Shown: positions 1 to 64,000 of the stretch, piece after piece
Layout: each line of letters opens with the position of its first letter
Numbering within the stretch: position 1 is the first letter of the stretch
Origin: Kribbella jejuensis
Lineage (GTDB): Bacteria > Actinomycetota > Actinomycetes > Propionibacteriales > Kribbellaceae
Length of the DNA stretch: 64,000 bases
Assembly (NCBI RefSeq): GCF_006715085.1
Contig: NZ_VFMM01000001.1
Location: 1,612,001 to 1,676,000, forward strand
Direction: 5' to 3'
The notes under the pieces: generated by a model
Seen by the model: only the letters and a program-made list of their open reading frames with translations
Told to the model about the DNA's origin: nothing
The model's database searches: none
Made by a program: the position numbers and the translations under genes

Positions 1-334
1 CTCGACGGGGTCTGGTACCACCTGAAGATCGACGACTTCCACCGGATCCGGGCCCGCCGCGAGTGGACCGACGAGACGTTCCTGCCGGTCTTCCAACGGA
101 CCGTGCTCGGGTTCCACCGTGCCGTCGCAGGGATGGCGTCGGCCGGGAACGACGTGATCGTGCGCGCCGCCGTACAGTTCCCCCTCGTCCACGAGCACGG
201 CGTGTACGACGTGGAAGTGGACTCGGAGGAACTGTCACCGGCCGAAATGCGCCGCGGCCGTCGGCGCTCGTCTCAGCGACGGGCCGCCGACAGCCTTCGA
301 ACGGCTCAGAGCCTCCCGTCAGCCGGCTCGGTAG
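1..334 (+). pseudogene. Chloramphenicol phosphotransferase-like protein, 3' remnant (deleted and frameshifted)
   Basis: The window opens inside this gene. Frame 1 encodes residues like the CPT family, which phosphorylates chloramphenicol or similar alcohols: the stretches AGNDVIV and then QFPLVHEHGVYDVEVDSEEL. In intact relatives these two motifs are separated by several tens of residues; here only about four lie between them, so an internal segment seems lost. Immediately after SPAE the frame breaks. Removing one A of the AAA at 245-247 restores the expected ending (SPAECAAAVGARL, then PPTAFERLR) to a TAG at 332-334. A deletion plus a frameshift argues for a real pseudogene rather than one sequencing error. 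Its 3' end overlaps the convergent lyase gene by 16 bp. Family expectations are from memory, not an alignment. Confidence 0.6.
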
Positions 335-2262
335 AGGGAGCCGCCCCCGGATATGGCGATTGCGGTACGGCGGCCGCCCACGTTCAGGTTGACGATGAAG
401 GTTGTGCCGGACTGGTGGATCGAGTAGGTGACCGTGCCGGTGGAGCGGACCGGGACCACGAAGGACAGGATCGATGCGGTCTTGCCGGAGCGGGCCAGGA
501 GCAGGGTCGGGGCGGACCGGCGGGTGAAGCTGGTCGGGTATTGCCAGCCCTGGATCGGGTTGGTCTGGGCCTGCTTGATCAGGATCGCGCCGGCCGGCAG
601 CGCCTGCTTGAACGGCACCTGGAACAGGATCGTCCGGGTCGAGTCACCCGGCGCCATCGCCACCGCGGTGGTCCGTGAGTACACCGTCGCGCGCTGGTCC
701 GGCGGCAGGTGCCACAACGTCTGGAACGCCTGCGCAGTACGAGCCGACGCACGGTCCCAGACCACCATCAGATCCGGGTCCTTCAGCACCAGCACCGAGC
801 GGACCCGACTGACGCCACTCGCCGGCGCATCCGCGAGAACGTACGACTCCGACGTGTCCTTCACCGCGTACGACGTCAACCGCGTCACCGGATTCAGCGG
901 CGTCGACATCGGCGTCGTGAGCACACTGTGCGCGCTCGGGCTGACGGCCCATGTCCGGTACGCCCCGGCGTTGTACGCCGCGTACCCGCCGTCCACGATG
1001 ATGTCCCGCCCGCGCGCCGTGTACGTGATGCTCGTGTGGTCGAGGTGCCCGTGGAACGCCCGCGCCGCGCCGTACCTGATGCTGTACGTCGACTCGCCCG
1101 TGAACCCACGCGCCGGATCAGTCCCCCACCCGGTGCGGCCGAACACGTATCCGTTCGAGTAGACCCCGATACGCCACGGCGGCACCGTACCGGACTTACC
1201 GAGCGACCCGGCGTACTCCATCGGCGTCCCGCTCCACGGGTACGTCGGCTGAACTTCGGTGTCCCCGAGCTGATGCAGCTTGCCGAGCGAGTTCGTTGCC
1301 AGTGCCAACCATTTGGCCAACAGTGCCCGCCTGGTCGAGATCGTCGTACCCGGATCGACGCCGCAGTTCTGCAGTACCGCGATCGCGCGGCCCCAGAGCG
1401 AGTAGTTGAACGACGCGTACCCGGTCGACTGTTCGTTGGTCGACCCCTGCGCGTCGATCGAGGTGGTGATCCCGGCCGCGAGGCGCTGCTGGGCAAGGTT
1501 CTTGTAATCGGTCCGGCCGAGCGTGCAGCCGACGCCGAACAGCGCGATGCTCTCGTCGGTACCGTGGTTCCATGCCCCGCTCCAGTAGTTCGTGAGGAAC
1601 CGGGCGTGGCTGAGCAGCGCCGCGTCGACCCACGCGTACGACGCCGGCAAGGCACTGACCTGCAACCCGCTCAGGATCGCCTGGCGGAGACAGATCAGCA
1701 CGTTCGTGCGGTGCATGGTCGACTCCCACGCGCCGACGTTCGCCTTCCACGAGTACGGATTGTCGCGGTACCAGTCGTACGCGATCGTGTTCACCCGGGC
1801 CAGCGCGGTCAGATCACCCTTGCCAGCGGCAACGATCCCCTGCCCGAGCCAGCGCAGCGAGTGGAACCACATGTACCAGCTCGCGTTCTTGTACGGGTTC
1901 AGCGACCAGTTGATGTTGCCGCCGCCGGTCCCGACCTTGTACGCCGCATACGGGCCCCAGGCAAACTTGTCGGCGTACAGGTTCGCCAACGGATTGGTTG
2001 CCTCGATCCCACTGAACCCGGGACACGCGTAGTGCGGCGCCGCGAGCGCCTGCAGTCGCGCCGTACCGATGTCCGTCGCGGGCGGCGCGGTCGCCGGTAC
2101 GACGTTGCTCGCACCCGGGACGAACTGCGCCTGTTCAGGATCCGCCGGCGCCGGCACGATCGTGATCCCCGGATTGTCCCGCGGCTCTCCTTCTGCCGTT
2201 CCGGCCCCCAGCAACACAACAGCGATGCCCACGGCCAGGACGGCCGTTCCCCTGAATCGCAT
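319..2262 (-). CDS. Secreted heparinase II/III-like polysaccharide lyase
   Basis: Predicted 647 aa exported enzyme that probably cleaves uronic-acid polysaccharides by beta-elimination. The ATG at 2262 is preferred because GGGGGAGAGG lies about 9 nt upstream and the protein then begins with a typical signal peptide (MRFRG, a hydrophobic core LAVGIAVVLLGAG, then TAEGEP). Residues about 90-380 are helix-rich like the alpha/alpha toroid of these lyases. The C-terminal half has the family signature HGHLDHTSITYTARGRDII followed by VDGG at about residues 410-435, then a beta-sandwich-like tail. The substrate cannot be read from sequence. It stands alone on its strand with a long 5' region that contains an inverted repeat (2380-2409). 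No other carbohydrate genes adjoin it. Confidence 0.75.
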   Translation of the reverse strand: MRFRGTAVLAVGIAVVLLGAGTAEGEPRDNPGITIVPAPADPEQAQFVPGASNVVPATAPPATDIGTARLQALAAPHYACPGFSGIEATNPLANLYADKFAWGPYAAYKVGTGGGNINWSLNPYKNASWYMWFHSLRWLGQGIVAAGKGDLTALARVNTIAYDWYRDNPYSWKANVGAWESTMHRTNVLICLRQAILSGLQVSALPASYAWVDAALLSHARFLTNYWSGAWNHGTDESIALFGVGCTLGRTDYKNLAQQRLAAGITTSIDAQGSTNEQSTGYASFNYSLWGRAIAVLQNCGVDPGTTISTRRALLAKWLALATNSLGKLHQLGDTEVQPTYPWSGTPMEYAGSLGKSGTVPPWRIGVYSNGYVFGRTGWGTDPARGFTGESTYSIRYGAARAFHGHLDHTSITYTARGRDIIVDGGYAAYNAGAYRTWAVSPSAHSVLTTPMSTPLNPVTRLTSYAVKDTSESYVLADAPASGVSRVRSVLVLKDPDLMVVWDRASARTAQAFQTLWHLPPDQRATVYSRTTAVAMAPGDSTRTILFQVPFKQALPAGAILIKQAQTNPIQGWQYPTSFTRRSAPTLLLARSGKTASILSFVVPVRSTGTVTYSIHQSGTTFIVNLNVGGRRTAIAISGGGSLYRAG

Positions 2263-2379
2263 GAAGTTGTACCTCTCCCCCATCGTCCCCGGACACCCGG
2301 CGACGGTCTCCTGAGCGGACAGGCGCACCGCACGCGCGGCACACCGGACCACGGCAGCCCATGGGGGCGGTCGGCTCGC

Positions 2380-2409
2380 CGAGGTTTGTCTTTCCCCTTG
2401 CAAACCTCG
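2380..2409. promoter_or_regulatory. Inverted repeat upstream of the lyase gene (operator or terminator)
   Basis: CGAGGTTTG and CAAACCTCG form perfect 9-bp arms separated by 12 nt. The repeat sits 118 bp before the lyase start and 86 bp after the DinB gene stop, both on the minus strand. It could be an operator for the lyase or a terminator hairpin for the DinB gene. It has no clear T-tract. Tandem CTTCAGTTCA copies lie just beyond it at 2471-2490. Confidence 0.35.
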
Positions 2410-2495
2410 ATGCAGCGAGACGACCAAAGGTTACGAAGCGCCAGGAGATCCTCCCGGCGCTTCGGTTCAGCTTCAGTTCACTTCAGTTCATTGGT

Positions 2496-3017
2496 TCAGC
2501 CCATCGTTTTCTGGCCGTCGATGGTTTCCCGGATGATGTCGGCGTGGCCGGCGTGCTGGGCGGTTTCGGAGGCGATGTGCAGGAAGGCCATCCGAACGGT
2601 CCAGAAGACGCCCGGCGGCTGCCACGGGGCGGCCTGGAGTTCGTACTTGGCGTCCAGGTCGAGGGTGCGGACCAGTTCCTCGGTGGTGGCGGCGACCTTC
2701 TCGTACTCCGCGAGTACGTCGGCCAGCGTCTCGCCCTCGACGAACCGGAACTGGTCCTGCCAGGCGGCGATCACCTCCGGCGTGAACTCGGTCGGCGCCG
2801 TCTCGCCCTTTCCCTGGGCGAACTCCGCCCAGTGCTGCTCGACCGTCATCACGTGCTTGATCAGCCCGCCGACAGTCAGCTCGCTCTTGGTGCTGCGAGT
2901 GGTCGCCTGCTCGTCGGTCAGGCCCTGTGCGGTGTGGCGCAGGAAGCCGCGACGGGTGGCGAGAAGGTCCAGGATGTCCGCCCGCTCACCGGAGACGGTC
3001 TGCTCGTTTGTCGTCAT
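2496..3017 (-). CDS. DinB-family protein (DUF664-like)
   Basis: 173 aa four-helix-bundle protein of the DinB/YfiT superfamily, whose actinobacterial members are often mycothiol-dependent transferases or detoxification enzymes. The family pattern is visible: an early helix with [12 protein letters not shown], the histidine in [15 protein letters not shown] (about residue 56), and the C-terminal pair in [20 protein letters not shown]. These three histidines normally bind a divalent metal. The start is the ATG at 3017, whose upstream strand reads TATCGT then six bases then ATG, a layout suggesting leaderless transcription. It is divergent from the hydrolase gene at 3165. The substrate is unknown. 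Confidence 0.75.
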
Positions 3018-3041
3018 GCCCAGACGATAACGGCCAATAGC

Positions 3042-3056
3042 GGTCAGGTACTGACC
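3042..3056. promoter_or_regulatory. Palindrome in the divergent DinB/hydrolase promoter region
   Basis: GGTCAG-GTA-CTGACC is a perfect 6-bp-arm palindrome, placed 25-39 bp upstream of the DinB start codon, where a repressor would cover the -35 region. No regulator gene adjoins, so the binding protein is unknown. Confidence 0.3.
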
Positions 3057-3164
3057 TCTACGAAATCCCGTGGCATGAGATCTCCTCCGCGGAGCGACCT
3101 CCATCTAGCGTGTCCTAGGGGCGGCGAGCACGTCGCATCCGGTCCGAGCTCTAGGGGGTTCATC

Positions 3165-3989
3165 GTGGGCATGATCACCACCGGCGACGGTACGGAGATC
3201 TTCTACAAGGATTGGGGGACGGGACAGCCGATCGTCTTCAGTCACGGCTGGCCGCTGTCGGCCGACGACTGGGACAACCAACTGTTGTTCTTCCTGTCGA
3301 AGGGGTACCGCGTCGTCGCACACGACCGGCGCGGGCACGGGCGGTCGTCGCAGACGGGCGACGGTCACGACATGGATCACTACGCGGACGACCTGAAAGC
3401 GGTCGTCGACCATCTGGACCTGCGCGACTGCATCCACGTCGGCCACTCGACCGGTGGTGGCGAGGTCGTGCACTACCTGGCCCGGCACGGCGAGGACCGG
3501 GCCGCCAAGGCCGCGTTGCTCTGCGCGGTCCCGCCGCTGATGGTGAAGACCGAAGCGAACCCCGAGGGCCTGCCGAAGGAGGTCTTCGACGGCTTCCAGG
3601 CGCAGCTCGCGGCGAACCGCTCCGGCTTCTACCGCGATCTCGCGGCCGGCCCGTTCTACGGGTTCAACCGCCCCGGCGTCGAGTCCTCCGAAGCGACCAT
3701 CGAGAACTGGTGGCGCCAGGGCATGATGGGCGGCGCCAAGGCGCACTACGACGGCATCGTCGCGTTCTCGCAGACCGACTTCACCGCGGACCTGCAGCAG
3801 ATCACGCTCCCGGTCCTGGTCGTGCACAGCGAGGACGACCAGATCGTGCCGTACGCCGACTCCGGCCCGAAGGCGGCGGCGCTGCTCAAGAACGGGGTCC
3901 TGAAGACGTACAAGGACCTCCCGCACGGCCTGCCCACCACGCACGCCGACGTGGTCAACGCCGACCTGCTGGAGTTCTTCCAGTCCTGA
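3165..3989 (+). CDS. Alpha/beta hydrolase, non-heme chloroperoxidase/arylesterase type
   Basis: 274 aa cytoplasmic hydrolase of the cofactor-free haloperoxidase/arylesterase group. Visible landmarks are the oxyanion-hole segment [11 protein letters not shown] near residue 26, the strand-turn DRRGHGRS near 54, and the nucleophile elbow GHSTGGGE with Ser95. The acid is probably in HSEDDQIVP and the histidine in LPHGLPTTH near the C terminus. The start is GTG at 3165, with AGGGGG about 7 nt upstream; the ATG two codons later is the alternative. Such enzymes hydrolyse esters and can perhydrolyse acids. The natural substrate is not predictable. A strong hairpin terminator follows at 3997-4036. Confidence 0.8.
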
Positions 3990-3996
3990 CATCCCC

Positions 3997-4036
3997 CCGT
4001 GACGGCTCGCGCACGACCTTGCGCGGGCCGTCACGG
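3997..4036 (+). terminator. Hairpin terminator after the hydrolase gene
   Basis: CCGTGACGGC and GCCGTCACGG form a perfect 10-bp stem, extended inside by GCGC pairing, beginning 8 nt after the hydrolase stop. There is no T-tract, which is common for actinobacterial terminators. Confidence 0.6.
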
Positions 4037-4140
4037 CCTGTGCCGAGGTGTTGTGCGGGGACGGTCGGCAGGAGCAGTGTCGATACGCCTAGTTGGACCG
4101 GGAACCGGTCCCGGCCCGCTGGTCGTCCCGGGGAGGGATC

Positions 4141-5877
4141 ATGGGCAGACCACGCCTCGTCATCGCTTCCGTCGCTGCCTTCGCAGCCGCCCTCTGCGGC
4201 GCCGCGGTCGCTGCCTACGCGGCCCCCGCCACCGAGGTCACGGTCGGGAGCCCGCCGTCGCCGTTCTCGCAGAACAAGCAGAACGAGCCTGCGGTGGCCA
4301 TCGACGCGCACGATCCGTCGGTCGTCGTCGCCGGCGTGAACGACGAGATCGACATGGAGTCGTGCGCGGCCGGCGACCCCAGCACGTGCCCGTTCACCCC
4401 CGGCGTCGGCGTGTCCGGGGTGTACTTCTCGTTCGACAGCGGCCGGAGCTGGACGCAACCGACGTACACCGGCTGGACGGCCCGCGACTGCCTCGGCCCG
4501 GCGCCCTGTACGCCGCACGTCGGTCCGATCGGGACCCTGCCCCACTACTACGAGGCCGGGCTGGTCTCCGACGGTGACCCGGGCGTCGCGTTCGGACCGC
4601 GCCCTGGCCCGGACGGCACGTTCTCCTGGGCCAACGGCTCCCGTTTGTACTACGCGAACCTGACCGCGAACTTCTCCGCCGTACGGAAACTGGAGACGTT
4701 CCGCGGCGCCGAGGCGATCGCGGTGTCGACCGCCGACAACGTCCGCGCCGCGGCGGCCGACAACGCGTCCGCCTGGACCGCTCCGGTGATCATCTCGAGG
4801 CAGTCGTCGACGACGTTCTCCGACAAGGAGCAGATCTACGCCGACAACGCGGCGAGCAGCCCGTTCTTCGGGCACGTCTACACCTGCTGGGCGAGCTTCC
4901 GCAGCAACAGCCACGGAAACGCCTTCCCCGTACCGCTGATGGTTGGGCGCTCGGCCGACGGCGGCCGTACCTGGACCACCCGTCAGGTCGGGCCTGCCAC
5001 GAGCAACGGCATGAGCCAGCAGCCCGACGGTTGCACCGTACGCACGGACAGCCAGGGCAACGTCTACGTGTTCGGCGTCGGCGTGCGCAATGGCACGAGC
5101 CTGCAGTTGATGTACAAGTCGACCGACGGCGGCGCGCACTTCACTGGCCCGACCGCGGTCGCACCAGTGGTCGAGCCCGGCGTTTTCGACCCGGTCGAGG
5201 GCCGTCCGGTGATGGACGGTATCGCCGGCGCCCGCGTCGACCTGGCCGGCGCACCGAGCGTCGACATCGCGAACGGCCGCCCGACCGGCGCCGGCGCGAC
5301 CAACGAGATCTTCATGACCTGGGCAGACGGCCGCGCCGGCCTGAACCACGAACAGCTGATGCTGACCTGGTCGCGGAACGGCGGCGCCACCTGGGCGGCA
5401 CCGACTCCGGTCGCACTGACGGCCGGCGATCGCCCGTTCTTCACCGCACCGGCGGTGTCCCCGGACGGCACCGACCTGTACGTCGTCCACAACTCGCTCA
5501 CGACGCCGTACCGCACCAACACGACGGATCCGCGTGGCCTGATCGGCGAGGTGCTGCACGCGAACGTCGCGGGCGGCACGCCGTCGGGCTGGACCACGCT
5601 CGAAACCACCCCCGGTGGCGACCCGCGAGGCAGCAGTGCGAACAGCCTGACCTCGGAGTTCCTCGGTGACTACGTGTACGCCGCGGCGACGAACGACTTC
5701 GCTGTCGCCGTCTGGAACGACGCCCACGCCGCGGGCGTCTGCCCGTCGATCAACGCGTACCGGGCCTCGCTCTACACGGCGAGCCCGCTGCCTGCGCCGA
5801 ACGTGCTCGGCACCTGCCCGGCAACCTTCGGCAACACCGACATCCTCGGTGGCAGCTACCCGGACCCGACGCCCTGA
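4141..5877 (+). CDS. Secreted sialidase-fold (Asp-box/BNR) protein
   Basis: 578 aa exported protein. The ATG at 4141 follows GGGGAGGG at 7 nt and starts a classic signal peptide (RPRLVIASVAAFAAALCGAA, cleavage near AYAAPA). The mature chain shows four Asp-box turns, S-x-D/N-x-G-x-x-W/F: SFDSGRSW, SADGGRTW, STDGGAHF and SRNGGATW. These mark a six-bladed beta-propeller of the sialidase superfamily. Several Cys pairs suggest disulfides outside the cell. The catalytic arginine triad of true sialidases cannot be confirmed by eye, so the protein may be a binding or other glycosidase-like propeller. It is flanked by terminators and looks monocistronic. Confidence 0.7.
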   Translation: MGRPRLVIASVAAFAAALCGAAVAAYAAPATEVTVGSPPSPFSQNKQNEPAVAIDAHDPSVVVAGVNDEIDMESCAAGDPSTCPFTPGVGVSGVYFSFDSGRSWTQPTYTGWTARDCLGPAPCTPHVGPIGTLPHYYEAGLVSDGDPGVAFGPRPGPDGTFSWANGSRLYYANLTANFSAVRKLETFRGAEAIAVSTADNVRAAAADNASAWTAPVIISRQSSTTFSDKEQIYADNAASSPFFGHVYTCWASFRSNSHGNAFPVPLMVGRSADGGRTWTTRQVGPATSNGMSQQPDGCTVRTDSQGNVYVFGVGVRNGTSLQLMYKSTDGGAHFTGPTAVAPVVEPGVFDPVEGRPVMDGIAGARVDLAGAPSVDIANGRPTGAGATNEIFMTWADGRAGLNHEQLMLTWSRNGGATWAAPTPVALTAGDRPFFTAPAVSPDGTDLYVVHNSLTTPYRTNTTDPRGLIGEVLHANVAGGTPSGWTTLETTPGGDPRGSSANSLTSEFLGDYVYAAATNDFAVAVWNDAHAAGVCPSINAYRASLYTASPLPAPNVLGTCPATFGNTDILGGSYPDPTP

Positions 5878-5885
5878 TCGGGGCT

Positions 5886-5915
5886 GTGGAGGGCGCCGCT
5901 GCCGGCGCCCTCCAC
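5886..5915 (+). terminator. Hairpin terminator after the Asp-box gene
   Basis: GTGGAGGGCGCCG and CGGCGCCCTCCAC form a perfect 13-bp stem with a CTGC loop, starting 9 nt past the stop codon. A short A/T stretch (GGTAAAAC) follows. Confidence 0.75.
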
Positions 5916-5963
5916 TGGTAAAACGGCTTGCCGGGGCGCTAAAGCTCCAGCAGGCTTGCGGTC

Positions 5964-6467
5964 ATGATCGGGTTGGAGATCCGGCCGTTGCGCGACGACG
6001 ATCCGCCGGTGATCGCGGCGGCGTTCGAAAAGCTCGGGTGGCCGAAGCCCGAGAGTCAGTACCGGCGGTATCTCGAGGAACAGGCCGCCGGGACGCGGGA
6101 CGTCCTGGTCGCGACGGTCGACGGGGCCTACGCCGGCTACGTGACGGTGCGCTGGGAATCGCCGTACGAACCGTTTGCCGGCATTCCGGAAATCCAGGAC
6201 TTCAACGTGCTGCCGAAGCTCCGCCGGCAGGGCATCGGGTCGGCGCTGATGGACGCGGCCGAGGCGCTGGTCGCGGAACGGTCCCCCGTGGTCGGAATCG
6301 GGGTCGGGCTGTACCCGGACTACGGGCAGGCGCAGCGGATGTACGTCCGCCGCGGCTACCTGCCCGACGGGCGCGGCCTGATCTACGACGGTCGGCAGGT
6401 GCCGCCGATGGAAATGGTCCGCAACGACGACTCCGCAACGCTGATGTTCACCAAGACCTTGAGGTAG
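5964..6467 (+). CDS. GNAT-family N-acetyltransferase
   Basis: 167 aa single-domain acetyl-CoA-dependent acyltransferase. The N terminus IRPLRDDDPPVIAAAF is the usual GNAT beginning. The acetyl-CoA-binding loop is LPKLRRQGIGSALM (Q/R-x-x-G-x-G/A) at about residues 78-91, followed by the C-terminal motif MYVRRGYLPDGRG. The acceptor substrate is unknown. The gene ends 10 bp before the reductase gene at 6478, so the two are probably co-transcribed. Confidence 0.75.
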   Translation: MIGLEIRPLRDDDPPVIAAAFEKLGWPKPESQYRRYLEEQAAGTRDVLVATVDGAYAGYVTVRWESPYEPFAGIPEIQDFNVLPKLRRQGIGSALMDAAEALVAERSPVVGIGVGLYPDYGQAQRMYVRRGYLPDGRGLIYDGRQVPPMEMVRNDDSATLMFTKTLR

Positions 6468-6477
6468 CGTCGGTCAG

Positions 6478-7500
6478 GTGCGTGCCGTCGAGTACTCCGT
6501 GACCGGTGAGCCCGATGTCCTGACCCTCGTGGACAGGCCGATACCCGAGCCTGGGCCCGGAGAAGTCCGGGTCCGGATCCGCCGGTCGGGCGTCAACCCG
6601 ACCGACTGGAAGTCGCGCCGGGGCAGCGCCGCCGGCACGCCGGTCGAGCCCGCCCAGGTACCCAACCAGGATGGCTCCGGCGACGTCGACGCGGTCGGCG
6701 AAGGGGTCGACGCGGCGCTCCTCCGACAGCCCGTGTGGATCTGGGAGGCGGCGTACCAGCGGCCCGCGGGTGGTACGGCGCAGGAGTACGCCGTCGTACC
6801 GGTGCGCCATGTGGTGCCGTTGCCCGAGTCCGCGTCGTACGACCTCGGGGCTTCGCTCGGCGTACCGTTCCTGACCGCCCACCGCTGCCTGACCGTGACC
6901 GAGGACGGGCCGGACCACCTCGGCCCGGGCAAGCTCGCCGGGCGGACCGTACTCGTGGCCGGTGGTGCCGGGGCGGTCGGCAACGCGGCGATCCAGCTGG
7001 CGCGGTGGTCGGACGCCACGGTCATCACGACCGTCAGCAGCCCCGAGAAGGGCAACCTCGCCGGGCTGGCCGGTGCGGATCACGTCATCAACTACCGCCA
7101 GCAGGACGTGGCCGCCGAGATCCGCGCGATCGTGCCGCACGGCGTGGACACGATCGTCGAGGTGTCGCCCGCGGCGAACGCGGCCATCGACGCCGCGGTG
7201 ATCGCGACGCACGGCTCGGTGGCGGTCTACGCGACCGACGGCGGCGAAACCATGGAACTGCCGGTCCGGGCCTCGATGATCCCGAACGCCCGCTGGCAGT
7301 TCGTCCTGCTCTACACCGCTCCCGACTCCTGGCGCCCCCGAGCCCTCGCCGACGTCTCCGCCGCCGTAGCCGCAGGCGCGGTCCGGATGGGCCCCGAAGC
7401 CGGACTCCCCCTGCACCACTACCCCCTCGATCAGGCCGCCGCCGCCCACACGGCCGTCGAACAATCCGTCGTAGGCAAAGTCCTGATCGACGTCACCTGA
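6478..7500 (+). CDS. NADPH:quinone reductase-like medium-chain reductase (MDR)
   Basis: 340 aa zinc-independent member of the medium-chain dehydrogenase/reductase superfamily, expected to reduce quinones or enones with NADPH. The N-terminal catalytic domain has GVNPTDWKSRRG and the NQDGSGDV segment. The Rossmann half carries the glycine-rich VAGGAGAVGNAAIQLA around residues 158-173, and the C-terminal signature HTAVEQSVVGKVLI closes the fold. No structural-zinc cysteine cluster is visible, which fits the quinone-reductase group. The start is GTG at 6478, reading MRAVEY, the usual MDR opening. Confidence 0.8.
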   Translation: MRAVEYSVTGEPDVLTLVDRPIPEPGPGEVRVRIRRSGVNPTDWKSRRGSAAGTPVEPAQVPNQDGSGDVDAVGEGVDAALLRQPVWIWEAAYQRPAGGTAQEYAVVPVRHVVPLPESASYDLGASLGVPFLTAHRCLTVTEDGPDHLGPGKLAGRTVLVAGGAGAVGNAAIQLARWSDATVITTVSSPEKGNLAGLAGADHVINYRQQDVAAEIRAIVPHGVDTIVEVSPAANAAIDAAVIATHGSVAVYATDGGETMELPVRASMIPNARWQFVLLYTAPDSWRPRALADVSAAVAAGAVRMGPEAGLPLHHYPLDQAAAAHTAVEQSVVGKVLIDVT

Positions 7501-7507
7501 GCAACTG

Positions 7508-7903
7508 CTAGGTCAGTTCGTCGCCGTGGCGGTGGAAGACTTTCCAGGTGTCGTTTTCCTTTCGGTAGAGCTGGGTGACGCGGAGGGTGTAGGTGCGGGG
7601 CTCGCCGTTCCAGCTGACCGAGGAGTGCTCGTAGCCGATCGTGTAGGCGAAGTCTCCGATCGCGTCCGCGGAGAGCAGTTCGACGTCCGACGAGGTGCAG
7701 TCCGAGAAAGCCTTGGCCAGCAGGTCGAACAGGGGGTCGGCCTCGGCCGAGGTCTTGGCGGTCTTCCAGGCCCCGAACACGGTGACGGGGTCCTTCGTCG
7801 ACCACAGTGCGCGGCGTGGTTCGGCGTCACCGTTGTGCAGCGCGACCTCAGCGGGGCGCCACTCGTCGTCGAACCACTGCAGAAAATCTGTTCGCTCGCT
7901 CAT
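7508..7903 (-). CDS. NTF2-like (SnoaL/DUF4440-type) protein
   Basis: 131 aa small protein with the cone-shaped NTF2-like fold pattern: an early helix (LQWFDDEWRPAEVALHNGD), RALWSTKDPVTVFGAW, and a run of beta-strands ending YTLRVTQLYRKENDTWKVFH. The last strand, with a W-x-V-x-H-x-H ending, is typical of DUF4440/SnoaL-like proteins that act as isomerases or ligand-binding proteins. The ATG at 7903 is 2 bp from the stop of the upstream MFS gene, so it is probably the second gene of that operon. Function unknown. Confidence 0.65.
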   Translation of the reverse strand: MSERTDFLQWFDDEWRPAEVALHNGDAEPRRALWSTKDPVTVFGAWKTAKTSAEADPLFDLLAKAFSDCTSSDVELLSADAIGDFAYTIGYEHSSVSWNGEPRTYTLRVTQLYRKENDTWKVFHRHGDELT

Positions 7904-7905
7904 AC

Positions 7906-9138
7906 CTACGATGACAGCCCCGCGCGCCCGCCGACGCCAGGGATCGCGTTCCCGCGCGACCGGGAAAACGCTCGACGGACCGGGATCCACGAGACTGCTA
8001 TCAAGGCACCGGAGATCCACAAGGTGCCGCGCGGGCCGATGGTCGAGCCGGCCACGCCCCCGAGCAGTGCGCCGAGCGGGAACAGCCCCATCAGGACGAA
8101 GCGCATCGTCGCGCCCACCCGCCCGAGCAGCCGCGCCGGCACGATCCGCTGCCGCAACGACACGCTCGAGATCGCGTAGACGATCTGGCCGAGTTCTCCC
8201 GCCGCGAATCCGATGATCGCGAGCACCACGAACCATCCCGGTTGCGCGAGGGGAACCAGCAACCCGAGTACGCCGGCAACGACCAGCGAACCCCAGATGA
8301 TCCGCTCCGAACCGAACCGCCGCGCCAGCCGCGGCGTCACCGCCGCCCCGAGCATCGCCGTCGCGGAACCGGCCGCCAGCACCACTCCGATCCACGCCGG
8401 CGTCAACCGCAGCGTACGAACCAGGAACACCAGGTTGACCGCCGACGCGATCGCGAACGCGAAGTTGTTGACGGCGCTGGTGACCGCGATCGCGCGCAGC
8501 ACGGGATGCCGTACGACGTACACCAGGCCCTCGCGGATCTCGTGCCACAGCCCGCGCGATTCCCGCCGTACGACCTCCTCCGGAGCCCGGATCGCCAGCA
8601 GGGCGACCGCCGACACAACGAAGGTGACTGCCTGGATCAGTACGACGTTCGCGGCGCCGATCGCGGACACCAGCCACCCGCCGGCGCCCGGGCCCGCCAC
8701 CTGCCCTGAGGCTCGGATCGTCTCCAGAGCAGCGTTTCCGGCGAGCACCCGCTCCTTGCCGACGACCGACGGCAGGTAGCTCTGGTACCCGACATCGAAG
8801 AACACCCGCGCGAACCCGGTCAGCAGGGCCACCACGATCAACTGAATCAACGTCAGTACGCCGAACAACGCCGCCATCGGGATCGAGCCGAGCAGCACGG
8901 CCCGGACAAGATCGCTCGCCACCAGCAGCGGGCGCCGCCGGAAGCGATCGATCCAGGCCCCGGCCGGCAGCCCGATCAGCGCGAAACCGATCGTGCTCGA
9001 CGCGGACACCAGCCCGAGCTGGAACGGCGTGGCGCCCAACGACAGCACCGCCAGCAGCGGAATCGCCACGCCGCTGACCTGCGCCCCGAACTGACTGGTC
9101 GTCTGCCCGACCAGCAACCACCGAAAATCTCTTGTCAC
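7906..9138 (-). CDS. MFS transporter (EntS/tetronasin-exporter-like)
   Basis: 410 aa membrane protein with about 12 hydrophobic segments. It has the MFS A-type loop (LPAGAWIDRFRRRP between segments 2 and 3) and a similar basic loop after segment 8 (LARRFGSERI). The opening DFRWLLVGQTTSQFG is characteristic of the EntS/MefA-like drug- and siderophore-exporter group in actinobacteria. It probably exports a small hydrophobic compound using the proton gradient. First gene of a two-gene operon with the NTF2-like protein. Substrate unknown. Confidence 0.75.
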   Translation of the reverse strand: MTRDFRWLLVGQTTSQFGAQVSGVAIPLLAVLSLGATPFQLGLVSASSTIGFALIGLPAGAWIDRFRRRPLLVASDLVRAVLLGSIPMAALFGVLTLIQLIVVALLTGFARVFFDVGYQSYLPSVVGKERVLAGNAALETIRASGQVAGPGAGGWLVSAIGAANVVLIQAVTFVVSAVALLAIRAPEEVVRRESRGLWHEIREGLVYVVRHPVLRAIAVTSAVNNFAFAIASAVNLVFLVRTLRLTPAWIGVVLAAGSATAMLGAAVTPRLARRFGSERIIWGSLVVAGVLGLLVPLAQPGWFVVLAIIGFAAGELGQIVYAISSVSLRQRIVPARLLGRVGATMRFVLMGLFPLGALLGGVAGSTIGPRGTLWISGALIAVSWIPVRRAFSRSRGNAIPGVGGRAGLSS

Positions 9139-9230
9139 GACAACCTCCGCAGGGACCGGATGGGAACCCCACCCGCCTGCAGAAATTCGTCGCTAGGGGT
9201 GGGGCACATTACCGGCCCCGCCACGCGAGG

Positions 9231-9710
9231 TCAATGCGCTTGGAACACGCCCGAAGCCCGGTACGCGGCGTGCAGCCCGAGCACCACCTCGGTCGGCGGA
9301 TGCAGCGGACCAGGCGGCGCCGCGAAGAACCCCGCCTCCAGCACTTCGTCCTCCCCCGGCCGCAGCGTCCCGCTCCACCGCCGCGCCTCGAAACACAGGG
9401 CAAAGCACTGCACGACGTCGCCGTTCGGGTAGGTCAGAGTGTGGACATCCGGGAGCGACAGGCTTGCGAAGGGGACGAGATCCTCTTCGGAGACCTGCAG
9501 GCCGGTTTCCTCGGTGAACTCGCGGGCCGCCGTACTGCGGAAGGTGTCGCCGGGTTCGGCGCCGCCGGCGGGGAGTTCCCACAGGCCGGAGTCGCGGCTG
9601 CGCTGGAAGAGGATCCGGTCGTCCGCGTCGATCGCGAGGACCTGCGCGCCCGGCATCAGCAGCAGGCGGGAACCGACGTCACGACGGAGCTGGGCGAGGT
9701 AGGAGTCCAC
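9231..9710 (-). CDS. Nudix hydrolase
   Basis: 159 aa pyrophosphohydrolase of the Nudix superfamily. The Nudix box is nearly canonical: G-GAEPG-D-TFRSTAA-REFTEETGL, with Asp in place of the first Glu and an intact REFTEETG catalytic helix binding Mg2+. LWELPAGG precedes it, as in ADP-ribose or nucleoside-diphosphate-sugar hydrolases. The start is taken as GTG at 9710 (reading MDSYLAQLRRDVG); longer in-frame extensions lack family similarity. It is divergent from the membrane-protein gene starting only 18 bp away, so the promoters must overlap. Confidence 0.75.
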   Translation of the reverse strand: MDSYLAQLRRDVGSRLLLMPGAQVLAIDADDRILFQRSRDSGLWELPAGGAEPGDTFRSTAAREFTEETGLQVSEEDLVPFASLSLPDVHTLTYPNGDVVQCFALCFEARRWSGTLRPGEDEVLEAGFFAAPPGPLHPPTEVVLGLHAAYRASGVFQAH

Positions 9711-9728
9711 GGATGAGAGGGTAGGGAC

Positions 9729-10475
9729 GTGGACTGGGTACGGCGGCGGGCGGGATCTCTGCTGGGGCTGGGACTGATCGGCGGGCTGGTGTGGACGGCA
9801 GTCGTCACGTTGTCGCAGCCGAGCGGGTTCGACCCCGGCGAGTCCTGTGCGCGCAAGCTCGGCGTGGTCGACGGGGTAGCGCGGACGAGCTGGTTCCCAC
9901 CGTCGGCGAGCTGCGTGTCCGGCACCGAGGTGCACCAGTACATGTCGACGACCAAGTCGGCAGTCCTGTCCGTGATCGGCGTACTGCTGCTGATCTGCCT
10001 AGTCATCGGGCTGGTGCTGTCCGTACAGCGGCTCACCGGTGAGCCCGGACCGACCCTGACGGCGGACGGTGTCGACCTCAGACGCCGGAAGCGGTCACAC
10101 CTGCTGTTCGGGGCGCTCGACCTGGCCGTGGCCTACGCGTTCGTCACGTTCCTGACCGTGCTCGCCATCGTTTTCGGCGAGTTGCCCGGTGGATTTCTGG
10201 TCATCGCGGCCGCGCTCGTCGGACTGAGTGCGTTCTGCACGGTGCTCGACCGGCACATGGGTCCGTTGCCGAGTACGGCGCTGGAATCGCGCCGGCGCGG
10301 GACGGTGGTAGGCGTCGGGACGTACGGCGTGGTCTTCGCGACGACTGCGCTGTCGGGGCAGCTGCCGTTCTTCCGGTTCTGGGCGATTCCGGTCGGTGGG
10401 ATCGCGTACGCCGTCATCGTCGCGGTGCAATGGTCGCGGGCCACGAGCACCACGCAGGTTCAACATTCCGGCTGA
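9729..10475 (+). CDS. Uncharacterised multi-pass membrane protein
   Basis: 248 aa protein not assigned to a known family. About five hydrophobic segments can be seen: an N-terminal one (GLGLIGGLVWTAVV), a strong one near residue 85 (VIGVLLLICLVIGLVLS), two around 130-165, and one or two near the C terminus. An extracytoplasmic loop between the first two contains two cysteines (GESCARK and SASCVSG) that could pair. Start GTG at 9729 with AGGGTAGGGA just upstream. The 3' end overlaps the convergent FAD oxidase gene by 62 bp. Confidence 0.55.
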   Translation: MDWVRRRAGSLLGLGLIGGLVWTAVVTLSQPSGFDPGESCARKLGVVDGVARTSWFPPSASCVSGTEVHQYMSTTKSAVLSVIGVLLLICLVIGLVLSVQRLTGEPGPTLTADGVDLRRRKRSHLLFGALDLAVAYAFVTFLTVLAIVFGELPGGFLVIAAALVGLSAFCTVLDRHMGPLPSTALESRRRGTVVGVGTYGVVFATTALSGQLPFFRFWAIPVGGIAYAVIVAVQWSRATSTTQVQHSG

Positions 10476-11556
10476 CCCGGAACACGTTTTCGGGATCGTA
10501 CCGGCACTTCACCCGAGCGAGCCGCTCGTAGTTCCTCGGCCCGTACTCGGCCACCAGCCGCGCCTGCCCCGCCTGCAGGCACGGATCCTCCAGACTCACG
10601 CCGTACCCCTCGACCACCCACGACGCGTCCCGGTACACCACCGGCCAGTCGCCGCGCCGGACACCCCGCGGCCACAACGCCAACCAGGCCCCGGCGCCCA
10701 TCCCGTGGGCGTCATCGCACAACGCCGACACCTCCGGATCCGGAAATGCCGGAAAGTACCGTTCCGAACACGCTTTCCAACTGCCCGGACCGAGGGCGGG
10801 CTGCAGGTTGGCGTACGGCGTCTCGCGGAGCATCGTCGTTTCGGGCGACAGGGCAAACATCGGCGCGAAGACGGCCGCGGTTTCCTCGGGGCCGCCGAGG
10901 TACACCGCGATCGCCCGCACCACCGGACGCGGATCATTGACGAGCAGCACCCCGCCTCCTAGCGACGACGGCGCACCGGTCTCGATCAGATCGCGGTACG
11001 TACGGATCACCGTCGGAGCCGCCGCAGCCGGCCAGGTCAGGACGGCAAGGGTAGTGGTCGGTACCTGGGTGAGCCGGAAGGTCAGCGCCGACGCCACCCC
11101 GAAGTTCGCGCCACCGCCGTGCAGAGCCCAGAACAGATCGGTGTTCCTGGTCTCGTCGGCGATCAGCAACTCACCGGCAGCGGTGACCAGCTCGACCGAG
11201 ATCAGCGCATCGGCTGCCAGGCCGAGCTTCCGCTCGAGCCAGCCCGAGTGCGCGGACAGTGCTGTCTCCGCGATTCCGGCCGTCGTGTCCCGCCCGCCCG
11301 GCGTCAGCATGCAGAACGGTTGCGTCGCGCGGTACAGGTCCCGCCACGTCGCGCCACCGCCGACCCGAGCGATCCGCGCGTCCAGGTCGAGCTGGACGCT
11401 GTTCATCCGCTGCAGATCCAGCCGCAGACAGTCGCCCAGCTCGTTCTGCACGGCGTACGTGACCGCGGCCTGTACGTCGGCGACGGTCTCGCACTGCGCT
11501 GTCAGCGCAAGCTGAGGCGCCCCGAGCAGCACACCCCCGAACCCCCGTGGACGCAT
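10414..11556 (-). CDS. FAD-linked oxidase (berberine-bridge type), apparently missing its flavin-binding loop
   Basis: 380 aa remnant or variant of the FAD-binding PCMH/BBE oxidase family, whose members are usually 450 aa or more. Recognisable parts are CETVADVQAAV, ARVGGGATWRDLYRAT, WLERKLGLAADALISVELV, NTDLFWALHGGGANFGVAS and the C-terminal NYERLARVKCRYDPENVF. The segment expected between AVTYAVQNELG and LRLDLQRMNSV, which normally holds the R-G-G-G-H-S motif with the flavin-linking histidine, is absent. The usual G-L-T-L-G-G-G-I-G-W motif reads ETALSAHSGW. The N-terminal region before CETVADV is also short. FAD binding is therefore doubtful and the gene may be decaying. ATG at 11556 follows GGGGGAGG. 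Confidence 0.6.
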   Translation of the reverse strand: MRPRGFGGVLLGAPQLALTAQCETVADVQAAVTYAVQNELGDCLRLDLQRMNSVQLDLDARIARVGGGATWRDLYRATQPFCMLTPGGRDTTAGIAETALSAHSGWLERKLGLAADALISVELVTAAGELLIADETRNTDLFWALHGGGANFGVASALTFRLTQVPTTTLAVLTWPAAAAPTVIRTYRDLIETGAPSSLGGGVLLVNDPRPVVRAIAVYLGGPEETAAVFAPMFALSPETTMLRETPYANLQPALGPGSWKACSERYFPAFPDPEVSALCDDAHGMGAGAWLALWPRGVRRGDWPVVYRDASWVVEGYGVSLEDPCLQAGQARLVAEYGPRNYERLARVKCRYDPENVFRVSRNVEPAWCSWPATIAPRR

Positions 11557-11628
11557 GACGTCCTCCCCCTCACTCCCCCAGTGATGCCCCGATCGTGCGG
11601 CCGGCAACGGGTTCGGTCAACAGGTGAC

Positions 11629-12351
11629 TCACAACCGGGAGCCCCCGGTCGCGTCGAGCGTCTGACCGGTCACCCAGCGCGCGTCGTCCGAGGCGACGAA
11701 CGCAACCACGTCCGCGACTTCCTCGGGCGTGCCGACGCGGTCGAAGACCGAGTACGCCGCGGCTGCCCGAGCCGCGTCCGGATCGGCCAACCAGCCGTTC
11801 ATCGCGGTGTCGATGATGCCTGGGGCAACAGTGTTGACAGTGATCCCGCGTGGCCCCAGCTCCTTGGCCAGCGCGAGCGTCAGCGTGTTCAGCGCTCCCT
11901 TGGTCATCGAGTACGCGGTGTCCTCGGGGAACGCGATCCGGGTCACGCCGGATCCGATGTTGATGATCCGCCCGCCGTCGCGCAGTCGCGGAATCGCCTG
12001 CTGGACAAGGAAGAACGGCGCCTTCGCGTTCACCGCGAACAGCCGGTCGAACCACTCCGGCGTCACTTCGGCCAGCGGCAGGTGCCGTCCGATCCCAGCG
12101 TTGTTGACCAGGATGTCGAGGCCGTCGGCGTGCCCGTCGAACTCCGCCCACAACGCGTCGAGCGGCTCCCCGAGCTCCGCCTTCACCAGGAACCCGTCCC
12201 CGCCGGCCGCAACGATCTCGTCCAGCACCAGCGCCGCCTCGGCGTCAGACCGGCCGTAATGCACCCCGACCCGGACCCCGTCCCGCGCCAGCCGGAGCGC
12301 GATCGCCCGCCCGATTCCCCGGCTGCCACCCGTCACCAATGCCGTCCGCAT
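11629..12351 (-). CDS. Short-chain dehydrogenase/reductase (SDR)
   Basis: 240 aa classical SDR, NAD(P)-dependent. The cofactor motif TGGSRGIG is at residues 7-14, NNAG near 88-91, the catalytic serine in NIGSG, and the catalytic Y-x-x-x-K as YSMTK. The C-terminal PGIIDTAM and DATGG match FabG-like members, and an arginine of GSRGIG suggests NADP(H) preference. It is divergent from a TetR gene, with two matching palindromes in between, so it is very probably the target of that regulator. Substrate unknown. Confidence 0.8.
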   Translation of the reverse strand: MRTALVTGGSRGIGRAIALRLARDGVRVGVHYGRSDAEAALVLDEIVAAGGDGFLVKAELGEPLDALWAEFDGHADGLDILVNNAGIGRHLPLAEVTPEWFDRLFAVNAKAPFFLVQQAIPRLRDGGRIINIGSGVTRIAFPEDTAYSMTKGALNTLTLALAKELGPRGITVNTVAPGIIDTAMNGWLADPDAARAAAAYSVFDRVGTPEEVADVVAFVASDDARWVTGQTLDATGGSRL

Positions 12352-12362
12352 CCCACAATCCT

Positions 12363-12384
12363 TTCTCTAACGATCACTACAGAA
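12363..12384. promoter_or_regulatory. TetR operator, copy 1
   Basis: A 22-bp imperfect palindrome beginning TTCTCTAACGATC and ending TACAGAA. It differs from copy 2 at two positions only. It lies immediately upstream of the SDR start codon on the minus strand. Confidence 0.7.
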
Positions 12385-12398
12385 AGGACCGTAACACA

Positions 12399-12420
12399 TT
12401 CTCTAACGATCGCTATAGAA
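12399..12420. promoter_or_regulatory. TetR operator, copy 2, overlapping the tetR -10 box
   Basis: A 22-bp palindrome beginning TTCTCTAACGATC and ending TATAGAA, 36 bp centre to centre from copy 1. It contains TATAGA (12414-12419), a good -10 hexamer 8 nt before the tetR ATG. Binding here would block both promoters. Confidence 0.7.
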
Positions 12421-12427
12421 TGTCCGC

Positions 12428-13012
12428 ATGACCGAACCACGACGCGGCCGGCCGCGCTCCTTCGATCGGGAGGCAGCCCTCGAACAGGCGCTGCAGACCT
12501 TCTGGGACCGTGGGTACGACGCCACCTCGGTCACCGACCTGACCACCGCCCTCGGCATCGGCGCGCCGAGCCTGTACGCCGCGTTCGGCGACAAGCGCAA
12601 GCTCTTCGACGAGGTCGTACGGCGCTACCAGGACACCCACGGCGCGTTCACGTCCCGCGCTCTCGCGGAAGAACCGACGGCCCGCCGGGCGATCGAGCGG
12701 ATCCTCCGCGAGGCCGCCTCGGAGTACGTCGGCCGCGGCTGCCTGATCATCAGCGCCGCCCAGAACACCGTCCCCGCATCGCACGAGGTCGCCGAGCAGC
12801 TGCGGTACATCCGGCAGCACAACCGCGACGTACTGCAAGACCGCATCCAGCAGGACGTCGACGCCGGTGAGCTCCCGGACGGCACCGACGCCAAGACGCT
12901 GGCGACCTTCTTCGCCGCGACCATCCAGGGCATGTCCCAGCAGGCGCGCGACGGCGCGACGCAGGACGATCTCATGGCGGTCGCGACCACTGCCCTGAAC
13001 GTCTGGAGGTAG
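12428..13012 (+). CDS. TetR-family transcriptional regulator
   Basis: 194 aa repressor. The N-terminal HTH is clear: GRPRSFDREAALEQALQTFW then GYDATSVTDLTTALGIG, with the recognition helix APSLYAAFGDKRKLF (residues about 42-56). The C-terminal ligand domain contains a Cys in GRGCLIISAA. No Shine-Dalgarno precedes the ATG. Instead TATAGA sits 8 nt upstream, so the mRNA is probably leaderless. The paired palindromes at 12363-12384 and 12399-12420 are its likely autoregulatory and SDR operators. It is transcribed away from the SDR gene and towards the LarA-like gene 14 bp downstream, with which it could be co-transcribed. Confidence 0.85.
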   Translation: MTEPRRGRPRSFDREAALEQALQTFWDRGYDATSVTDLTTALGIGAPSLYAAFGDKRKLFDEVVRRYQDTHGAFTSRALAEEPTARRAIERILREAASEYVGRGCLIISAAQNTVPASHEVAEQLRYIRQHNRDVLQDRIQQDVDAGELPDGTDAKTLATFFAATIQGMSQQARDGATQDDLMAVATTALNVWR

Positions 13013-13026
13013 GTAGGGTCGAAGGC

Positions 13027-14253
<1,227 letters not shown>

Positions 14254-14288
14254 CCGCTGCGCGTAACCCGCCGGTAACCTGAGCCGCT

Positions 14289-15740
14289 ATGACAGACGTG
14301 GTCATCATCGGGTCCGGGTTCGCCGGGTTGTGCATGGGCATCAAGCTCAAGCAGGCGGGCTGCGAGGACTTCGTCATCCTGGAGAAGGCCGACGACCTCG
14401 GCGGCACCTGGCGGGACAACACGTATCCGGGCTGCGCCTGCGACATCCCGTCGTACCTCTACTCGTTCTCGTTCGAGCAGAACCCGCGCTGGACCCGGAT
14501 GTTCGCGCCCTGGGACGAGATCCTCGCGTACCTGCGGCACTGCGCGGACAAGTACGGCATCGCCGACAAGATCCGGTACGGCGCCGAGGTGACCGAAGCA
14601 GTGTTCGACGAGGCGAGCGGGCGCTGGACCGTTACGGTCAACGGCGACGAGACGATCGACACCCAGGCGCTGGTGGCCGGCGTCGGCAGTCTGCACCGCC
14701 CGAAGCTACCGGACATCCCAGGGCTGGATTCCTTCGCCGGTACGACGTTCCACTCGGCGCAGTGGGATCACAGCCAGGACCTCCGCGGGCGGAACGTCGC
14801 GGTGATCGGGACAGGTGCGTCGGCGATCCAGTTCGTACCGCAGATCGCGCCGCAGGTCGCCCAACTCGACGTGTACCAGCGCACGCCACCGTGGGTGACG
14901 CCGAAGCCGGACCGCGCGATCGGCCGCTGGGAACGGAAGCTGCACGAACGTTTCCCGGCCGGCCAGCGCACGATCCGGAACGCGATCTACTGGGGTCTCG
15001 AGGGCCGCGGCGCGGGCTTCGCCGGGAACCCGAAGTTGATGAAAGGCCTGGAAATACAGGCGAAACGGCACCTGCACAAGCAGGTCACCGATCCGGAGCT
15101 GCGCGCGAAGCTCACGCCCGACTACCAGATCGGCTGCAAACGGATCCTGATCTCGAACGACTACTACCCGGCACTCGCCCGGCCGAACGTCAGCCTGGTC
15201 ACCACGCCGATCGCGCGGATCACCCCGACCGGCGTCGTCACCACCGACGGCACCGAGCGCGCCTGCGACACGATCGTGCTCGGCACCGGCTTCGACGTCT
15301 CCGCGAACCTGACCCGGATGCCGATCCTCGGCAAGGACGGCATCGACCTCGCCGACCACTGGAAACGCAACGGCATCGGCGCCCACCTCGGCATCACGGT
15401 CGCCGGCTACCCGAACCTGTTCCTGCTCGTCGGCCCGAACACCCTCCTCGGCCACTCGTCAATGGTCTTCATGATCGAGGCCCAGGTCCGCTACGTCATG
15501 CAGGCCCTCCACCTCCTCCGCCGCCACAACGCGACGTACGTCGAAGTCCGCGAAGACATCCAGAACCGTTTCGTAGGCGACGTCCAATCCGAACTGAACA
15601 CCACCGTCTGGCACTCAGGCTGCACCAGCTGGTACCTGGACACCTCCGGCCGCAACTCCACCATCTGGCCCGAATGGACCTTCACCTACTGGCGCCGCAC
15701 CAAAAAACTCGATCCAGCAGCCTTCGCGATCGTCCACTAG
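14289..15740 (+). CDS. Flavin-containing monooxygenase, Baeyer-Villiger type
   Basis: 483 aa two-dinucleotide-domain flavoprotein. The first Rossmann motif is GSGFAGLCMG at residues 8-17 (FAD), followed by the diagnostic GGTWRDNTYPGCACDIPSYLYS. The second is GTGASAIQ (NADPH) near residue 176. Between them, FAGTTFHSAQWD matches the Baeyer-Villiger fingerprint F-x-G-x-x-x-H-x-x-x-W-(P/D). It is expected to insert oxygen into ketones or oxidise heteroatoms, using NADPH and O2. It starts 35 bp after the LarA-like gene and ends before a hairpin. Confidence 0.8.
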   Translation: MTDVVIIGSGFAGLCMGIKLKQAGCEDFVILEKADDLGGTWRDNTYPGCACDIPSYLYSFSFEQNPRWTRMFAPWDEILAYLRHCADKYGIADKIRYGAEVTEAVFDEASGRWTVTVNGDETIDTQALVAGVGSLHRPKLPDIPGLDSFAGTTFHSAQWDHSQDLRGRNVAVIGTGASAIQFVPQIAPQVAQLDVYQRTPPWVTPKPDRAIGRWERKLHERFPAGQRTIRNAIYWGLEGRGAGFAGNPKLMKGLEIQAKRHLHKQVTDPELRAKLTPDYQIGCKRILISNDYYPALARPNVSLVTTPIARITPTGVVTTDGTERACDTIVLGTGFDVSANLTRMPILGKDGIDLADHWKRNGIGAHLGITVAGYPNLFLLVGPNTLLGHSSMVFMIEAQVRYVMQALHLLRRHNATYVEVREDIQNRFVGDVQSELNTTVWHSGCTSWYLDTSGRNSTIWPEWTFTYWRRTKKLDPAAFAIVH

Positions 15741-15766
15741 GCAGGCTCGCGTCCATTAGGTGATCT

Positions 15767-15793
15767 CCCGGACTCCTGTAGTAGGAGTCCGGG
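15767..15793 (+). terminator. Hairpin after the monooxygenase gene
   Basis: CCCGGACTCCT and AGGAGTCCGGG make a perfect 11-bp stem with a GTAGT loop, 26 nt past the stop. It lacks a T-tract. Confidence 0.6.
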
Positions 15794-15877
15794 GGTGCGG
15801 GTGTACGACCTTGGGATGAGCGGAAGACCGGTCCGGCGGCCGATGTCTGGGCGGGTCAGCTGAAGGACTCTTGAGGC

Positions 15878-15973
15878 ATGGACATTCTTCAGATCGCAGG
15901 TGCCGCAGTCGTGGTGATCGGTATCGTGATCACCGCGCTGATCGCCATCATCCCGTCAGTCGTAGACCGCTAG
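15878..15973 (+). CDS. Candidate 31-aa single-span membrane peptide
   Basis: Short ORF with ATG at 15878, AAGGA 10 nt upstream and a TAG at 15971. The peptide is MDILQIAGAAVVVIGIVITA followed by LIAIIPSVVDR: one uninterrupted hydrophobic helix with an acidic residue at each end. It lies between a terminator hairpin and the convergent cbs stop codon (4 bp away). Such one-helix peptides are often missed by annotation. I do not recognise a family. The RBS and the completely hydrophobic composition are the only evidence. Confidence 0.4.
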   Translation: MDILQIAGAAVVVIGIVITALIAIIPSVVDR

Positions 15974-15976
15974 AAC

Positions 15977-17350
15977 TCAGTCGGCGGACAGATGGACCAG
16001 TAGGTCCTGCCGGGTCAGCACGCCCACCGGCTTGCCGTCGTCCAGGACCATCAGGGCGTCCCGACCCTCGAGCAGCTCGACCGCCTTGGTGACCGGTTCG
16101 CCGGCGCCCAGGGACGGCAGTGCCGGGTCCATGTGCTGCTCGACGATATCGGCCAGCCGCGCCTTGCCGGAGTACAGCGCGTCCATCAGCGTCCGCTCCG
16201 ACACCGCGCCGGCCACCTCGGCCGCCATCACCGGCGGTTCGGCCCGGACCACAGGCATCTGGGACACGCCGTACTCGCGCAGGATCGCGACCGCCTCGGC
16301 GATCGTCTCGTGCGGGTGCGTGTGCACCAGCGGCGGCAGACTCCCGTCCTTGCCGGCCAGCACATCACCGAGCGTAGTGCCCTGCCGGGAGTGCGCGAGG
16401 AACCCGTACTGCGCGAGCCAGTCGTCGTTGAACACCTTCGTCAGGTAGCCGCGGCCACCGTCCGGCAGCAGTACGACGATCACCGCGTCCGGGTCGTCCA
16501 CCTCGTGCGCGAGCCGGATCGCCGCCGCGGCCGCCATCCCGGCCGAACCGCCGACGAGCATCGCCTCCTCGCGGGCGAGCCGCCGGGTGAGCGCGAACGA
16601 GTCCGCGTCCGACACCTCGATCACCCGGTCGGCGATCTCCCGGTCGTACGTGTCCGGCCAGAAGTCCTCGCCGACGCCCTCGACCAGGTACGGCCGGCCG
16701 GTACCGCCGGAGTACACCGAACCCTCCGGGTCGGCGCCGATGATCTGCACGCGACCGTTCGACACCTCCTTGAGGTACTTCCCGGTGCCGCTGATCGTGC
16801 CACCGGTGCCGACACCCGCGACGAAGTGCGTGATCTTGCCGTCGGTCTGCTCCCACAACTCGGGACCCGTGGTCTCGTAGTGCGAGCGGGGGTTGTTCTG
16901 GTTCGCGTACTGGTTCGGCTTCCAGGCGCCCTCGATCTCGCGGACGAGGCGGTCGGAGACGTTGTAGTACGAGTCGGGGTGCTCGGGGGCGACCGCGGTC
17001 GGGCAGACGACCACCTCGGCGCCGTACGCCTTGAGCACATTGCGCTTGTCCTCGCTGACCTTGTCCGGGCAGACGAACACACACTTGTAGCCCTTCTGCT
17101 GGGCCACCATCGCGAGCCCGACACCGGTGTTGCCGGAGGTCGGCTCGACGATCGTGCCACCGGGCTTCAGCTCGCCCGAGGCCTCGGCGGCCTCGACCAT
17201 CCGGACCGCGATCCGGTCCTTCACCGAGCCGCCCGGATTGAAGTACTCGACCTTCGCGAGGACGAGCGGCTTGGCACCGTCGGTTGTCTTGGTCAGCCTC
17301 ACCAGCGGGGTGTTGCCGACGAGGTCCAGGAGTGATTCTGCGTAGCGCAC
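15977..17350 (-). CDS. cbs: Cystathionine beta-synthase
   Basis: 457 aa PLP enzyme condensing serine (or O-acetylserine) with homocysteine to cystathionine in transsulfuration. NTPLVRL opens the fold, the Schiff-base lysine is Lys44 in NPGGSVKDR, and the phosphate-gripping and substrate loops are TSGNTG and GTGGTISG. PLP-domain ends near residue 320. Two CBS domains follow (about 335-395 and 400-457, ending KPVGVLTRQDLLVHL), so this is the full-length CBS rather than a plain cysteine synthase. Start GTG at 17350; TACAGT lies 7 nt upstream, which suggests a leaderless mRNA. It is divergent from the SGNH hydrolase gene. Confidence 0.9.
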   Translation of the reverse strand: MRYAESLLDLVGNTPLVRLTKTTDGAKPLVLAKVEYFNPGGSVKDRIAVRMVEAAEASGELKPGGTIVEPTSGNTGVGLAMVAQQKGYKCVFVCPDKVSEDKRNVLKAYGAEVVVCPTAVAPEHPDSYYNVSDRLVREIEGAWKPNQYANQNNPRSHYETTGPELWEQTDGKITHFVAGVGTGGTISGTGKYLKEVSNGRVQIIGADPEGSVYSGGTGRPYLVEGVGEDFWPDTYDREIADRVIEVSDADSFALTRRLAREEAMLVGGSAGMAAAAAIRLAHEVDDPDAVIVVLLPDGGRGYLTKVFNDDWLAQYGFLAHSRQGTTLGDVLAGKDGSLPPLVHTHPHETIAEAVAILREYGVSQMPVVRAEPPVMAAEVAGAVSERTLMDALYSGKARLADIVEQHMDPALPSLGAGEPVTKAVELLEGRDALMVLDDGKPVGVLTRQDLLVHLSAD

Positions 17351-17427
17351 GATCTTTACTGTAGTGATACGGACTGCTTTGCCCTATTTTCACTTGCGTC
17401 GGAGTAACAGCGTGTAATCCTTGACTC

Positions 17428-18456
17428 ATGAGTAGAGCCAGGGCAGCCAAGAAGCTGGCCCAGGCCGCAGCCTTCGGGGGCGGGGGACTCGGACTCATCG
17501 GTGCCACGTTGTACGGCGTACTGACCGCAGAGGCCGAGTACGCGAAACGCGTGATCGGACCGATGCGCTACTACCCGACTCCGGGCAACGGTCTGTACGG
17601 CCGGCATCCGGGACATCCGATCACGTTCGCCATGCTCGGCGACTCCAGCGCCGCGGGGTACGGGACCGACTCGCCGGACGAGACGCCCGGGGTGCTGCTC
17701 GCCTCCGGGCTGTCCGACCTGGCCGAGCGGCCGGTGCGGCTCGTCGACGTGTCGAAGACCGGCGCGAAGTCGACCGACCTCGCGGCGCAGGTGGACACCG
17801 CGCTGCAGGCCGGGCCGCACATCGCGGTGATCCTGATCGGGGCGAACGACGTGAAGGCGAAGATGCCGCCGTCCACGTCGGTCCGGTTGCTGTCTGCCGC
17901 GGTCCGCCGCTTGCGCGCCGCCAACTGCGAGGTGGTGGTCGGTACCTGTCCGGACCTGGGCGTGGTCCGGCCGATCGTGCCGCCGCTGCGGTGGGTCGCC
18001 CGGTCCTGGAGCCACCGGCTGGCCGCCGCGCAGACCATCGCGGTCGTCGAAGCAGGCGGCCGTTCGGTGTCTCTGGGCTCACTGCTCGGCGAGGTGTTCC
18101 GGACCAACCCGTCGATGTGGGGCCGGGACAACTTCCACCCGTCCGCGACCGGGTACGCCGCTGCCTCCGCGGCGCTGCTGCCGTCGGTCGCGGCCGCGAT
18201 GGGGATCGGGTCGGACTCGTTCGTACACCCGGAACCGTTCCGCGGCGAAGCGATCCTCCCGGTCGCGCAGGCCGCCGTACAAGCAGCTCGCCGTCCCGGC
18301 ACCGAGGTCGCCGCCACCGAAGTCGCCGGCCGCGAACGCGGCCCCCGCGGCCGCTGGGCCGCCCTCCGGCACCGCCGCCGCCATCCCAAGGCCGAGGTCG
18401 AACGCGTCGAGGAACCGTTCTCGGAAAACCCGGAAAGCGTGCCGGTCGGCCATTGA
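17428..18456 (+). CDS. SGNH/GDSL-family hydrolase, membrane-anchored
   Basis: 342 aa esterase/lipase-like protein. After a short basic start, a hydrophobic segment (GGGGLGLIGATLYGVL, residues 16-31) probably anchors it or acts as an uncleaved signal. The SGNH blocks are in order: AMLGDSSAAGYG (block I, nucleophile Ser), the glycine in a block II-like VSKTGAKSTDL, LIGANDV (block III, Asn) and DNFHPSATGY (block V, catalytic His). The tail after about residue 285 is Arg-rich and disordered. The divergent partnership with cbs is common in actinobacteria. The natural substrate is unknown. Confidence 0.8.
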   Translation: MSRARAAKKLAQAAAFGGGGLGLIGATLYGVLTAEAEYAKRVIGPMRYYPTPGNGLYGRHPGHPITFAMLGDSSAAGYGTDSPDETPGVLLASGLSDLAERPVRLVDVSKTGAKSTDLAAQVDTALQAGPHIAVILIGANDVKAKMPPSTSVRLLSAAVRRLRAANCEVVVGTCPDLGVVRPIVPPLRWVARSWSHRLAAAQTIAVVEAGGRSVSLGSLLGEVFRTNPSMWGRDNFHPSATGYAAASAALLPSVAAAMGIGSDSFVHPEPFRGEAILPVAQAAVQAARRPGTEVAATEVAGRERGPRGRWAALRHRRRHPKAEVERVEEPFSENPESVPVGH

Positions 18457-18594
18457 GGTCGCGCGCGGGACCTCTCTAGTTGTTGGACTTGTGCGTCCGC
18501 TGAGCGGGGACTTTCATGTCGGGAGTCTTGCCTCCGGGCAGCCGGGTGGTGCACAGTCGATAACTACGCGGTACCCCGATGACGGGAGGCGAAG

Positions 18595-18825
18595 ATGGGC
18601 TTGAACCACTCCGAGGAGACGCATCAGCGTTTGGTGGAGGCCGTGCCCAGATGCACCGGACGCGCAATGACCGAGTGGTTCCAGCTGATGAACGACGGAC
18701 CGTCGTTCCTGCGCTTCGACGACAGAGTGAGATGGCTTGCCGGCGAGTACGCACTCGCGCACGGGCACGCGACCGCCATCGTCCACGAGTACGACCTGGT
18801 CAAGGCGCACCGGCGAATGGGCTGA
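18595..18825 (+). CDS. DUF4287-like small protein
   Basis: 76 aa protein. GGGAGGCGAAG precedes the ATG, a clear RBS. The sequence has the DUF4287 pattern: an N-terminal helix, then GPSFLRFDDRVRWLAGEY followed by ALAHGHATAIVHEYD, matching the family's WL-x-x-E-x-G-L-G-x-x-x-A-x-x-I-V core. Members occur alone or next to DUF5655 domains and have no established role. It is followed by a bidirectional terminator shared with the VOC gene. Confidence 0.6.
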   Translation: MGLNHSEETHQRLVEAVPRCTGRAMTEWFQLMNDGPSFLRFDDRVRWLAGEYALAHGHATAIVHEYDLVKAHRRMG

Positions 18826-18849
18826 GCCGCATCCGAAGGAGAAGACTCG

Positions 18850-18883
18850 AAGACCTGCCCTTTCAGGTGGAGGGGCAGGTCTT
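18850..18883. terminator. Bidirectional terminator overlapping the VOC stop codon
   Basis: AAGACCTGCCC and GGGCAGGTCTT form a perfect 11-bp stem with a 12-nt loop. The loop contains the VOC stop codon (18863-18865), so the 3' arm encodes the last residues of that protein. T-rich and A-rich flanks suit termination in both directions between convergent genes. Confidence 0.65.
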
Positions 18884-19891
18884 TCGCGTTCTGATCAGGA
18901 CCTCGTTTCCTTCCGGATCGGACACCAGGCCGACGTTTTCCCCGGTGAGCTCGAAGTGGATCCGGTTGCGTTGCGAGCGCGGCTGTTCCAACTGCTGAAA
19001 GAAGAGCACGGGATTCAGCCCGCGTGGATCGTGGATGTCGTTGACGCCGGGCCTCGGATCCTCTTCGTAGCCGAGCAGTTCGGTCCAGAACGTCCGTACG
19101 GCTGGAATGTCGAGCGCGTCGATGCCGAACTGCACGAACCGCAACGGAGCCGGATCGGCTTCCAGCCCGAAATCCTTGGCCGCACCCTCAATCTGCTGGG
19201 CGAGCGCGACGAACCTCGGATCTGCGCCGCCGTGCTCGTCCTCCCAGGCGTCCTTGGCGCTGGCGATCGTCACACCTTCGTGGCGTACGTCGAGCTGCAG
19301 CGGAATGCCGGCGTCATCGGCCAGCTCAGCCACGGCGATCACGAACCGCGCCGGCGCGTTCGGGTAGAAGACCATCGCGCTGAACAACGCGTACCAGTCG
19401 GTGGTTCCCGCCAACAGCTCGCCCGGCACCAGGTCCACCTCGTTGCCTTCGCTGTCGGCCAACATCACTCCGAACGGTCCTGACGGCTCCCGTCCGGCCC
19501 GCGCTTGGACGACTTGCTCCTCCGGGCGAACGACGTCGACATGGATCCGGTTCCGCAGCGGCCGAGGCTCGTCGAGACGCCGTACGGAAAACGTCGGATG
19601 TCGCCGGAGGGTGTCCTCGCCGAGCACTCCGTCCCAGAAGGCCTGGACGGCGACCGGGTCGGCCGCCTCGATCACCACGTCGAGCGTCTGGAGTTCCCCG
19701 CGGGTCAGCCCGAGCTTGCGAGCGGCCTCCGCAACGGCCGGGTCGTCCGCCCACACCCGCACACCGCTTGCCCGTACGTCGACATCCCCGGCAACGGCTG
19801 CCGCCAAAGCGGCACCGGCCGCGTGCGAGGGCGCGTCGTACCAAGCAGTCACCGAGGCAGCCGCCGGAGCAGTCGTCGTCGCTGTCGTCAT
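18863..19891 (-). CDS. Tandem VOC (glyoxalase-like) protein with carbinolamine-dehydratase-like segments
   Basis: 342 aa protein built as an internal duplication. Each half has a pterin-carbinolamine-dehydratase-like piece followed by a VOC domain. The half-1 pieces are VDVRASGVRVWADDPAVAEA then LQTLDVVIEAADPVAVQAFW; the half-2 pieces are LQLDVRHEGVTIASAKDAW then VQFGIDALDIPAVRTFWTEL. Each VOC module ends with a RNRIH-type strand and a (D/P)-S/P-EGNEV motif: LADSEGNEVDL and VSDPEGNEVLI. VOC proteins bind metals and act as dioxygenases, isomerases or antibiotic-binding proteins; the activity here is unknown. ATG at 19891. Confidence 0.65.
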   Translation of the reverse strand: MTTATTTAPAAASVTAWYDAPSHAAGAALAAAVAGDVDVRASGVRVWADDPAVAEAARKLGLTRGELQTLDVVIEAADPVAVQAFWDGVLGEDTLRRHPTFSVRRLDEPRPLRNRIHVDVVRPEEQVVQARAGREPSGPFGVMLADSEGNEVDLVPGELLAGTTDWYALFSAMVFYPNAPARFVIAVAELADDAGIPLQLDVRHEGVTIASAKDAWEDEHGGADPRFVALAQQIEGAAKDFGLEADPAPLRFVQFGIDALDIPAVRTFWTELLGYEEDPRPGVNDIHDPRGLNPVLFFQQLEQPRSQRNRIHFELTGENVGLVSDPEGNEVLIRTRKTCPST

Positions 19892-20005
19892 GCGAACCAC
19901 GGTAGAACCGGAACCGGACGACCCCCGTCCGGAACCGCAGGTCGCGCCGCCGGAATTCCTCAGCCCGGCGGATGCACAATGGCGCTCTCGGGAAAGGAGC
20001 TGCGG

Positions 20006-21157
20006 GTGAGTTTCACCATGCTGGCGGTGGTTGTCGCGGTCGGTTTGGCGGGACCCGTACTGGCGCTGCGGCAGGGCTGGCACATCCCGGTCGTGCTCGG
20101 CGAGCTGATCGCCGGGGTGATTCTCGGGAAAACCGGGATCGGGTACCTGACCGCCTCTGACCCCCGGTTCACGTTTCTCGCGGACATCGGGTTCGGACTG
20201 GTGATGTTCGTAGCCGGCACCCACGTTCCGGTGCGAGACGACAGCCTGCGGCGGGCGATCCGGCCGGGCCTGCTGCGCGCAGTGATCACGGGCGCCCTGG
20301 CGACCGCCCTCGCGTATGCGCTCAACGCCGTCTTCGACACCGGCCACATCGCCTTGTACGCCGTACTCATGGCCTCGTCCTCGGCCGCGCTGATCCTGCC
20401 GATCGTCGACTCGCTCGGTCTCGGTGGGCGTTCCGTGGTGGAGCTCCTGCCCCAGGTGGCGATCGCCGACGCCGCCTGCATCGTCGCGCTACCGCTCGCG
20501 ATCGACCCACCGCATGCGGGCCGCGCGGCGCTGGGTGCGCTCGCGGTCATCGCGGCTGGGGTGATCGTGTTCTTCCTGCTGAACAAGGCGGAGAAGTCCG
20601 GCGTACGGCGTCGGGTGCACGACGTGTCCGAGGACCGCCGGTTCGCGGTGGAGCTGCGGATCAGCTTAATGGTGCTGTTCGCGCTGGCGGGGCTGGCGAC
20701 CGCGACGCACGTGTCGATCATGCTGGCCGGGTTCGTGCTCGGCCTCGCGGTGGCGGCGGTCGGTGAGCCGCGGCGGCTGGCGCGACAACTGTTCGCTCTC
20801 ACGGAAGGTTTCCTCGGGCCGGTGTTCTTCGTCTGGCTCGGGGCGTCGCTCGACCTGCGGGAGCTGGGCACGAAGCCCGAGTTCATCGGTCTCGGCGCGG
20901 CGCTCGGCATCGGCGCGGTGATCAGCCACTTGTCCGGCCGGCTGACCGGCCAGCCGCTCAGCATCGGCGCGCTGGCGTCGGCGCAGCTCGGCGTACCGGT
21001 GGCCGCGGCCACGGTCGGTACGTCGCTGCACGTCCTCCAACCGGGTGAACCGTCGGCGTTGCTCCTCGGCGCGCTGATCACGATCGCGGTCAGCACCGTC
21101 GCGGGCGGGATCGCCGTACGACGCGGCCTGGTGGCGGAGAAGGCGGCGGCGAAATGA
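20006..21157 (+). CDS. Cation:proton antiporter (CPA2/KefB-type membrane domain)
   Basis: 383 aa integral membrane protein with about 12 hydrophobic segments, expected to exchange Na+ or K+ for H+. PVVLGELIAGVILG near the N terminus and the SSSAALILPIVDSLG segment are typical of the CPA2 Na+/H+ exchanger domain. No C-terminal TrkA-N domain is present. The start is taken as GTG at 20006 because AAAGGAG lies 6 nt upstream; an ATG at 19979 is the in-frame alternative. The stop overlaps the next start (ATGA, 21154-21157), so it is translationally coupled to the DUF2252 gene. Confidence 0.8.
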   Translation: MSFTMLAVVVAVGLAGPVLALRQGWHIPVVLGELIAGVILGKTGIGYLTASDPRFTFLADIGFGLVMFVAGTHVPVRDDSLRRAIRPGLLRAVITGALATALAYALNAVFDTGHIALYAVLMASSSAALILPIVDSLGLGGRSVVELLPQVAIADAACIVALPLAIDPPHAGRAALGALAVIAAGVIVFFLLNKAEKSGVRRRVHDVSEDRRFAVELRISLMVLFALAGLATATHVSIMLAGFVLGLAVAAVGEPRRLARQLFALTEGFLGPVFFVWLGASLDLRELGTKPEFIGLGAALGIGAVISHLSGRLTGQPLSIGALASAQLGVPVAAATVGTSLHVLQPGEPSALLLGALITIAVSTVAGGIAVRRGLVAEKAAAK

Positions 21158-22185
21158 CCGGCTCGCCCGCGGCGCAGACGGCGGCGTACGAGAAGTGGCT
21201 GGCGTCGCGGATTCCCGTCGTACCGGAGGATCTGGCCGTCAAACACAAGGAACTCGCGGCGGATCCGCTGCGCTTCCTGCGCGGGACGTACTACCTCTGG
21301 CTCGAGCGCGTCGCCGTACTCGCCCCGTCCGTGCTCGAGGGTCCGCAGGTGCCGGCCGTCGGCGATCTGCACGTACAGAACTTCGGGACGTGGCTCGACC
21401 ACCGCGGCGTCCGGCGCTGGGGTGTGAACGATCTCGACGAGCTGGCGTGGGGGCCGCCTGCGATCGATCTGCTCCGGCTCGCGGTCTCCGCGGTACTGAC
21501 GCCGGAGGTGGCGATCAGCCCGAAGCGGATCTGCCGGGTCGTTCTCGACGGCTGGCTGTCCGCCAAGCCGGGCCGGGCAGTGGATCTCGCCTCACCGCAG
21601 GCCAAGCACCTGCGGGCACTCGTCCCGAAGCCGGTAAGCGCCGAGCGGTACTACGGCAAGCTCAAGGACGGCCCGCCCGCGGATCCGTCCGTCCTCCCGG
21701 CTGCCGTACGGAAGGCCGTCGACGTCCCCGATCCGTCCTGGCATCGGCGTCTCGCCGGGACCGGGTCGCTCGGTCATCCGCGGCTGGTCGCGGTCGGTCG
21801 CGAGCTCGCGCGCGAGGTGAAGGTCGTCGGGCCGCCGACCGTCGAGTTCGTGGACGTCGGGTTGCAGCCGGACGAGCTGCTGTACGGGCGGATCCTGAGC
21901 ACCGTCCGCGGGCCGGATCCGATGCGCCGGATCTCCGGCTGGCAGTTGCGTGCGCTCTCGCCGGACGTGGAGCGGATCACGATCGAGTCGCTACGCCCGC
22001 GGGACGTGGAACTCGTCCTGACGTCGATGGCGCGCGCGGCTGCCGACGTACATGGCGCTGTTCCGCATCACCTGAAGGACGCGCGGCTGTACGTCGAGAC
22101 GCTGCCGGCCGGCTGGTTGGTGGGGGCGACGGAGCGGTTGACCGAGGACGTGAAGGCTCAGTACAAGCAGTACGCCGGCAGGTGA
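21154..22185 (+). CDS. DUF2252 family protein
   Basis: 343 aa protein with the kinase-like pattern of DUF2252: PLRFLRGTYYLW near residue 38, GDLHVQNFGTW near 70, and VNDLDELAWGPPAIDLLRLA near 90. The last two resemble catalytic and metal-binding loops of aminoglycoside-phosphotransferase folds. It is somewhat shorter than many members (about 430 aa). The ATGA overlap with the antiporter gene suggests related roles, but the biochemical function of the family is not established. Confidence 0.7.
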   Translation: MTGSPAAQTAAYEKWLASRIPVVPEDLAVKHKELAADPLRFLRGTYYLWLERVAVLAPSVLEGPQVPAVGDLHVQNFGTWLDHRGVRRWGVNDLDELAWGPPAIDLLRLAVSAVLTPEVAISPKRICRVVLDGWLSAKPGRAVDLASPQAKHLRALVPKPVSAERYYGKLKDGPPADPSVLPAAVRKAVDVPDPSWHRRLAGTGSLGHPRLVAVGRELAREVKVVGPPTVEFVDVGLQPDELLYGRILSTVRGPDPMRRISGWQLRALSPDVERITIESLRPRDVELVLTSMARAAADVHGAVPHHLKDARLYVETLPAGWLVGATERLTEDVKAQYKQYAGR

Positions 22186-22194
22186 GAACGCCGG

Positions 22195-22223
22195 AAGGGC
22201 CGGCCCACCTGGACCGGCCCTTT
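22195..22223. terminator. Terminator between convergent DUF2252 and Bax-inhibitor genes
   Basis: AAGGGCCGG and CCGGCCCTT form a 9-bp stem with a 10-nt loop, followed by TTTCGTT. It lies 9 nt after the DUF2252 stop and 16 nt after the opposing gene's stop, so it can serve both. Confidence 0.7.
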
Positions 22224-22238
22224 CGTTGACCTGCTGGA

Positions 22239-23048
22239 TCAGTCGCCGCCGCGGAGGATGGCGAGGATGCGCAGGATGTTCCAGTACAGCCAGACGAGCG
22301 TGACGGTCAGCGCGAACGCCGCGCGCCAGGCCTCGTTCTGCGGGGCGCCCTGGCGGATGCCCTGCTCGACCAGGTCGAAGTCGAGGATCAGGTTGAACAC
22401 CGCGAGACCCGCACCGATCGCGGCGAACAGCAGACCCATCGGGCCGAAGCCGCCGATGCCGGTGCTGACACCGAACAGGCTGAGGATCAGGTTGATCACC
22501 AGCACGCCGGCGAAACCCATCGTGCCGATCACGACCATCCGGGTGAACTTCGGCGTCACCTTGATCGCGAAGTACTTGTACGTCGCCAGCGTGAGGCCGG
22601 CCGTCACCATCGTGGCCAGCACGGCCTGCACGATGATGCCGGGATCACCGACCCAGTGGGCGATGAACTTGCTGCCGATTCCGAGGAACACGCCCTCGGC
22701 GACGGCGTACACCATCAAGAGCGCCGGGTTCACCTTGCGGGAGAACGACAGCACCATGGCGATCGCGAACGCGACCAGCGCACCGGCGAGGAACGCCGGG
22801 GTGACGAGTGCCGCCGGGACCGTCCACCACGCGACCGCGGCGGACGCCACGACCACGGCAAGGGTGATCGCGGTCTTCACGATCACGTCGTCGAGTGTCA
22901 TGGGCCGGCTCGCGGCGGGGGCCTGCGGCGGCATACCGCCGTATCCGTAGGGAGCCGGCTGACCGTACGGAGCCGCGCCCGGATAGGCCTGCCCGTGGCC
23001 AGGCGCAAACGCATCCGACCGGTTCAGCACCGGGTTACTGCTCTGCAT
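22239..23048 (-). CDS. Bax inhibitor-1/YccA-family membrane protein
   Basis: 269 aa protein. The first 50 residues are Pro/Gly/Tyr-rich and cytoplasmic (repeats like YGQPAPYGYGG), followed by TLDDVIVKTAITL and seven hydrophobic segments. The C terminus ends in the family pattern DFDLVEQGIRQGAPQNEAWR then FALTVTLVWLYWNILRIL. BI-1-like proteins are thought to be pH-sensitive calcium-leak channels. GGAGGAGAG directly precedes the ATG. The role in actinobacteria is unproven. Confidence 0.85.
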   Translation of the reverse strand: MQSSNPVLNRSDAFAPGHGQAYPGAAPYGQPAPYGYGGMPPQAPAASRPMTLDDVIVKTAITLAVVVASAAVAWWTVPAALVTPAFLAGALVAFAIAMVLSFSRKVNPALLMVYAVAEGVFLGIGSKFIAHWVGDPGIIVQAVLATMVTAGLTLATYKYFAIKVTPKFTRMVVIGTMGFAGVLVINLILSLFGVSTGIGGFGPMGLLFAAIGAGLAVFNLILDFDLVEQGIRQGAPQNEAWRAAFALTVTLVWLYWNILRILAILRGGD

Positions 23049-23200
23049 CTCTCCTCCTGATGACCCACATCCGGGGCCGTATCGAGATACTACGACCCCT
23101 TCCTGAACACAATCTGAGAATCACCCCTGATGTTTCCCAACCGAAACCCCCTGAAATACCACGGATTTGTATCGGGTATTGATGGAATTTTGTGCAGGGA

Positions 23201-23995
23201 TCAGACGTGTGGGTCGACGGGTTCTCGGGTGGTGAGGGCGGCGCCTACCTGGTCGGCGAGGGCTACGGCTACCAGGCGTTGTTCGAGGTCTGGGCGGGCG
23301 ATGCGGGTGGCGGCGGTGAGGAGGAAACGGCCGCGGACCTCGCCGGCGTGCTGGACGGTCAGCTCGATCTCGGCGTTCGTCGGCAGGCCGTCGCGATCCA
23401 CCTTCAGCACGTGGGCTCCACGAGTGACCGATCCGTCCGGGTTCAGCCGCGGTCCGCCGCCACGATTGCTGCCGGCAACGAACTTGACGTGATCGATGCC
23501 CAGTACGGCGACGAGTTCGGCACGGACCTGTTCGATCAGGTCGTCGGCGGAGGCACCGGCGGCGACCGCCTGGGAGGTGGTGATGACGCCGTCCAGGTAA
23601 CCGCGCCGGCGCGACGCCTCCGCTTGTTGCCCGCGGCCCCAGATCGCGATCTCGGTGACCGCGATCCCGATCAGCAGCAGCAGTACGGCCTGTTCGACGT
23701 CGTTGCTGTTGTCGATCGAGAAACTGTCGTACGGAACGGTCAGGAAGAAGTCGAACCAGATCGCGCTCGACACCGCCGCGAGCACCCCGGCGAGCCGGAT
23801 CCCGAACACCGCGACCGCGACGATCACGACCACCAGCACCAACGCGGCGTTCGCATTGTCGAAGTGCTCCCGAAACGGAATCAACAACCCACAAACCGCC
23901 GGCGGAGCCAGCAACGAAGCAGTCAAGACCGGAGCCCGGTAGTTCTCCACTCCCCTATTGACGCCCATCAACTGCACCAGATCAACAGTTCTCAC
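23201..23995 (-). CDS. DUF4118 (KdpD-type membrane domain) protein with GAF-like tail
   Basis: 264 aa protein. Residues about 20-115 contain three or four hydrophobic segments with the DUF4118 signature FGIRLAGVLAAVSSAIWFDF then FFLTVPYDSF, as found in KdpD sensor kinases. The remainder (about 125-255) looks like a degenerate GAF-type domain: SADDLIEQVRAELVAVLGID, then strands ending VALADQVGAAL. There is no histidine kinase domain, so it may be a stand-alone sensor. Start taken as GTG at 23995; no good RBS is visible for any in-frame start, so leaderless expression is possible. Confidence 0.65.
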   Translation of the reverse strand: MRTVDLVQLMGVNRGVENYRAPVLTASLLAPPAVCGLLIPFREHFDNANAALVLVVVIVAVAVFGIRLAGVLAAVSSAIWFDFFLTVPYDSFSIDNSNDVEQAVLLLLIGIAVTEIAIWGRGQQAEASRRRGYLDGVITTSQAVAAGASADDLIEQVRAELVAVLGIDHVKFVAGSNRGGGPRLNPDGSVTRGAHVLKVDRDGLPTNAEIELTVQHAGEVRGRFLLTAATRIARPDLEQRLVAVALADQVGAALTTREPVDPHV

Positions 23996-24007
23996 AGGAG
24001 TCTGCTA

Positions 24008-24017
24008 ACGCTAGCGT
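24008..24017. promoter_or_regulatory. Palindrome and -10 box between divergent genes
   Basis: ACGCTAGCGT is a perfect 10-bp palindrome lying in the 29-bp gap between the divergent DUF4118 and DinB genes. It includes TAGCGT (24012-24017), a -10 hexamer placed 7 nt before the ATG at 24025. Confidence 0.35.
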
Positions 24018-24024
24018 GATTGCC

Positions 24025-24525
24025 ATGCCGGAGATCGCCCGTACCCGCCCCGCCGAGGACGCCGATGAGCGCGGCACGGTGACCGGCCTGCTCGACTTCC
24101 TGCGGGCGACCGTCGAGCTGAAACTGAGCGGTCTCACCGAAGAGCAGGCGTTCGCGCGGCCGGTACACCCGTCGGCGCTCACCCCGGGCGGGATCATCAA
24201 GCATCTGACGGGGGTGGAGCGGTTCTGGTTCGCGATCGACTTCGCCGGCCTGGACGTCGAGTGGCCGTGGAGCGACGAGAACCCGCATGGCTGCTTCCCG
24301 ATCGAACCCGGCGACACGGTCGACGGACTGCTCACGGCGTACCGAGCCGAATGTGCACGCTCTCGCGAGATCACTGCGGCGGCGTCACTGGACGACCAGG
24401 CACGGTCGGAGGGAATGGAGTGCACCCTGAGATACGCCGTCGTTCACCTGATCGAGGAAACAGCCCGTCACGTCGGCCACCTCGACCTGCTCCGCGAATC
24501 CACCGACGGCCTCGTCGGCGAATAA
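24025..24525 (+). CDS. DinB-family protein (DUF664)
   Basis: 166 aa four-helix protein of the DinB superfamily, the second in this window. The three probable metal-binding histidines are in GGIIKHLTGVERFW and VVHLIEETARHVGHLDLLRE. The latter matches the DUF664 pattern of mycothiol-dependent enzymes in actinobacteria. The ATG at 24025 has TAGCGT 7 nt upstream and no Shine-Dalgarno, so a leaderless transcript is likely; a GTG at 24016 is the longer option. Substrate unknown. Confidence 0.75.
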   Translation: MPEIARTRPAEDADERGTVTGLLDFLRATVELKLSGLTEEQAFARPVHPSALTPGGIIKHLTGVERFWFAIDFAGLDVEWPWSDENPHGCFPIEPGDTVDGLLTAYRAECARSREITAAASLDDQARSEGMECTLRYAVVHLIEETARHVGHLDLLRESTDGLVGE

Positions 24526-24574
24526 GGCGAATAACCGGTGGCCGCGCGCCGGGCGGCTGCGTAGGTTGCCGAAC

Positions 24575-25732
24575 ATGTACCGACTCCGGCCCGCAAAGCC
24601 GTCCGACGCCGAGTTGCTCGCTGACGTGACGCTGGCAGCGACCCGCGCCCAGGGGCGCCTCGCGCCGGACTTCGACGAGCTCGCCTGGCGCAATGGTTTC
24701 GTCGAGTGGACGCTCGAGTCGATCGCGGATCCGGCGACGGACCTGTACGTCGTCGAGGTGGGAGACCGTCCTGCCGGGCGATTACGTGTCAGCCGCACGC
24801 CGGACGCCGTCGAACTGAACGGCATCCAACTGCACCCCGACATCCAGAACCACGGCATCGGTACGGCGATCCTCAACGCCCTGCAGGACGAGGCGACCCG
24901 ACGCGGCGTACCCCTGCAGCTGAGGGTCGAACGCGACAATCCGAACGCCCGCCGCCTCTACGACCGCCTCGGCTTCACCAGAACCGCCGAGGCCGACACC
25001 GAGGACGTCCTCCAATGGACCAAAGGCGTCGAGCAGAACCGTCTTTGGAACGCAGAGGTCGCCGAGAAGTACGACACGCCGGGTACTGGGATGTTCGCGC
25101 CGGAGGTGATCGAGCCGACCGTCGACCGGCTGGCGGAGCTGGCGGCGGGTGGGCGCGCGCTCGAGTTCGCGATCGGCACCGGGCGGGTCGGGATACCGCT
25201 GTCCAAGAGGATCCCGGTCAGCGGTATCGAGCTCTCGACCGCAATGATCGACCAGCTACGCACCAAGGACGAGACGATTCCCGTCGTCGTCGGGGACATG
25301 GCCAGCGCGCAGGCGCCGGGCGAGTTCTCGCTCGTCTACCTGGTCTTCAACACCATCTCCAACCTGCTCACCCAAGAGGAGCAGGTCGCCTGCTTTCGGA
25401 ACGCGGCCCGGCACCTCTCCCCCGGCGGCCGCTTCGTCATCGAACTCTGGGTCCCCGAACTCCGCCGCCTCCCACCCGGTATCCCGGCTACGGTCGGCGT
25501 CGCCGAACCCGGCTACATCCTCCTGGACACGTACGACGTACTGAATCAGCACGTCGTCTCCCACCACTTCCACTTCGGCGAGGGCACCGAGGCGCAACTC
25601 GGCCGTACGCCGCACCGCTACATCTGGCCCGCCGAACTGGACCTCATGGCCCAAATCGCCGGGTTCACCCGCGAATCACGGCACGCGGACTGGTCCGGAG
25701 ACCGTTCACCGCCGAATCACCCTCCCACGTAA
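24575..25732 (+). CDS. GNAT acetyltransferase fused to a class I methyltransferase, with a 3' frameshift
   Basis: About 385 aa, two domains in one frame. Residues 1-145 are a GNAT: MYRLRPAKPSDAEL, the acetyl-CoA loop QNHGIGTAIL, and NARRLYDRLGF. Residues about 150-375 are a SAM methyltransferase: NRLWNAEVAEKYDTPGTGMF, motif I ALEFAIGTGRVGIPL, GIELSTAMIDQLR and LVYLVFNTISNLL. At the 3' end the frame gives DWSGDRSPPNHPPT and stops at 25732. The other frame from about 25698 reads RPFTAESPSHVTVYRLA and stops at 25752, which is the expected family ending, so one base appears lost after GGTCCGG. The methyl and acetyl acceptors are unknown. Confidence 0.7.
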   Translation: MYRLRPAKPSDAELLADVTLAATRAQGRLAPDFDELAWRNGFVEWTLESIADPATDLYVVEVGDRPAGRLRVSRTPDAVELNGIQLHPDIQNHGIGTAILNALQDEATRRGVPLQLRVERDNPNARRLYDRLGFTRTAEADTEDVLQWTKGVEQNRLWNAEVAEKYDTPGTGMFAPEVIEPTVDRLAELAAGGRALEFAIGTGRVGIPLSKRIPVSGIELSTAMIDQLRTKDETIPVVVGDMASAQAPGEFSLVYLVFNTISNLLTQEEQVACFRNAARHLSPGGRFVIELWVPELRRLPPGIPATVGVAEPGYILLDTYDVLNQHVVSHHFHFGEGTEAQLGRTPHRYIWPAELDLMAQIAGFTRESRHADWSGDRSPPNHPPT

Positions 25733-25813
25733 CCGTTTACCGCCTCGCCTGACGGGTTGCGGAGGTCCCTCGGGTGGGGGATGTTCGGTGGGTGAGATCA
25801 CCCGGCAGAGGGT

Positions 25814-25842
25814 TTGTGAAATCTTTCACGAGCCCTTAGCGT
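25814..25842 (+). promoter_or_regulatory. ndh promoter with a Rex-like operator
   Basis: TTGTGAAATCTTTCACGA (25814-25831) matches the Rex operator pattern TTGTGAA-N4-TTCACAA at all but one position and contains the palindrome GTGAAA-TC-TTTCAC. Its first six bases are also a fair -35 box; 17 bp later TAGCGT (25837-25842) is the -10. The operator would cover the -35 element and half the spacer. Rex releases DNA when NADH is high, which fits control of an NADH dehydrogenase. Known from the family; no Rex gene is in this window. Confidence 0.6.
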
Positions 25843-25888
25843 TGAAGTGGACATGAAGTCGGAGATCCGCTCAGGGAGAGTGAACCGC

Positions 25889-27196
25889 ATGACAGCCCAG
25901 GTGCCGCACATCCTCGTCGTCGGGGGCGGCTACGTCGGGATGTACACCGCGTACGGCCTGCGCCGGGCCGCCCGTCAGGGCCGGATCCGGGTGACAGTGG
26001 TCGACCCGCGGTCGGTGATGACCTACCAGCCGTTCCTGCCGGAAGCCGCGGCCGGATCGGTGGAGCCGCGGCACGTCGTGGTGCCGCTGCGTAAGACCCT
26101 CAAGGGCTGCCGCGTGGTGACCGGCCGGGTGACCGGTATCGACCACGCCAACAAGGTGGCCCGCGTGATGCCCGAAGAGGGTCCGGAGTACGAGCTCGCC
26201 TACGACCAGATCGTGGTCGCGCTCGGCTCGATCGCCCGTACGCTGCCCATCCCCGGCCTGGCCGAGGAAGCGACCGGGTTCAAGAACGTCGAAGAGGCCA
26301 TTGCCCTGCGCAACAAGGTCCTGGACCGGCTGGACGTTGCCTCGTCCCAGCCCGACCCGGCGCTGCGCAAGTCTGCGCTCACCTTCGTCTTCGTCGGCGG
26401 CGGGTACGCCGGTGTGGAGGCGTTCGCCGAGCTCGAGGACATGGCCCGCTACGCCACCCGGTACTACGACAACATCAAGCCCGAGGACATGCGCTGGGTG
26501 CTCGTCGAGGCCACCGGGCGGATCCTGCCCGAGGTCGGTGACGATCTCGGCAAGTACACCGTGAACGAGCTCCGCAAGCGGAACATGGACATCAAGCTGG
26601 AGACCCGGCTGGAGTCCTGCGAGAAGGGTCACGTGATCCTCAGTGACGGCGACGAGTTCGACGCCGACACGATCGTCTGGACGGCCGGTGTGAAGGCCAA
26701 CCCGGCACTCGCCGCGACGGACTTCCCGCTGGACGAGAAGGGCCGGATCAAGACGCTGCCGAACCTGCGGATCGAGGGCGTCGACGACGCCTGGACCGCC
26801 GGCGACAACGCCGCCGTACCGGACCTGACCAGCGAGACCGGCGCGTTCTGCGCCCCGAACGCGCAGCACGCGGTCCGGCAGGCGCACCGGCTGGCCGCGA
26901 ACATCCTCCGGGTCGTCGACGGGCAGCCGCCGCAGGACTACAAGCACAAGTACGTCGGCTCGGTCGCGAGCCTCGGCCTGCACAAGGGCGTCGCCCAGCT
27001 GTACGGCGTGAAGGTGAAGGGCTGGCTCGCCTGGTTCCTGCACCGGACGTACCACGTGTCCCGCGTGCCTACCCTGAACCGGAAGGCCCGCGTGATCCTG
27101 GACTGGACGCTGGCGCTGTTCTTCCGGCGCGAGGTGACCAGCCTGGGCAGCCTGCAGACCCCGAACGAGGAGTTCCACCGGGCCATTCGGTCCTAG
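25889..27196 (+). CDS. ndh: Type II NADH dehydrogenase (NDH-2)
   Basis: 435 aa single-subunit, non-proton-pumping NADH:quinone oxidoreductase at the inner face of the membrane. The FAD Rossmann motif is VVGGGYVGMYTA at about residues 9-20, the NADH motif FVFVGGGYAGVEAFAE at about 169-184, and a second FAD contact in WTAGDNAAVPD. The C-terminal amphipathic region (KGWLAWFLHRTYHVSRVP then LDWTLALFFRRE) is the usual membrane-docking part. The start is ATG at 25889 with AGGGAGAG 8 nt upstream. Transcription likely starts about 40 nt upstream under Rex-type redox control. A strong terminator follows. Confidence 0.88.
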   Translation: MTAQVPHILVVGGGYVGMYTAYGLRRAARQGRIRVTVVDPRSVMTYQPFLPEAAAGSVEPRHVVVPLRKTLKGCRVVTGRVTGIDHANKVARVMPEEGPEYELAYDQIVVALGSIARTLPIPGLAEEATGFKNVEEAIALRNKVLDRLDVASSQPDPALRKSALTFVFVGGGYAGVEAFAELEDMARYATRYYDNIKPEDMRWVLVEATGRILPEVGDDLGKYTVNELRKRNMDIKLETRLESCEKGHVILSDGDEFDADTIVWTAGVKANPALAATDFPLDEKGRIKTLPNLRIEGVDDAWTAGDNAAVPDLTSETGAFCAPNAQHAVRQAHRLAANILRVVDGQPPQDYKHKYVGSVASLGLHKGVAQLYGVKVKGWLAWFLHRTYHVSRVPTLNRKARVILDWTLALFFRREVTSLGSLQTPNEEFHRAIRS

Positions 27197-27221
27197 GGCA
27201 GTCGTAGCAACACACCTGATC

Positions 27222-27263
27222 GGCCGGGCCTCCAACTCGCCGGGGGCCCGGCCTTCTTTTTCT
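27222..27263 (+). terminator. Rho-independent terminator after ndh
   Basis: GGCCGGGCC and GGCCCGGCC make a perfect 9-bp stem with a 14-nt loop, followed directly by TTCTTTTTCTT. This is the most classical intrinsic terminator in the window; it lies just before the convergent regulator gene. Confidence 0.9.
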
Positions 27264-27268
27264 TCGCG

Positions 27269-27928
27269 CTATTCGTGCAGCAGGTCGGCGTCGTGCACGA
27301 GCAGCGCGATCTGGACGCGGTTGTTCAGGTCGAGCTTGGTCAGGATGCGCGAGACGTGCGTCTTCACGGTCGGCACGCTCAGGTAGAGCGTCGCGCTGAT
27401 CTCGGCGTTCGACTTGCCCTCGCCGACCGCCACGGCGATCTCGCGTTCGCGCTCGTTCAGCTGCGCGAGCCGGGCAACCGCCTTGGACTTGCGGTTGTTC
27501 TGGCCGGTGTCGGCCACCCGGGTGATCAGCCGCTTCGTGACGGCCGGCGACAGGACGGGTTGGCCGGCCGCGATCCGGCGTACCGACTCGACGATTTCCG
27601 CGGGCGGCGTGTCCTTCAGGATGAACCCGGCCGCGCCGGCGCGGAGCGCCCGGAGTACGTGCTCGTCGGCGTCGAACGTGGTGAGGATGACGACCTCGGG
27701 CGCGCCCGGACGGCGGCGTACGGCCTCGGTCGCGGTCAGGCCGTCGGTACCGGGCATCCGGATGTCCATCAGGATCACGTCCGGCGCGAGCCGCTCGATC
27801 AGCCCGTGGATCCCGGACCCGTCGCCGGCCTCGCCGACCACCCGAATGTCCTCGGCGCCGCCCAGCATCAGCTTGAGCCCGGCACGCAGGAGTGGATCGT
27901 CGTCGACGATCAGAACCCGAATGGTCAT
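27269..27928 (-). CDS. NarL/LuxR-type response regulator
   Basis: 219 aa two-component regulator. The receiver domain has the acidic pair IVDDDP near residue 8, phospho-acceptor Asp55 in VILMDIRMPG, Thr in ILTTFDAD and Lys in GFILKD. The C-terminal LuxR HTH includes LNEREREIAVAVGEGKSNAE followed by SVPTVKTHVSRILTKL. The ATG at 27928 overlaps the kinase gene stop (ATGA), so the two are translationally coupled; a GTG three codons earlier is possible. Targets are unknown. Confidence 0.88.
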   Translation of the reverse strand: MTIRVLIVDDDPLLRAGLKLMLGGAEDIRVVGEAGDGSGIHGLIERLAPDVILMDIRMPGTDGLTATEAVRRRPGAPEVVILTTFDADEHVLRALRAGAAGFILKDTPPAEIVESVRRIAAGQPVLSPAVTKRLITRVADTGQNNRKSKAVARLAQLNEREREIAVAVGEGKSNAEISATLYLSVPTVKTHVSRILTKLDLNNRVQIALLVHDADLLHE

Positions 27929-29034
27929 GCGGGCCACGGTAGCCAGGCGTACAGGCGGAACTCCCCGTCGGGGGTGCGGCCGTGTTCGAGCCGGCCGTCG
28001 ACGAGCGCGGCCCGTTCGCTGAGGCCCTTCAGACCTTGGCCGTCGCCGCGGCGGCGGTTCGGTGCCGGGTTCCGTAGTTCGACGGACAATCCGTTGCCCG
28101 GGGCACCGATCACGCTGATCGTGACGGGTTCGCCCGGTGCGTGTTTGACCGCGTTCGTCAGTCCTTCCTGGACGATCCGGTACGCCGTACGCCCGACGTG
28201 CTCGGGCATCGGGCCGGCCGCGTCGAGGGTCAGCTCGACCGGGATCCCCGCCTCGCGCGAACCTGCCACCAGTCCGGGCAGGTCCGAGAACGCCGGCTGC
28301 GGCAGTTCTCCGACGGGCGCCCGCAGTACGCCGATCACCTCGCGCAGGTCCTGCAACGCCTGGTGGGCGCTCGCGCGGATGATCTCCGCCGCGCCGGCCA
28401 CCTCCTCCGTGGACGCGTCCGGGCGGTACGCCAGCGCGCCCGCGTGCACGCTCAGCAGCGACAACCGGTGCCCGAGTACGTCGTGCATCTCACGGGCGAT
28501 CTCCTCCCGCGCCCGGAGCTGCGCCTGCTCGGCCTGCAACGTCGCCACCGTCTCGGCGCGATCGGCCCGGTCGCGCAACGTCTGCAGGAGCTGCCGGCGC
28601 GAGCGGATGTACTGACCCCAGCCGGCGAGTGCGACGTACAGGATGACGGCGATGATGAGCAGCGTCTTCCAGTCCTGCGTGTGCCGGATCCGGACGTAGA
28701 CCACCGTTGCGAACAGGTTTGCCGCGAAGACCCAGATCGACGTCCGCCACGGCTTGTGCACGGCAACGGTCATGATCAGCACGAGCGTCGGCCCGGAAGC
28801 GGCATCGGAGTACATCGAGATGGCCGCGGCGAGCAGCGCGAGCTGGACCGGCCAGCGGCGACGGAACCAGAGCGTCAGGCACAGCGCCATCCCCGACCAG
28901 AAGTCGACGACGAGCAGCGGGTGCGGCACCGGATCGGACCGGCCGTCGGTGTAGGTGAACAGCGCGAGCAGGATCGCGACCACGAACGCGACACTGTCCA
29001 CGACCCAGTCGCGGGTGCTGCGCTTCGGGCTCAT
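27925..29034 (-). CDS. Sensor histidine kinase (NarL-type, HisKA_3)
   Basis: 369 aa membrane kinase. Four or five N-terminal hydrophobic segments (residues about 12-140) with short loops form the sensor. The dimerisation/phosphoacceptor helix is EEIAREMHDVLGHRLSLLS with His184. The HATPase domain has an N-box-like IVQEGLTNAVKHA and the G-box GDGQGLKGLSERAALV. There is no extracellular ligand domain, so it probably senses a membrane or envelope signal. Operon with the response regulator downstream. Confidence 0.88.
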   Translation of the reverse strand: MSPKRSTRDWVVDSVAFVVAILLALFTYTDGRSDPVPHPLLVVDFWSGMALCLTLWFRRRWPVQLALLAAAISMYSDAASGPTLVLIMTVAVHKPWRTSIWVFAANLFATVVYVRIRHTQDWKTLLIIAVILYVALAGWGQYIRSRRQLLQTLRDRADRAETVATLQAEQAQLRAREEIAREMHDVLGHRLSLLSVHAGALAYRPDASTEEVAGAAEIIRASAHQALQDLREVIGVLRAPVGELPQPAFSDLPGLVAGSREAGIPVELTLDAAGPMPEHVGRTAYRIVQEGLTNAVKHAPGEPVTISVIGAPGNGLSVELRNPAPNRRRGDGQGLKGLSERAALVDGRLEHGRTPDGEFRLYAWLPWPA

Positions 29035-29137
29035 GAGACGAATGTAGCGGTGTGTAAGCGTTCTCCGGGGGCTTCGCGGTTGTCCGGATACCGAAGTCGC
29101 GTCCTCGGCTACTTAGGTCGCCCGGTAGGTTTCCGGC

Positions 29138-29644
29138 ATGAGTCAGCTCGCAGTCACCGTCATCGGCCCGGACCGGCCGGGCATCATCGCGGACGTCACC
29201 GAAGCCTTGGCCGGTACCGGGGTCAACCTCGAGGACTCCACGATGACGCTGCTGCGCGGCCACTTCGCGATGATGATCGTCTGCGCCGGACCGTTCGACG
29301 AGGTGAAGTCCGCGCTCGAACCGCTCCGCGGCGAGCTCGTGATCACCGTCCGGAAGATGGGCCCGGAGCACGAGCACGCGCCGATCGGGGCGCCGTACAT
29401 GCTCAGCGTGCACGGCGCAGACCGCCCGGGGATCGTGGCGGCGGTGACCCGGATGATCGCGTCCGCGGGCGGTACCGTCACCGACCTGTCGACCCGGCTG
29501 AGCGGCGGGCTGTACGTCCTGACCGCCGAGGTCGAGCTGCCGCCGTCGGCCGAACTGGACACGCTGAACCGGGCGCTCGAGATCACCGCCGAGGAGCTCG
29601 GCGTGGGCGTGACGCTACGACCGGCGGAGAGCGACGAGCTGTGA
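29138..29644 (+). CDS. Double ACT-domain protein (GcvR-like)
   Basis: 168 aa protein with two ACT domains: residues 1-75 (AVTVIGPDRPGIIADVTEAL) and about 90-165 (MLSVHGADRPGIVAAVTRMI). The D-R-P-G-I loops are the usual amino-acid-binding turns. It resembles the glycine-cleavage repressor GcvR and other regulators of amino-acid metabolism that sense ligands by dimerisation. Its stop overlaps the peptide deformylase GTG start (GTGA), so the two are coupled; the functional link is unclear. Confidence 0.8.
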   Translation: MSQLAVTVIGPDRPGIIADVTEALAGTGVNLEDSTMTLLRGHFAMMIVCAGPFDEVKSALEPLRGELVITVRKMGPEHEHAPIGAPYMLSVHGADRPGIVAAVTRMIASAGGTVTDLSTRLSGGLYVLTAEVELPPSAELDTLNRALEITAEELGVGVTLRPAESDEL

Positions 29645-30183
29645 TCACCGATTGGTCCCCTGCACTGCTGGAGGTCCAGGGCTCGGTGCTGGACGTCGTC
29701 CGCGCACCGCACCCGGTACTCGCGACCGAGAGCGCGCCGGTCGATCCGCTCGACCCGGAGATGATCCAACTCGCCGCCGACCTGATCGCGACCATGCGCG
29801 TCTCCCCCGGCTGCGTCGGCCTCGCCGCGCCGCAGGTCGGAGTCGCGGCGCAGATGTTCTCGCTGGACGTGAGCGGTCACCCGAAGACGCGTACCTGCCA
29901 CGGCGTCTTCGTACTGTGCAACGCGGTCGTCGTCGAGGCCTCCCGCAACGAGAAGGCCCGCGAGGGCTGCATGTCCGTACCGGACTTCACCGGCGACGTG
30001 AAACGCGCAACCCGGCTCACGGTCGCCGGTGTCCTCCCCGGTACGACGGAACAGGTCACGATCACCACCGACGCCTTCGAGGCCCGCGCCCTGCAACACG
30101 AGATCGACCACTGCAACGGCAAACTCTTCCTCGACCGCGTCGCCGGCGCCCACGCCGTGTACCCCCGCAAGACGTACCAGTAA
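29641..30183 (+). CDS. def: Peptide deformylase
   Basis: 180 aa metalloenzyme removing the formyl group from nascent proteins. The three motifs are complete: CVGLAAPQVG (motif 1, about 58-67), EGCMS (motif 2, Cys110 metal ligand) and HEIDHCNG (motif 3, His153 and His157 ligands, Glu154 catalytic). Met rather than Leu in EGCMS and Cys after the second His are mild variations. Start GTG at 29641 overlapping the ACT gene. It may be one of several deformylases, as is common in actinobacteria. It ends 18 bp before a tRNA. Confidence 0.88.
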   Translation: MITDWSPALLEVQGSVLDVVRAPHPVLATESAPVDPLDPEMIQLAADLIATMRVSPGCVGLAAPQVGVAAQMFSLDVSGHPKTRTCHGVFVLCNAVVVEASRNEKAREGCMSVPDFTGDVKRATRLTVAGVLPGTTEQVTITTDAFEARALQHEIDHCNGKLFLDRVAGAHAVYPRKTYQ

Positions 30184-30201
30184 CGTACTCTCGTCCCCGG
30201 A

Positions 30202-30284
30202 GCCCGGGTGGCGGAACGGCAGACGCAGCGAGCTTAAACCTCGCGGCCCTAACAGGCATACGGGTTCGAATCCCGTCCCGGGCA
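30202..30284 (+). tRNA. tRNA-Leu (anticodon UAA)
   Basis: 83-nt cloverleaf. The acceptor arms GCCCGGG/CCCGGGC pair perfectly with discriminator A. The anticodon stem GCGAG/CTCGC encloses the loop CTTAAAC (anticodon TAA), a long class II variable arm follows, and the T arm is ACGGG-TTCGAAT-CCCGT. CCA is not encoded. Its 3' half (30230-30285) is repeated imperfectly at 32418-32472, so it probably served as an integration site. Confidence 0.93.
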
Positions 30285-30285
30285 C
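30230..30285 (+). repeat. Left att-like repeat (3' half of tRNA-Leu)
   Basis: From the anticodon stem to just past the tRNA end. It matches 32418-32472 at about 47 of 57 aligned columns, including the exact stretch TTCGAATCCCGTC and then CGGGCAC. A direct repeat of a tRNA 3' end about 2.2 kb away is the normal footprint of integrase-mediated insertion. Confidence 0.6.
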
Positions 30286-30774
30286 AAACACCCCCCGCAC
30301 GCTCCGCCGGCACTCCGTCGCTCCGCTCCTCCCGCGCCCGCTCCACGCACTCCCACCCACCCCCCGCTTAGCGCGGTCCGTGTGTTCCGGCTGCCGCCGG
30401 GGAGTTGCGGCTACCGCCGCGTATTGCCGGCTGCCGCCGGCGGATTTGCGGGCTTGCGCCCGCGCGTTCCGGGCTACCGCCCGCGAGTTCGCGCTTCCGC
30501 GCGACAAGCCGCCCGTGGCGCGGCGTACCCGACGCGAGGAGGCAACCTAAGCATCGATCCCCGCGCCGTCCACGCAGCGTCACGCCCATCAGATCTGCAA
30601 TGGTCCCACCGACGGCCGCAGCCTCAAGATCACCCCACCCGCTCCATCGCTGCACCATCAACCACCAGGGGCACCGACGCCAAGCCTCCGAACTCTGACA
30701 GCGTCTCCAGGTCTTCAGGACGCGGCCGTCCAGGGCTTGAAAGCCTCCGCGCGCTTGACACCTTGCACGTCAAC
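30285..30774. other. Noncoding stretch downstream of tRNA-Leu
   Basis: 490 bp without a supported gene. 30300-30365 is pyrimidine-rich. 30384-30503 is a run of six mini stem-loops, listed separately. 30504-30774 shows no motif I recognise. Open frames crossing the region change phase relative to the stem-loop units and have no recognisable product. Confidence 0.6.
30384..30503 (+). repeat. Array of six tandem mini stem-loops with compensatory stem changes
   Basis: Six consecutive units spaced 19-22 nt apart. Each consists of RTT or TTT, a 5-6 nt arm, a 4-nt loop of form TNNC, and the exact complement of the arm. Arms are CCGGC/GCCGG (30387-30400), GCGGC/GCCGC (30407-30420), GCCGGC/GCCGGC (30426-30441), GCGGGC/GCCCGC (30448-30463), CGGGC/GCCCG (30470-30483) and CGCGC/GCGCG (30490-30503). 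Loops are TGCC, TACC, TGCC, TTGC, TACC and TTCC. The sequence varies while pairing is kept, as if structure were selected. It starts 100 nt after tRNA-Leu. Function unknown. Confidence 0.65.
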
Positions 30775-31905
30775 TTATGTCCGCCACGAGCCCGCGCGAC
30801 GGAAGAGAACAGTTTTCTGAGAGATTGCGGACAGGGTGTCCTGAAGCATCGGAACGGCTAGCTCTCGGGCAATAGCGTCAAACAAGTATGCCTGCTCTGG
30901 ATGCAGCTGGCTGTCGAACATTTGAGGTTTGTATCGCACCAGGGACGATGCGTAATATGTTAGCGCGTAACGGGCGAAGGCTGGCGGCATTGGGAGCATT
31001 CGAGTCTTATACAGACTGGGTGCGATCCAAGCATCGGAATCTTCAGAACTCTGCGTACCTAGGATGTCATCAATATCGAATATGATTCGGGTGGTAGATA
31101 CTGGAATTGCATTCACGCCTCGAGCGTCAATTTTCCTCAGCGATTCATGAAAGGTTAACGATCGGCTGAATGCGCGACTGAGAGCGAAATGATCCCTCCA
31201 GTCTGGCGGACGCTCGACCTCTTCGAAGTTTCGGGCAAGCAACTTCCGAGTAGCATTGTTGCCGCTCGGAATACCCGGGTCCGCTATCGCGATGAGGGAC
31301 CATGCCTGCTCCGCATCTCTTGCAAGCATTTGGAAGAGCCCAGAGACTTGACAAGTTCCACCGTCTACGGTGCTGAGTTGGGAGGCGATTTCAGGGATCT
31401 GGGTTAGAAGTCTTGCGACTGGCAGTCTTTCACCGATCCGAATTGTCTTGCCAAGGCGTCGTTCGTAGAGTAACCGAAAGATGCCATCCCTCACGATGAG
31501 GGCGTCGCCAGACACTGTCTTCGCCGCGGTTGGACTAAAGCTCAGGCCGTGACCGATCCGCCGATCCACGATATTGCCTGCATGCGTGTCGAGTAGTTCT
31601 GCCTTTGCGAAATTCATCATTGCGTAGTAATAGAGTAGAGCCGCTGATCTGTTCGGAACCAACTGCGCGGCTTGAAAGTTGCTTATCGCCTGTCGGGTGT
31701 AGTTCCGGAATTCACGCCAAAGGGCATTGCGTTCTGCAATTGTTCCGGGGAAACGCGCTCTGCCGACCTTGGCGATTTCAGAGTGCGTGCCGAGCGTCTC
31801 TAGGATGTAGGCAACCGACGCAGATTCGCCGACCGTCATGCCACCGGCGGTCGAAGGTGGGACTAGCACCCAATTCGAGTAAGGCCGAGCAGGACGAATA
31901 GACAT
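30775..31905 (-). CDS. YaaC-like protein, island-borne
   Basis: 376 aa protein of clearly lower GC and different codon use than its neighbours (ATT, AGT, TTT and AAT codons are frequent), pointing to transfer. It resembles the YaaC family: an N-terminal segment ending NRSAALLYYYAMMNFAKAEL (the family's L-L-Y-Y-x-x-x-N-L-A-K motif), a poorly conserved middle, and a C-terminal YALTYYASSLVRYKP block followed by an acidic helix. YaaC proteins are uncharacterised but recur in mobile and defence-rich regions. Start chosen at ATG 31905 with GGAG about 10 nt upstream; a longer frame to 31962 exists. It is the only convincing gene of the tRNA-Leu island. Confidence 0.5.
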   Translation of the reverse strand: MSIRPARPYSNWVLVPPSTAGGMTVGESASVAYILETLGTHSEIAKVGRARFPGTIAERNALWREFRNYTRQAISNFQAAQLVPNRSAALLYYYAMMNFAKAELLDTHAGNIVDRRIGHGLSFSPTAAKTVSGDALIVRDGIFRLLYERRLGKTIRIGERLPVARLLTQIPEIASQLSTVDGGTCQVSGLFQMLARDAEQAWSLIAIADPGIPSGNNATRKLLARNFEEVERPPDWRDHFALSRAFSRSLTFHESLRKIDARGVNAIPVSTTRIIFDIDDILGTQSSEDSDAWIAPSLYKTRMLPMPPAFARYALTYYASSLVRYKPQMFDSQLHPEQAYLFDAIARELAVPMLQDTLSAISQKTVLFRRAGSWRT

Positions 31906-32417
31906 ACCAGGGATGCTCCCAGACTCAGCCGGATGGCGGTAGGCGGGACGACCACTGGCCACGCATCGCGAACAGCCGCTTGGCCAACTCCAGACGCCCC
32001 ATCAATTCCACAGGGACTCCAGCCGGCCGCCTTCGATCGGTGTGTCAGACCGACGAACAGGCGTGATGTGTGCGGCCGATCCAGGCCCTGGGCCTAGCCA
32101 CAACGCGCAACGAGATGGGAAGGGTCGGCACGCCGCCGGGCGCTGGCGGACAAGGAAGATTCTTGGAGCGAATCACCCGCAACAAGTGTGTCCTCAGCCA
32201 ACTCGTCACAACGAGAAGCGGCGAAGATGCCTTGAAGATCAGGGGGTCGGCGCAGCGCGGAGTGATTCGCCGGCAAGCCCCCACCCAAAACATGGAAGAG
32301 GTCGTGGTTGCATCCGCGGTTGCAGCTCAGTCCGGTTCGGGCCAGTTCAGATGGTGCGCAGCGTGCTGGACAAGCGGTGGACGGACGCCGAGGGGCTCCG
32401 GCGGACACCGCCTGATC
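31906..32417. other. Right part of the tRNA-Leu island, no supported gene
   Basis: About 510 bp between the YaaC-like start and the tRNA remnant. Open frames exist on both strands but carry no recognisable motif, RBS or consistent codon bias. No integrase, excisionase or transposase fragment could be seen. The YaaC-like promoter should lie in the first part. Confidence 0.5.
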
Positions 32418-32472
32418 GAATTTAAAACCGCTGCCCTTACAGGTATACGGATTCGAATCCCGTCTCGGGCAC
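32418..32472 (+). repeat. Right att-like repeat (degenerate tRNA-Leu 3' half)
   Basis: Reads like the 3' half of the tRNA at 30202: TTTAAAACC, ACAGGTATACGG, TTCGAATCCCGTC and CGGGCAC. The anticodon stem no longer pairs and no coherent 5' half is present, so it is not a working tRNA. The bases just upstream (GGCGGA near 32399) may be residual D-arm sequence. It ends 2 bp before the J-domain gene stop. Confidence 0.6.
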
Positions 32473-32474
32473 CG

Positions 32475-33089
32475 TTAGCGGAACAGGCCGATGAAGTAGG
32501 CCAGGATCAGGGTGTCGAAGATGAGGGCTAGCCAGGCGAGGGTTTTGCCTCGTTCGCCGTTCCAGCGCATTGCTCTCAGGGCTTGGATGGCGAGGGTTAT
32601 TGAGAGGGGCATGCAGAGGAGAGCGGTGGGGAGGGCGGCGACTGCCTTGGCGTTGATGGGGCGTTTCTGGTTCTGCTCGGTGTAGGGGCCGTGGTACGGC
32701 GGGGCGACGTACGGGTCGGGGATGTCTTGGTAGGTCGGCTGGTACGGCGGATCGTTGTACGGCGGGGCTATGAACGGGTCCGTGTAGGGCGGCTGGTACG
32801 GACCGGTGGACCATTCGAAGGGGTCGGTGGGTGGGTCGTCGGGAGGGGGTTCTGGTGGGCCGTCGAGGAGTTGGGCGTAGGCGGCGCGGCGGGTTGGATT
32901 GGTGAGGATCTCGTAGGCGCGGTTGAGTTTGGCCTGGTGGGAGGGGTCGCCGCCTACGTCGGTGTGGTGGCTGCGGGACAGCTTGCGGTAGCTGCGGCGG
33001 ATTTCGTCGGCGTCGGCGTCGCGGCGTACGCCGAGGAGGGTCCAGGGGTCGGCGCCGTCCAGGTCGCGGAAGTCCCGGCTCGGGTTCAT
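32475..33089 (-). CDS. J-domain-like membrane protein with HTD in place of HPD
   Basis: 204 aa. Residues 10-75 are a J domain: DPWTLLGVRRDADADEIRRS, YRKLSRSHHTDVGG, then LNRAYEILTNPTRRAAYAQLL. The invariant HPD that stimulates DnaK ATPase is HTD here, so classical co-chaperone activity is doubtful. Residues 76-140 are a Pro/Tyr-rich linker with repeated PPY units (PYQPPYTDPF, APPYNDPPYQ, APPYHGPYT). Two C-terminal hydrophobic segments (about 150-172 and 184-203) anchor it. The ATG at 33089 overlaps the upstream gene's stop (ATGA). Partner unknown. Confidence 0.65.
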   Translation of the reverse strand: MNPSRDFRDLDGADPWTLLGVRRDADADEIRRSYRKLSRSHHTDVGGDPSHQAKLNRAYEILTNPTRRAAYAQLLDGPPEPPPDDPPTDPFEWSTGPYQPPYTDPFIAPPYNDPPYQPTYQDIPDPYVAPPYHGPYTEQNQKRPINAKAVAALPTALLCMPLSITLAIQALRAMRWNGERGKTLAWLALIFDTLILAYFIGLFR

Positions 33090-33811
33090 CGAGCGATGTC
33101 CGCCTGGTAGCAGACCAGGTGCCAGGCGGCGTGCTTCGGGTCGGCTCCGGCGGGCAGCGTGCGGTGCCCGGACGCGAACGTGACGGTGCGGTCGCCGGCC
33201 AGGTACAGCCACAGGTTGAGGTCTTCCTCGTTGCCGTAGTAGTACGACCGGTAGTGCTTGATCGGCTGCGACCCGAGGAACGGCGTCTGCAACCGCTGCT
33301 GCGCCTCCAGCGGAAGGTTGCCGAGGACACCGCGCATGTACGAGGTCAGCTCGAGCTGCGGTGCCGCCGGCGGCTGCTCGCCCTTTCCCCGGGACAGCAG
33401 GCGGGTCCGTGGGCGGGTCGGCAACTGCTGTACGACGGCGTGCTTGAGGCTCGACGGTACGAACGCGTCGACGTGTACGGTCTGCGTCCTCTGACCCTGC
33501 TGGTTGACCTTCGGCGTTGTCACGGCGAGCCCGTTCGTGCCGAGGACCACGGCGTACGGGCGGTCGCGCTCACGCTCGTGCCAGTCGGCCCACCACTCGA
33601 CGGCGGGTCCTACCTTGCGCTCGATGTACGCCTTGACGTCGTTGGACAGCTCCGCCCACCAGTGGAACCGGTCCGGTCCCTCGATGAATCCGAGCGACCC
33701 CGCCTCGTGCGCCGCCGGAACGGCCGCTCCCTGTGAGCGCTCAACACCACCAGCAGGCCGCCGCGCGGCCGGGAAGCCCCGAGACTGCTCGGGCAGATTC
33801 TCACGACTCAT
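33086..33811 (-). CDS. Uncharacterised protein coupled to the J-domain gene
   Basis: 241 aa, family not recognised. The first 45 residues are Arg/Pro/Ala-rich and probably disordered. A Trp-rich segment follows (DRFHWWAELSNDVKAY then VEWWADWHERERDRPY), then alternating strands (VVLGTNGLAVTTPKV, RTQTVHVDAFVP) and a C-terminal part with KHYRSYYYGNEEDLNLWLY. There is no signal peptide or membrane span. Its stop overlaps the start of the J-domain gene (ATGA), so the two proteins are made together and may interact. Confidence 0.55.
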   Translation of the reverse strand: MSRENLPEQSRGFPAARRPAGGVERSQGAAVPAAHEAGSLGFIEGPDRFHWWAELSNDVKAYIERKVGPAVEWWADWHERERDRPYAVVLGTNGLAVTTPKVNQQGQRTQTVHVDAFVPSSLKHAVVQQLPTRPRTRLLSRGKGEQPPAAPQLELTSYMRGVLGNLPLEAQQRLQTPFLGSQPIKHYRSYYYGNEEDLNLWLYLAGDRTVTFASGHRTLPAGADPKHAAWHLVCYQADIAR

Positions 33812-33860
33812 GCGCGCCCGTCTGCATAGTGGAGAGCCTCCAACACCGCGGGGGGCACGG

Positions 33861-34706
33861 TCAACTCACCTTCGGCGTACCTGTGGACAACTCCTTCGCC
33901 CGGGTCAGCACAGCGTCGGTCATCGCCTCGGTGAGCTTGCCGGTGAAGGTGTTCTGCTGGCTCGGGTGGAAGCAGCCGAGGACCGTGACCTCGCCGTACG
34001 GCGTCAGGATCCGGTATTCGACGCCGTGCCCGAACTTCGGCCGTGGTCGCGGTACGTCGGCTCCGAGCGCGATCAGTCCCGCGAGCAGAGCGTCGTACCC
34101 GAACTTGCCGAGGCAGATGATCGCGCGGGTGCTGGGGAGTACGAGCTCGAGCTCGCTGCGATACCAAGGAGCACAGGTATCGCGCTCTGATGGCGTCGGT
34201 TTGTTCAAAGGCGGCGCGCAGCGGACGGCCGCGATCATCCGGGTCCGGATCAGCTGCAAGCCGTCGCCCGCATGTTCGCTAGTTGGTTGGTTCGCCAGTC
34301 CGACCCGGTGCAGCGCGGCGAACAGCCAGTCGCCCGAACGGTCACCGGTGAAGACGCGACCGGTCCGGTTCCCGCCGTTCGCGGCCGGGGCGAGACCGAC
34401 GATGAGGATCTCCGGCTCGGCCACGCCCCAGCCCGCGATCGGCCGGCCCCAGTACGGCTGGTCCGCGAACGACTTGCGCTTGCCGACGGCAACATCTTCG
34501 CGCCACTGCACCAACCGCGGACAGGCCCGGCAGACCGACACCCGGGCGTCCAGCTCCGCGAGGTCATCGGTCGCGGCGAGCTCCACGACCTCGCCGGGAT
34601 TGTGCGCCACCGGCGTGTCACTCGCCGCCGGATCCTCCGGCCAGCCCGTCCCCGGCGGCACCGGACTCTCGAACAACTCCCCCGTCAACGGATGCCGCAG
34701 CTTCAT
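33861..34706 (-). CDS. Uracil-DNA glycosylase, family 5 (UdgB-type)
   Basis: 281 aa base-excision repair enzyme. The Fe-S-type start CRACPRLVQWRED is near residue 59. Motif 1 is GLAPAANGGNRTGRVFTGD (about 103-121), in which the usual catalytic acid is replaced by Ala, the hallmark of family 5, together with GDRSGDWLF. The C-terminal motif HPSQQN is present, and further cysteines (MIAAVRCAPP, TCAPWY, IICLGKFG) complete the 4Fe-4S pattern. It removes uracil and some deaminated purines from DNA. It is separated from the downstream hypothetical gene by 49 bp and preceded by a strong hairpin. Confidence 0.82.
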   Translation of the reverse strand: MKLRHPLTGELFESPVPPGTGWPEDPAASDTPVAHNPGEVVELAATDDLAELDARVSVCRACPRLVQWREDVAVGKRKSFADQPYWGRPIAGWGVAEPEILIVGLAPAANGGNRTGRVFTGDRSGDWLFAALHRVGLANQPTSEHAGDGLQLIRTRMIAAVRCAPPLNKPTPSERDTCAPWYRSELELVLPSTRAIICLGKFGYDALLAGLIALGADVPRPRPKFGHGVEYRILTPYGEVTVLGCFHPSQQNTFTGKLTEAMTDAVLTRAKELSTGTPKVS

Positions 34707-34725
34707 CCCACCAGGTTAGTGCGGC

Positions 34726-34773
34726 GGTTGGGGAGGATCGTGCACCCGATTCGGGCGAAAATCCTCCCCAACC
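34726..34773 (-). terminator. Hairpin terminator after the MFS gene
   Basis: GGTTGGGGAGGAT and ATCCTCCCCAACC form a perfect 13-bp stem; the loop contains a smaller CCCGA/TCGGG stem. It lies 8 bp after the MFS stop (minus strand) and 19 bp before the UDG start. Confidence 0.7.
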
Positions 34774-34781
34774 CGGCGCGG

Positions 34782-36209
34782 TCAGGCAGCCAGCTTCTCT
34801 TCGGGGCGGGGGACGACGGTCGGGGGGGACAGCCGCCGGGCAGCCGGGATCGCCAGCGCCAGTACGACGGCCGCGGCGGCGAACGCGGACAGCAGGTAGA
34901 ACGTCGTGGTGAAACCGGCCTCGGTCGGCAGACCTGACCGCTGGACGTGACCGGTGATGATCGAGCTGGCCAGCGCCGTACCGATCGAGCCGCCGATCGT
35001 CCGGATGTTGGCGTTCATGCCGGTGGCCACGCCGGTCTGTTCGCGCGGGACGTTCTGCACGATCAGGCTCGTCATCGCGGCGTACGCCAGGCCGAGCCCG
35101 ACGCCGAACAGCGCGGTCGACAGCGCGACCTGCCACTGCGCGTCGTGGAACCGCGCGAACATCAGCGCCGCGATCAGGATCATCGACGACCCGGACACCA
35201 CCTGCGTCTTCGCGCTGAACCGGGCCGCGAGCGGGCCGCTGAACGAACCGGCGACCGCCATCGTGACCAACATCGGCAGCATCAGTAGACCGGCCTGCGT
35301 CACGCTCGCACCGAAGCCGAACCCGGCCGCCTTCGGGATCTGCAGGAACTGCGGGACGAACGCGTACACCGCGAACATCGCGGCACCGAACAGCAGCGCG
35401 ACCAGGTTCGTGGTCAAGACCGCCGGGCGGCGCATCATCCGCATGTCGATCAGCGGGTTCCGCGACCGGAGCTCGACCGCGATCCAGCCGGCGAACAGTA
35501 CGGCGGCCAGCGCGAACAGTCCCGTCGTACGCAAGGAACCCCAGCCCCACGAGCGGCCGGTGCTCAACGGCAGCAGGAGCGCGATCAGCCATCCGGACAG
35601 GAACGTCGCGGCCAGCCAGTCGATCCGGCCGGGGACGCGGCTCGGGGACTCCGGGACGTAGCGCCGTACCAGCACGGTGGCGATCGCGACCACCGCCATC
35701 GGGATCCAGAACAGCCAGCGCCAGCCGAGCCACTCCACGATCGGGCCGGCGAGCACGATCCCGAGCCCGCCGCCGGCGGCGATGATGGCCGAGACGACGC
35801 CGACCACGGACGGGACACGCTCAGCCGGGAACTCGTCCCGGATGATGCCGAACGAGAGCGGGAACACGGCACCGCCGACGCCCTGGAAGATCCGGGCGGC
35901 GATCAGTACGCCGACGTTCGGCGCGAGGGCCGCGATCAGGCAGCCGATGGCGAGCGCGGCGAGCGCCACGAACAGCGTGCGCTCCTTGCCGGCCATGTCA
36001 CCGATCCGGCCGAGCAGTGGGGTCGCCACGGAGACCGAGAGCAGCAGTGCGGTGAACACCCAGGTGACCGTGCCCGGGGTGGTGTGCAGGTCGTGCTGGA
36101 TGACGGGCAGCGCCGGGCTGACCAGCGACTGCAACATGGAGAACGAGGCAACCACGGTGGCGAGGACCGCCAGCGTCACCCGTGGGTTGCCGGACCTGAT
36201 GACAGGCAT
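34782..36209 (-). CDS. MFS multidrug transporter, 14-TM (EmrB/QacA type)
   Basis: 475 aa membrane protein with about 14 hydrophobic segments. The DHA2 signatures are visible: LGRIGDMAGKERTL after segment 2 and the antiporter motif C-like GLGIVLAGPIVEWLGWRWLF around residue 150. Such pumps export cationic dyes, detergents or antibiotics with proton antiport. It is divergent from a TetR gene with two matching palindromes between them, so it is almost certainly repressed by that regulator. Start ATG at 36209. Confidence 0.82.
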   Translation of the reverse strand: MPVIRSGNPRVTLAVLATVVASFSMLQSLVSPALPVIQHDLHTTPGTVTWVFTALLLSVSVATPLLGRIGDMAGKERTLFVALAALAIGCLIAALAPNVGVLIAARIFQGVGGAVFPLSFGIIRDEFPAERVPSVVGVVSAIIAAGGGLGIVLAGPIVEWLGWRWLFWIPMAVVAIATVLVRRYVPESPSRVPGRIDWLAATFLSGWLIALLLPLSTGRSWGWGSLRTTGLFALAAVLFAGWIAVELRSRNPLIDMRMMRRPAVLTTNLVALLFGAAMFAVYAFVPQFLQIPKAAGFGFGASVTQAGLLMLPMLVTMAVAGSFSGPLAARFSAKTQVVSGSSMILIAALMFARFHDAQWQVALSTALFGVGLGLAYAAMTSLIVQNVPREQTGVATGMNANIRTIGGSIGTALASSIITGHVQRSGLPTEAGFTTTFYLLSAFAAAAVVLALAIPAARRLSPPTVVPRPEEKLAA

Positions 36210-36280
36210 GCGGAAGTTCCTTCGGAACGGGAGGTGCCACGCGCCGGGACCCGGCGCGGATTTCCCCGGCCTGATAAAGT

Positions 36281-36316
36281 CGAGGTATGCCTCCACTATA
36301 ACGGAGGGATGCCTCC
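36281..36316. promoter_or_regulatory. Paired TetR operators between MFS and tetR genes
   Basis: Two 14-bp hyphenated palindromes, CGAGGTATGCCTCC (36281-36294) and GGAGGGATGCCTCC (36303-36316), 22 bp centre to centre (two helical turns). Between them is CTATAAC, whose two strands read TATAAC and TATAGT, both acceptable -10 boxes. The arrangement suggests cooperative repressor binding over both divergent promoters. Confidence 0.7.
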
Positions 36317-36341
36317 GGTACAACCTGGTTAAGGTGAGCAG

Positions 36342-36914
36342 ATGGTGAGCGAGAACAGGCCGGCGTTGCAGGTCGACGTACGGCGGCCGCAGCGGGCGGA
36401 CGCGCGGCGGAACTTCGACGCGCTGCTCGCCGCCGCCCGGGACGCGTTCGCGACCAAGGGCGTGGGGGCGTCACTGGAGGACATCGCCCGCCAGGCCGGT
36501 GTCGGCATCGGCACGCTGTACCGGAACTTCCCGACCCGTCAGGACCTGCTCAACGCGGTCTACTTCGGCGAGATCGAGGAACTGTGCATCGCCGCGGACG
36601 AGGCGGCCGACCTGCCGCCGTGGGAGGCGCTGACGACCTGGTTGCAGCGCTTCGTCGGGTACGCCGCGACCAAGCGCGCGATCTGGGAGTCGCTGAACCG
36701 CGAGGCCGACAGCTTCCAGACGGCACGCGAGGCGATGTACGCGGCCGGTACGCCACTGTTCGAACGCGCCCAGGCGGCGGGCGAGGCGCGCACGGACGTC
36801 TCGTTCGACGACTTGCTGCGAATGGTCAGCGGCCTGACCGCCGCCGGCTTCGTCGACCAGGCCCAGCGTGACCGCGTCCTGGCCATCGCCCTGGACGGCG
36901 TCCGCGCTAGGTGA
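36342..36914 (+). CDS. TetR-family regulator of the adjacent MFS pump
   Basis: 190 aa. The HTH covers about residues 10-60: RRNFDALLAAARDAFATKG, SLEDIARQAGVGIGTLYRNF, then PTRQDLLNAVY. The R-A-D-A-R-R-N start and the compact C-terminal domain fit the subgroup that controls divergent drug exporters. AAGGTGAG precedes the ATG. The 3' end overlaps the convergent ppx gene by 8 bp. The inducer is unknown. Confidence 0.85.
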   Translation: MVSENRPALQVDVRRPQRADARRNFDALLAAARDAFATKGVGASLEDIARQAGVGIGTLYRNFPTRQDLLNAVYFGEIEELCIAADEAADLPPWEALTTWLQRFVGYAATKRAIWESLNREADSFQTAREAMYAAGTPLFERAQAAGEARTDVSFDDLLRMVSGLTAAGFVDQAQRDRVLAIALDGVRAR

Positions 36915-37815
36915 GGGAGAGGGCGACTCCGTCGAGGATGTCGTGTTCGGAGACCGTGAGGGTTTCGATCGGGAGGCGGTCGACCAGGCGTTGGAGGATG
37001 AGGGCGCCGGCGCCGATCACGTCGACTCTGCCGGGGTGGATGGAGTGGACCTTGGCGCGGTCCTCGTGGGTCGACTCGGTCAGCCAGGTGGTGGTGGCGC
37101 GGAGTTGAGCCTTGGTGAGGCGGGCGTGGTGTACGGCGGTTCGGTCGTACTCGGGGAGGTCGAGGGCTACCGCGGCGACGGTGGTGGCGGTGCCGGCTAC
37201 CGCGATCAGGGCGCGGGCTTCGGGCAGTGGGACTGTGGTGGTGTCGAGCAGGGCGTCGATGTCGTGGGTGATGGCCGCAAGCTCGTCTACGGACGTCGGG
37301 TCGGTCGTGACGTGGCGTTCGGTCAGGCGTACCGAACCAATGTCGAGAGACTGGGCCGCTCGGACGCCGGTCGCGTCGCCGAGGACCAGTTCGGTGGAAC
37401 CGCCGCCGATGTCTGTCACCAGGTACGGCGCTGGGAGGTCCAAGGCGGCGGTGGCGCCGCGGAAGCTGAGCTCGGCTTCCTCCTCACCGGAGATGATTTC
37501 CGGTCGTACGCCGAGGCGCTGTTCGATGCCGTCGAGGAAGGCGTCGCGGTTGCTGACGTCCCGGGCGGCGGAGGTCGCGACGAAGCGGATCCGGCTGACG
37601 GCCTGGGACTGAACAACAGCCGCGAAGTCCTCAGCAGCCTTGAACACCCGCGCCAGTGCCTCCGGCGCGAACGCACCCGTCGCATCCACACCCTGCCCAA
37701 GCCGCACGATCGTCATCCGACGATCCACCTCGACCAGTTGACCGTCGGCCAGGTCCGCAATCAGCAGACGGATCGAGTTCGTCCCACAGTCGATTGCGGC
37801 GACGCGGTCAGACAC
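36907..37815 (-). CDS. ppx: Exopolyphosphatase/guanosine pentaphosphatase (Ppx/GppA)
   Basis: 302 aa member of the ASKHA phosphotransferase fold, the short actinobacterial form. Motifs are AAIDCGTNSIRLLIAD (phosphate 1, residues 6-21), RFVATSAARDVSNRD, ISGEEEAELSFRGA (catalytic Glu) and LVTDIGGGSTEL (phosphate 2). It hydrolyses polyphosphate or pppGpp, linking phosphate storage to the stringent response. Start GTG at 37815 overlaps the DUF501 gene stop by 8 bp, so it is the last gene of the eno-ftsB-DUF501-ppx operon. Confidence 0.88.
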   Translation of the reverse strand: MSDRVAAIDCGTNSIRLLIADLADGQLVEVDRRMTIVRLGQGVDATGAFAPEALARVFKAAEDFAAVVQSQAVSRIRFVATSAARDVSNRDAFLDGIEQRLGVRPEIISGEEEAELSFRGATAALDLPAPYLVTDIGGGSTELVLGDATGVRAAQSLDIGSVRLTERHVTTDPTSVDELAAITHDIDALLDTTTVPLPEARALIAVAGTATTVAAVALDLPEYDRTAVHHARLTKAQLRATTTWLTESTHEDRAKVHSIHPGRVDVIGAGALILQRLVDRLPIETLTVSEHDILDGVALSLT

Positions 37816-38290
37816 AGGGGCCCCGGCGGCCCCAGTCCTCGAGGGCTTGGAGGGTTTCGTCGCCTAGGGGGTTCACGCCGGGGCCGGCTGCCAGGGAGTG
37901 GCCGGCCAGGACGTGGAGGCATTTGACGCGGGTGGGCATGCCGCCCGCGGTGATGCCGGCGATTTCTTCGACGTGTTCGATCGACTCGCGGTGGGCGAGA
38001 TACGACTCGTGGGCGGCCCGGTACTTCGCGGCCAGTTCGGAGTCCTCGGCGAGGCGGTCGGTCATGTCCTTCATCAGGCCCGACGACTCCAGCGTCCCGA
38101 TCGCGGACGCGAGCCGCGGGCAGGTCACGTAGTACGTCGTCGGGAACGGCGTACCGTCCGGCAACCTCGGCTCGGTCTCGACCACGTCGGGGAGACCGCA
38201 GCTGCAACGGTGCGCGACCGAACGGATGCCCCGCGCGGTCCGGCCCAGCTGCTTGCTGACTGCTTCTTGGTCGGTAGGGCTGACGCTCAC
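37808..38290 (-). CDS. DUF501 protein
   Basis: 160 aa conserved actinobacterial protein of unknown function. Family marks are LGRTARGIRSVAHRC followed by SCGLPDVVETEPRLPDGTPF, TYYVTCPRL and the C-terminal GMPTRVKCLHVLAGHSLAAG. A Cys-x-Cys and two other conserved Cys/His sites hint at metal binding. Start GTG at 38290 overlaps the FtsB stop (GTGA), and its stop overlaps ppx, so translation is coupled through the operon. Confidence 0.85.
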   Translation of the reverse strand: MSVSPTDQEAVSKQLGRTARGIRSVAHRCSCGLPDVVETEPRLPDGTPFPTTYYVTCPRLASAIGTLESSGLMKDMTDRLAEDSELAAKYRAAHESYLAHRESIEHVEEIAGITAGGMPTRVKCLHVLAGHSLAAGPGVNPLGDETLQALEDWGRRGPCV

Positions 38291-38892
38291 CGGGTCACCT
38301 TAGGCGACGGGGTGATGAGCTCCGCCGGCGTGGGCGTCGGGGTCGGCTTGGCGGCCGGCGCCGGCGGTGTGCCCGCACCCTGCACGCTCCCCCACAGCTT
38401 CGTGTACCAGGTCGGCTTCTGCGTGTCCGCCGTACCGTCCGAGGGCGCCGTCGGCTCCGGTGGGGCCCCGAGCGGCTTGCCGTCCGCGCCGATCACCCGG
38501 TACCCGACCTCGCCCGGCATCACCCAGCCGAGCCGCTGCCGCGCCTGCGCCTTCACATAAGCGTCGTCGCCCCAGCGGGTGATCTCGTCGTTCAGCTCGC
38601 CGACCCGCTTCTGCCGGTCCCGGATCTCCTGGTTCAGCGCGCTGATCTGCTGGTGCTGGTCGAACCACACCCGCAGGCTCTGCGCGTACGACACGATCAA
38701 CGCGCCCAGCACGAGCAGCACAACGGCCGCCCGCCCGGTCAGGTTGCGCGACCCCCGGGTCCGCACGGGCTCGGCCGGCGTCCCCGCCGTACGGCGCTTG
38801 GGGGCCTCGCCCCGCCGGGCCGGTGGACGCGACTGGGTCCGGCTCGACGGACGCGAGCCGGGGCGTGCACCGGAATCCCGACGGGACGGCAT
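38287..38892 (-). CDS. ftsB: Septum formation initiator FtsB/DivIC
   Basis: 201 aa single-pass division protein of the FtsBLQ complex. A 50-residue basic, Ser/Arg/Pro-rich cytoplasmic tail is followed by a membrane span (AAVVLLVLGALIVSYAQSL, about 55-73). A periplasmic coiled coil comes next (HQQISALNQEIRDRQKRVGE, then LNDEITRW), then the DivIC signature ARQRLGWVMPGEVGYRVI. The last 60 residues are Pro/Thr-rich and probably disordered. ATG at 38892, 20 bp after eno. Confidence 0.85.
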   Translation of the reverse strand: MPSRRDSGARPGSRPSSRTQSRPPARRGEAPKRRTAGTPAEPVRTRGSRNLTGRAAVVLLVLGALIVSYAQSLRVWFDQHQQISALNQEIRDRQKRVGELNDEITRWGDDAYVKAQARQRLGWVMPGEVGYRVIGADGKPLGAPPEPTAPSDGTADTQKPTWYTKLWGSVQGAGTPPAPAAKPTPTPTPAELITPSPKVTR

Positions 38893-38912
38893 ACGGCGAA
38901 CCTCCGAAAATG

Positions 38913-40232
<1,320 letters not shown>

Positions 40233-40253
40233 CTAGTCCCCAGACCACCAGCC

Positions 40254-40778
40254 TCAGTGGACCGCGTCGGTCCTAACGATCGCATCCGGAGGTACCTCGC
40301 GCGTCAGTAACACTCCGTTGGGGGCCCGATAGACCTCCAAATCCCTGCAATCCACGCCCAGCAAGACTTCTACGCTCGTCCGCCGGCCGACATGACTGTC
40401 CTTCGCGGGTGCGAGATGGATGTGGGTACGACGTCCCGGCTTGAGCCCCTCTCGCCGGATTGCGGGCAGAGCGCCCCGATTGGTGCCGTGCCAGAGAAGG
40501 TCGTCGGGGTACACGCGTTCCCAACTGTTCTCCAACGCTTCACGTGTCACCGGCATGTTCTCGAGCGAATGGCCCTGGCAGGCGCGGATCCGGTCGCCGT
40601 CGACCTGCAACCGTTGTTTGTCGTTCTCGCGAACGGCCAGATCCAGGCGGTCGCGCGAGAGGTTGAGGAGTCGCAGCACGTCAGGGATCGCAGCCCAGCC
40701 GTCCGCACTCATCGTGAGACCGCGTTCACCCGCCGTGTGGCGCAGCAGCTTGGAGATCGCCCGGCTGTCGCGGCTCAC
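40254..40778 (-). CDS. kptA: RNA 2'-phosphotransferase (Tpt1/KptA)
   Basis: 174 aa enzyme that transfers a 2'-phosphate from RNA to NAD+, giving ADP-ribose cyclic phosphate. The Arg-His-Arg-Arg catalytic set appears to be present: SKLLRHTAGERGLTM, RIRACQGHS, LLWHGTNRGALPAI and LKPGRRTHIHLA. In eukaryotes it finishes tRNA splicing. Bacteria have no such pathway, so its role may be RNA repair, RNA end-modification or ADP-ribosylation of nucleic acids. Start GTG at 40778. It is an accessory insert upstream of eno. Confidence 0.85.
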   Translation of the reverse strand: MSRDSRAISKLLRHTAGERGLTMSADGWAAIPDVLRLLNLSRDRLDLAVRENDKQRLQVDGDRIRACQGHSLENMPVTREALENSWERVYPDDLLWHGTNRGALPAIRREGLKPGRRTHIHLAPAKDSHVGRRTSVEVLLGVDCRDLEVYRAPNGVLLTREVPPDAIVRTDAVH

Positions 40779-40807
40779 GCCAGCACACCGCTACCTCTGA
40801 GCGTGGA

Positions 40808-40927
40808 TCAGCACCACTGGGGGCCGACGACGCAGCCGGGTTGGGATGGTGTGGCGGAGGCGGGGGTTGTCCCGCCTGCTACTGCCAGGAGCACAAGTGC
40901 GGCGAACGCGGTCAACTTCTTTGCCAT
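40808..40927 (-). CDS. Small secreted peptide (39 aa precursor)
   Basis: ORF on the minus strand, ATG at 40927 with GGGGA 6 nt upstream. The precursor begins MAKKLTAFAALVLLAVAGG, a textbook signal peptide, with a TPASA/TP cleavage site. The predicted mature peptide is only about 14 residues, TPSQPGCVVGPQWC, ending in cysteine, so Cys7 and Cys14 could form a disulfide ring. It is too short for normal gene calling. It lies between kptA and the phosphotransferase gene, in the same direction. No family recognised; signalling or structural peptide are both possible. Confidence 0.5.
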   Translation of the reverse strand: MAKKLTAFAALVLLAVAGGTTPASATPSQPGCVVGPQWC

Positions 40928-40987
40928 TTCGATCCCCAGACGACTCAGACTGCTCAACGCTTTCCCCGACTATCCCTCACCGGTCGG

Positions 40988-41854
40988 CTATCTGTCTCGC
41001 CCAATACCGAACGAACGCCGAGCGTCCTCCAGACCCTTCTGGTTCTCGGCGGGGCTGGAGATACCAGTGAGGAGGTTGGTGCTGATGCGCCACGCGAAGT
41101 AGCCGGCCTGCACGGCGTACCGGACGCGGAGGAAGACATCGAGGCAGCGGTCGATCTCGTCGGTCAGGTCCGGACGGCGTTCGAGGTACGCCGGTACGAC
41201 GTCACGCCCGACGTATATCACCGCCGACGCGACGTCGTACAGAATCGGGCCGCGCATCGCGCTCCCCCAGTCGATGAGCGCGACCCGCCCGTCGGCCTGC
41301 CGCCGGAACGCCTCCGCGGCCGGGTCGCCGTGCAACCAGGCCCACGACACCGGGCCGAGGGCGATCGCGTCCGCCACCGCGCCCTCGACGGCCGGCCGGA
41401 TCCACGGCGCGAGATCCAGCGACTCCTCGAACGGCAGCAGCAACCCGAGCCAGTCCGCGGTCTCACCGGACGCGAGCGGCGCGGCCGAGTGCACCCGACC
41501 GAGCACGTCACCGATCTCCACCTGATCGGAAGGCGCCAACTCCTCACCGTCGACGAAATCCAGTACGGCGACCTGCCGCCCGTCCACCCGCTCCACCAGC
41601 CGCCCACGCTTGCTCACCCGCGGCCGACCGCTGATCACCCCCGCATCGTCCAGCCGAACCGCCAACTCCAGCCCCGGCTCGAACGCAACATCCCCAGCCC
41701 CGACCACCTTCAACACAACCCGTTCCGAACCACAAACCGCCAGCCAGGTCGCCGAGTTCATCCCACCGGTCAGCACCTCCACCCCGGAAACCTTCAGATC
41801 CCAGTGCTCCCGCAGTACCTCGGCGACGTCCACGGGCCACACACTGCCAGGCAT
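40988..41854 (-). CDS. Aminoglycoside phosphotransferase-like kinase
   Basis: 288 aa protein with the APH/choline-kinase fold. The N lobe has VLTGGMNSATWLAV and RVVLKVVGAG (ATP-binding lysine). The catalytic loop is WLHGDPAAEAF and the metal loop LIDWGSAMRGPILYDVAS. The catalytic-loop Asn of the usual H-G-D-x-x-x-x-N is not evident, which could mean altered activity. The ligand (antibiotic, sugar or homoserine-like) is unknown. It begins 22 bp after the large LuxR gene and may be in its operon. Confidence 0.7.
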   Translation of the reverse strand: MPGSVWPVDVAEVLREHWDLKVSGVEVLTGGMNSATWLAVCGSERVVLKVVGAGDVAFEPGLELAVRLDDAGVISGRPRVSKRGRLVERVDGRQVAVLDFVDGEELAPSDQVEIGDVLGRVHSAAPLASGETADWLGLLLPFEESLDLAPWIRPAVEGAVADAIALGPVSWAWLHGDPAAEAFRRQADGRVALIDWGSAMRGPILYDVASAVIYVGRDVVPAYLERRPDLTDEIDRCLDVFLRVRYAVQAGYFAWRISTNLLTGISSPAENQKGLEDARRSFGIGRDR

Positions 41855-41876
41855 CGACGAGAGGCGCCGGTGAATT

Positions 41877-44687
41877 TCAGTCGAGCAGGCCGGTGCGGTG
41901 GGCGACGGCGGTGGCTTCGGTGCGGGTGGCGACGCCTAGTTTGCGGAGGATGCGGGCGACGTGGGTGGCGACGGTGTTCGGGGAGACGAACAGTTCGCGG
42001 GCGATCTCGGCGTTGGACAGGCCGCGGGCGAGGGTTCGCAGTACGACGACTTCGCGCTCGGTCAGGCCGTGGGCCGCGGGCTCCTCGCGGACCGCGGACA
42101 GGCCGGCCCGTTGGGTGAGTTCGTCGATCTCGGCGAGCAACGGGGGCGCGGACAGCTGGATCCCGATCTCCCGGGCCTCGTCCAGGCGGCGGCGCGCGCC
42201 CGGTTTGTTGTTCGAGCGCAGGGCGGCCGCCGCGCCGCCGACCAGTGTCAGGGCCAGCTCGTGGACGTCGTACGCCGTACGCCAGGCGTCGACCGCCGCG
42301 TCCCACGCCGCGACCGTACCGGCCTCGAAGGCGTCCCCGGTCCGCAACACCGCATCGACGATCGGCCAGCGATCCGAGTCGGGCAATCGCTTCCGGACCA
42401 GTCCCGATCGCGCCGGCACCTGCCGCCGTCGGCCGGACGTGGTCCGTTCCAGCCGTAGCGCCGCGAGGTAGAGCCGGGCCGTGACCACGACATCGGCGGC
42501 CGGCCAGTCCGACATGACATCCATCGCCTCGGCGAGCAACCGATCGGCCGCCGGAACGTCGTCGTTGCCGACGGCAAGCGCCATCTGGACCGGCAGGCGC
42601 TGCAACCCGACCTCGCTCGCCGCGCCGGACGGCGGCACGGCCATCTGCGCGAGCTGGTCAGCCGCCTCGTCGTACCTGCCACGCCGTACGGCGATGACCG
42701 CGACCTCCAGCCGCAGCGACGCCTCGTACCAGGGCGGCGGACCGTCCGCGAGCGCGTTGTCGACCAACTCGAGGGCCTCGTCCCAGCGACCCAACGAGAT
42801 GAGCACCTCCGCCCGGTTCTGCGCCAGCATCGAACCCCTGGCACGCATCCGGCCCCACTGCTCCGCTTGCTGCTCGGCCCCTTCGAGCAGAATCACCGCT
42901 TCCTCGGGACGCCCGGCATCGGCGAGCGCGCGACCTTCCCATTGCAGCGACGTGAGATACGTGTGGTGGTCGCCGCAGGCTTCAGCCGCCCGCCGCGCGT
43001 CCTGCATGAGCTCCTGAACCACGCCCGGGCCGCCGTCCGTGTGCAGCGCGACACCGCCAACGGCCAACCGCGCATCGGCGAGCGCCTGGTCGTCACCGAT
43101 GCTCTCCGCCAGGTCGAGCGCCTGCGCCGCATGCCGGCTCATCTCCGGTCCGGGTGTGCCGACCAACTCGGTGAAGGCCAGACCGGACAGCAGCCGGCTG
43201 CGCAGTACGTCGTCGACACCTTCCGGTACGAGTTCCACCGCGCGCGACAGGTCGTCACTCCCACTGCCGTCGATCCGGCAGCGCAGCAGGCCACGCAGCC
43301 GCAGCAGCCGAGCCACTCGTAGCGGTTCGGCAACTGGATCGATGGCCGCCAGCGCGGCGGTCGCGTGCTCGACCCCGGTGTGTGAGCGACCGGTGGCGTA
43401 CGCCGCGGCTACGGCCAACTCCTGTACAGTTGCCCGGCTGACCCCGATGTCGTCCGAGTCGGACCACAACTCGAGGACTCGGCCGAGCAGGTTCAGCTGC
43501 TCGTCGTACGCGTACTGCCGCTCGGCCGTCGCAGCAGCCTGCCACGCCGCCATCAACGCCTTGTCCGGTTGCCCAGCCACGCGCCAGTGCTCGGCCAGCG
43601 CCGCCGACGACTCGGACCGCGCCTCGATCACCGACGCGAACCGTGCATGCAGGCGACGCCGTTCTCCCGGCAGCAGTGCGCCGTACACCGCCTCCCGGAT
43701 CAGGTCGTGCCTGATCACGTAGTCGGTGTCGAGCACGGCGAGCTGGTGACGCTCGATCAGCTCCCGTACGGCGTCGTCGACCGGCTCGCCGGCGACCTCG
43801 GACAGCAGGTCGTCCGGCACCGCGCCGCCGGCCACCGCGATCATCGCGAGCACCTTGCGCGCAGCGGGCGAGAGGTCGGTGACTCGGCCGAGCAGCAGCT
43901 CGGTGAGCCCTTCGGAGGAGTCCGCGCCGGATGCGTACAGCGCTTCGACGAAGAGCGGGTTTCCGCTGCTACGACGGTGGATCTCGCTGCTGGTCAGGGC
44001 ATGTGGGGCACGACCGTCGAGCGCTGCGAGCAGCTCGCTGACCTCCTGTCGGCCCAGTGGGGCCAGCTCGAGGCGGACCACTTCAGCACGCCGGCCGAGT
44101 TCGGACAGCAACTGCCGGGTGGGATGTCCTGAGGGCAGCTCGCCCGTACGTGTCGTAGCGATCAGCAGTACGGCGGAGGTGCCGAGGTTCCGTACGAGGT
44201 ACACGAGTAGCTCGCGGCTGGACGCGTCTGACCAGTGGAGGTCCTCCACGACCAGGACCAAGGGGCGTTCGGCAGCCACCCCCGCGAGCAGGCCGAGCAC
44301 CTCGCCGAACAGCCGGACGTGACCCGCTGGTCGTTCCGGCAGTTCCGACAGTTCCGGCAGCCACCCCGCGAGCGCGGTACCGCCGGAGGGCAGGGCCGCG
44401 GCGAGGCGGTCCGGGCCCCACTCGCGCAGCAGGTTTCGCAGGATCGCGAGGAACGGCGCCCACGGCGTACCATCCGCGCCGAGTTCGAGGCAGCCGCCGG
44501 TCAGCACCATCGGGTCGCCGTCGAAACCCGCGACCGCGGTCGAAACGAGGCGGGACTTCCCGATCCCGGCCTCCCCCGAGACCAGCACGGTGACGGGCTC
44601 TCCGGTACGAGCCCGTTCGTAGGCTCCGCGCAGCGCGGCGAGCTCGGCTCTGCGATTGATCAACACCGGACTGACAGCGGCCCCCAT
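41877..44687 (-). CDS. Large LuxR-type ATPase regulator (LAL family)
   Basis: 936 aa transcription factor. N-terminal ATPase: RRAELAALRGAYERA, Walker A SGEAGIGKSRLV (about 37-48), Walker B LVLVVEDLHWSD. The middle (about 350-800) is helical and TPR-like, with repeated Ala/Leu helices. The C-terminal LuxR HTH is LTEREVVVLRTLARGLSNAE followed by SPNTVATHVARILRKLGV. LAL regulators integrate ATP and effector binding and often activate secondary-metabolite or sugar-uptake genes. ATG at 44687 has GAGG about 9 nt upstream; another ATG lies 9 nt earlier. Target genes are not evident. Confidence 0.85.
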   Translation of the reverse strand: MGAAVSPVLINRRAELAALRGAYERARTGEPVTVLVSGEAGIGKSRLVSTAVAGFDGDPMVLTGGCLELGADGTPWAPFLAILRNLLREWGPDRLAAALPSGGTALAGWLPELSELPERPAGHVRLFGEVLGLLAGVAAERPLVLVVEDLHWSDASSRELLVYLVRNLGTSAVLLIATTRTGELPSGHPTRQLLSELGRRAEVVRLELAPLGRQEVSELLAALDGRAPHALTSSEIHRRSSGNPLFVEALYASGADSSEGLTELLLGRVTDLSPAARKVLAMIAVAGGAVPDDLLSEVAGEPVDDAVRELIERHQLAVLDTDYVIRHDLIREAVYGALLPGERRRLHARFASVIEARSESSAALAEHWRVAGQPDKALMAAWQAAATAERQYAYDEQLNLLGRVLELWSDSDDIGVSRATVQELAVAAAYATGRSHTGVEHATAALAAIDPVAEPLRVARLLRLRGLLRCRIDGSGSDDLSRAVELVPEGVDDVLRSRLLSGLAFTELVGTPGPEMSRHAAQALDLAESIGDDQALADARLAVGGVALHTDGGPGVVQELMQDARRAAEACGDHHTYLTSLQWEGRALADAGRPEEAVILLEGAEQQAEQWGRMRARGSMLAQNRAEVLISLGRWDEALELVDNALADGPPPWYEASLRLEVAVIAVRRGRYDEAADQLAQMAVPPSGAASEVGLQRLPVQMALAVGNDDVPAADRLLAEAMDVMSDWPAADVVVTARLYLAALRLERTTSGRRRQVPARSGLVRKRLPDSDRWPIVDAVLRTGDAFEAGTVAAWDAAVDAWRTAYDVHELALTLVGGAAAALRSNNKPGARRRLDEAREIGIQLSAPPLLAEIDELTQRAGLSAVREEPAAHGLTEREVVVLRTLARGLSNAEIARELFVSPNTVATHVARILRKLGVATRTEATAVAHRTGLLD

Positions 44688-44805
44688 GCGGGTCATCCTC
44701 GCATCCCCCGGGTTCCGGACGAGATGTCGTCAGGTCTGGTGACGACTCGGGGGCGGGCCTGCGGCGAGAGTTTGAGAAACAGCCCGAACTCCCGAGGAGA
44801 ACATC

Positions 44806-45399
44806 ATGAATCGCACCGTGGTCGGCAACATCTCGCTGTCGCTCGACGGCCGCGTCAACGGCCCCGGCGGGGACTACGACATGAGCTGGATCGCCCCGCA
44901 CGCCGTCACGCCCGCGTCGCTGGCGCACATGATCCGCGTGACATCGCCTGCGACCACCGCGCTGCTCGGCCGGAAGAACTACCAGGGCTTCGGCGGGTAC
45001 TGGCCGACGGTCGCCGACGACGAGACGGCGCCGGCGGAGAGCCGCGCGTTCTCACGCTGGCTCAACGAGGTCGAAAAGGTCGTCTTCTCGACCACCCTGT
45101 CCGAGGCCCCGTGGGAGAACAGCCGCATCGCCGCCACCGACCCAGTCGCCACGGTCAAGGAACTCCGCCAACAGGAGGGCGGCGACATCGTCGTACTAGC
45201 TAGCTCCACCGTAATCCGCACCCTCCTCGCCGCCGACGCCCTCGACCGCCTCTCCATCACCCTCTGCCCCGAACTGGTAGGCGTCGGCGTCCCCCTGTTC
45301 GACGAAACCACCAAGCCCTCCTCCTGGACCCTCACCAACTACACCCCCACCGAATCAGGCGCCCTCTGCCTCCAATACGACCGCCCCCACCCCGCCTAA
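44806..45399 (+). CDS. Dihydrofolate reductase-like (RibD C-terminal) protein
   Basis: 197 aa NADPH-dependent reductase-fold protein. It has VVGNISLSLDGRVNGPGGDY at the N terminus, the cofactor-loop pattern ALLGRKNYQGFGGYW, VVFSTTLS, and the strand IVVLASSTVIRTLLAADALD then LSITLCPELVGVGVPLF. This is the stand-alone RibD_C/DHFR-like family, widely found in actinobacteria beside regulators. GGAGAAC precedes the ATG. It is divergent from the LuxR gene. The reaction is unknown. Confidence 0.8.
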   Translation: MNRTVVGNISLSLDGRVNGPGGDYDMSWIAPHAVTPASLAHMIRVTSPATTALLGRKNYQGFGGYWPTVADDETAPAESRAFSRWLNEVEKVVFSTTLSEAPWENSRIAATDPVATVKELRQQEGGDIVVLASSTVIRTLLAADALDRLSITLCPELVGVGVPLFDETTKPSSWTLTNYTPTESGALCLQYDRPHPA

Positions 45400-45820
45400 C
45401 CCCACCACCGGCTTGCCCCACCCCCACCGCCCCGCCCCACGACCGCTCGCACACCACCTGACCCCACCACCGGCCCGTCACACCACCAACCGCCCCGCCG
45501 CACAACCCCCCACACCACCAGACCCCACCGCCAACCCCTCACACCCCCAACCGCCCCACCCCACAACCACCCCCACACCAGCCGACCCCCACCAGCTCGT
45601 CCCCCACCGACCGTCCCCCGCACAAACACTCGACACCACCACCGGGTCGCCTCACTCCCGACGCCCCTCTGCACGACCGCCCCACACACGACCCGACGAC
45701 ACCACCGGGTCATCACACCACTGACCGTCCCGCCGCACAACCGCCCACACACCACCTGACCCGGCACCGGGCCGTCACACCACCAACCGCCCGCCACACA
45801 ACCACTCGCGCACCACCGGA
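45399..45820. repeat. Degenerate ~61-bp C-rich minisatellite, about 7 copies
   Basis: Units start near 45399, 45461, 45522, 45585, 45631, 45695 and 45759. The best-kept unit elements are ACCCCACCACCGG, GTCACACCACCAACCG, CCGCCGCACAACC and CACACCACC. The plus strand is almost free of G for 400 bp, giving extreme strand asymmetry. Spacing is 61-63 bp for the first four units and less regular after. No unique spacers separate the units, so this is not a CRISPR. Confidence 0.6.
45416..45438 (-). other. Four-tract G-quadruplex motif
   Basis: The minus strand reads GGGG-C-GGGG-CGGT-GGGGG-T-GGGG: four runs of at least four G with loops of 1, 4 and 1 nt. This is a very stable G4 consensus, 17 nt downstream of the reductase stop codon, on the non-transcribed strand for that gene. 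Confidence 0.6.
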
Positions 45821-45825
45821 CACCC

Positions 45826-45885
45826 CTGGCGGGTTGTTTCAGCACTGACGTCCTGCAACAGGCCATCGCCGAAACAACCCACCAG
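45826..45885. terminator. Long inverted repeat, probable bidirectional terminator
   Basis: CTGGCGGGTTGTTTC and GAAACAACCCACCAG are 15-nt arms with one mismatch, separated by 30 nt that contain a smaller CCTG/CAGG stem. Placement between convergent genes suits termination from both sides. Confidence 0.5.
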
Positions 45886-45930
45886 CCGCCAGCTGATGAA
45901 CTCGCCCTCCCCGCCCGAGGGGGCCGGCGC

Positions 45931-46020
45931 GTCGGTGGGTGCGGGCGGGTCGGCGGGTGCGGGCGGGTCGGCGGGTGCGGGCGGGTCGGTGGGTGCGGGC
46001 GGGTCAGCGGGTGCAGGCAC
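45931..46020. repeat. 18-bp tandem repeat, 5 copies
   Basis: Unit GTCGGYGGGTGCGGGCGG repeated at 45931, 45949, 45967, 45985 and (diverged) 46003. On the minus strand it would encode A-P-A-D-P-P, similar in kind to the Pro/Ala/Asp linker inside mazG just upstream, so it may have spread from that gene. Confidence 0.7.
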
Positions 46021-46090
46021 GGGGCCTCGGGGGGCGGGCGCAGGTACGTCGGCGGGCGCGGCGCATCGGCGGGCGCGGCGCATCGGCGAG

Positions 46091-46144
46091 TGCGGATGCG
46101 TTCGCGGGTGCGGATGCGTTCGCGGGTGCGGATGCGTTCGCGGG
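46091..46144. repeat. 18-bp tandem repeat, 3 perfect copies
   Basis: TGCGGATGCGTTCGCGGG occurs three times head to tail, 49 bp past the mazG stop. A 17-bp element GCGGGCGCGGCGCATCG occurs twice just before it. Confidence 0.75.
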
Positions 46145-46192
46145 TGCGTCGCGTGAGGGCGCGTTCGCGGGTGTCGCGGGGTGCGGGTGCGG

Positions 46193-47473
46193 TCAGGTGT
46201 TTTCGGCGGCGCGGATCTGGTCGGTCAGCGCGGCTACAGCGGTCCGGAGCGCCTGCTCGGCGTCGACCCCGGCCGCCCGGGCCTCCCGGACGATGGCCAG
46301 CAGTTGCTGACCGATCCGCTCAGCATCCCGTCCCGCGTCGGACGGGGTGACCGCATCCGCGGGCGAGGGCGCGTCGGCGGGTGCGTTGACGGGCGCGGAT
46401 GCGTCGGCGGGCGCGGGTGTAGGCGCGTCGGTGGGGAGGATCTTGGTGGCGCGGCCTAGGACTTTGTCTGCCAGGGCTAGGGCGGGGAGGGCGAGGGGGA
46501 TGCCTTCGAGGACTGAGGAGCGTTGTTTTTCGGCGGCTTTGATGGTTTCCCAGTTGGCTTCGACGGCGGCGGCGTCCGCGGCGGCGACGGTGCCGAACAC
46601 GTGCGGGTGGCGGCGGATCAGCTTCTCTACGATGCCGCCGGCGACGTCGTCGATCGTGAAACCTTCGTCGCCGTCGTCCTCGGCGACGCGGGAGTGGAAG
46701 GCGACCTGGAGGAGCAGGTCGCCGAGCTCCTCGCGGAGGTGGTCGCGGTCGCCGGTGTCGATTGCCTCGAGCGTCTCGTACGTTTCCTCGAGCAGGTACT
46801 TCGCCAGGCTCTCGTGCGTCTGCTCCTGGTCCCACGGGCAGTTCCGCCGTAGCCGGTCCATCACCCGGACCAGGTCGATCAGCCTGGATCCCGGTACGTC
46901 GTACGAGCCATGCAGGATCTCCACGTCGTACGCCGGCCGCGGCTCACGCGCCAGCTGGTCCGCCACCACACGCAGCAACCCGGGCTCTCCGTCGTCGCCG
47001 GCCAGCCAAGCGACCGCTCGCCCGGCCGAGGCCGCAGCCGAAAGCCAGCCCCAGTGCTCGGCGACCCCGCCGTCAACCTGCGTGACAGCAAGCCCTGACC
47101 CGACCACCGCCTGCACATCCGCCCGCAGCACCCGCTCCGCCCCAGCGGGCGGGGGAAGGGACGAGGCGGGGGTCGATGGGTCGCCGGCGGGCGTGGACGA
47201 GGAGCCGGCCGCACCACCGGCGAGGTCGAGCGTGGACGACGAGCCAGCCGCACCACCGGCAGGGTCGGGCGTGGACGAGGCCCCGGCCGCACCACGGGCG
47301 GGGTCGGGCGTGGACGAGGAGCCGGCCGTACCGCCGGCTGGGGTACCTGCTGCGCCGATGGCGAAGGCCGCTTCGAGGGCTTGCCAGGCGGCGCGGGTGA
47401 GTAGGCCGGGCGCCACCCGGGGGCTGGTCAGCAGGATCGTGACCCGGCCGGCCTCAGCTGCGTCCTCGGTCAC
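46193..47473 (-). CDS. mazG: MazG nucleoside triphosphate pyrophosphohydrolase with low-complexity inserts
   Basis: 426 aa. The core MazG domain (about 205-340) has LRRNCPWDQEQTHESLAKYL, LEETYETLEAI, HLREELGDLLLQVAFHSRVA and IRRHPHVFG: the E-E-x-x-E metal site that hydrolyses NTPs and clears damaged nucleotides. Two expansions are unusual. Four copies of a GSSSTPDPAGGAA-like 13-mer lie at about 48-95, and a Pro/Ala/Asp linker (PTPAPADASAPVNAPADAP) lies near 345-380, before the final helices. The N-terminal part is a truncated SAM-methylase-like segment. Start GTG at 47473, 10 bp after the lipoprotein gene. Confidence 0.85.
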   Translation of the reverse strand: MTEDAAEAGRVTILLTSPRVAPGLLTRAAWQALEAAFAIGAAGTPAGGTAGSSSTPDPARGAAGASSTPDPAGGAAGSSSTLDLAGGAAGSSSTPAGDPSTPASSLPPPAGAERVLRADVQAVVGSGLAVTQVDGGVAEHWGWLSAAASAGRAVAWLAGDDGEPGLLRVVADQLAREPRPAYDVEILHGSYDVPGSRLIDLVRVMDRLRRNCPWDQEQTHESLAKYLLEETYETLEAIDTGDRDHLREELGDLLLQVAFHSRVAEDDGDEGFTIDDVAGGIVEKLIRRHPHVFGTVAAADAAAVEANWETIKAAEKQRSSVLEGIPLALPALALADKVLGRATKILPTDAPTPAPADASAPVNAPADAPSPADAVTPSDAGRDAERIGQQLLAIVREARAAGVDAEQALRTAVAALTDQIRAAENT

Positions 47474-47483
47474 CGGAAGGTGC

Positions 47484-48119
47484 TCAGCCCTGGCCCTGGC
47501 CTTGGCCTTGGGCTTGTTGGGCGGCGTCTTGGGCGGCCTTGCGCTTGGCGGCGGTCTGCTCGGACTCCTTGGACAGCGAGCCGGAGATCGTGCTGTCGAG
47601 GGTGCCGTCGCTCCACTTGCCGAACCGCGGGGCGATCTCGACGTCGATGTTCTTGGCCGCGTCCCGGACCGCGAGGACGCCCTGCTGCAGCTTGGACTGG
47701 TCCTGCAGGTCCTTCACGGTGCCACCGACGAGCTTGACGGTGATCATCGACGCCGTACCGACCGCGTTCAGGAAGTCGCGCGTCTTGGGGTCGCTCTGGA
47801 ACTTCGAGAACATCGCCTGGTCGTCACCGACCGCGTTCAGTGCCGCGGCGCTGGTCTCGGCCGGGCTGACCGTGATCGACTTCTGCTGACCGACCTCGGC
47901 GACCAGCGCGTTGCTGACCAGCGTGTTCAGCGCGGCGGTCGAGTTGAAGTTCTGGCCCAGCGCCGTGGTGACCGCCCGCGAGGTGCTGTCGACGTCGCTG
48001 ACGCTGATCTCGGTCTTGCCGACGACGGCCGCCGCGCCCGGATGCGTGCCCGCCGCGCAACCGCCGGTCAGCAGCACGATCGCCGCCACCGCACCGAGTG
48101 CCCGAAGCCGTGTGCTCAC
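47484..48119 (-). CDS. SurA N-terminal-like lipoprotein
   Basis: 211 aa exported lipoprotein. GTG at 48119 with GAGGAGA 6 nt upstream, then a signal peptide with lipobox LTGGC (cysteine at about residue 20). The mature part resembles the SurA/PrsA N-terminal chaperone domain: VVGKTEISVSDVDSTSRAV, FNSTAALNTLVSNALVAEVG, and a segment expected before a PPIase domain. No PPIase domain follows. The C terminus is a charged helix ending in Q-G repeats. It sits between mfd and mazG, as in related actinobacteria, and likely helps fold secreted proteins. Confidence 0.75.
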   Translation of the reverse strand: MSTRLRALGAVAAIVLLTGGCAAGTHPGAAAVVGKTEISVSDVDSTSRAVTTALGQNFNSTAALNTLVSNALVAEVGQQKSITVSPAETSAAALNAVGDDQAMFSKFQSDPKTRDFLNAVGTASMITVKLVGGTVKDLQDQSKLQQGVLAVRDAAKNIDVEIAPRFGKWSDGTLDSTISGSLSKESEQTAAKRKAAQDAAQQAQGQGQGQG

Positions 48120-48147
48120 CGAAATCTCCTCGTATCTCACTAAAGGT

Positions 48148-51100
48148 CTACGCCGGCACCACAATAGGTTCGGCGATCACGTCGTCGATCAAGCGGGTGC
48201 ACCACTGCAGCAGCTCCTGGTCACGGAGCGGCTGACCGCCGATCTGCCGGGTGGCAGGTCTCGGCACCAGAATGGTATGCAACTGCAGCTTCACCAGACT
48301 CTTCGGGTACAGCCTGTTCAGCCGCAGCACCTTGGAGTCGGGCAACTCGACCGGCCCGAACCGGATCAGGTTGCCCTGCAGCGTGACGTCGTGCAGCCCC
48401 GCCCGCCGGGCGTGGTTGCGGAACTTCGCCACCTCGATCAGGTTCAGCACCGGCTGCGGGATGTCGCCGTACCGGTCGTGCAGCTCCTCGACCAGCTCGG
48501 CGATGCCGTCCTCGTCGCGAACCGCTGCGAGCCGCTGGTACATCTCCAGCCGGAGCCGCTGCGACGGGATGTAGTCGTGCGGCAGGTGCGCGTCGATCGG
48601 CAGCTCGATCTTGACCTCGGGCTCTTCGGCCTGGGTGTCGCCGCGGTACTCCGCGACCGCCTCGCCGACGAGCCGTACGTACAGGTCGAAGCCGACGTCC
48701 GCGATGTGCCCGGACTGCTCGCCGCCGAGCAGGTTGCCGGCGCCGCGGATCTCCAGGTCCTTCATCGCGACCGCCATCCCGCCACCGAGGTCGGCGTGCT
48801 GGGCGATCGTGGCGAGCCGGTCGTGCGCGGTCTCGGTGAGCGGCTTCTCAGGCGGGAAGAAGAAGTACGCGTACGCGCGTTCCCGGCCGCGGCCGACGCG
48901 CCCGCGCAGCTGGTGCAGCTGGGACAGGCCGAGCAGGTCGGAACGCTCGACGATCATCGTGTTCGCGTTCGAGATGTCGATCCCGGACTCGACGATCGTC
49001 GTACACACGATCACGTCCGAGCGCTTCTCCCAGAAGTCCTGGATGACCTGCTCGAGCGTGTGCTCGTTCATCTGCCCGTGTGCCACGCTGACGCGTGCTT
49101 CCGGTACCAGCTGGCGGATCCGGGCAGCTGCCTTCTCGATCGTGTTGACCCGGTTGTGGACGACGAAGACCTGACCCTCGCGGAGCAGTTCGCGCCGGAT
49201 CGCGGCGGTCACCTGGTGTTCGTCGTACGCGCCGACGAACGTCAGCACCGGGTGCCGTTCCTCCGGCGGGGTGGCGATCGTGGACATCTCGCGGATGCCG
49301 GTGATCGACATCTCCAGCGTCCGCGGGATCGGGGTCGCGGACATCGTCAGTACGTCGACCGCGGTCCGCAGCCGCTTCAGCTGCTCCTTGTGCTCGACGC
49401 CGAACCGCTGCTCCTCGTCGACGATCACCAGGCCGAGGTCCTTGAACTGCACCTCCCCGGACAGCAACCGATGCGTACCGATCACGACGTCCACGGACCC
49501 GTCGGCCAGACCGTCGAGCGCGTCCTTGGCCTCCCGGTCGGTCTGGAACCGTGACAGCGCCGCCACGTTCACCGGGAACGCCGCGTACCGCTCGGTGAAG
49601 GTCGCGTAGTGCTGCTGCACGAGCAGTGTCGTCGGCACCAGTACGGCGACCTGCTTGCCGTCCTGCACCGCCTTGAACGCGGCCCGGACAGCGATCTCGG
49701 TCTTGCCGTATCCCACGTCTCCGCAGACGATCCGGTCCATCGGCATGACGCGTTCCATGTCGTGCTTCACGTCGTCGATGGTGGCGAGCTGGTCCGGCGT
49801 CTCCACGAACGGGAACGCGTCCTCGAGCTCGCGCTGCCACGGGGTGTCCTTCGCGAACGCATGCCCCTTGGTCGCCTGGCGCGCGGCGTACAGCTTGATC
49901 AGCTCGCCGGCGATCTGCCGGACGGCCTTGCGGGCGCGGCCCTTGCGCTTGGCCCAGTCGCCGCCGCCCATCTTGTCCAGCGTCGGCTGCTCGCCGCCGA
50001 CGTACCTCGTGACCTGGTCGAGCTGGTCGGTCGGTACGTACAACCGGTCGCCGGGCTGGCCGCGCTTGCCCGGCGCGAACTCGATCACGACGTACTCGCG
50101 GGTCGCCTTCTGCGAACCGGTGCCGACGGTCCGCTGCATCATCTCGACGTACCGGCCGACACCGTGCTGTTCGTGCACGACGAAGTCGCCGGGCTGGAGC
50201 TCGAGCGGGTCGATCGTCTTCTTCCGCCGCGACGGCATCCGTTGCGCCGAACGGCGTTCGGCCGCCGACCGCTGGCCGGCCAGGTCGTTCTCGGTGAGTA
50301 CGGCGAACTTGATGCCGTCGGCAATGAACCCGTGGTCGAGCTGACCCTGCGAGATCAGTACGACGCCCGGCTCCGGGATCTCCTCGATGCCCTCGACCGC
50401 CCGCGCGGGCAGCTCGGCCTCGGAGAACACCTCGGCCAGCCGCTGCGCCGGACCGTGTCCTTCGGTCACGCAGACGACCCGCCAGCCGTCGCGCAGCCAA
50501 CCGCGGATGTCCTCGGCCGCCCGCGCGGTCTCACCGCGGTACGGGTCGACCTCGTGGACGGCAAGGATCCTGCTGGTGACCGCGCCGGCCTCGGTGTCGA
50601 TGTCGAACGCGATCCGCTCGCCCATCGAGTCCCGCAGCTCGGGACCGTCAACCGGAGCGGCCGCGAACGGCGACAGGCTCCACCACGCGAGGCCCCTGCT
50701 CAGCGCCTGCGAACGGACGTCGCCCAGCGACATGTACGCCGCCGCGCCCAGGTCGATCGGGGCCTCGCCACCACCCGCGGCGGCGGCCCACGACGCCTCC
50801 AGGAACTCCTGGCTGGTCGCGACCAGGTCGTGCGCCCGCGCCCGGACCCGCTCGGGGTCGCTGACGACGACGTGCGTACCGGCCGGCATCAGGTCGACGA
50901 GCAGCTCCATCTTGTCGACCAGCACCGGCGCCAGCGATTCCATGCCCTCGACGGCGTGGCCCTCGGCAAGCTTCTCGAACAGCTCGGCCAGCTCGGGGTG
51001 CTCCTTGGCGAGTACGCCGGCCCGCGCGCGGACCTCGTCGGTGAGCAGCAACTCCCGGCACGGCGGCGCCCACAGGCCGTGTTCGGCGATCTCGAGCGAG

Positions 51101-51777
51101 CGCTGGTCGGCGACCGCGAAGTACCGGATCTCCTCGACGTCGTCGCCGAAGAAGTCCACCCGCAGCGGGTGTTCCTCGGTCGGTGGGAAGACGTCGATGA
51201 TGCCGCCGCGGACCGCGAACTCACCGCGCCGCTCGACCAGGTCGACCCGGTGGTACGCCGCGCCGGCGAGGCGCTCGACGACGTCGTCGAGCTCGACCGT
51301 GTCGCCGACGTGCAGCTGGACCGGCCTCAGGTCCGCGAGGCCCGCGACCTGTGGCTGCAGGACGGACCGCACCGGCGCGACCAGGATCCTGATCGGCCCG
51401 GTCGTCTCGTCGGACGGGTCGGGGTGCACGAGACGACGCAGTACGGCGAGTCGTCGGCCGACGGTGTCCGAGCGAGGGCTCAGGCGCTCGTGCGGAAGGG
51501 TTTCCCAGGCTGGGTAGTACGCGACTGTGCCCGGCTCCTCGACGAGGCACTGCAGGGCCTCGGTGAGCTCCTCGGCTTCGCGGAATGTGGCGGTGACAGC
51601 CAGAACCGGGCGGTCGGCGCCCTTCGCGGCCGCGGCGATCGCGGCCAGCAGGACCGGGCGCACCGGGCCGGGCGCGCTCAGGTCGAGGGTCGTGGCGCCG
51701 TCGGAGCGGGCGTCACGGACGGCCTCGGACACCACCGGATCGGTGATCAGGGTGTCGACCAGACCGCTGAGCTTCAC
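48148..51777 (-). CDS. mfd: Transcription-repair coupling factor Mfd
   Basis: 1209 aa ATPase that removes stalled RNA polymerase and recruits UvrA. In order: a UvrB-like N-terminal half; the RNA-polymerase interaction (CarD-like) module with LQPGDFVVHEQHGVGRYVEM near 495; and helicase domains with CGDVGYGKTEIAVRAAF (motif I), VDEEQRFGVEHKE (motif II), MSATPIPRTLEMS (III) and QLRGRVGRGRERAYAYFFF (VI). The C-terminal TRCF domain follows (LGGEQSGHIADVGFDLY). The GTG at 51777 overlaps the pth stop (GTGA). An alternative upstream ATG would lie inside pth. Confidence 0.95.
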   Translation of the reverse strand: MKLSGLVDTLITDPVVSEAVRDARSDGATTLDLSAPGPVRPVLLAAIAAAAKGADRPVLAVTATFREAEELTEALQCLVEEPGTVAYYPAWETLPHERLSPRSDTVGRRLAVLRRLVHPDPSDETTGPIRILVAPVRSVLQPQVAGLADLRPVQLHVGDTVELDDVVERLAGAAYHRVDLVERRGEFAVRGGIIDVFPPTEEHPLRVDFFGDDVEEIRYFAVADQRSLEIAEHGLWAPPCRELLLTDEVRARAGVLAKEHPELAELFEKLAEGHAVEGMESLAPVLVDKMELLVDLMPAGTHVVVSDPERVRARAHDLVATSQEFLEASWAAAAGGGEAPIDLGAAAYMSLGDVRSQALSRGLAWWSLSPFAAAPVDGPELRDSMGERIAFDIDTEAGAVTSRILAVHEVDPYRGETARAAEDIRGWLRDGWRVVCVTEGHGPAQRLAEVFSEAELPARAVEGIEEIPEPGVVLISQGQLDHGFIADGIKFAVLTENDLAGQRSAAERRSAQRMPSRRKKTIDPLELQPGDFVVHEQHGVGRYVEMMQRTVGTGSQKATREYVVIEFAPGKRGQPGDRLYVPTDQLDQVTRYVGGEQPTLDKMGGGDWAKRKGRARKAVRQIAGELIKLYAARQATKGHAFAKDTPWQRELEDAFPFVETPDQLATIDDVKHDMERVMPMDRIVCGDVGYGKTEIAVRAAFKAVQDGKQVAVLVPTTLLVQQHYATFTERYAAFPVNVAALSRFQTDREAKDALDGLADGSVDVVIGTHRLLSGEVQFKDLGLVIVDEEQRFGVEHKEQLKRLRTAVDVLTMSATPIPRTLEMSITGIREMSTIATPPEERHPVLTFVGAYDEHQVTAAIRRELLREGQVFVVHNRVNTIEKAAARIRQLVPEARVSVAHGQMNEHTLEQVIQDFWEKRSDVIVCTTIVESGIDISNANTMIVERSDLLGLSQLHQLRGRVGRGRERAYAYFFFPPEKPLTETAHDRLATIAQHADLGGGMAVAMKDLEIRGAGNLLGGEQSGHIADVGFDLYVRLVGEAVAEYRGDTQAEEPEVKIELPIDAHLPHDYIPSQRLRLEMYQRLAAVRDEDGIAELVEELHDRYGDIPQPVLNLIEVAKFRNHARRAGLHDVTLQGNLIRFGPVELPDSKVLRLNRLYPKSLVKLQLHTILVPRPATRQIGGQPLRDQELLQWCTRLIDDVIAEPIVVPA

Positions 51778-52349
51778 GAGTTGTACTTCCCTTGGGTTGC
51801 TTCGAGGCCGTCGGTGAGCAGGCATTCGACGGCGTCCGCGGTCCGGTCCACGGCGAACGGGAGGTCCTTGCGTTCAGCCGCGGAGAACTCGTTGAGGACG
51901 AAGTCGGCGGGCGCCTGCCGGCCCGGCGGACGACCCACACCGAACCGGACTCGATAGTACTCACCGGTGCCAAGCGATTTCCGCACCGATTTCAGTCCGT
52001 TGTGGCCGTTGTCGCCGCCACCGAACTTGCACCGCAGGACGCCGAAGTCGATGTCCAGTTCGTCGTGTACGACGACCAGGTTGGCCGGGTCGAGCTTGAA
52101 GAACTTCAGCAGCCCCGACACCGGCCCGCCCGACTCGTTCATGTACGCACGGGGCTTGGCCAGTACCGTCCGCAGGCCGCTGATCCGGGTCTCGATCACC
52201 TCGGCCTTGACCTGCTTGCTCTGCTTCCACTTCGCACCGGTGCGGGCAGCCAGCTCGTCGGCGACCAGGTGCCCGATGTTGTGCCGGGTGCGGGCATACG
52301 AAGGGCCGGGATTCCCCAGTCCGACGACCAACCACACGTCGTCCGCCAC
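51774..52349 (-). CDS. pth: Peptidyl-tRNA hydrolase
   Basis: 191 aa enzyme freeing tRNA from stalled peptidyl-tRNA. Motifs: VVGLGNPGPSYARTRHNIGH (Asn and catalytic His, about 8-27), KPRAYMNESGG, VVVHDELDIDFG (Asp) and GGGDNGHNGLKSV, then YYRVRFGVGRP. The GTG at 52349 follows GGAGGG at about 9 nt. Coupled to mfd by a 4-bp overlap and 49 bp after rplY, it is part of the rplY-pth-mfd-lipoprotein-mazG run. Confidence 0.93.
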   Translation of the reverse strand: MADDVWLVVGLGNPGPSYARTRHNIGHLVADELAARTGAKWKQSKQVKAEVIETRISGLRTVLAKPRAYMNESGGPVSGLLKFFKLDPANLVVVHDELDIDFGVLRCKFGGGDNGHNGLKSVRKSLGTGEYYRVRFGVGRPPGRQAPADFVLNEFSAAERKDLPFAVDRTADAVECLLTDGLEATQGKYNS

Positions 52350-52398
52350 GGATCCCGGCCCTCCAGAAAGTTCGGCTGTGCTGCTACCGAGCTGCAGA

Positions 52399-53043
52399 CT
52401 ACTCGGCGGTGGCGGCCACCGGCTCGTCGGCAACGGTCGGCTCGTCCCGCTCGATGCCGGCCTCGGCCTCGGCCTCGGCGAGCTCCGCGTCGACCTGCTC
52501 GGCGGTCGGCTGGGCGGTGACGTTCACGATCAGGGTGTCCGGCTCGATCGCCAGCGTGGTGCCGGTCGGGAGCTTCAGGTCGGAGGCGTGGATCTGAGCG
52601 CCGATCTCCAGGCCCTCGATCGACACGGTGACACCGTCGGGGATGTGCGTCGCCTCGGCCTCGACCAGGATGCTCGGCGCCTCGAGCACGACCAGCGCGT
52701 CGCTGACGGCCTCGCCCTCGAGGTGCACCGCGATGTCGACGTGGACCTTCTCGCCGCGGCGGACGATGACCAGGTCGACATGCTCGATGAAGCCCTTCAG
52801 CGGGTCCCGCTGGACCTGCTTCGGCAGCGCGAGGTGCGACTCGCCGCCCTCGACCTCGATCATCAGCAGGGCGTTCGCGGTCTTCAGCGCCAGCATGGTG
52901 TCGTGACCGGGCAGCGTGATGTGCACGGGGTCCGTGCCGTGGCCGTACAGCACGGCGGGGACCTTGTTCTCCCGGCGGATACGGCGGGCAGCACCCTTGC
53001 CGAACTCCGTACGCGATTCGGCTTGGATCTTGACCTCGGCCAC
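52399..53043 (-). CDS. rplY: Ribosomal protein L25/general stress protein Ctc
   Basis: 214 aa long form of L25: an N-terminal 5S-rRNA-binding domain (AEVKIQAESRTEFGKGAARR, PAVLYGHGTDPVHITLPGHD) and a C-terminal TL5-like beta domain (VHVDIAVHLEGEA, IPDGVTVSIEGLEIG, LPTGTTLAIEPDTLIVNV). A Glu/Ala-rich acidic tail of about 40 residues ends the protein. GTG at 53043 with GAGGAG about 7 nt upstream. First gene of the rplY-pth-mfd block. In many relatives prs lies directly upstream; here two unrelated genes intervene. Confidence 0.92.
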   Translation of the reverse strand: MAEVKIQAESRTEFGKGAARRIRRENKVPAVLYGHGTDPVHITLPGHDTMLALKTANALLMIEVEGGESHLALPKQVQRDPLKGFIEHVDLVIVRRGEKVHVDIAVHLEGEAVSDALVVLEAPSILVEAEATHIPDGVTVSIEGLEIGAQIHASDLKLPTGTTLAIEPDTLIVNVTAQPTAEQVDAELAEAEAEAGIERDEPTVADEPVAATAE

Positions 53044-53408
53044 GACTGAACTCCTCAAAAGCGTTGCGGTGATCTGTTGTCTGGATAACTCGGCTGCGGC
53101 CTCAGCGGGCGCCTGCTGACCCCGGAGAAGGCGTCAGGCAACGAACCACCGCGTCGATCACGGAGCCGCGCCCTGCACTTCTCGGGGGGCGTCCCTCGCC
53201 GAGGCAACCAAAACAGTCTACCCACGACCGCGCCCAGACGGGAAATCCGTCGCCCACCGGCACTTTGCTCCACCTCCGCCCCCGTCCAGGTCACCCGTTT
53301 CCGGCCGTCGAGCCGCCGAGTCGTGGGAATGGGCGCGGAATCGCGGAGAATTCGCGCCTCTTCTCACGACTCGGCGAAGGGGGTAGTGCCATTCGCCACG
53401 ACTCAGTG
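53044..53408. other. Intergenic region upstream of rplY
   Basis: 365 bp without a supported gene. It should hold the rplY promoter in its left part. The right part (53316-53404) has a long imperfect hairpin and a third copy of the same arm, listed separately. Confidence 0.6.
53316..53374 (-). terminator. Long imperfect hairpin downstream of the NAD-binding protein gene
   Basis: CCGAGTCGTG (53316-53325) pairs with CACGACTCGG (53365-53374); inside, GGCGCG pairs with CGCGCC around the loop. CATTCGCCACGACTC at 53390-53404 is another inverted copy of the left arm. The position, 35 nt after the stop of the minus-strand gene, suits a terminator; alternative pairings could make it switchable. Confidence 0.4.
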
Positions 53409-54170
53409 TCAGCTGAGCCGGGTCCAGACATCGCGGAGCGCGCGGGCCGCGGCACCCTCGAGGCCGGCGTCGTCGAGCGTCTCGGCCAGTTCGTCGAACT
53501 CCGGCCCCCAGCGCCAGGCGACAGCCCGGAGCTGATCGGGCAGGTTCGGGTCCTTCAGCGAGCCGCCGTCAGCGCGGGTCTGCTGGGCGACGAGCGCGGC
53601 TGTCACACCGTGCTTCTCGGCCAACTGGAACGCCAGGACGGCGAGCGCAGCCTTGCCCTTGTTGTAGAGCGCGTACGACGACTTCGCGGCACTGGCCGCA
53701 CCCGGTTCCGCGCCGACGACCATCGGCGTCACCGCCGTACCGGCCCACAACGCCGCGACCTGGTCGGCCGCCGTACCGGACAGCATCAGATGCGTCGGAC
53801 TCGGTCCACCGGTCGGCGGCGGTCCGACCACGCCGGCGTCGACGAACGTCGCATCGGGTACGGCGGACTGCGCCTCCCGCAGCGACGCCGGCGACAGCGG
53901 ATTCGCCTCGACGTACAGGCCCGCGAACCCTTCCCGCCCGACCTGCTGCGCGATCTCGACGGCGCCTTGCGGGGCGCACGAACAGAGGACGACGTCGGCG
54001 TGGCGGACTGCCTCTGCGAACGGCGTACCGATCAGGCCCGCCTCATCGGCGCGTACCTTCGACGCCTCGCTGCGGCCGTCCGGGACCCAGTGCACCGCGT
54101 GCCCGGCGACCACCAGTTGAGCAGCGAGCTTGGACCCCATCGCACCGGGGTGGAACACCGCGATCCGCAT
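53409..54170 (-). CDS. NAD(P)-binding beta-hydroxyacid dehydrogenase-like protein (DUF1932 type)
   Basis: 253 aa. The N-terminal Rossmann domain begins MRIAVFHPGAMGSKLAAQLV (G-x-x-G-x-x pattern), followed by VVLCSCAPQGAVEIA and the substrate loop VDAGVVGPPPTGG. The C-terminal helical part has a lysine in SAAKSSYALYNKGKAAL, resembling the DUF1932 domain of 6-phosphogluconate/3-hydroxyisobutyrate dehydrogenase relatives. The substrate is unknown. It is one of two genes inserted between prs and rplY. Confidence 0.7.
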   Translation of the reverse strand: MRIAVFHPGAMGSKLAAQLVVAGHAVHWVPDGRSEASKVRADEAGLIGTPFAEAVRHADVVLCSCAPQGAVEIAQQVGREGFAGLYVEANPLSPASLREAQSAVPDATFVDAGVVGPPPTGGPSPTHLMLSGTAADQVAALWAGTAVTPMVVGAEPGAASAAKSSYALYNKGKAALAVLAFQLAEKHGVTAALVAQQTRADGGSLKDPNLPDQLRAVAWRWGPEFDELAETLDDAGLEGAAARALRDVWTRLS

Positions 54171-54302
54171 CCGCCATCCGATCGTTCGATCCGGTCAGTC
54201 ACCGCCAAACCTATGCCAGTGACGGCCCGCGCCGAACGGTTGCCAGCTCGCCCGATGCGGGTGCAGCGTGGAAGGAACAGCGGCTCTCAGGGGGAGGGTT
54301 CC

Positions 54303-54788
54303 ATGAGCGAGAACGCGTTCGGGCGCCGCCAGGCGCTGCGGGGTGCGGGAATTGCGGCAGGAGGAGTAGCGGCGGCCGGTCTGGCGACCGCGGCGCCGGC
54401 GATGGCCGACGGAGGCCACGGCAACGGATTGCTCGGTAGCTGGATGTGTGTGCGGCAGGACACCGGGTCGTCCGACAAGATCCGGTTGGTGCTGAGTTTC
54501 GCGGGCGGCGGGGTGGTTCTGTCGCACGACATCAGCCCGGCGGGGCCGCCGTTCACCGGTACGTGGGCCGCGCAGGGGAAGTCGTTCCGGCTGACCATGT
54601 GGACCGGGGCGACCGGCAACCAAGGTCCGGGCTCGGTCGGTCCGACGATCCGGGTACGGGCGTGGGGCTCGGTGTCGCACGGCCGGCTCACCGCGAAGTA
54701 CCAGGTCACCGTGTTCGCGCCGATGAGCGAAACCCAGGTCATCGACTCCGCCACCGGCACCGTGACCGGCCGCCGAATCAGCGCCTGA
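54303..54788 (+). CDS. Secreted protein with Tat-like signal peptide
   Basis: 161 aa. GGGGGAGGG lies 6 nt before the ATG. The N terminus GRRQALRGAGIAAGGVAAAG resembles a twin-arginine (Tat) signal, with cleavage near APAMA/DG. The mature 125 residues look like an all-beta lipocalin-like barrel: LGSWMCVRQDTGSSDKIRLV, FTGTWAAQGKSFRLTMW and SVSHGRLTAKYQVTVF. No enzyme motif is visible. It is divergent from the NAD-binding protein gene (132 bp apart). Confidence 0.65.
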   Translation: MSENAFGRRQALRGAGIAAGGVAAAGLATAAPAMADGGHGNGLLGSWMCVRQDTGSSDKIRLVLSFAGGGVVLSHDISPAGPPFTGTWAAQGKSFRLTMWTGATGNQGPGSVGPTIRVRAWGSVSHGRLTAKYQVTVFAPMSETQVIDSATGTVTGRRISA

Positions 54789-54987
54789 CCGAGCGCCGGA
54801 TCACCGCCTGACCAGCGGCCGGATCAGCGCCCGCCGGGCGCCGGGCCGACGCCTGCCGGGTGGTGCGGCCCGGCGTCGGGACCCCTCGGGATCGGCGCCG
54901 GGTGCCGGGCAACGGCGTACGACGCGCGTACGACGGCTCGCCCGGCGCACGCCGGCGTCCGGGGCTCCGTCGGCAAACCGTTCGGCG

Positions 54988-55968
54988 TCAGGCGCGGCCG
55001 TCGAAGAGGCTGGTGACCGAGCCGTCCTCGAAGACCTCGCGGATCGCCCGGCTGATCAGCGGCGCGATCGACAGCTCGGTGAGCTTGTCGAAGCGGCGCT
55101 CCTCGGCGATCGGCAGCGTGTTCGTGACGATCACCTCGCTGGCATGGCAGTTCTTCAGCCGGTCCACCGCGGGACCCGACAGGATCGCGTGCGTGGCCGC
55201 GATCACCACGTCCGCGGCACCGTCGTTGATCAGCGCGTCGGCGGCCTTGGTGATCGTCCCGGCGGTGTCGATCATGTCGTCGACCAGGATGCAGACCCGG
55301 CCCTTGACCTCACCGACGACCCGGTTCGCGACGGTCTCGTTCGGCCGGTCGATGTCGCGGGTCTTGTGGATGAACGCCAGCGGTGCACCGCCCAATCGAG
55401 CCGACCACTGCTCGGCGACCTTGATCCGGCCGGCGTCCGGCGAGACCACAGCGAGCTGCTGGTCGCCGTACTTCTCCGCGACGTACGAGCTCAGGATCGG
55501 CAGCGCCATCAAATGATCGACCGGACCGTCGAAGAAGCCCTGGATCTGTGAGGTGTGCAGGTCCACACAGATCAGCCGGTTCGCGCCCGCGGTCTTGAAC
55601 AGGTCGGCCATCAGCCGGGCCGAGATCGGTTCGCGGCCGCGGTGCTTCTTGTCCTGCCGGGCGTACCCGTAGAACGGCAGCACCACGGTGATCCGCTTGG
55701 CCGACGCCCGCTTCAGCGCGTCGACCATGATCAGCTGCTCCATGATCCACTCGTTGATCGGCGAGGTGTGGCTCTGGATCACGAACGCGTCGCTGCCCCG
55801 GACCGACTCCTCGAACCGGACGTAGATCTCGCCGTTGGCGAAGTCGTACGCCTGGGTCGGCACCAGGCCCGACCCGAGCTCGGTGGCCACCTCCTCGGCG
55901 AGACCGGGATGCGCCCGGCCGGAGAAAACCATCAGGTTCTTCTCGGTGGTTCGTTTCATCCCGCTCAT
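54988..55968 (-). CDS. prs: Ribose-phosphate pyrophosphokinase (PRPP synthase)
   Basis: 326 aa enzyme making PRPP from ribose 5-phosphate and ATP for nucleotide, His and Trp synthesis. Motifs: FANGEIYVRFEESVRG, LPFYGYARQDKKHRGREPIS (ATP loop), DLHTSQIQGFFDGPVDHL (metal site), KTRDIDRPNE and the PRPP loop CILVDDMIDTAGTI. ATG at 55968 with GGGAGG 8 nt upstream. It starts 24 bp after glmU and is co-transcribed with it. Confidence 0.95.
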   Translation of the reverse strand: MSGMKRTTEKNLMVFSGRAHPGLAEEVATELGSGLVPTQAYDFANGEIYVRFEESVRGSDAFVIQSHTSPINEWIMEQLIMVDALKRASAKRITVVLPFYGYARQDKKHRGREPISARLMADLFKTAGANRLICVDLHTSQIQGFFDGPVDHLMALPILSSYVAEKYGDQQLAVVSPDAGRIKVAEQWSARLGGAPLAFIHKTRDIDRPNETVANRVVGEVKGRVCILVDDMIDTAGTITKAADALINDGAADVVIAATHAILSGPAVDRLKNCHASEVIVTNTLPIAEERRFDKLTELSIAPLISRAIREVFEDGSVTSLFDGRA

Positions 55969-55992
55969 CGCCCGCGCCTCCCGTTGTCCTTC

Positions 55993-57468
55993 TCAGGCCT
56001 GCTGCTCGTCCGATTGGCCGGCCGGCTGCTGCTCCGGCTGCTCGGCCAGTGCCGCTTCCGCCGCCGCAGCGGTCTTGGTGCCGGCCCGCTTGCGCGCGAC
56101 CCAGCCCTTGATGTTGCGCTGCCGCCCGCGGGCGACCGCGATCTCGCCGGGGCCGACGTCCTCGGTGAGCGCCGTACCGGCCGCCAGGTACGCGCCGTCG
56201 GCGATCGTCCGGGGCGCGACGATGACCGAGTTGCTGCCGATGAACGAGTACTTGCCGACGTGCGTGGGGTGCTTCGCGACGCCGTCGTAGTTCGCGAAGA
56301 TCGTGCCGGCGCCGATGTTCGCGCCCTCGCCGATGGTCGCATCGCCGGCGTACGTCAGGTGCGGGACCTTGGCGCCGTCGCCGATGGTCGAGTTCTTGGT
56401 CTCGACGAAGGTGCCGATCTTGCCCTTCACGCCGAGCCGAGTGCCCGGGCGCAGGTAGGCGAACGGGCCGACGGACGCGCCGTCGCCGATCACCGCGAGC
56501 GAGCCGTGGGTGCGGATGATGGTCGCGTTCTCGCCGACCTCGACGTCGGTCAGCGTGGTGTCCGGGCCGATCGACGTACCGCTGCCGACCACGGTCGCGC
56601 CGTGCAGCTGGGTGTTCGGCAGCAGCGTGACGTCACGGGCCAGGTCGACGGTCTGGTCGACCCAGGTGGTGTTCGGGTCGACGATCGTGACGCCCTCGCG
56701 CATGTGCTTGAGGAGGGTGCGGCGGTTCAGCTCGGCGCGGAGCGTGGCGAGCTGGACGCGGTCGTTCACGCCCTCGGTCTGCATCGCGTCGTCGGTCACG
56801 TGCGAGCCGACCCGCTTGCCGTCGCTGCGGGCGATGCCGAGGACGTCGGTCAGGTACAGCTCGCCCTGCGCGTTGTCGGTGGTGAGGCGGCTGAGACCGT
56901 CACGGAGCGTAGCGGCTTCGAAGACGTAGATGCCGGCGTTGATCTCGGTGATCGCTCGCTGCTCCGGGGTCGCGTCCTTGTGCTCGACGATCGCGGCGAC
57001 CGTACCGTCGGTGTCCTGCACGATCCGCCCGTAGCCGGTCGGGTCGGGGACCTTCGCGGTCAGCACCGTGACGGCGTTGCCGTCCTTGTCGTGCGCTGCG
57101 ACCAGGTCGTGCAGCGTCTCCGCCTCGAGCAGCGGAACGTCACCGGATGTGACGATCACGGATCCGTCGAAGGTGTCCGGTACGGCGGTCAGACCGGCCC
57201 GTACGGCGTCGCCGGTACCCAGCTGCTGCTCCTGGACGGCGGTCCGGGCCTCCGGGTCGATCTGCTTCAGGTGCTCCTCGACCAGCTCCCGGCCGTTGCC
57301 GACCACGACCACGAGGTGTTCGGGGCTGAGCGCCCGGGCGGTGAGCACAGCGTGACCGACGAGACTGCGCCCGCCGATCTCGTGCAACACCTTCGGGGTC
57401 GCCGATTTCATCCGGGTTCCCAGACCGGCGGCCATGATGACGACCGCCGCGGGGCGATGGGAAGTCAC
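55993..57468 (-). CDS. glmU: Bifunctional GlmU (uridyltransferase/acetyltransferase)
   Basis: 491 aa enzyme making UDP-N-acetylglucosamine for peptidoglycan. The N-terminal nucleotidyltransferase domain has VIMAAGLGTRMKSATPKVLH (residues about 10-29), QEQQLGTGDAV, VTSGDVPLL and EINAGIYVF. The C-terminal left-handed beta-helix of hexapeptide repeats (about 255-460) carries RPGTRLG, KNSTIGDGAKVPHLTYAGDA, the acetyl-CoA site IFANYDG and VAPRTIADGAYLAAGTALTE. The tail is Ala/Gln-rich. Start GTG at 57468 with GGAGAAG upstream. First gene of the glmU-prs operon. Confidence 0.95.
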   Translation of the reverse strand: MTSHRPAAVVIMAAGLGTRMKSATPKVLHEIGGRSLVGHAVLTARALSPEHLVVVVGNGRELVEEHLKQIDPEARTAVQEQQLGTGDAVRAGLTAVPDTFDGSVIVTSGDVPLLEAETLHDLVAAHDKDGNAVTVLTAKVPDPTGYGRIVQDTDGTVAAIVEHKDATPEQRAITEINAGIYVFEAATLRDGLSRLTTDNAQGELYLTDVLGIARSDGKRVGSHVTDDAMQTEGVNDRVQLATLRAELNRRTLLKHMREGVTIVDPNTTWVDQTVDLARDVTLLPNTQLHGATVVGSGTSIGPDTTLTDVEVGENATIIRTHGSLAVIGDGASVGPFAYLRPGTRLGVKGKIGTFVETKNSTIGDGAKVPHLTYAGDATIGEGANIGAGTIFANYDGVAKHPTHVGKYSFIGSNSVIVAPRTIADGAYLAAGTALTEDVGPGEIAVARGRQRNIKGWVARKRAGTKTAAAAEAALAEQPEQQPAGQSDEQQA

Positions 57469-57613
57469 GCGGTCTTCTCCTCGAGTTCCCTGCGAGTTCT
57501 TTCAACCAGTATCAGCACAGGCACCCGAAACAGCGCCCGCGCAAGCCTACTTGCTCCCCGGAACCACCACACGCCACCCCAGCCGAGAGCGATCTCACGC
57601 CCCCTCCCCCCGC

Positions 57614-57829
57614 ACCCTGCCGCCCGCGGACGCGCGGCCGACGCGGCTGCACCTCGACGAGAGCGATCGGACGCACCTCGACCTGTGGGTCGAGGACTCG
57701 ACGCAGGAGGCCGAGGTGGACCGGCAGATCGGCCTCGGCGCGGAACGGATCGAGTGGAACTACCCGCCGGACGCCGACTTCGTCGTCCTGAAGGCTCCCG
57801 ACGGCACAGTCTTCTGCGTCATCTCCTGA
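57614..57829 (+). pseudogene. C-terminal fragment of a glyoxalase-like (VOC) protein
   Basis: About 70 codons in one frame give PTRLHLDESDRTHLDLWVED, then GLGAERIEWNYPPDADFVVL and APDGTVFCVIS, matching the second half of glyoxalase-like domain proteins. No N-terminal half or RBS-linked start is present upstream. The preceding 100 bp are Pro-coding low-complexity sequence. It is probably a deletion remnant. Its 3' end overlaps the convergent kinase gene by 11 bp. Confidence 0.5.
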
Positions 57830-58736
57830 GGAGCGCGGTGACCTCGGGGGTGTTGAAGAGCTTCGCCGTCAGCGGGACGTGGCTGTCACGGTCGTACGGG
57901 TCGTCGTCGTGCACGTTGGCGATGAGCAGCGAGTACGCGCAGCGGTAGACGAGCAGCTGTACGGCGTCGTACCCGAGCCGATCCGCGAACGCCGCGTCGT
58001 ACGCCGCCTCGACCTCGCGGACCCGTGGTGACCACAGATCGATGACACTCGCCGCCGCGGCCGCCTCGAACACCGGGTCGCCCGCCATCGTAAGCAGCCC
58101 GAAATCGAGCAAGGTCACAGGCCGCAGGTCGTCGTCGACGAGGATGTTCCCGCTCGTCACGTCCCCGTGCACGAGCCGCGCGTCGGGCTCCTTCATGTCT
58201 TCGAGGAGCTTCAGCAGTGTGTCGACCTTCATCTCGAAGTCGTCGATGACGGGCGTGAGCTTCGCGGCGAAGCGCTCGGTACGCCGTCGTACCAGCCCGC
58301 TGATCGCGTCGGTCCACGACACGTTCCCGGCCCGGAACGGGTCGGTTTCGTCCAGTACCGCCAACCGCACGTCCGGCGGTTCCACGTGCGCGAGCGCCTC
58401 GACGACCTCGACCACACAGTCCCGGCTCCGCTCCCATCCCACCTCGCCGTACGGCGCCGCGACCTGGTACAACGGCCGGCCCGGCAACTCCTCCTCGACC
58501 GTCACCCAGTGCGTCCCCGGCCGGTGCAGCTCGGACATCCGCGGAGTCGCAAACGGCAGCCGCCCGTCGATCGCTGCGTAGAACTCCATCAACGTCCGGA
58601 GCTCGCGCTCCTGCGCGTGGAACCAGACCTTCGCGACCTTCCCCCCGCCGAGCCGGTACACGACCCCCTGCATCCCGATCGCCAACTCCTCCGGCTCGCG
58701 GTAGCCCAGCGCGTGCAGTTCTTCGGCGTACGACAT
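57819..58736 (-). CDS. Phosphotransferase (APH/protein-kinase-like fold)
   Basis: 305 aa. The N lobe has AIGMQGVVYRLGGGKVAKVW (G-loop region and ATP lysine in VAKVW). The catalytic loop is complete, ARLVHGDVTSGNILVDDD (H-G-D-x-x-x-x-N), and the metal loop is VTLLDFGLLTMAGDPVFE. C-terminal helices end in YRCAYSLLIANVHDDDP. The family phosphorylates small-molecule hydroxyls such as aminoglycosides, macrolides or metabolites. The substrate here is unknown. ATG at 58736. Confidence 0.75.
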   Translation of the reverse strand: MSYAEELHALGYREPEELAIGMQGVVYRLGGGKVAKVWFHAQERELRTLMEFYAAIDGRLPFATPRMSELHRPGTHWVTVEEELPGRPLYQVAAPYGEVGWERSRDCVVEVVEALAHVEPPDVRLAVLDETDPFRAGNVSWTDAISGLVRRRTERFAAKLTPVIDDFEMKVDTLLKLLEDMKEPDARLVHGDVTSGNILVDDDLRPVTLLDFGLLTMAGDPVFEAAAAASVIDLWSPRVREVEAAYDAAFADRLGYDAVQLLVYRCAYSLLIANVHDDDPYDRDSHVPLTAKLFNTPEVTALLRR

Positions 58737-58809
58737 GATCGCGACCCTACTGGCCCAGAACCCTTCAGCTGAACGGGTTTTTGTCGGTGGCCCCTGGCAG
58801 GCTCCGTGC

Positions 58810-59610
58810 ATGGGTGAGTTCGTGGATGTCGGGGACGTGACGTTGTTCGTGCATGAGCTCGGACGACCTCGCGGGAGACCTTCCGTAGTGGTGATGCACG
58901 GTGGGCCGGATGTTGGGCATGGCTACCTCGTGCCCGGGTTCGAGCCGTTGGCGCGGGATCACCACGTGGTGATGTTCGACTTCCGCGGCTGTGGGCGAAG
59001 CAGTCGCGGGCTACTGGACGACCAGCTTCAACCGGAGTACGTCATCCGCGACACCCATCGGCTGATCTCGCGGTTAGGGCTCGGGGAGGTCGACCTGGTC
59101 GGGTTCTCCACTGGCGGGCGAGCTGCGATGCAGTTCGTCGACACACATCCGGAACAGGTACGGCGGCTGGTGCTCGCGTCGACGTCGGCGTACCCGTTGT
59201 CGGACTGCGAGCCGTACCTGGCCGACGGGCCCGAGTACCAACGCCGCCAACGGATCGAGGACGAGGCGAACGGGGCGCTGCGCAACTCGACGGTGTTCGT
59301 GTGGGACCTGGAGCGGGCGCCGAAGTACCTGCGACTGCTCGAGTCCCTGGACACCGATCTCGGCGACTGGTCTTTCGAGCGGGCGCAGCCGTGGTGCACC
59401 CGCGAGCCCGAGGACATTCTCCGCGACTTCGCCGGACCGATCCTCATTCTCCATGGTGAAAAGGACATGGGCTTCCCCGTCCAACTTGCCCGCCGGCTGC
59501 ACGCCGCGGTCCCGAGCCGGTTGGAGGTGATCCCCGACACCGCCCACATGTGCCACTTCGAACAGCCCGAGATCTGGGCTGACCACATCCGCTCGTTCCT
59601 CGCCGCCTGA
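58810..59610 (+). CDS. Alpha/beta hydrolase, proline iminopeptidase-like
   Basis: 266 aa. VVVMHGGPDVGHGYLVPGFE gives the HGGP oxyanion motif near residue 32, FDFRGCGRSSRG follows, and the nucleophile elbow is VGFSTGGRAAM (Ser at about 100). The acid lies in LILHGEKDMGFPV and the histidine in IPDTAHMCHFEQPE. The H-G-G-P motif suggests a peptidase S33 relative, but many such enzymes are esterases. ATG at 58810; no obvious Shine-Dalgarno, so possibly leaderless. Confidence 0.75.
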   Translation: MGEFVDVGDVTLFVHELGRPRGRPSVVVMHGGPDVGHGYLVPGFEPLARDHHVVMFDFRGCGRSSRGLLDDQLQPEYVIRDTHRLISRLGLGEVDLVGFSTGGRAAMQFVDTHPEQVRRLVLASTSAYPLSDCEPYLADGPEYQRRQRIEDEANGALRNSTVFVWDLERAPKYLRLLESLDTDLGDWSFERAQPWCTREPEDILRDFAGPILILHGEKDMGFPVQLARRLHAAVPSRLEVIPDTAHMCHFEQPEIWADHIRSFLAA

Positions 59611-59622
59611 AATCGGGTGGCG

Positions 59623-59638
59623 CGGCGCCGTGGCGCCG
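59623..59638 (+). terminator. Short hairpin after the hydrolase gene
   Basis: CGGCGCC-GT-GGCGCCG gives a 5-7 bp stem with a very tight loop, 12 nt after the stop. A weak candidate. Confidence 0.35.
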
Positions 59639-59726
59639 TTGAGAATCAGCGGAACTTTGCGCTCTTTGTCAGGCCGTCCTGTGAGGCGGTGTGTGTCCCG
59701 CGAGGCACGAGAAGGAGATGGTTTTG

Positions 59727-60929
59727 GTGGGACGTTTCCGCCTGCCCAAAGGTCCGGTCAGATCGCTGGGCGCGGCCGGGCTGTTGAACAGTGTCGGTGA
59801 TGGCGCGTTCGCGACGATCAGCGTGATCTACCTGGTGCAGTACGTCGGGTTGCCGGCTCACCAGGTCGCGGTGGGGTTGACGATCGCGGGCGCGGTCGCG
59901 CTGCTGGTCGGCGTACCGCTCGGGATGCTCGGAGATCGCGTCGGCCCGCGGCCGGTGTTCGTCGGGCTGTGCCTGGTCGAGGGGTGCGCGGTTCTCGCGT
60001 ACGGCGTGGTCGGTGGCTGGTGGTCGTTCCTGGTTGTTGCTGTCCTTGCGGCGACTGCGACGCGGGCGACCGCTGGTGTGCGGAACGGGTTCATCGCGCA
60101 CCTGACGACAGGTGCCGAACGGCTGAGGACCCGTGCGTTCCTGCGGTCGGTGAACAACACCGGCACCGCGATCGGCGCGGCGCTCGGAGGGATTGCGCTG
60201 CTCGGATCCTCGGAAGCGCTGCTGCGGCTGCTGTTGGCCGGGGACGCACTGACGTTCGCGATCGTGGCGATCGTGGTTGGGCGGATCCCGTATCGCCGGA
60301 GTCGGTCGGGTTCGGTTTCGGGAGGGCTGCGGTTGGTTGTCGGCAACTGGCCGTTCCTCGCCGCGAGCCTGTCGCAAGGGCTGCTGTCGATCAACTGCAC
60401 GCTCCTGACCGTCGCGCTTCCGCTGTGGATCGTCACGCGGGCCATCGTTCCGAACGAGACGATCAGCTTGCTGGTCGGCGGTTCCACCGTGCTCGGCATT
60501 CTGCTGCAGGTGCCGGTGAGCGGCCTCGCGGACAGCCCGCGCGGAGCGGTACGCAGTACGGCTGCTGCTGGCGTACTGGCCGCGGCGGCTTGCCTGATCT
60601 ACATGACGTCCGCGGGCGCAGGTCGTACGGCGGCGTTGGTGCTGCTGTGCGTGGGAAGCGCCGTACGGCTGTTCGGCGAACTGCTGCAGACGTCGGGTGG
60701 ATGGTCGATGTCGTTCTCAGCGCCACCGCCGGGTCGTGAATGCACCTATCAGGCCGTCTACTCCAGCGCATTCACGGTGGCCACCGCCCTCGGCCCCTTA
60801 CTCGCCGGCTGGATCGCCTCTGAACCCGACGGCCGCGGCTGGCTGACCGCCGCCGTCCTCTTCGCCGTACTCGGCCCCCTCGCCGCTGGTGCCAGCGCAG
60901 CGGTCTTCCGCGACCGGGCAGTCACGTAG
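59727..60929 (+). CDS. MFS transporter
   Basis: 400 aa membrane protein with about 12 hydrophobic segments and the MFS loop GVPLGMLGDRVGPRPVFV. The opening SLGAAGLLNSVGDGAF then ATISVIYLV resembles actinobacterial exporters of unknown substrate. The start is uncertain: ATG 59718 abuts the AAGGAG, while TTG 59724 and GTG 59727 have 6-9 nt spacing, so GTG is preferred. It ends 10 bp before the dehydratase gene and is probably co-transcribed. Confidence 0.75.
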   Translation: MGRFRLPKGPVRSLGAAGLLNSVGDGAFATISVIYLVQYVGLPAHQVAVGLTIAGAVALLVGVPLGMLGDRVGPRPVFVGLCLVEGCAVLAYGVVGGWWSFLVVAVLAATATRATAGVRNGFIAHLTTGAERLRTRAFLRSVNNTGTAIGAALGGIALLGSSEALLRLLLAGDALTFAIVAIVVGRIPYRRSRSGSVSGGLRLVVGNWPFLAASLSQGLLSINCTLLTVALPLWIVTRAIVPNETISLLVGGSTVLGILLQVPVSGLADSPRGAVRSTAAAGVLAAAACLIYMTSAGAGRTAALVLLCVGSAVRLFGELLQTSGGWSMSFSAPPPGRECTYQAVYSSAFTVATALGPLLAGWIASEPDGRGWLTAAVLFAVLGPLAAGASAAVFRDRAVT

Positions 60930-60939
60930 GCTCCGATCC

Positions 60940-61902
60940 GTGCTGGAGACGCGCCTCGACCTGGACCGGATTCGTGCGGCTCGACAGGTGATCGATCCGG
61001 TGTTCCTGGACACCCCGTTGTACCGGTGCGAGGCGCTGGAGCCGTTGCTCGGATGTTCGGTGAACATCAAGCTCGAAACCGCCAATCCGGTCCGCAGCTT
61101 CAAGGGCCGCGGCACCGAGGTCGTCGCGGATCACCTGGTCCGCAGCGATTCACGCGCCGTGGTGTGTGCGAGCGCCGGCAACCTTGGCCAGGCGCTGGCG
61201 TGGTCAGGCCGGCGCCGCAACCTCGACGTCACCGTCGTTGCCTCCCGCTTCGCGACCCCCGCCAAACTCGACCGCATCCGCGCCCTCGGCGCCACCTTGG
61301 AACTGGTCGACGGCGACCACGAGCTGGCCCGCGACCGAGCCGCAGAAATCGCCCACCACCAGGGCATCCGCCTCCTCGAGGACAGCCTCGACCTGGAAAC
61401 CTGCGAAGGCGCCGCCACCATCGCCCTGGAACTCGTCGGCTCCCTCGAACCGAACGCCGCCGTACTGATCGCGCTCGGAGGTGGAGCAATGGCGACGGGC
61501 ATCGGTTATGTCCTGAAGATGCTGGCCCCGGATGTCGAGGTGATCTGCGTACAACCGCACGGCGCGCCCGCCCTCACCCTCTCGTGGCACCAACGCCGCG
61601 TCGTCACCACCGAAACCACCAACACGATCGCCGACGGCGTAGCCGGCCGCCGCCCCATCCCCGAGGTCCTCAACGACCTCCTGCTAGTCGCCGACGACGC
61701 CGTACTCGTCGAAGAATCGTCGATCCTCAAGGCCATCCGCCTACTCCACGACCAAGCCGGCCTGATCACCGAACCCTCCGCCGCCCTAGGCATCGCCGCA
61801 GTCCTCGAGTCCCCCACCCGCTTCACCAACCGCCCCATCACCACCATCATCTGCGGCAGCAACGTGGACCAGTCCAAGTACCGCAACTGGCTCACCGCCT
61901 GA
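60940..61902 (+). CDS. Threonine/serine dehydratase-like PLP enzyme
   Basis: 320 aa fold-type II PLP enzyme. The Schiff-base lysine is Lys55 in VRSFKGRGTE. The substrate loop is CASAGNLGQALAWSG and the phosphate-binding loop LGGGAMATG near 180. The C-terminal part has DDAVLVEESSILKAIRLL and TEPSAALGIAAVL. There is no regulatory ACT domain, so this is a catabolic-type or racemase-like member: serine or threonine deamination, diaminopropionate or hydroxyaspartate chemistry are all possible. Start GTG at 60940. Confidence 0.8.
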   Translation: MLETRLDLDRIRAARQVIDPVFLDTPLYRCEALEPLLGCSVNIKLETANPVRSFKGRGTEVVADHLVRSDSRAVVCASAGNLGQALAWSGRRRNLDVTVVASRFATPAKLDRIRALGATLELVDGDHELARDRAAEIAHHQGIRLLEDSLDLETCEGAATIALELVGSLEPNAAVLIALGGGAMATGIGYVLKMLAPDVEVICVQPHGAPALTLSWHQRRVVTTETTNTIADGVAGRRPIPEVLNDLLLVADDAVLVEESSILKAIRLLHDQAGLITEPSAALGIAAVLESPTRFTNRPITTIICGSNVDQSKYRNWLTA

Positions 61903-61941
61903 TGTGAACGAGCCGCCACAACCACAGGTACGAGTAGGTCG

Positions 61942-62454
61942 TCACGTGCGACGGCGGCTTCCCCATCCGCGGTGCCAGTACTCGGCATCCTTGGAGCCGA
62001 CCCGGACGATCGCATCGGGCGCAGGTACAGCCGGCCACAGCTCGACGAGATACCAATCGAGTACTCCGTCTGCGGACCCGGCGTCGCGTCCGGCGTCCCG
62101 GCCGCGGGCGCTCACCCGAACCCGATAGCTTCCAGGCGCCACTCCGGGGAGTATGCCGCCCATCCCGGCCCATGACGACCAACCGACCTCAGCCCCGGGC
62201 GGTACGACGATCGAGACCTCGACGACGTCTTCCCACACCGCGTCCGCGTCCTCCGGAACCGCATCCAACAACACGATCCGCACCGCGGAACCCCCGGATC
62301 TCCGCGCGAAATGCAGAGAGATCCCGACCCCGGACGCGGCCCCGACGAGACCGTTCGACTGCCCGGCAAACCACCTGTCCGCATCTCCGTCGAACCCGAA
62401 CTCCCCCCACCCCACGTCGAACTGCCCGTAATCGGTCTTAACCACGCGATCCAT
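61942..62454 (-). CDS. Uncharacterised actinobacterial protein
   Basis: 170 aa, function unknown. It has a recurrent actinobacterial pattern: an N-terminal DYGQFDVGWGEFGF, then FAGQSNGLVGAASGVG, a strand block with VWEDVVEVSIVVPPGAEVGW, YRVRVSARGRD, and the ending DWYLVELWPAVPAPDAIVRV followed by AEYWHRGW. It is rich in Gly, Asp and Trp with no signal or membrane span. ATG at 62454; GTG six bases earlier is an alternative. Family members are often found near small membrane genes, as here, but no role is known. Confidence 0.6.
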   Translation of the reverse strand: MDRVVKTDYGQFDVGWGEFGFDGDADRWFAGQSNGLVGAASGVGISLHFARRSGGSAVRIVLLDAVPEDADAVWEDVVEVSIVVPPGAEVGWSSWAGMGGILPGVAPGSYRVRVSARGRDAGRDAGSADGVLDWYLVELWPAVPAPDAIVRVGSKDAEYWHRGWGSRRRT

Positions 62455-62526
62455 CAGCACACGTCCCACCCTCGGCACCGTACGCCGATCAGCCCACCAC
62501 GGCCGGGAATCCACCACACTTGGTCC

Positions 62527-62832
62527 GTGGGTATTGCTGCGTACGTGCTCGTGCTGCTGGTTGCGGTGGTGCTGAGCGCACAGCTACTACTCCTCACCGC
62601 ACGACGCCGACCCCTCAACAGCCGCCTGCGCGACCTCGCCACAGGAGGCGACTCGTTCACGCTCCTACTCGCTGGCCTACTCACCCTCGGCGCGATCGGA
62701 GCCTTCGTCGGGAGCCTCGCGGGCACTCCCGCGACTGGCGCATCCGTAGGCCTACTCGCCGCCTTCCTGAGCTGGACAGTCGCAGTAGTCCGAGCTCACC
62801 GCCGCCCTCAACCACCGGCGCGCCACCGATGA
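62527..62832 (+). CDS. Small membrane protein
   Basis: 101 aa, three hydrophobic segments (AAYVLVLLVAVVLSAQLLLL; LLLAGLLTLGAIGAFVGSLA; SVGLLAAFLSWTVAVV) with short basic loops and an Arg-rich C terminus. Start GTG at 62527. Its stop overlaps the next gene's start (ATGA at 62829-62832), so they are translationally coupled. Family not recognised. Confidence 0.6.
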   Translation: MGIAAYVLVLLVAVVLSAQLLLLTARRRPLNSRLRDLATGGDSFTLLLAGLLTLGAIGAFVGSLAGTPATGASVGLLAAFLSWTVAVVRAHRRPQPPARHR

Positions 62833-63194
62833 TCAGCACGAGTACGACGCTGCTCGGCCTCTCTCAAGCGTTCTGGTTCGCGGCCCTGGTGCTCCTCGCC
62901 GTACGCCGAGCCGTCCGCCCCCGCGCCCTCGTGACCTCCGCCCTGGGCCTACTCATCTCCGTCGTCATCTCTACCACCGCCACCCCACCCGCAATCGCAG
63001 TCCCACTCGGCGTCACGGTAGGCACCGCCATCGCCGTAATCTTGTCCCTCGCCACTCGCCACGCGATTACCTTCACCTGGTCCCCCAACACCAAGTACTA
63101 CGCCGACAACCACCCCACCCCAGCCGAAAACCCCCTCCTCGCAGCAACTGCCCTGTACTTCTGCATCGGCGCACTCCTCCTGGCACTCACCTAG
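62829..63194 (+). CDS. Small membrane protein, coupled to the previous gene
   Basis: 121 aa with four hydrophobic segments (SQAFWFAALVLLAVRRAVRP; LVTSALGLLISVVIS; AVPLGVTVGTAIAVILSLAT; LLAATALYFCIGALLLAL). A polar loop, TWSPNTKYYADNHPTPAENP, lies before the last one. The ATG at 62829 overlaps the preceding stop. The pair may form one membrane complex. Family not recognised. Confidence 0.6.
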   Translation: MISTSTTLLGLSQAFWFAALVLLAVRRAVRPRALVTSALGLLISVVISTTATPPAIAVPLGVTVGTAIAVILSLATRHAITFTWSPNTKYYADNHPTPAENPLLAATALYFCIGALLLALT

Positions 63195-63204
63195 CCCACG
63201 ACGA

Positions 63205-63447
63205 ATCACGCTCTCCGTCCCCCGCGACGAGAGCGCCTCAGGAGTTGCCGCACCACCAGAAGGCGAAACGATCCACCTCCCGACTGTCGACGGTTCCGTC
63301 GACCTGTACGCCGATCCCGCCGGCCTCCGCGACCTAGCCCGCTGGTGCCTGTCCCTGTCCGACCCGCCCGTACCCGCTAGAACCCACATCCATCTGGCCG
63401 CTGTGCGCCCCGAGCGGGCAATAGGATGGCGGTTTCCGGTTGGGTGA
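63205..63447 (+). pseudogene. Start-less coding-like frame
   Basis: About 80 codons with normal high-GC codon use give TLSVPRDESASGVAAPPEGE, then TIHLPTVDGSVDLYADPAGL, RDLARWCLSLS and THIHLAAVRPERAI, ending at TGA 63445. The L-Y-A-D-P-A-G-L-R-D-L-A-R-W stretch resembles small actinobacterial proteins with an alpha-beta immunity-type fold. No ATG, GTG or TTG is available in frame; ATC at 63205 sits where an initiator would be expected. Either a mutated start or a fragment. Confidence 0.35.
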
Positions 63448-63456
63448 TGGGGAGAT

Positions 63457-63900
63457 ATGGCACCTGAAGTCGTTGCCGCCATTGTCGGGGCGTTGGCGTT
63501 GCTGGTTACGACCTGGCTTCAGGTGCGGCGGGGTGATGCGGGGCGCAATAGTCAGTTGAAGGCGGATGCGGAACTGCTCCGGTTGCTGCCCGAGGACAGT
63601 ACGGCGCGCCCGCTGCTGCTGTCGCACGTGGACAAACGCATCCGAGCAATGGTCGACGGCCAGCGGATCGAGCGGCGCGACCCGACCGGCATCGCGATGG
63701 GGGTGTCCTTGCTGATCATGAGCGCTGCCCTGGGTGTGGTGTCGGCCAACAACGGTGGCTGGTGGTGGGCGCTCCTGGTACTTGCCACACCACTCGCCCT
63801 GTTCGGCGTCATCCTCCTGGTCAGCGGCGCCGAACGCGTAGAACGCGACGCCGGCGGCCGCCCCGTCACCCGCCAACCAAACACACCCCACCAGAACTAG
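63457..63900 (+). CDS. Membrane protein with central soluble region
   Basis: 147 aa. There is one N-terminal hydrophobic segment (VVAAIVGALALLVTTWLQV), a soluble stretch (QLKADAELLRLLPEDSTARP, then LLLSHVDKRIRAMV), and two C-terminal spans (MGVSLLIMSAALGVVSA; WWWALLVLATPLALFGVILL). GGGGAG lies just before the ATG at 63457. This one-plus-two topology is common in small actinobacterial proteins of unknown role. The remaining 100 bp to the window end show no supported gene. Confidence 0.6.
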   Translation: MAPEVVAAIVGALALLVTTWLQVRRGDAGRNSQLKADAELLRLLPEDSTARPLLLSHVDKRIRAMVDGQRIERRDPTGIAMGVSLLIMSAALGVVSANNGGWWWALLVLATPLALFGVILLVSGAERVERDAGGRPVTRQPNTPHQN

Positions 63901-64000
63901 CCGCGTCGACCAGCACCCGCCGCAGATCCCAAAGCCCAGTCGTCGGGCGCTCCCGGTCCCGCCTAGCCTGCGCCCATCTCCGCGTTCCGCTGGGTGTTGA

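Follow-up and report, generated by a model that had tools for sequence, protein, structure and literature searches.

The window analysed here is a stretch of 64,000 nucleotides from Kribbella jejuensis, part of a 7.5-Mb genome in 4 contigs (G000), and the locus of interest within it runs from a tRNA-Leu(UAA) gene, through a segment of about 2.2 kb, to an imperfect copy of the 3' half of the same tRNA and a DnaJ-type gene of the host flank. The features, in order along the window, are the following:

30202..30285, + strand: tRNA-Leu(UAA), whose 3' half serves as left attachment core (attL) (ARAGORN; Rfam)
30280..30503, no strand assigned: dispersed genomic repeat, where the attL arm would be expected (33 other matches in its own genome)
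30695..30745, + strand: remnant of the 5' end of a structured module (score 29, next best 14.5; nhmmer --max E 1.1e-4)
30747..30774, + strand: remnant of the 3' end of the module (score 18.5, the best in the window, next 14.5)
30775..31905, - strand: cargo gene of the YaaC family (PF14175), 376 aa from the ATG at 31905 (open frame to 31962)
32306..32324, + strand: attR arm site, a GGTTGCA-N5-GGTTGCA direct pair that begins 166 bp short of the right core's end
32416..32472, + strand: right attachment core (attR), a drifted copy of the tRNA 3' half (local alignment)
32475..33089, - strand: DnaJ-type gene of the host flank (start uncertain; open frame to 33212), which lies next to the tRNA in genomes G013 and G014

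According to ARAGORN, tRNA-Leu(UAA) is the sole tRNA in the window, and Rfam concurs for positions 26000-37000. An earlier sequence-only reading had described the repeat of its 3' half as identical in about 47 of 57 columns, and the local alignment, in which 48 of 56 aligned bases are identical and one internal gap occurs, confirmed it. The score of this copy is 33.5; the runners-up in the window reach 12 (+ strand) and 13 (- strand), and the highest score among 200 simulated sequences of 64 kb is 16.5. The lower GC content attributed to the intervening segment was also found, at 0.52-0.63 over most of its length versus 0.67-0.72 in the flanks. The right copy is not a second tRNA gene, as had been proposed for checking, given that its 5' half is missing; neither ARAGORN nor Rfam returns a tRNA there, and this candidate was rejected.

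The drift of the right copy had been read as the mark of an old insertion. Over its last 51 bases, 44 match the tRNA of the same genome, with 6 mismatches and gaps, and the corresponding count is 51/51 in G003, in the first element of G004, and in G017. One T-stem pair is broken in the window copy, which upholds the claim as far as decay is concerned. As a measure of age, on the other hand, drift is weakened by G010 (L049) and G016 (L055), where the variable arm of the right copy is unlike that of the tRNA, a difference that probably came with the element, which would have carried a tRNA 3' half of its own. In these two genomes, integration may have replaced the 3' half of the tRNA, variable arm included.

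Empty sites, arm sites and complete relatives

With the tRNA as the query, the tRNA-Leu(UAA) gene was found in all 38 genomes of the genus, and it is identical in 9 of them. The site was fetched from 37 (G022, which lies at a contig end, was omitted, and a contig end also limits the G011 stretch to 780 bp). The 3' half recurs downstream of this tRNA in 14 of the 38 genomes, i.e., that of the window, G003, G004 (twice), G008, G010, G016, G017, G018, G023, G027, G032, G036, G037, and G033, in the last case on a separate contig with a probably adjoining end. Scores are low for G023 and G036 (weak copies, 25.5 each) and for G018 (a partial copy, 26), and the islands measure from 0.5 to 12.9 kb up to the last copy. 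Two further arrangements were observed, one in G006 (L045), where the tRNA-Leu(UAA) has the reverse orientation with respect to peptide deformylase, the gene located before it in the window, and the other in G032 (L077; contig 7, approximately 300493-300546), where a tRNA-Leu copy resembling attR, its right arm nearly normal, lies away from the tRNA-Leu(UAA) locus.

An empty site that joins the tRNA to the right flank, which the earlier reading had named as a check, is present in G013 and G014. The stop of the DnaJ-type gene lies 3 and 7 bp after the tRNA in these genomes, and begins 2 bp past the right copy in the window. When the window tRNA was joined to positions 32473-33172 and compared locally with G013 and G014, identity over the aligned positions of the window was 79% and 78%. 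The same comparison is less clean in G019 (78%, with some 100 bp that differ beside the tRNA) and in G026 (67%), and G007 and G030 lack the DnaJ gene, the next one downstream coming directly after the tRNA.

Larger elements that share the core and encode an integrase, also sought at the suggestion of that reading, were found in G003 and, across two contigs, in G033. The G003 element has 12.9 kb and encodes a tyrosine integrase of 418 aa (Pfam PF00589) beside the tRNA, and its further genes match those of G033, which carries the same set. From their translations, we take these genes to be a replication initiator, an FtsK-type transfer gene, and a GntR regulator. Intact integrases (PF00589) are found at 2 of the 37 sites, those of G003 and G033, and integrase fragments at five others (G017, G018, G023, G032, and G034). 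The G033 AICE and the window segment share 70% identity over their right-hand 200 bp or so.

The right repeat is an attachment site, given the GGTTGCA-N5-GGTTGCA pair 166 bp before its end. This pair starts 164-168 bp before the core end in 10 of the 16 right copies of the genus, window included (the weak copies L047, L057, L061, L065, and L074 were left out of the sliding alignment of right arms). On the left side, the octamer TGACCTGC is found some 9-10 bp after the tRNA and a DGTTGCA-N5-DGTTGCA pair 63-67 bp after it; the left pair is present at 9 of the 37 sites, and again after the first right copy of G004, where it belongs to a second element. In G003, the left pair is present and the exact octamer is absent. 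The geometry, which had been described as that of integrase-mediated insertion, is supported by the empty sites, by the larger elements with the same core and an integrase, and by the arm sites at a fixed distance.

A simulation of 2 Mb with the composition of the locus produced zero matches to the arm pair. Genome-wide, the GTTGCA pair was matched 55 times in the 38 genomes versus 81 times for its reversed control, and it was rejected as a genome-wide marker of attachment sites, being rarer than the control; the informative feature of the pair is its fixed position, not its occurrence. The window's own genome has three matches, and the two outside the window flank a complete AICE (L089; contig 1, 2622500-2640500), inserted in tRNA-Thr(CGT) with a perfect 47-bp repeat, one pair being 60 bp past the tRNA and the other 160 bp from the right end. 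The integrase of this element is the nearest one in the genome, and is 45-49% identical to those of the tRNA-Leu elements. The pair is shared by tRNA-Leu and tRNA-Thr elements, and it is therefore common to integrases with different cores; it is a putative integrase binding site.

The structured module and the cargo slot

The two remnants at 30695-30774 are the ends of a non-coding module of approximately 430 nt, which is found in 27 of the 38 genomes of the genus at E <= 1e-10, and some 370 nt are missing between them in the window. The score of the 5' remnant (29) lies above the maximum of 21 obtained in 150 simulation runs. A scan of the window with the full module missed this remnant at E 0.1 with nhmmer; it was revealed by positions 30506-30774 alone, and was then clear window-wide.

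The alignment of 30 copies (A3), which include L043:421-883, L043:2900-3334, L042:12602-13049, and L089:4109-4530 together with 26 more, folds better than its column-shuffled versions (z -6.9), and its reverse strand does so more strongly (z -10.9; -102 vs -68 kcal/mol in the shuffled alignments), these z values being distinct from probabilities, as the shuffles preserve the classes of conservation and not relatedness. At least two double changes were found in 9 of 63 pairs. At E <= 1e-5, a 90-nt core of the module is present in 17 of 394 genomes of the class, distributed over nine genera, its own included. In Rfam, no match to the module was found at E <= 0.5 in L042, L043, L089, and L056, besides the tRNA and one chance-like tRNA match. 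A second AICE-like gene set of the window's own genome (L106; contig 1, 3918000-3933000) also carries a copy of the module, and the integrase search of this genome returned no related integrase beside it. The two intact module copies of this genome are located on contig 1, at 2626608 and 3925371.

The module may be a single-strand origin, a transfer site, a 3' RNA of the cargo, or a recombination platform. A possible analogue is sso1 of ICEBs1, a non-coding sequence in a rolling-circle ICE, in the part of the description available (PMC4595007). The module differs from it in lying beside the cargo and in folding more strongly on the cargo strand, which may mean another role.

The position next to the module is a cargo slot with a fixed orientation. 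An opposite-strand open reading frame of at least 150 aa ends at the module (from -30 to +60 of the module end) in 20 of 32 copies, compared with 107 of 1280 random places (8%) drawn from the same sequences. The slot of G003 is empty, the module ending at 13049 and the arm pair lying at 13058. When 17 of the 20 abutting genes, that of the window included, were scanned with PADLOC, which comprises both candidate and proven systems (L060, L126, and L131 were left out), eight matched at E <= 1e-10. These matches are as follows:

L043: PDC-S58, ApeA-type
L061: RmrA
L091, L122, and L123: SduA
L118: SoFic
L124: PDC-M68B
L127: PD_DExK/NucC-type

Pfam concurs on ApeA, SduA, Fic, and M78. The copies surveyed were found by their similarity to the G004 module, so that the counts include shared ancestry, and three of the eight defence matches are Shedu. 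At the same threshold, no match was obtained for the other nine genes (the window, the second element of L043, L075, L076, L117, L119, L125, L134, and L135). Three further slots (L056, L089, and L092), whose gene is not an abutting opposite-strand one, were scanned as well and gave no match. A small control of 10 chromosomal genes of the window gave no match at E <= 0.001. The L126 gene had zero matches in a Pfam scan. In the second G004 element, whose slot holds two genes, a membrane protein that shares 68% identity with the L117 cargo has a weak LeoBC match (E 2.3e-5). The membrane proteins encoded at L043:3989-4963 and L117:147-1073 are 68% identical, a recurrent slot cargo in two genomes, and the slots of L076, L125, and L135 hold membrane-type proteins without a match, which are candidates for unnamed defence genes. 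A DUF6338 membrane protein occupies the slot of the tRNA-Thr AICE.

A variable cargo position, often with defence genes, is also a property of the defence hotspots described for mobile elements, Tn7-like cargo among them, in what was available of their description (PMC8649781). Measured against that text, the slot described here differs in being bounded by a structured non-coding module and an attR arm within AICE-derived elements, and in carrying, for the most part, one gene or two with a fixed orientation. No account of such a slot or of tRNA-Leu AICEs in this genus was found in open-licence papers, and the module-bounded cargo slot is new as far as that literature shows. The island itself is an ordinary decayed element, and the recurrent slot, with its conserved structured marker, is of more use. 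If it is a defence slot, the module may serve as a handle for finding one-gene defence systems, with the YaaC protein and the unnamed membrane proteins among the candidates.

A bolder proposal, which we regard as less likely than not, is that the module and the adjacent opposite-strand gene form a defence cassette in which the cargo transcript would enter the reverse complement of the module, which has the more stable fold, so that the module would act as a functional 3' RNA or a recombination platform, and in which YaaC would be a new single-gene defence protein. If true, AICEs and small integrase-less satellites would be swapping one-gene defence systems, and the other unnamed slot genes would be candidates as well.

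The YaaC gene of the window

The cargo gene of the window matches Pfam PF14175 over residues 84-356 (E 4.2e-16, 59.7 bits, cut-off 27), its start having been chosen through comparison with L084, and its stop abuts the end of the module on the opposite strand. It was found in one of 97 genomes, i.e., its own, 37 of the others being of the same genus. The nearest relative found, from Cellulomonas sp. SG140, is 59-60% identical and lies in a stretch of lower GC. The differences between the two are highest at third codon positions (0.65 vs 0.35 and 0.25), and the gene appears to have been under constraint at the protein level since the split. The family is rare in the class, with 4 of 394 genomes.

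The YaaC protein matched no family in PADLOC at E <= 1, none in NCBIfam, and nothing in phages, plasmids, and viral contigs, and a profile search of solved structures returned none below E 0.07. On the question of a HEPN-type fold, the AlphaFold model is too poor to be of use (mean pLDDT 36.7, pTM 0.28). In the searchable literature, a link of YaaC to function, defence, or HEPN returned only unrelated uses of the letters.

A defence role may be proposed by analogy with the other genes of the slot and the company kept by YaaC genes elsewhere. In L096, the neighbour is an AbiEii-type gene; in L094, an ImmA/IrrE-type (M78) gene with RmrA and capP matches; and in L095, a large AAA_16-type ATPase gene beside tRNA-Met. 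The neighbours in these three genomes of the class also include GHKL or AAA_16 ATPase genes. A reading to which we would give somewhat less than an even chance is that YaaC is an ordinary or selfish cargo and that the defence matches of the sister slots reflect the general enrichment of islands in defence genes, as would fit the nine of 17 scanned slot genes without a strong PADLOC match and the lack of any YaaC function in the searchable literature; the AbiEii-, ImmA/IrrE-, and AAA_16-type neighbours of L096, L094, and L095 speak against it.

State and origin of the window copy

On the left side of the window copy, where the attL arm would be expected, a motif scan of 30280-30503 found neither TGACCTGC nor the GTTGCA pair, and this stretch is a dispersed repeat, not sequence of the element. 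It is GC-rich, with many short hairpins, and occurs as well just past the tRNA-Leu of several further genomes and, in G003, past attR.

The claim that no integrase is left in the island was borne out, down to the level of remnants, as none was found in 30286-32421 by a search that recovered remnants in the controls L057, L070, and L072. The other AICE proteins (from L042 and L071) were also absent from the island, the best tblastn match outside the flanks having E 0.003 and phmmer returning zero. The sequence-only reading had left two alternatives, a decayed element or a non-autonomous one mobilised in trans, and the findings fall on the side of decay, with the attL arm gone, the module short of some 370 nt, and the integrase remnant undetectable. 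The window copy is a decayed AICE remnant, a deletion derivative that keeps only its right end, given the absence of the attL arm, of AICE proteins, and of integrase remnants; it is probably not mobilisable today.

In the portions available of PMC3218068 and PMC9513070, AICEs of the pSAM2 kind have a tyrosine integrase by the tRNA, replication-initiator-like and FtsK-like genes, and a GntR regulator, and integration at tRNA 3' ends, accretion of several elements at one site, and remnants are described. The window shows one AICE trait, site-specific insertion at the 3' end of a tRNA, flanked by direct repeats; the integrase, the replication initiator, and the FtsK/Tra-type transfer gene are all absent, which sets the copy apart from the elements described there. 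The sole tRNA-Leu group named in the accessible text of PMC3218068 consists of Mycobacterium elements with serine recombinases, and Kribbella is absent from that text. The copy resembles a CIME, as outlined in the available part of PMC5704250, in the loss of integration and transfer genes at the integration site, and the tandem accretion described there recurs in G004. A CIME keeps both attL and attR, whereas the window copy retains the attR core and arm and the attL core (the tRNA), and its attL arm is absent. It is an AICE remnant near a CIME, and its kind is already known, AICE remnants and accretion being in print in these same three sources, as far as their available text goes (PMC3218068, PMC9513070, PMC5704250).

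The decay of an AICE in place, combined with recurrent host-useful cargo of an antiviral kind, is our overall explanation, with a probability of about 0.82. An AICE-kind element with a tyrosine integrase would have integrated into the 3' half of tRNA-Leu(UAA). The integrase gene and those for replication and transfer would then have disappeared, along with the attL arm and the module interior, which would leave a right end made up of the module ends, one cargo gene, the attR arm, and the attR core. In the intact sisters, the paired GTTGCA arm sites presumably serve for integrase binding, and recombination would take place at a core that extends from the anticodon loop to the 3' end. Cargo between the module and the attR arm may be exchanged between elements, and the YaaC-family protein would most likely be a host-useful gene of an antiviral kind.

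Alternatively, the window copy may have been integrase-less from the start, as a satellite, or an element of CIME-like type, that an AICE integrase inserted in trans, which we consider a tenable reading, albeit at odds a little short of even. Small elements with both arms and without an intact integrase do exist, i.e., the tandem pair of G004 (2.48 and 2.44 kb) and the 1.33-kb element of G010, with G017 likewise, which has an integrase fragment. The two G004 elements share a derived junction of the left arm with the module and have different cargo, which suggests that this layout moved after the loss of the integrase, and the window keeps the same order of module, opposite-strand cargo, and attR. 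Against this, the attL arm of the window has been lost, so the copy cannot reveal its ancestor, and the G004 pair could also have arisen by tandem duplication with a later exchange of cargo. Another explanation would be that ordinary recombination duplicated part of the tRNA by chance around an unrelated gene, which would fit the absent integrase. This reading is so improbable that it is refuted for practical purposes, given an arm site where one would be expected, the remnant of the module, a right arm with 70% identity to an AICE's, the empty sites in relatives, and 13 other genomes of the same geometry.

Decay in place probably accounts for the window copy, and the G004 elements are a case in which the movement of integrase-less carriers of defence genes can be tested. 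These two elements (L043:292-5214) lie in tandem without an integrase, have alike ends, and carry ApeA-type and membrane-protein cargo. They are 87.7% identical over 567 bp at the junction of left arm and module and 81% identical over the last 168 bp, and the shared junction with different cargo, as read from these sequences, speaks for the possible movement of integrase-less forms. A third TGACCTGC is found at position 5223 of L043, after the tandem, as in an array of att-flanked cassettes.

Follow-up and report, generated by a model that had tools for sequence, protein, structure and literature searches.

The genome of Kribbella jejuensis carries a chain of short hairpins downstream of a tRNA-Leu gene, which raises the question of what such a ladder is and what keeps its arms complementary. 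In the window (the whole stretch of 64,000 nucleotides that was analysed), this chain of six is the only one of more than two when tetraloop hairpins with stems of at least 5 bp are collected, and the longest chain obtained in 40 dinucleotide shuffles of the window had three, which upholds the six tandem mini stem-loops with perfect arms and TNNC loops reported in the preliminary description. Each hairpin is preceded by an RTT lead and has arms of 5–6 bp, the loops (TGCC, TACC, TGCC, TTGC, TACC and TTCC, in order) being spaced 20–22 nt from one to the next. All units are on the plus strand: unit 1 (30387–30400; CCGGC-TGCC-GCCGG), unit 2 (30407–30420; GCGGC-TACC-GCCGC), unit 3 (30426–30441; GCCGGC-TGCC-GCCGGC), which is orthologous in loci L002–L005 and L007, and the remaining three, likewise covered by the ortholog alignment described below, namely unit 4 (30448–30463; GCGGGC-TTGC-GCCCGC), unit 5 (30470–30483; CGGGC-TACC-GCCCG) and the terminal unit 6 (30489–30504; TCGCGC-TTCC-GCGCGA). 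Terminal units in the orthologs read GCGCGC/GCGCGA and are followed by YCGAC. The arm sequences had been taken to differ in all six units; units 1 and 3, however, share an identical 14-nt core, CCGGCTGCCGCCGG.

The extent originally given to the feature, 30384–30503, also had to be revised, since its true start lies much earlier. A hairpin missing from the first list precedes the six at 30364–30376 (plus strand; CCGC-TTAGC-GCGG; fold −5.8 kcal/mol); it is weaker than them and is found at the same position, adjacent to the leader, in other copies. Upstream of it is a C-rich, G-poor leader module at 30292–30360 on the plus strand, recognised by a leader HMM (E=9e-8), by its composition and by alignment with the leaders of other copies. 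The stretch 30286–30365 is 62% C and 15% G, and a C/G skew equal to that of this leader is reached by only 0.4% of the 75-nt windows in the 64 kb. The leader starts 7 nt past the tRNA-Leu(TAA) gene (30202–30285, plus strand; ARAGORN; Rfam tRNA, 54.5 bits), which is the transcription unit ahead of this copy, and fills the space between the tRNA and the ladder. An Rfam search of the region up to E=1 returned no family besides the tRNA and one chance-level match. Folding of the array stretch as DNA gives exactly the six hairpins. In the RNA MFE fold of the whole array, arms of different units pair together, so a six-hairpin ladder in RNA presumes local, co-transcriptional folding.

Upkeep of the stems and the tRNA-Leu site

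An orthologous array follows tRNA-Leu in six species (that of the window, G011, G009, G021, G006 and G002), several other species have no array at this site, and at the empty sites L013, L016 and L018 the tRNA abuts the convergent gene directly. The proposal that the locus is an integration site is in keeping with a diverged, attR-like copy of the tRNA-Leu 3′ part at 32421–32472 (plus strand), recognised by its sequence and by its position at the right edge of a segment absent from several relatives. The array itself is not specific to tRNA or integration sites; most copies adjoin protein genes, and because the majority follow such genes, a link to the tRNA or to integration was rejected as the explanation of the array. 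The ladder and the attR-like copy are separated by approximately 1.9 kb (30506–32420), with a 395-aa YaaC-like protein on the minus strand (PF14175, E 4e-16) and little else; PADLOC gave no defence match in this segment. Behind tRNA-Leu in L019 (G008) there is a divergent tandem version of the array, with GGCTCCTCCGTCGCC units, 9-nt loops and TNNC-like ends, repeated as larger blocks.

Complementarity was assessed in 344 units from three genomes, picked solely by the core GCTNNCGC, against shuffles of the right-hand bases within species. The three pairs beyond the core are Watson–Crick in 92, 92 and 90% of the units versus 70, 65 and 72% after shuffling (z about 15), and control cores elsewhere pair at 32–36%. 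An alignment of the tRNA-Leu orthologs from the six species, comprising the last four units registered by hand, contains 13 two-sided changes versus 5.9 in shuffles and has a covariation score of 0.242 versus 0.089 (0/500); 93.8% of its cells pair, the independent events being fewer than the cells because the six sequences are dominated by two clades. Changes in one arm are thus compensated in the other, as had been proposed, and the stems are kept as stems. In one ortholog (G009, L003), two units no longer pair. Since pairing was lost there and several species have lost the array, no single copy is essential. Within the stems, neither G-U nor A-C mismatches are frequent, and the two occur in similar numbers; the sixth pair shows an excess of G-U on the gene-sense strand (35% vs 28%, z 4.2) but none of A-C.

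A dispersed modular element of Kribbella

The segment 30292–30504 belongs to a dispersed family of modular elements specific to Kribbella, of which it is a single copy. When the tRNA-plus-array stretch was used as a nucleotide query, the window's own genome yielded 33 matches, and each of the others searched (24 congeners and 14 further genomes of the order) at most 26; the matches span both leader and array. A covariance model built from 32 copies, the E-values of which are rough, matches 32 of the 38 Kribbella genomes, with at least 86 matches in G011, 58 in G013 and 39 in the own genome; recurrence in related genomes, set beforehand as a check, was therefore found. Among 294 genomes of the order, the same model gave only four weak matches outside Kribbella (E 1.5e-5 to 6.5e-4). 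A two-hairpin pattern matched 14, 79 and 62 times in three rich genomes and never in the reversed control, and was present in five of 395 genomes of the class, including the window's own, with a single match in each of the other four. A three-hairpin pattern gave repeated matches in Kribbella and scattered single matches in unrelated taxa. Four matches to this pattern at regular short spacing in Actinoplanes sp. NBRC 103695 (L083, 5979–6297) probably represent an independent tandem repeat. No earlier description of the element, in Kribbella or elsewhere, was found in a literature search of open-licence papers.

In the layout common to the copies, a leader some 75 nt long is followed by a first hairpin, by 20-nt hairpin units and, often, by a terminal hairpin with an RTGACTGC tail, the number of chained units per copy ranging from 0 to 13. 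The leader is 52% C and 22% G over 89 copies. Internal units are of the type TTCCGGCTNNCGCCGG, with cTNNCg loops; their lead, which is RTT in the window, is TT(C/G) in most units elsewhere, and each hairpin is followed by a G-rich spacer without T-runs. The penultimate unit is often TGCCGGC or TGTCGGC, and the terminal hairpin is TGCGAGC, TGCGGGC or TGCGCGC, after which comes RTGACTGC or a variant of it. Of 310 tetraloop hairpins collected without any rule on the loop, 280 have T as the first loop base and 292 have C as the last, and in 295 the closing pair is C-G. Classified by loop ends, 311 hairpins are TNNC and 3 are GNNA. The GNRA subset is not enriched on the antisense strand, and the two DNA strands differ in fold energy by only 0.2–0.3 kcal/mol in the model used. 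The loops drift by species, with TATC in G011 and TTGC and TGAC in G013.

Likened by layout alone, the element resembles the BOX elements of Streptococcus pneumoniae, which are built of boxA-boxBn-boxC modules (PMC3049150). In both, a tandem array of variable length stands between fixed modules at the 5′ and 3′ ends (here, 0–13 units between the leader and, in many copies, the terminal hairpin with its RTGACTGC tail); both are intergenic and enriched in convergent gaps, and both are predicted to form RNA stem-loops. They differ in that the 20-nt unit of Kribbella forms a hairpin by itself, with a TNNC loop and arms that covary, in that its leader is always toward the gene, and in the genus in which they occur. 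REP/BIME sequences are GTAG- and CGTC-tagged palindromes found in arrays, mostly downstream of genes or between convergent genes (PMC3733652). They have in common with the ladders the many short palindromes, the location at gene ends and in convergent gaps and the arrays, whereas the Kribbella ladders run directly head-to-tail behind a long conserved leader; no GTAG or CGTC tag was present in the copies examined, the lead being RTT or TT(C/G). A CRISPR array, in which direct repeats are identical and unique spacers have a constant length, is not formed by these units, which are differing hairpins, 20–22 nt from loop to loop.

Placement at gene ends and comparison of gaps

Genes were called with our own codon-usage script in loci chosen for carrying the element, the neighbourhoods of which supplied the control gene ends. 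No overlap with a predicted gene was seen for any of 93 leaders, and in 74 of 92 cases the neighbouring gene presents its 3′ end to the leader (binomial p 3e-9); counted per gene side, 52 are 3′ and 16 are 5′. The leader starts within 30 nt of the stop codon in 31 of the 74 copies on 3′ sides versus 0 of the 18 on 5′ sides, where copies stay at least 54 nt from the gene, and the median distance to the gene on the array side is 800 nt. Some copies lie in divergent gaps or on 5′ sides. Among the matches listed for ten genomes, neighbouring copies are oriented +- in 28 cases, ++ in 7, -- in 6 and -+ in none, the leaders of oppositely oriented neighbours pointing outward in 28 of 28, and in multi-copy regions + copies always stand ahead of - copies. 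Leaders are outward and ladders inward, regardless of the direction of the flanking genes. Several regions are ordered stop codon, long stem, leader.

At least ten sites are common to two or three of G000, G011 and G013, a number that we estimate to be above chance expectation for some tens of sites per genome. At the site of a gntR-family gene, arrays are present only in these three genomes (3 of 30 species), G014 retains a leader, and remnants of the leader or of the terminal unit are found in others. Copies at the same site, whether inverted or direct, are more alike than copies across sites (0.88–0.89 vs 0.85). Orthologous leaders of different species are no more alike than non-orthologous ones (0.832 vs 0.831), so that leader sequence cannot reveal site history, and its site-specific descent was rejected. 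These sequence similarities suggest local duplication plus saturation or homogenisation.

In the manC gap, the two array-bearing species (G000 and G011) have no stem longer than 7 bp, and 15 of 21 other Kribbella have one hairpin of 10–20 bp resembling a bidirectional terminator. A composite in G011 sits between two arms that form a perfect 20-bp palindrome in G002, and either the palindrome may have been split by the composite or the composite may have collapsed. Canonical stems are present at 5 of 33 gene ends with the element versus 15 of 69 convergent ends without it (p 0.6); a strict genome-wide replacement of canonical terminators is therefore unsupported, though it had looked convincing at the manC site. 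An unrelated 29-bp repeat, CCCGAGGCGGCGTCCGCCTAACGACACCG, every copy of which includes a GGCGG/CCGCC hairpin, occurs eleven times in the manC gap of G018 (L259, 2125–2444), and a 21-bp repeat, ACAACACGAGCGGATGTCCGG, five times in that of G019 (L244, 2121–2224).

Candidate roles of the ladders

Actinobacteria often lack classical U-tract terminators, and the way in which neighbouring genes are separated in them is debated. The reading that we favour, at a probability of roughly 0.4, is that the element may be a unidirectional transcription-exit terminator or insulator. It is preferred because the polarity, the nearness to stop codons, the C-rich and G-poor leader and the hairpin ladder all fit it, together with the argument that hairpin clusters without U-tracts, proposed as terminators in high-GC genomes, can serve this function (PMC8355165). 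RNA polymerase leaving a gene or a tRNA would transcribe the leader, the unstructured C-rich RNA of which could, to judge from its composition, load Rho. The GC-rich hairpin ladder would then pause the polymerase and shield the new 3′ end, and read-through into the facing gene would be cut off. A convergent gap would hold one copy per side because each copy, as proposed, acts in one direction, and divergent antisense transcription would be halted by the copies on 5′ sides.

The absence of leaders from genes, their preference for 3′ ends and their 28:0 outward order favour a terminator or insulator, and so do the 311:3 loop polarity, which implies that one strand matters, and the G-U enrichment at the sixth pair. 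The manC arrays, placed where others have a hairpin like a bidirectional terminator, and the G011 composite between palindrome arms point the same way. Against a terminator stand the gene ends with the element, which are no poorer in canonical stems, and the stop codon–long stem–leader order, which makes a second terminator redundant. Copies placed on 5′ sides or within divergent gaps also count against it, as does G-U being no commoner than A-C within the stems, unlike the prediction for selection on RNA, and the dispensability of single copies, with arrays in only 3 of 30 species at the gntR site.

Compared with known terminators, the ladders are closest in form to clusters defined as two or more hairpins less than 15 nt apart near a gene end (PMC8355165), a definition that describes them as well. 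In both cases consecutive short hairpins begin no more than tens of nucleotides past the stop codon, with no need of a U-tract, in a high-GC actinobacterium, and tandem hairpins after M. smegmatis gyrA are cited in the same work; its cases are unrelated sequences predicted gene by gene, whereas the Kribbella ladders are homologous to one another, share a conserved C-rich leader and keep the ends of their loops fixed. A canonical intrinsic terminator has one GC-rich stem and a U-tract, and the element instead has 5–6 bp stems and G-rich spacers. Rho-dependent terminators call for C-rich, G-poor, unstructured RNA ahead of the stop site, which the leader, to judge from its composition, may provide. 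Bidirectional intrinsic terminators share its genomic position, as the G011 composite flanked by arms of a palindrome intact in G002 illustrates, but the element has no long single stem or U-tract and is present as two directional copies rather than one symmetric hairpin.

The strongest rival, rather doubtful in our judgement, is that the ladders are functionless by-products of DNA metabolism, in which slippage adds units and fold-back template switching (quasipalindrome correction) keeps the arms complementary and makes local inverted copies, which persist in gaps because they do little harm there. Homogenization of arms by template switching is described in PMC8604942 and PMC7202029. Such a process would account for strictly Watson–Crick stems with few G-U or A-C intermediates, for the greater likeness of same-site copies, for loops that drift by species, for sites that are freely lost leaving leader or terminal remnants, and for the manC gap of G018 and G019, where the tandem hairpin repeats are unrelated to the element. 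The missing G-U excess inside the stems argues for templating at the DNA level; the near-absolute loop polarity argues for strand-specific selection. Template switching would be expected to invert spacers (PMC8604942), yet inverted spacers are nearly absent here (3 GNNA loops versus 311 TNNC), and the conserved leader, the leader-outward order and the 3′-end preference are left unexplained, so that polarity and the outward rule are hard to accommodate. A DNA function is unlikely, but has points in its favour: as a BIME-like landing site, the element would recruit gyrase, a nucleoid protein or a structure-specific protein handling transcription-driven supercoils at gene ends, perhaps via hairpins opposite the gene sense strand. 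This is consistent with the bias of the copies toward 3′ ends and convergent gaps, with the symmetry of G-U and A-C mismatches inside the stems, and with a bottom-strand loop that is GNNA closed by C-G, with NN free, which we take to be an extra-stable DNA tetraloop, the RNA-favoured GNRA subset not being enriched. The near equality of the strands in fold energy counts against it, and it accounts neither for the strong polarity nor for the C-rich leader.

That the element is a miniature mobile element of REP or MITE type, moved in trans by a transposase and preferring gene ends, is quite improbable, even though it is dispersed and non-coding, its copy number is species-specific (0 to at least 86) and the leaders, as the inverted outer ends of two-leader composites, resemble terminal inverted repeats. 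An all-against-all search found no shared core among the longest matches between copies, which consist of elements and tandem spacers, and the sites shared between species imply that any spread is old. No Y1_Tnp domain (PF01797) was found in G000, G011 and G013, the three richest genomes, with positive controls, and a RAYT-driven REP was rejected for want of a transposase in the rich genomes. The only Y1_Tnp protein among the 38 Kribbella genomes (G429:C7:51482-51820, L272) is in a genome without matches to the ladder model. The sense-strand location, close behind stop codons and behind a tRNA, would suit a processed regulatory small RNA or a device for mRNA 3′-UTR stability, which is nonetheless very unlikely given the multiple copies, often in tandem or inverted pairs and also at 5′ sides, and an Rfam result limited to the tRNA and a chance match. 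It is also improbable that a genus-specific factor reads the polar cTNNCg ladder, either as gene-sense RNA or as GNNA DNA hairpins of the opposite strand, and so closes gene boundaries one-way; were this true, the drift of loops by species would reflect co-evolution of ladder and factor.

Because the ladder is a homologous, directional element that can be counted at dozens of gene ends, and because orthologous gaps offer natural presence/absence pairs, the question of gene separation becomes directly testable. The hundreds of covarying short hairpins with one loop polarity are likewise data for weighing selection on structure against template-switch repair. Another long palindrome, its centre resembling GGTAATNGC (one example being GGGGACCGGGAAGAGGTAATGGCATCTTCCCGGTCCCC), is found in mid-gap in L031 (4600–4660), in L040 (4090–4520) and in flanks of G012 and G023 (L219 and L217), and is possibly a second recurrent element.
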